A program made the translations under genes and the position numbers. A stretch of DNA of 9,102 nucleotides from Methylomarinum sp. (GTDB taxonomy: Bacteria > Pseudomonadota > Gammaproteobacteria > Methylococcales > Methylomonadaceae): positions 1 through 9,102 of the forward strand of contig WTAG01000656.1 of NCBI GenBank assembly GCA_013139755.1, written 5' to 3'. Every line of letters begins with the position of its first letter. Position 1 is the first letter of the stretch. A model generated the notes under the pieces. The model worked only from the letters and a program-made list of their open reading frames with translations. It was not told where the DNA came from and did not search any database. This document shows positions 1-9,102 of the stretch, piece after piece.

Positions 1-645
1 GCCACTGGGTGGATTACCTTGAGTCAAAGTGGACGCAGGATCTATTGCTGCCCAATTCCATGTACCAAGCGAAGTACCAATCAATTCGACCCATGTGGTA
101 ATAAAGAAAGCACCTAAATACACCATAGGTGAGCGACCTTTAAATAAATATAATAAAAACACACTAAACAATAACGCACCAATCTGGTCCTCTCGTCCTA
201 TCACGCCGGTTAATGCTAAAACTGACCATGTACCACCGACTAAAACGACAAAAACTGCAATCTTTTTTGCATACTTTAAAAATAAATCGCAACGGCCTAA
301 TACTACAGCCGTTAAATAAACCAGTCCATGCCCGGGTGGGACGAAAGCAGGGACATTTTCTAATCGATAGGTATAGCCAGACATATAAATAGAAGCAAAA
401 TTCTCCCCTATCGTGGCAAATGTCACTGCGACAAATACTTGCGCCCTGACAAACTTACATTCTCCTACCAGTATAGTAATTAATGAAACCCAGCCAGCGA
501 CACCCAATGCATACTGCAATTCAATACTTGCTACTGAATCAATCAAGAAACATAAAGCCACTGCAACAAAAGCAAATGCAATGATGTAATAATCTCGTTT
601 ACTATGGTTTATTTCAACATCCACAGCGGGAAAATGTCTCAACAT
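1..645 (-). CDS. Polytopic membrane protein of unknown function (3' end outside window)
   Basis: Reading the minus strand from an ATG at 645 gives 215 codons with no stop before the window edge, so the C-terminus is missing. An AGGA six bases before the ATG supports this start. The product is hydrophobic, with about six or more membrane segments (roughly residues 21-36, 46-61, 69-84, 105-117, 129-148, 155-169 and 175-190). Polar residues sit inside or next to these segments in distinctive motifs: GENFASIY (E81), VPPGHGLVYL (H106), WVELIGTSLGTWNW (E187) and QGNPPSG at the visible end. I do not recognise the family with certainty. The E..G..G.W.W pattern loosely recalls carotenoid-pathway membrane proteins, but that is only a resemblance. 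The gene lies 16 nt after yqaA on the same strand, so the two are probably co-transcribed. The open frame, ribosome site and motif structure make it a real gene. Confidence 0.75.
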   Translation of the reverse strand, partial: MLRHFPAVDVEINHSKRDYYIIAFAFVAVALCFLIDSVASIELQYALGVAGWVSLITILVGECKFVRAQVFVAVTFATIGENFASIYMSGYTYRLENVPAFVPPGHGLVYLTAVVLGRCDLFLKYAKKIAVFVVLVGGTWSVLALTGVIGREDQIGALLFSVFLLYLFKGRSPMVYLGAFFITTWVELIGTSLGTWNWAAIDPASTLTQGNPPSG

Positions 646-661
646 ATAAAATCCTAAATTA

Positions 662-1087
662 TTAAATAAATATATACGCTACAAAAGCATATCTTACCGC
701 TTTACCAACAAATATTGCGATACATGAAACTATAATAGGTAGTTTTAACCAGCCACCTGCAAAGCACAAGCCATCACCCACGATAGGTAGCCATGAAAAT
801 AACAAAGTCCAAACACCCCAGCGCTTTACAATTCCTAAGGACTTTTTTTTCTTATCTGAAAGCAAACTCTCGGCCGGGAACTTCTTTGCTGCCAACACGC
901 CCAAAAACCATGTTGTTAGTGCCCCCAAGGTATTGCCAACTGTTGCAATCAACACCAGTCCTTCTATATTAAACAGCTTTTCTGACACCATATATGCCAA
1001 AACTGCTTCTGACCCGCCAGGCGCTACTGTTGATGAAACAAATGCACTAACAAAAAGTCCCCATAGCCCTATTACTTCTTCCTGCAT
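662..1087 (-). CDS. yqaA: YqaA-family (VTT/DedA-related) inner-membrane protein
   Basis: The 141-residue product matches E. coli YqaA (142 aa) along its whole length. Shared points are the N-terminal F.S.F.S.T..PG.SE segment (residues 13-27), the TVGNTLGALT segment (residues 49-58), a basic loop near 78-89, the RWGVWTLLFSWLPIVGDGLC block (residues 89-108) and the GKAVRY motif near 128-133. This family belongs to the VTT/SNARE-associated group with DedA proteins. DedA-type relatives are linked to lipid flipping and membrane homeostasis, but the specific role of YqaA is not established. The chosen ATG gives the family length; only a weak purine run (GGGAAAAA) precedes it. The gene begins 13 nt after the T-tract of a strong terminator, leaving little room for its own promoter. 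It is followed after 16 nt by the unknown membrane gene. Confidence 0.9.
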   Translation of the reverse strand: MQEEVIGLWGLFVSAFVSSTVAPGGSEAVLAYMVSEKLFNIEGLVLIATVGNTLGALTTWFLGVLAAKKFPAESLLSDKKKKSLGIVKRWGVWTLLFSWLPIVGDGLCFAGGWLKLPIIVSCIAIFVGKAVRYAFVAYIFI

Positions 1088-1100
1088 TTGTTTTTCCCAT

Positions 1101-1140
1101 AAAAAAAGCCCCTGAAATCAAAATGACTTCAGAGGCTTTT
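1101..1140 (-). terminator. Rho-independent terminator of the copper operon
   Basis: On the minus strand the transcript can form a 16-bp stem with a 5-nt AUUUU loop. The 5' arm is AAAAGCCTCTGAAGTC and the 3' arm is GATTTCAGGGGCTTTT; all 16 positions pair, two of them as G-U wobbles. The 3' arm runs into seven T residues. The stem starts 12 nt after the stop codon of the cupredoxin gene. It is one of the clearest signals in the window and marks the end of the copper operon. Read on the plus strand it has only four T residues after it, and no plus-strand gene ends here. Confidence 0.9.
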
Positions 1141-1152
1141 ATTCAAGCAGAA

Positions 1153-2040
1153 TTACTCTTTCGGTAACTCTATTGATTTTTTAGAAGTCACCTTATTAAT
1201 TAAACCTGTCAATAATTTAACTAATAAACCAATACCTTGGGCAAGCATTTCAAAAATGGTACTTACAATCTCTGTAACTGTCATACCTTTAAACTTACGT
1301 GCCAAAAGAGGTGCAAGCAATAATCCGACAGCAAGGCCAATAATCATCACGCCCGAGATGACCGAATCATTTTCAGCTATTTTTTTCTCTTTAGCAGCCT
1401 TAGCTTTCTCAGCTTTTATTACTGCAGCTGACTTAACAATAACTTCCGGGATACTTTTGCTGTAATCATCCTGAATAACATTAGCAGAAACACCAGGAAT
1501 ACTCGGCAAATCTCCACTACCCTTGCCTATTTTAAGCTGAGCTTTCATACCCTTTTCCATGTGCTGAGAAATATCACAATGGACTAAGTATGTCTTGTCA
1601 TTAGGCGGAAAAATTAAAGTCCCTGATATTTTCCCCGGTCCTGTTACTTCTAAATGAAACATACCTTTTGGGTAAAGATATCTTGGCAATCCATGCATCA
1701 TCCACTGATGGCGAATCTCATCATCATTAACAAAATTAACCGTTAATTTGGTGCATGGCTCAAACTGATATTCCTGCTTGTCAAAGCCAAACATCGTCCC
1801 TGGAAATTTTTCAGAATATTTATGTCCGGCATGGACGGTGATCTCTTTGCTTGCTGAGATCTTATCGCAACCACCCGGCAAGACATCGGTATTTTGTCCC
1901 ATCACCATACCGCCATCCATATCCATTAAATGACCATCTCCATGATCCATTAAACGAGTATGATCCATAAATTCTTTTTCAGCAAAAGCGGAGGCTGAAA
2001 TAGTAAGCCCTAATACTGCTGTTATCAATAACTTATGCAT
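1153..2040 (-). CDS. Membrane-anchored periplasmic cupredoxin with Met/His-rich N-terminus
   Basis: The 295-residue product begins with a signal peptide (about residues 1-20, ending ASAFA). A copper-binding-style Met/His segment follows at 25-47, with MDH at 25-27 and 31-33 plus H37, M39, M41, M45 and M47. The cupredoxin domain spans about 58-172. Its type 1 copper ligands can be read as H111 (in RHQWMMHGLP), then C155, H160 and M165 with C-x4-H-x4-M spacing. C58 and C96 may form a disulfide. An Ala/Lys-rich linker (about 200-222) leads to one membrane helix (about 227-246) and then a cytoplasmic tail with an amphipathic stretch (about 252-285). The expected role is one-electron transfer or copper binding at the periplasmic face. 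The ATG overlaps the oxidase stop as TAATG, and AGGAGG lies 9 nt upstream, so translation is coupled. It is the last gene before the terminator. No CuA motif (CxxxCxxxH) is present, so it is not an oxidase subunit II. Confidence 0.85.
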   Translation of the reverse strand: MHKLLITAVLGLTISASAFAEKEFMDHTRLMDHGDGHLMDMDGGMVMGQNTDVLPGGCDKISASKEITVHAGHKYSEKFPGTMFGFDKQEYQFEPCTKLTVNFVNDDEIRHQWMMHGLPRYLYPKGMFHLEVTGPGKISGTLIFPPNDKTYLVHCDISQHMEKGMKAQLKIGKGSGDLPSIPGVSANVIQDDYSKSIPEVIVKSAAVIKAEKAKAAKEKKIAENDSVISGVMIIGLAVGLLLAPLLARKFKGMTVTEIVSTIFEMLAQGIGLLVKLLTGLINKVTSKKSIELPKE

Positions 2041-3806
2041 TATTTATTTCCTCCTTTAATAGATGAAATCATCGCCATGATTTTTTCACGGTTTAAAAAG
2101 AGCAAATAAGCGGCAATACCAAAAATCAAGCCCCAAATAAAGTTACTGACCGAATCATCACTGTTTTCAAGTGCGGCTGAAGCTGCCGCTTGCTCATCGT
2201 AAAACTTCATTGATTTAGGGCCTTCTTCAACCACTGCTGGTTTAGCCGCCGGAGGTGCTCGATAATCTTTAGCATCAATCTCACCTAGACTATTCCAGGC
2301 ATCGATATCTTGCCATACCGGTAATTTTCTCTCGTTAAATTTCTTAGAAAATAACGGCATCACACTTTCGCCAATGGTTTTTGGCAAACCAACTTCATTC
2401 AAGTATTTTTTATAAACTAAAGCACTGACATTACCACCAGGATTTTGCCCGTTAGTTTGAATACCTTTCTCTCTATGATCGTGAAAAATCCATACCCCTT
2501 GACCATAACTGTGTAAACCGTCGTCAACTGTACTTATTTTTAAATCATTCCGTTGCGCAGGAGCAATATCATAAATATCACGCATAATCTGTGCATCAGG
2601 GTTATGCAAGACCCCGTCATAATGGGTAATTGTTGCTTTATGCCCATGCGTATGTAGTGCTAGTTGCTCACCTGCACTATTAAATACTCGCATTTTAATG
2701 TTTTCATCAGGCTCAGCAACAATGATTGACTCCCTTAATGTATAAGGGAATGAACGACCATTAAGCGTATAGTAATCTTCAGTTGCTTCGCCCATATCGT
2801 ATTCACGATTCATTTTCTTGGCAATTAAACGAGGATCATTATATTTTTGAATTGTATCGTGCAACTCTTTATCCATTGCATGATAGTGCAAATCATATTC
2901 ACTATCATATTCTTCAAGAATTGCTTTTGATGGATGCCTTACTTGACCCGCCCCCACGTTAAACGTCTGTACCCAGTTGTTTGGTCTGTTCTCTTCGACC
3001 ACAAACATACCAACTAAGCCCATTGCTAAATGCACATGTGTTTGTACATGACAATGGTAAACAAAAGTCCCGGGCTGTCTTGGGCGAATTTCATACGTTT
3101 TACTTTGTCCCGGTAAAACAAACTTATCACTTGTTTGTGGAACACCATCATTCCCCTCACCAGCACTATCAACCCAAGGGTGATCAACACCATGTAAATG
3201 AATAGTATGAGGAAAATAGCGACTATTTTCTAATTGAATCCAGACAATATCACCTTGTTCTACACGAATAACAGGTGATGGTGCTCTTAATAAAGGATTA
3301 GCATCTGTACCAACAAAACTGTTCGTTGCCATTCCTCTAGATTTTGGTGCAAACACCCACATGCCAGGTTGAACCCCTGGAGCAATGTCAAAAGTAGGAA
3401 CTAGACCATCAAAGTCTGGAGAGTGGCCATTAAGCTCAGCCACTTCCAGTTTGATAATTATGAGATCAGGATCTCCATCCCCATCCATGTCATTCTTTTT
3501 AATAATTGCATCAGCGGCGTAATAGGTATTCATCAATGTTTCCATTGAAAGATTATTGGTACCTTTTACTTCTGCTGCAATTTGCGCTGGATTATCAGGA
3601 CTACAACGTAAAGACTCCTGAATCTTTACGCCCTCAATCGTTTGCGCTTTACGCCATTCGGGTTCATTTGAGCTACAAACAGCCTCAACTTCACCTTTAT
3701 CAACACTGACTGCTTTAGGCAAACCGACTACAGCCGATGCCGACAAAGGCATCAGCACTACAGCGGCACCCAAAAGAATACTTAGGGAATGGAGATGTTT
3801 CTGCAT
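2040..3806 (-). CDS. Two-domain multicopper oxidase (type C), membrane-anchored
   Basis: The 588-residue product has a signal peptide (about 1-25, ASA), two cupredoxin domains (about 175-272 and 360-468), a Pro/Ala-rich linker and a C-terminal membrane helix (about 554-571) with a Lys-rich tail. The trinuclear copper site is complete: H203/H205 in HTIHLHG, H251/H253 in HCH, H385/H387 in HTHGH, and H442/H444 in HDH. Type 1 copper ligands lie in domain 1: H200, C252, H257 and M262, as in the NirK domain 1 pattern. In domain 2 the Cys position is D443, so no second type 1 site exists. This matches type C two-domain oxidases such as the blue copper oxidase of Nitrosomonas europaea. The family couples one-electron oxidation of a substrate to O2 reduction to water; the substrate here is unknown (Cu(I), a phenol or a redox protein are possible). 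An unusual leader before domain 1 holds a DMDGDGDPD loop (106-114) and Cys 44 and 68. It lies 30 nt after the PmoD-like gene, with AAGG 8 nt before the ATG. Confidence 0.92.
   Translation of the reverse strand: MQKHLHSLSILLGAAVVLMPLSASAVVGLPKAVSVDKGEVEAVCSSNEPEWRKAQTIEGVKIQESLRCSPDNPAQIAAEVKGTNNLSMETLMNTYYAADAIIKKNDMDGDGDPDLIIIKLEVAELNGHSPDFDGLVPTFDIAPGVQPGMWVFAPKSRGMATNSFVGTDANPLLRAPSPVIRVEQGDIVWIQLENSRYFPHTIHLHGVDHPWVDSAGEGNDGVPQTSDKFVLPGQSKTYEIRPRQPGTFVYHCHVQTHVHLAMGLVGMFVVEENRPNNWVQTFNVGAGQVRHPSKAILEEYDSEYDLHYHAMDKELHDTIQKYNDPRLIAKKMNREYDMGEATEDYYTLNGRSFPYTLRESIIVAEPDENIKMRVFNSAGEQLALHTHGHKATITHYDGVLHNPDAQIMRDIYDIAPAQRNDLKISTVDDGLHSYGQGVWIFHDHREKGIQTNGQNPGGNVSALVYKKYLNEVGLPKTIGESVMPLFSKKFNERKLPVWQDIDAWNSLGEIDAKDYRAPPAAKPAVVEEGPKSMKFYDEQAAASAALENSDDSVSNFIWGLIFGIAAYLLFLNREKIMAMISSIKGGNK
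2050..2055 (-). promoter_or_regulatory. Strong Shine-Dalgarno for the cupredoxin gene
   Basis: AGGAGG on the minus strand lies 9 nt before the cupredoxin ATG. It sits inside the last codons of the oxidase gene, where it encodes the Gly-Gly of the KGGNK tail. Together with the TAATG stop/start overlap, it shows that the two proteins are meant to be made together, and it may let the cupredoxin be made in excess over the oxidase. Confidence 0.8.
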
Positions 3807-3836
3807 TTTATATACCTTGTTTTAAGTTGCTGTTAC

Positions 3837-4433
3837 TTATTTAAGTTTTGTAGCATCACCAATGATTCCATCAACTTTCTTTTTAAACCCTTCATTTGAA
3901 AGGTAAAAAACATATAAAGCGGCTAAAACAACTATAAAATAAATTAATAGGCTACCTTTACTTGCTGCTATGCCTGTACCCGCTCTAAAAGACATATGCG
4001 CATCAAGCCTTTCACCATTACCTTTTAATAAGGTAATGTGAATCAGATATTTACCAGCCTCAGGCACACCGTTTGGCAGAGCTAAAACAACAGTACCTGA
4101 TTTTTGTTTTTTCGCTTCACGAAAGAAAACGCGAGTACCTTCAGGTTCTTTAGTTACCTCAAACTCTACTGCCATATTACGGTATCTAACATCCTGGTAA
4201 TCGAAAACCAACTGAGTCATAGTTGATACATCAGGAAGGCTTCCACAAAATTCGTCACCTGGATAAGCATTGGGTTGGTACGCTGTATAATGAATCCAAT
4301 GATCAGGTTCTAGCTCAAATTTACATTGATCAGTATCTGTACCGGCTGCACCACCGTGAGCCCAAAGCACTGTTGAAAATAATAAGCCTAGAAGACCTAG
4401 AAAACTTTGTCTTAAAATTTGTTTTTTATTCAT
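3837..4433 (-). CDS. PmoD/AmoD-like membrane-anchored periplasmic copper protein (probable)
   Basis: This 198-residue protein has an N-terminal signal peptide (1-25, ending VLWA). Cleavage would leave His26 as the first mature residue, followed by Gly-Gly. The periplasmic domain (about 26-155) has C37 in DQCKFEL, H45 and H48 in DHWIHYTAYQP, and C63 in EFCGSLPD, then a beta-rich part with M72 and M87. One membrane helix (about 161-178) and a basic tail end the protein. The C...HYTAYQP...EFC..LPD pattern and this topology resemble the PmoD/AmoD family from pmo/amo operons, where a CuA-type site forms from Cys, His and Met at a dimer interface. I make that match from memory, so it is probable rather than proven. 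It is the first gene of the copper operon. GGAAGG ends 4 nt before the ATG, and the oxidase gene follows after 30 nt. If it is not PmoD-like, it is still a secreted copper-ligand-bearing membrane protein. Confidence 0.7.
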   Translation of the reverse strand: MNKKQILRQSFLGLLGLLFSTVLWAHGGAAGTDTDQCKFELEPDHWIHYTAYQPNAYPGDEFCGSLPDVSTMTQLVFDYQDVRYRNMAVEFEVTKEPEGTRVFFREAKKQKSGTVVLALPNGVPEAGKYLIHITLLKGNGERLDAHMSFRAGTGIAASKGSLLIYFIVVLAALYVFYLSNEGFKKKVDGIIGDATKLK

Positions 4434-4454
4434 AATACCTTCCAGTTTTTTTTA

Positions 4455-4460
4455 ATTATA
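4455..4460 (-). promoter_or_regulatory. Possible -10 element of the copper operon
   Basis: A perfect TATAAT reads on the minus strand 21 nt before the ATG of the PmoD-like gene. A start of transcription about 7 nt downstream would leave a short leader that still contains the GGAAGG ribosome site. There is no recognisable -35 box at 16-18 nt; the hexamer there is TAAAAT. The promoter may therefore need an activator, or the match may be chance in AT-rich DNA. Confidence 0.3.
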
Positions 4461-4536
4461 TTTTTTAGGGTACCTCTATTTTATTCTGTCTGAGCAGATA
4501 TGTACTTAAAACTTTTGAGAACAAGGCGAAGACCGC

Positions 4537-4558
4537 TGTTAATAGCTAGCTATTGACA
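4537..4558. repeat. 22-nt inverted repeat with perfect 14-bp palindromic core
   Basis: The core AATAGCTAGCTATT (4541-4554) is a perfect palindrome. Four flanking positions on each side also pair, one as G-T, giving 11-bp arms with no spacer. It lies about 105 nt upstream of the copper operon start codon and about 310 nt before pgi. It could be a dimeric regulator site, or the centre of a dispersed intergenic repeat spanning roughly 4510-4612. Confidence 0.45.
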
Positions 4559-4805
4559 AGATTTTCAACGAAGTTATCGAATATTTTCAAGAGTATAAAG
4601 CCAGCCATGAATTAATAGGTATGCCCTTTAACATTACTAACAGCTTTTATCCTTACAAGTTGTAATTATATTTTTGCTGAAAGTAACTGTTAACTTTATC
4701 ACACCATATTAAGCAAAGAAAGTAAGTCTATTCTTTATCTATGTGTGCAACTCAACAATACATTATTAAATCACCTTATACTAATTTATTTTTGCGTAAT
4801 TATAT

Positions 4806-4834
4806 TTGCCAATTTACAAGCCTTTACGTAGACT
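4806..4834 (+). promoter_or_regulatory. Sigma70-like promoter for pgi
   Basis: TTGCCA (4806-4811, five of six matches to the -35 consensus) is separated by exactly 17 nt from TAGACT (4829-4834, four of six matches to the -10 consensus). Transcription would start near 4841, leaving a leader of about 26 nt before the pgi ATG. The leader carries only a weak GGA ribosome site. This is pattern matching only, in AT-rich DNA. Confidence 0.4.
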
Positions 4835-4866
4835 TTCAATTTACTTAATTACTGACTGGATCAAAA

Positions 4867-6507
4867 ATGTCTTCTTTATGCGACTCTTCCGAATGGCTTG
4901 CCCTTAAACAACACTATGAAGAAGTCAGTAATCTGTCGATGAAACAACAATTTGCTGACGACAGCGAACGGCATAAAAAACTGTCACTCCAATTTAACGA
5001 TATCCTGTTCGATTTTTCAAAAAACAGAATTACTTCAGACACCCTCCCTCTCTTAACTAAACTCGCTGAACAAGCCAATCTTGTTGAAAAAACCCATGCC
5101 ATGTTTTCTGGTGAGATTATCAACACCACCGAACAAAGAGCTGTTTTACATACCGCCCTTAGAAATAGAAGCAATAAACCAGTCTATACTAATGGTAAAA
5201 ATGTTATGCCTGAAATTAATCAAGTTTTGGCTAAAATGCGTGTATTTTCTGAGAAAGTAAGGTCCGGTGAATGGAGAGGCTACACTAACAAGCCTATCAC
5301 AGATGTTGTAAATATTGGAATCGGCGGCTCTGATTTAGGCCCAAAAATGGTCACAACAGCCCTTGAACCTTATTCAACACCCAACCTACAGTCACATTTT
5401 GTCTCAAATGTCGACCAAACCGATATTATTACCGTATTAAAACGCTTAAACCCTGAAACGACGTTATTTCTAATTGCCTCAAAAGTCTTTAATACCAAAG
5501 AAACCATGACCAATGCGCACAGTGCACGCAAATGGCTATTAAATTCTGCTTTTGATAAATCAGCAATCAAAAAACACTTTGTGGCCATCTCCACTCACAA
5601 AGAAAACGTGACTAATTTTGGTATTGACCCAGAAAATATGTTCGAATTCTGGGACTGGGTTGGTGGCCGCTACTCCCTTTGGTCTGCTATTGGACTTTCC
5701 ATCGCTATTTCCATCGGCATGGATAACTTTGAAGAATTATTAATGGGAGCCCATTCAGCTGACCTACACTTTCGAGACACACCTCTAGATAAAAATATCC
5801 CCGTCACCATGGCATTACTGGGTATTTGGTATAACAATTTTTTTAAGGTTGAATCGCACGCATTACTGCCTTATGACCAATCACTTTATTTCTTTGCTGA
5901 TTACTTTCAACAAGGTGATATGGAAAGTAATGGTAAATCAATTACCACTGATGGCAAAAATATCGATTACAACACCGGTCCCATCATCTGGGGGCAACCA
6001 GGGACCAACGGGCAACATGCCTTTTATCAGCTAATACATCAAGGTACAAAACTTATCCCGTGTGACTTTCTGGCCGCAGCTCAAGGACATTATGACTCGC
6101 CAGTCCATCACGACATATTAATGTCTAACTTCCTGGCGCAACCAGAAGCGTTAATGAATGGCAAATCTAAGCAAGAAGTGGAAAATGATATTGGTGCGTC
6201 AGATCCACTTTTAACCATGTCTAAAGTGTTCTCTGGCAACAAACCTTCCAATTCATTTTTATATAAGAAACTGACCCCTCGCACACTGGGCACACTACTT
6301 GCGTTTTATGAACACAAAATTTTTGTTCAGGGTGTTATTTGGAATATTAACTCTTTCGACCAAATGGGAGTAGAACTTGGTAACGTATTGGCTAAAGCCA
6401 TTTTGCCTGAGCTTAAAAGTGGTGAATCGATTAACACCCACGACTCATCTACAAATGCACTCATCAATACCTATAAAAAACTGCGTGATGAACAGCACGC
6501 AGTTTAA
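4867..6507 (+). CDS. pgi: Glucose-6-phosphate isomerase homologue with altered active site
   Basis: The 546-residue product aligns with E. coli PGI (549 aa) nearly end to end. Conserved blocks are [43 protein letters not shown] with the proton-transfer Glu (E353), [18 protein letters not shown] with the ring-opening His (H384) and HDSSTN near the end. PGI interconverts glucose 6-phosphate and fructose 6-phosphate in the cytoplasm; in RuMP-cycle methanotrophs this links hexulose phosphate products to the Entner-Doudoroff and glycogen routes. Several normally fixed positions are changed. The catalytic Lys closing the second signature (E. coli K514) is N506 in [10 protein letters not shown]. The phosphate-loop SKTFTT is SKVFNT (V207, N209). 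The usual DGTH is DQTD (Q184, D186), and FDQW is FDQM. A 6-residue deletion near 440-450 relative to E. coli lies in a variable loop. The reading frame is intact. It is a PGI by descent; activity is uncertain. Confidence 0.9.
6478..6505. terminator. Hairpin overlapping the end of pgi
   Basis: A perfect 10-bp inverted repeat (AAACTGCGTG and CACGCAGTTT, 8-nt loop) covers the last codons of pgi and the first base of its TAA stop. Read on the minus strand it is followed by TTTTTT and looks like a good intrinsic terminator. Read on the plus strand the tail is TTTAATTCTAAAT, a weak T-tract. It may partly end pgi transcription before mltF, protect the pgi mRNA end, or stop antisense transcripts entering pgi from the tadA side. 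Confidence 0.6.
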
Positions 6508-6538
6508 TTCTAAATAATTGTTAGATAAGGTTAATAAA

Positions 6539-7990
6539 TTGTCGAAATCCATTCTCACATTCATTATTAGCCTTATTTCGACATCTATCCTGATTTCTTG
6601 TGACAACTACAAACCAAATCACCTAGGATTCTCCGCCCTTGAGCAAATTAAAGCCGAAGGGACAATTAATGTATTTACCCGTCTGGACCCAACAACATAT
6701 TACCAAGGGGCTGATGGCATAACCGGCTTAGAATATGATCTAGTCATGCTTTTTGCTGACCAGCTAAAAGTTAAAGTTAACTTCATATTTCCTGATAGCT
6801 TTGATGATATTCTAAATGGTATTTCAGAAAATAAAGCCGATATCGCTGCCGCAGGACTTACGGTTACTGAGCCGCGCAAATTAAAAATGCATTTTGCCCC
6901 CGCTTACCAAAGCATTACTGAACAAGTTATTTATCGCTCAGGTAAAAAAAGACCGAGGACGATTACTGATTTAAGTAATGGAATCCTCGAAATAGTCAAA
7001 GGAACAAGCCATACTGAGAGCTTAAAAAAACTATTAGACAAGCACCCAAACCTCACATGGAACACTAACGAAGTGCTTAATACCGATGGCTTACTATATT
7101 TAGTTAATGAAGGTTTAATTGACTACACGATTGCTGATTCACACCAAGCCAGTACCATCAAACACTTTTACCCAAAACTGAATATTGCTTTTAATATCAC
7201 CAAACCTCGCCACCTGGCCTGGGCCTTACCTCTCTCAAAAGATAACAGCCTTTATGATGAAATCAGTCGCTTTTTTAGCAGGATAAAAAAAGATAAAACA
7301 CTTCAGCACTTGCTAGAAAAACATTATGGAAACACTGGGAATTTAAGTTATGTCGGTAATTGTCGATTTAGATTACACGTAAAAAGTCGACTTCCAACTT
7401 ATGAAAAACTCTTTAAAACTGAAGCGATAAAACACGATATAGATTGGCGTTTGCTTGCAGCTATAGGCTATCAAGAATCTCACTGGCGTGCCGATGTAGT
7501 ATCACCTACAGGCGTAAGAGGCCTAATGATGCTAACCAAAAGCACGGCCAAACAATTGGGTGTTACAGACCGAACCGATCCTGTACAAAGCATTACAGGT
7601 GGTGCTTTATATTTTAAACAACGGCTTAAACAAATACCGGATCAGATTCAAGAGCCTGATCGCACATGGTTTGCCCTAGCATCATACAATGTTGGTTTTG
7701 GACACTTAGAAGATGCGAGAATTCTAACTCAAAAAAGAAATGCAAATCCCAACAAATGGTTAGATGTAAAAAAATCACTACCTTTACTTAGCAAAAAGAA
7801 ATGGTACGAACAAACCCGATATGGTTATGCCAGAGGTGGAGAACCGGTTCGCTATGTTGAAAATATTAGAAGTTACTATGATTTATTATTCTGGTTAACC
7901 GAGGAAAATCAAATAGAAAAAGACGTTATGTCCATAGAAGCTGTTGCTCCGGAAAATAATGCGCTTAGCTTTGTACCACCAAGTTTATAA
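6539..7990 (+). CDS. mltF: Membrane-bound lytic murein transglycosylase F (lipoprotein form)
   Basis: The product (483 aa from the chosen start) has the MltF architecture: a periplasmic substrate-binding-protein-like domain (about 40-265) followed by a lytic transglycosylase SLT domain (about 290-445). The catalytic Glu is E313 in YQESHW, followed by PTGVRGLMMLT (323-333), ASYNVGFGH (381-389) and GGEPVRYVENI (433-443). The enzyme cleaves the MurNAc-GlcNAc bond of peptidoglycan, forming 1,6-anhydro ends. I chose the TTG at 6539 because AAGG lies 8 nt upstream and the frame then opens directly with a lipoprotein signal peptide ending LISC (lipid Cys 21). A longer version from TTG at 6518 has no ribosome site. 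The residue after the lipid Cys is Asp, which in enterobacteria favours inner-membrane retention. It follows pgi after 31 nt, past the hairpin at the pgi end, and its stop overlaps that of tadA on the other strand. Confidence 0.9.
   Translation: MSKSILTFIISLISTSILISCDNYKPNHLGFSALEQIKAEGTINVFTRLDPTTYYQGADGITGLEYDLVMLFADQLKVKVNFIFPDSFDDILNGISENKADIAAAGLTVTEPRKLKMHFAPAYQSITEQVIYRSGKKRPRTITDLSNGILEIVKGTSHTESLKKLLDKHPNLTWNTNEVLNTDGLLYLVNEGLIDYTIADSHQASTIKHFYPKLNIAFNITKPRHLAWALPLSKDNSLYDEISRFFSRIKKDKTLQHLLEKHYGNTGNLSYVGNCRFRLHVKSRLPTYEKLFKTEAIKHDIDWRLLAAIGYQESHWRADVVSPTGVRGLMMLTKSTAKQLGVTDRTDPVQSITGGALYFKQRLKQIPDQIQEPDRTWFALASYNVGFGHLEDARILTQKRNANPNKWLDVKKSLPLLSKKKWYEQTRYGYARGGEPVRYVENIRSYYDLLFWLTEENQIEKDVMSIEAVAPENNALSFVPPSL
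7985..7990. other. TTATAA palindrome serving as stop codon for both convergent genes
   Basis: The last three bases give TAA for mltF on the plus strand. The first three, read on the minus strand, give TAA for tadA. The two genes overlap by exactly these six bases, and no intrinsic terminator is visible between them, so their transcripts should have overlapping 3' ends. Confidence 0.9.
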
Positions 7991-8473
7991 TGATTTTCTG
8001 AGTAACTTCCCTCTTTCTCGCTTTGCACGAAAAAAATCCCTTAGTAATTCAGAGCATGTCTGCTCAAGCACGCCGCCTTGCCAATCTACACGATGATTCA
8101 AAAAGCTCGCGTCAGTCAGACTTAAGGCATTGCAAACCGCGCCACGCTTAGGATCAAATGCCCCGAAAACCAAACGTTTAACCCGTGCATGAGAAATTGC
8201 CCCCATACACATCACACAAGGCTCTAAAGTGACATAGAGTGTTGCATCTGTAAGTCTATAATTTTTTAGAGCCAACCCCGCATGACGCATTGCCATCATT
8301 TCTGCATGCGCTGTTGGATCATGACTTTGAATAGGGATATTCCAACCCTCAGCAAGACACTGTCCTTCTTTGACTAAAACCGCACCCACAGGGACTTCAC
8401 CCTGTGTTTCTGCACGTTGCGCCAATCGTATTGCATGGCGCATCCATTGCTCATCTATTTTTGTTATTCCCAC
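7985..8473 (-). CDS. tadA: tRNA-specific adenosine deaminase
   Basis: The 162-residue cytosine-deaminase-fold enzyme closely follows E. coli TadA. H56 and E58 in [10 protein letters not shown] and C86/C89 in LEPCVMC form the zinc site and proton shuttle. The flanks [35 protein letters not shown] and [10 protein letters not shown] are all conserved. It converts the wobble adenosine of tRNA-Arg(ACG) to inosine in the cytoplasm and is usually essential. The start is a GTG at 8473, inside the last codons of guaA (10-nt overlap). It is supported because the residues before the family's WMRHA motif (residues 10-14) match the length of E. coli TadA; the next ATG (codon 11) would cut into that motif. 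The ribosome site is weak, so translation probably depends on coupling to guaA. Its stop lies in a TTATAA shared with mltF. Confidence 0.95.
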
Positions 8474-9102
8474 TCAATAGTAGCCGGCGGCTTGCCTGAA
8501 ATATCGTAACAAACACGGGAAATACCAGACACTTCATTAATGATGCGTCTAGAGATTAAATCTAAGAAGTCATAAGGTAAATGCGCCCAACGAGCCGTCA
8601 TAAAATCAATCGTCTCAACCGCACGAATAGCAATGACATAATCATAACGTCTGCCATCACCCATCACACCCACCGACTTAACAGGTAAGAAAACAGCAAA
8701 AGCTTGACTGACTTTATTGTAAAGGTCATTCGCGTACAGCTCTTCGATAAAAATGGCATCGGCTAGCCTTAATAATTCAGCATACTCTTTTTTAACTTCA
8801 CCTAAGATTCTGACGCCTAACCCAGGCCCAGGAAATGGATGACGAAACACCATATCCGCTGGCAAGCCTAATTCCAAGCCCAGTTTTCTTACTTCATCTT
8901 TGAACAATTCTCTTAAAGGCTCAACCAGCTTTAATTTCATATCCTCAGGTAATCCACCGACATTATGATGTGACTTAATCAAATGCGCTTTACCACTTTT
9001 AGATCCGGCTGATTCAATGACATCAGGATAAATAGTGCCTTGAGCTAACCATTTTGCATCAATAAATTTAGCAGCCTCTTCATCAAATATCTCGATAAAC
9101 AA
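8464..9102 (-). CDS. guaA: GMP synthase (glutamine-hydrolysing), C-terminal part
   Basis: The last 212 codons are visible and the 5' part lies beyond the right edge; the first visible codon, TTG at 9102, is an internal Leu. The segment covers the end of the ATP-pyrophosphatase domain and the C-terminal dimerisation domain. It includes [66 protein letters not shown] and the invariant C-terminus [10 protein letters not shown]. The enzyme aminates XMP to GMP using glutamine and ATP in the cytoplasm. The full family length is about 525 aa. tadA starts inside its last codons, so the two genes form a coupled pair. Identification is secure. Confidence 0.97.

Follow-up and report, generated by a model that had tools for sequence, protein, structure and literature searches.

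Three intact genes for copper proteins stand in a row that looks like an operon and form a trio (PmoD-MCO-Cup): the first encodes a PmoD-family protein, the second a multicopper oxidase (MCO), the third a type 1 cupredoxin (Cup). The order of this row is kept across phyla, the genes co-occur with copper monooxygenases (CuMMO), and in some genomes they lie inside CuMMO operons. These observations support the view that the trio has been conserved as a unit and is linked to these monooxygenases.

In the window, by which we mean the whole stretch of 9,102 nucleotides analysed, the trio occupies positions 4433-1153 of the minus strand. The PmoD-family protein (198 aa) is encoded at 3837..4433, the MCO (588 aa, two-domain-type) at 2040..3806 and Cup (295 aa) at 1153..2040. 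A gap of 30 nt separates the first two genes and a one-base overlap (TAATG) joins the MCO gene to that of Cup, so that the back-to-back arrangement given in the preliminary description was confirmed, with exact coordinates. Folding of the DNA directly 3' of the Cup gene revealed a Rho-independent terminator at about 1104..1140 on the same strand, with a U tract and a hairpin of -26.2 kcal/mol (z = -5.8, no equally good structure in 200 shuffles), in agreement with the strong terminator said to close the operon; a simple terminator scan of the region did not list this hairpin. Upstream of the operon, the best sigma-70-like promoter match (4665..4693, minus strand) agreed at 11 of 12 positions, which is weak evidence, the scanned region having returned 17 matches against 12.1 in shuffles. 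PADLOC gave no match on the window. Two further minus-strand genes follow. The gene for a 141-aa membrane protein (662..1087; weak VTT-domain match, E = 3.3e-6, below the Pfam cut-off) is kept downstream of Cup in related Methylococcales, and that for a polytopic membrane protein to which no family could be assigned (1..645, running off the window) is next in line in several of them; the membership of both in the unit is uncertain.

A search of the PDB with the PmoD-family protein returned 6CPD, the PmoD/AmoD protein of Methylocystis sp. Rockwell, as best match (E = 0.0015 with the single sequence, 1.2e-23 with a profile), and Foldseek aligned the two structures with E = 1.3e-9 and a TMt of 0.80. 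The window protein therefore has the homology and the fold of the PmoD/AmoD periplasmic domain. It shares with 6CPD a signal peptide (judged, as for all trio proteins, by eye and hydropathy), a predicted C-terminal membrane helix (160-179), followed by a basic tail, and two invariant cysteines; its mature N-terminus is likely His26. The PmoD/AmoD-like Cys/His set that had been proposed thus holds: the cupredoxin-like domain carries C37, H45, H48 and C63, and C37 and C63 are invariant in 38 sequences. Unlike 6CPD, the window protein lacks the Met of the CuA site, a one-residue insertion makes its motif C-x10-H, and in the window its gene is not part of a pmo operon, no pmo genes lying there. 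The motif of the CuA-forming class, Cx7MxHxnC, was not found in the window protein, and Cx7MxH was absent from every PmoD adjoining an MCO or Cup among those compared; trio PmoDs carry Cx9H, Cx10H, Cx9M or Cx8M, without the Met ligand needed for CuA formation. A CuA electron relay by PmoD was rejected on this ligand motif. Passages of Fisher 2018 (PMC6189053) report a CuA protein within the PmoD family, copper binding but no CuA formation by Cx9H and Cx8M representatives, and impaired copper-dependent growth on methane after disruption of a pmoD of the pmo operon.

The MCO has Cu-oxidase Pfam domains above their cut-offs, and its closest solved relatives are the two-domain MCOs 2ZWN and 3G5W, with which both cupredoxin domains align; 2ZWN is a metagenomic laccase and 3G5W the Nitrosomonas europaea enzyme. 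By motif, we presume that H200, C252, H259 and M262 form the type 1 (T1) site, and H203, H205, H251, H253, H385, H387, H442 and H444 the trinuclear site. The ligand His and Cys were invariant in 64 of 64 aligned rows (window included, one gene counted twice) and M262 was present in 63. H257 was rejected as the T1 His because it varies (57 of 64 rows) while H259 is invariant. The full copper-oxidase ligand set noted earlier was thus recovered and can be refined, since the T1 His/Cys/His/Met in domain 1 (pattern Cys-x6-His-x2-Met) and the eight trinuclear His, with sites assigned by motif, are those of two-domain MCOs; motif and alignment together suggest that the MCO belongs to this type, with the T1 site in the first domain. 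Two-domain MCOs build their trinuclear sites by assembling as trimers. It differs from 3G5W and 2ZWN by an N-terminal extension of about 140 residues with a DxDxDxD loop (108-114), and by a C-terminal membrane anchor (helix at about 552-571). CueO and CopA (PcoA) oxidases have Met/His-rich copper-binding segments, as the trio does, and share MCO chemistry with the window protein. The latter nevertheless scored far below the curated NCBIfam cut-offs for these families (35.8 bits against 478.95 for copper_res_A and 525 for CueO), and the trio is tied to CuMMO instead of general resistance.

Fold search assigned a cupredoxin fold to Cup, whose model matched CueO and laccase domains. The T1 ligands H111, C155 and H160 were present in all 44 aligned rows (among them the window, a gene counted twice and a fragment) and M165 in 43, and a Met/His-rich N-terminal segment spans H27-M47, as expected from the earlier proposal of a type 1 cupredoxin with a Met/His segment. 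Cup resembles auracyanin, pseudoazurin and the T1 domains of laccases in fold, but differs from them by its Met/His-rich leader, the conserved C58 and C96 and its membrane helices, and even a profile search of the PDB yielded no sequence match at E <= 0.01. The plan thought to be common to the three proteins (signal peptide, one C-terminal helix, basic tail) applies to PmoD; for Cup, two long C-terminal hydrophobic helices are predicted (205-249 and 255-288) and the very end of the protein is not clearly basic.

Genes in the order PmoD-MCO-Cup were also seen in other Methylococcales, in additional gammaproteobacterial genomes and, outside the phylum, in Candidatus Binatia. At three Binatia loci (L033, L035, L036) and two gammaproteobacterial ones (L067, L068), the trio comes immediately after pmoB within a CuMMO operon; in Binatia this operon runs on into a gene for a PQQ-dependent methanol/ethanol-family dehydrogenase. 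In a Hyphomicrobiales locus (L039), the row pmoA-pmoB-pmoD-pmoD is followed by the MCO; Cup was not found in that genome (G039), where the contig ends just after the MCO. The outcomes that would have weighed against the unit gave a mixed picture: the genes do co-occur with CuMMO, but the MCO is unlinked in many Methylococcales. Among the matches listed for 139 Methylococcales, 63 had a PmoD-Cup pair with the MCO unlinked, against at least 48 contiguous trios, a lower bound because the examined regions showed further ones (L057, L058, L074). Trio contiguity is thus not universal, since PmoD and Cup are still paired in many Methylococcales that carry the MCO elsewhere. The MCO had neither PmoD nor Cup as neighbour in 29 of 45 loci. 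In an MCO tree, used only for placing such lone MCOs, these group in a single clade, with trio MCOs as its sister; the root was drawn at midpoint, and Binatia and L039, both on long branches, come together. From this placement the trio seems to predate the split of the lone MCOs. In Methylococcales, pmo genes were present in only one (L050) of 20 regions examined, and PmoB lay within 6 kb of Cup in 4 of 151 genomes among the matches listed.

Co-occurrence with pmo genes had been put forward as a test of the trio, and it was observed. In 369 genomes of the class of G019, Cup was present in 11 and PmoB in 11, with both in 10, one of which is G019, the chosen centre of the sample (Fisher p = 1.1e-17); the exceptions were G402 (Cup without PmoB) and G570 (PmoB without Cup). 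The association was weaker, but of the same sense, in 151 Methylococcales, with both proteins in 128, Cup only in 15, PmoB only in 1 and neither in 7 (p = 4e-6). These p-values are uncorrected for kinship and are made optimistic by shared ancestry. PmoB was not found in 8 of 45 MCO genomes. In the sample of the Binatia phylum, the chosen centre G033 was the only genome with Cup and the only one with PmoB (neither in any of the 147 others), and among 254 genomes of the order of G039 an MCO at E <= 1e-100 occurred only in G039; the Binatia phylum and the G039 order and family samples say nothing on co-occurrence because only the chosen centre matched. Genomic linkage, seen at five loci, and co-occurrence are both what a CuMMO accessory module would show, the window itself being without linkage. 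Extended pmo/amo operons also hold copper-handling genes adjoining CuMMO (copC-copD-pCuAC), but of different protein families.

The preliminary description knew of no system with the composition of the trio, which was correct in part. In our literature search neither the trio nor its position within CuMMO operons was described, whereas adjacency of pmoD and an MCO gene is already published, in the legend of Fig. 4d of Fisher 2018 (PMC6189053) and in passages of the Kam1 genome paper (PMC6688271). The latter place it at MCA2130 of Methylococcus capsulatus, down-regulated without copper, and also in Methylacidiphilum; these published passages mention no third gene and no placement in a CuMMO operon. 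The MCA2130 locus is probably the same unit as the window trio. The main text of a Methylococcus copper transcriptome (10.1002/mbo3.324) contained none of the terms sought, and a literature search on MCA2129/MCA2128 gave nothing relevant, only one unrelated fungal paper. Our analysis extends the known adjacency to a third protein and to another phylum.

On balance, we favour the reading that the trio is an accessory module specific to CuMMO (pMMO and relatives), which captures, oxidises and loads copper. Periplasmic copper would be captured by Cup, through the T1 site and the Met/His segment; the MCO would act, probably as a trimer, as a cuprous oxidase with O2, setting the oxidation state of copper; and PmoD, with a Cys/His set devoid of the CuA Met ligand, would give copper to the monooxygenase or take it from it. 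All three proteins would be anchored at the inner membrane, the site of pMMO. Two type 1 sites in one operon and membrane anchors in all three proteins would also suit a short electron-transfer chain, in which MCO, Cup and PmoD relay electrons among the respiratory chain, O2 and the monooxygenase, as feeding or as overflow to O2. The existence of a CuA protein in the PmoD family and the dehydrogenase gene next in the Binatia operon point the same way. We consider such a chain unlikely, as the Met needed for CuA is missing from trio PmoDs, CuA does not form in the published Cx9H and Cx8M representatives, an MCO ending in O2 reduction would waste electrons, and the conserved Met/His segment is better explained by copper binding.

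We give somewhat less credit still to periplasmic detoxification, in which a CueO/CopA-like cuprous oxidase and copper-binding partners would protect copper-rich cells. The MCO does match copper-resistance oxidase models, weakly and far below their cut-offs, the Cup model matches CueO as well as laccase domains, and MCA2130 is lower without copper. Generic resistance would be expected to be widespread in copper-exposed bacteria, yet only 1 of 358 class genomes without PmoB had Cup, and Cup is found inside CuMMO operons; on this distribution, generic copper resistance was rejected as the main role. Most improbable, in our judgment, is that the trio has no joint function and that its members are separate cuproteins, brought together in methanotrophs by the high copper content of these bacteria. 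The 63 Methylococcales genomes with a separate MCO and the loci of lone MCOs would fit this view, but the identical order in two phyla and diverged lineages, the one-base MCO/Cup overlap in the window and the persistence of the PmoD-Cup pair where the MCO is elsewhere argue against it.

The methane and nitrogen cycles are driven by the enzymes pMMO and AMO. According to passages of Fisher 2018 (PMC6189053), pMMO activity drops 10- to 100-fold when membranes are isolated and the enzyme is purified, a loss that suggests missing partners. A more tentative extension of the copper-loading reading, which we regard as possible but doubtful, is that the three proteins, with the MCO anchored in the membrane, assemble into a single stable complex at the inner membrane. 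This complex would dock on the monooxygenase trimer and use O2 to keep the copper sites of the trimer filled, with copper in the correct oxidation state. If so, it would be the missing component whose absence explains the loss of most pMMO activity on isolation, and it would be conserved between Proteobacteria and Binatia. The trio, which tracks CuMMO and is encoded in some lineages within the CuMMO operon, provides concrete candidates for the missing pMMO partners, and is a good candidate for the helpers that keep the methane-oxidising copper enzyme working.

Gene calls in the window placed the three genes on the minus strand exactly where the preliminary description had put them, and recomputed coordinates gave a PmoD-like protein of 198 residues (4433-3837), a multicopper oxidase (MCO) of 588 residues (3806-2040) and a type 1 cupredoxin (Cup) of 295 residues (2040-1153). 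Both proposed junctions were read in the sequence, as a 30-nt gap between PmoD and MCO and a TAATG overlap between MCO and Cup. The 63-nt stretch 3' of the last stop forms a long hairpin with U residues after it when folded (-26.2 kcal/mol, z = -5.8), as expected for the terminator suggested after Cup; this hairpin was absent from the output of a simple terminator scan of the window. Domain searches identified two membrane-protein genes beyond it, one with a weak VTT match below cut-off (1087-662) and one without a family (645-1), and relatives of both sit 3' of Cup in five loci (L047, L048, L049, L060 and L066; seven regions compared). By eye, the genes at 4867-9102 look like housekeeping genes (glucose-6-phosphate isomerase, MltF-like lytic transglycosylase, TadA and GuaA); the first two also adjoin the locus in related genomes.

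We next consider the copper sites. The only convincing PDB relative of the PmoD-like protein in sequence and profile searches was PmoD of Methylocystis sp. Rockwell (6CPD), which also ranked first by fold for the model (mean pLDDT 82), with CopC structures lower in the ranking. Among 38 PmoD-like sequences, C37 and C63 were invariant and H48 and H26 nearly so, which bears out the PmoD/AmoD-like assignment. Cleavage of the signal peptide after LWA would leave H26 at the mature N-terminus. In the profile alignment, the CuA motif of 6CPD reads C-x7-M-x-H. Trio PmoDs retain the Cys and His, or have a Met near or in place of the His, and the Met of C-x7-M-x-H is missing; most lineages seen have the motif C-x9-H, the window clade C-x10-H, loci L057 and L058 C-x9-M and L074 C-x8-M. 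According to the accessible text of Fisher et al. (PMC6189053), representative C-x9-H and C-x8-M PmoDs bound copper and did not form CuA, and C-x8-M proteins are commonly encoded near MCO genes, C-x9-H ones often near copC.

The nearest solved relatives of the MCO were two-domain MCOs. The full copper set ascribed to it was found intact, all type 1 and trinuclear His/Cys ligands being invariant in 64 rows (the window's own among them, and one gene counted twice, as L033 and L046) and the type 1 Met present in 63. An N-terminal extension without Pfam match carries a DxDxDxD loop resembling a calcium-binding loop (residues 108-114), whose aspartates D108, D110, D112 and D114 were invariant in 57/57 rows. 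The membrane anchor lies at about 552-571. One in-frame TAA was seen within the MCO matches of six genomes (G014, G083, G118, G122, G127 and G171), perhaps a sign that the C-terminal anchor has been lost in lone MCOs. The Cup model (mean pLDDT 84) has a cupredoxin fold like those of laccase domains and auracyanin. Among 44 Cup rows, which count the window itself, one gene twice (L033 and L046) and a fragment (L075), H111, C155 and H160 were invariant and M165 present in 43, in agreement with a type 1 site; M114, H116 and H154 were likewise invariant. The proposed Met/His segment is also conserved, leader Met39 and Met47 each in 43/44 rows and Met45 in 41/44. The leader of one Cup (L068:6566-7447) contains several MDHSQ repeats, resembling an expanded copper-binding segment. 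One C-terminal helix per protein held only approximately: Cup is predicted with two long ones.

A profile scan of genome contigs recovered at least 45 MCO loci. Among the matches listed, 12/45 had the full PmoD-MCO-Cup order, three were truncated at the end of the contig or locus (L007, L008, L042), one (L039) had two PmoDs upstream of MCO, and in 29 MCO adjoined neither gene, some of these ending soon after MCO; PmoB was present in 37 of the 45 genomes. The 12 include three from Candidatus Binatia, and one of these, L035, lies in a record of 5.18 Mb with the title chromosome 1, evidence against contamination. Profile matches in 151 Methylococcales genomes were found for MCO in 146, PmoD-like in 145, Cup in 143 and PmoB in 129. 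The preliminary description had held that separate occurrence in most genomes would count against the trio. Gene order in the 139 of these genomes with listed rows was divided: the trio was contiguous in at least 48, whereas 63, among the matches listed, had a PmoD-Cup pair without adjacent MCO between or before. The others listed had MCO-Cup only (8), MCO-PmoD-Cup (2), PmoD-MCO only (2) or none (16). One PmoD-Cup pair (L047, from the Methylobacter tundripaludum genome that also holds L019) is flanked on either side by relatives of the window's neighbours, 64 to 70% identical. MCO-Cup pairs without adjoining PmoD, apart from the main unit, were seen in L061, L062, L073 and L080; in the first two MCO is diverged and Cup short. 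When 57 MCOs were placed in a tree, the lone MCOs of the 45-locus scan that were long enough (27) grouped as a single clade (100/100) next to ten trio-type rows, other trio rows falling outside; because the root was placed at the midpoint, we only infer that MCO left the cluster once.

Co-occurrence with copper membrane monooxygenases (CuMMO), the check proposed for the trio, was evident in the class of G019, where among 369 genomes (including this chosen centre, whose own row entered the profile) Cup was found in 11, PmoB in 11 and both in 10 (Fisher p = 1.1e-17, without kinship correction). The 151 Methylococcales comprised 128 genomes with both, 15 with Cup only, one with PmoB only and seven with neither (p = 4e-6). 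Two samples were uninformative on co-occurrence: in the Binatia phylum both proteins occurred in the chosen centre G033 and in 0/147 others, and in the order of G039 MCO (E <= 1e-100) was found in 1/254, solely the centre. In the family of G039 (30 genomes) Cup was found in none and PmoB in G039 alone, whose contig stops just after MCO.

Several loci join the trio to CuMMO operons. Binatia locus L033 reads pmoD, pmoC, pmoA, x, pmoB, pmoD, MCO, Cup, followed by a PQQ dehydrogenase, and L035 and L036 have the same layout. Two class-sample genomes read pmoC, pmoA, pmoB, pmoD, MCO, Cup (L067) and pmoA, pmoB, pmoD, MCO, Cup, pmoC not being recognised upstream (L068). Apparent gaps in L033, L067 and L068 are -107 to 203 nt, the negative values being due to start choice. 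In six loci (L039, L071, L075, L077, L078, L083) PmoD follows pmoB and MCO does not adjoin. Linkage in Methylococcales is the exception: pmo genes occurred in 1/20 fetched regions (L050), and among the matches listed PmoB lay about 5 kb from Cup in 4/151 genomes; the two genes share a strand in G054 and are on opposite strands in G013 (L050), G122 and G171. The x of L033 (7493-7888) is a small one-helix protein, 117-131 aa in Binatia, with no Pfam match; by eye, its likely mature N-terminus starts His-Gly, like those of PmoB and PmoD. Judged by eye, similar esterase-like proteins of 302-311 aa adjoin the operon at L067:7668-8603 (no Pfam match) and L068:5672-6580.

Parts of this arrangement have been described. 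In the accessible texts, some pmoDs neighbour MCO genes (Fisher 2018, PMC6189053); MCA2130 is a pmoD adjoining a multicopper oxidase and down-regulated without copper, and Methylacidiphilum also has such a pair (Kam1 paper, PMC6688271). The accessible text of the Binatota paper reports pmoD in 5/11 CuMMO genomes and does not contain the word "multicopper". Literature-search listings gave no paper on the PmoD-MCO-Cup trio, subscription papers and supplements lying outside their reach.

The association, the gene order and the intact copper sites are direct observations. Electron transfer and detoxification are rival explanations for the trio; the trio is most economically read as handling copper for CuMMO, with the weight on the class sample and the CuMMO operons. 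In such copper handling, Cup would capture copper, MCO would oxidise it and PmoD would deliver it. The predicted shared membrane anchoring makes a physical complex of the three proteins plausible. In Binatia the CuMMO-trio row continues into the dehydrogenase (L033:12305-14077, PQQ-dependent, methanol/ethanol family as tested in L033; the L035 and L036 rows also continue into one), and therefore one transcript may also cover the next oxidation step.
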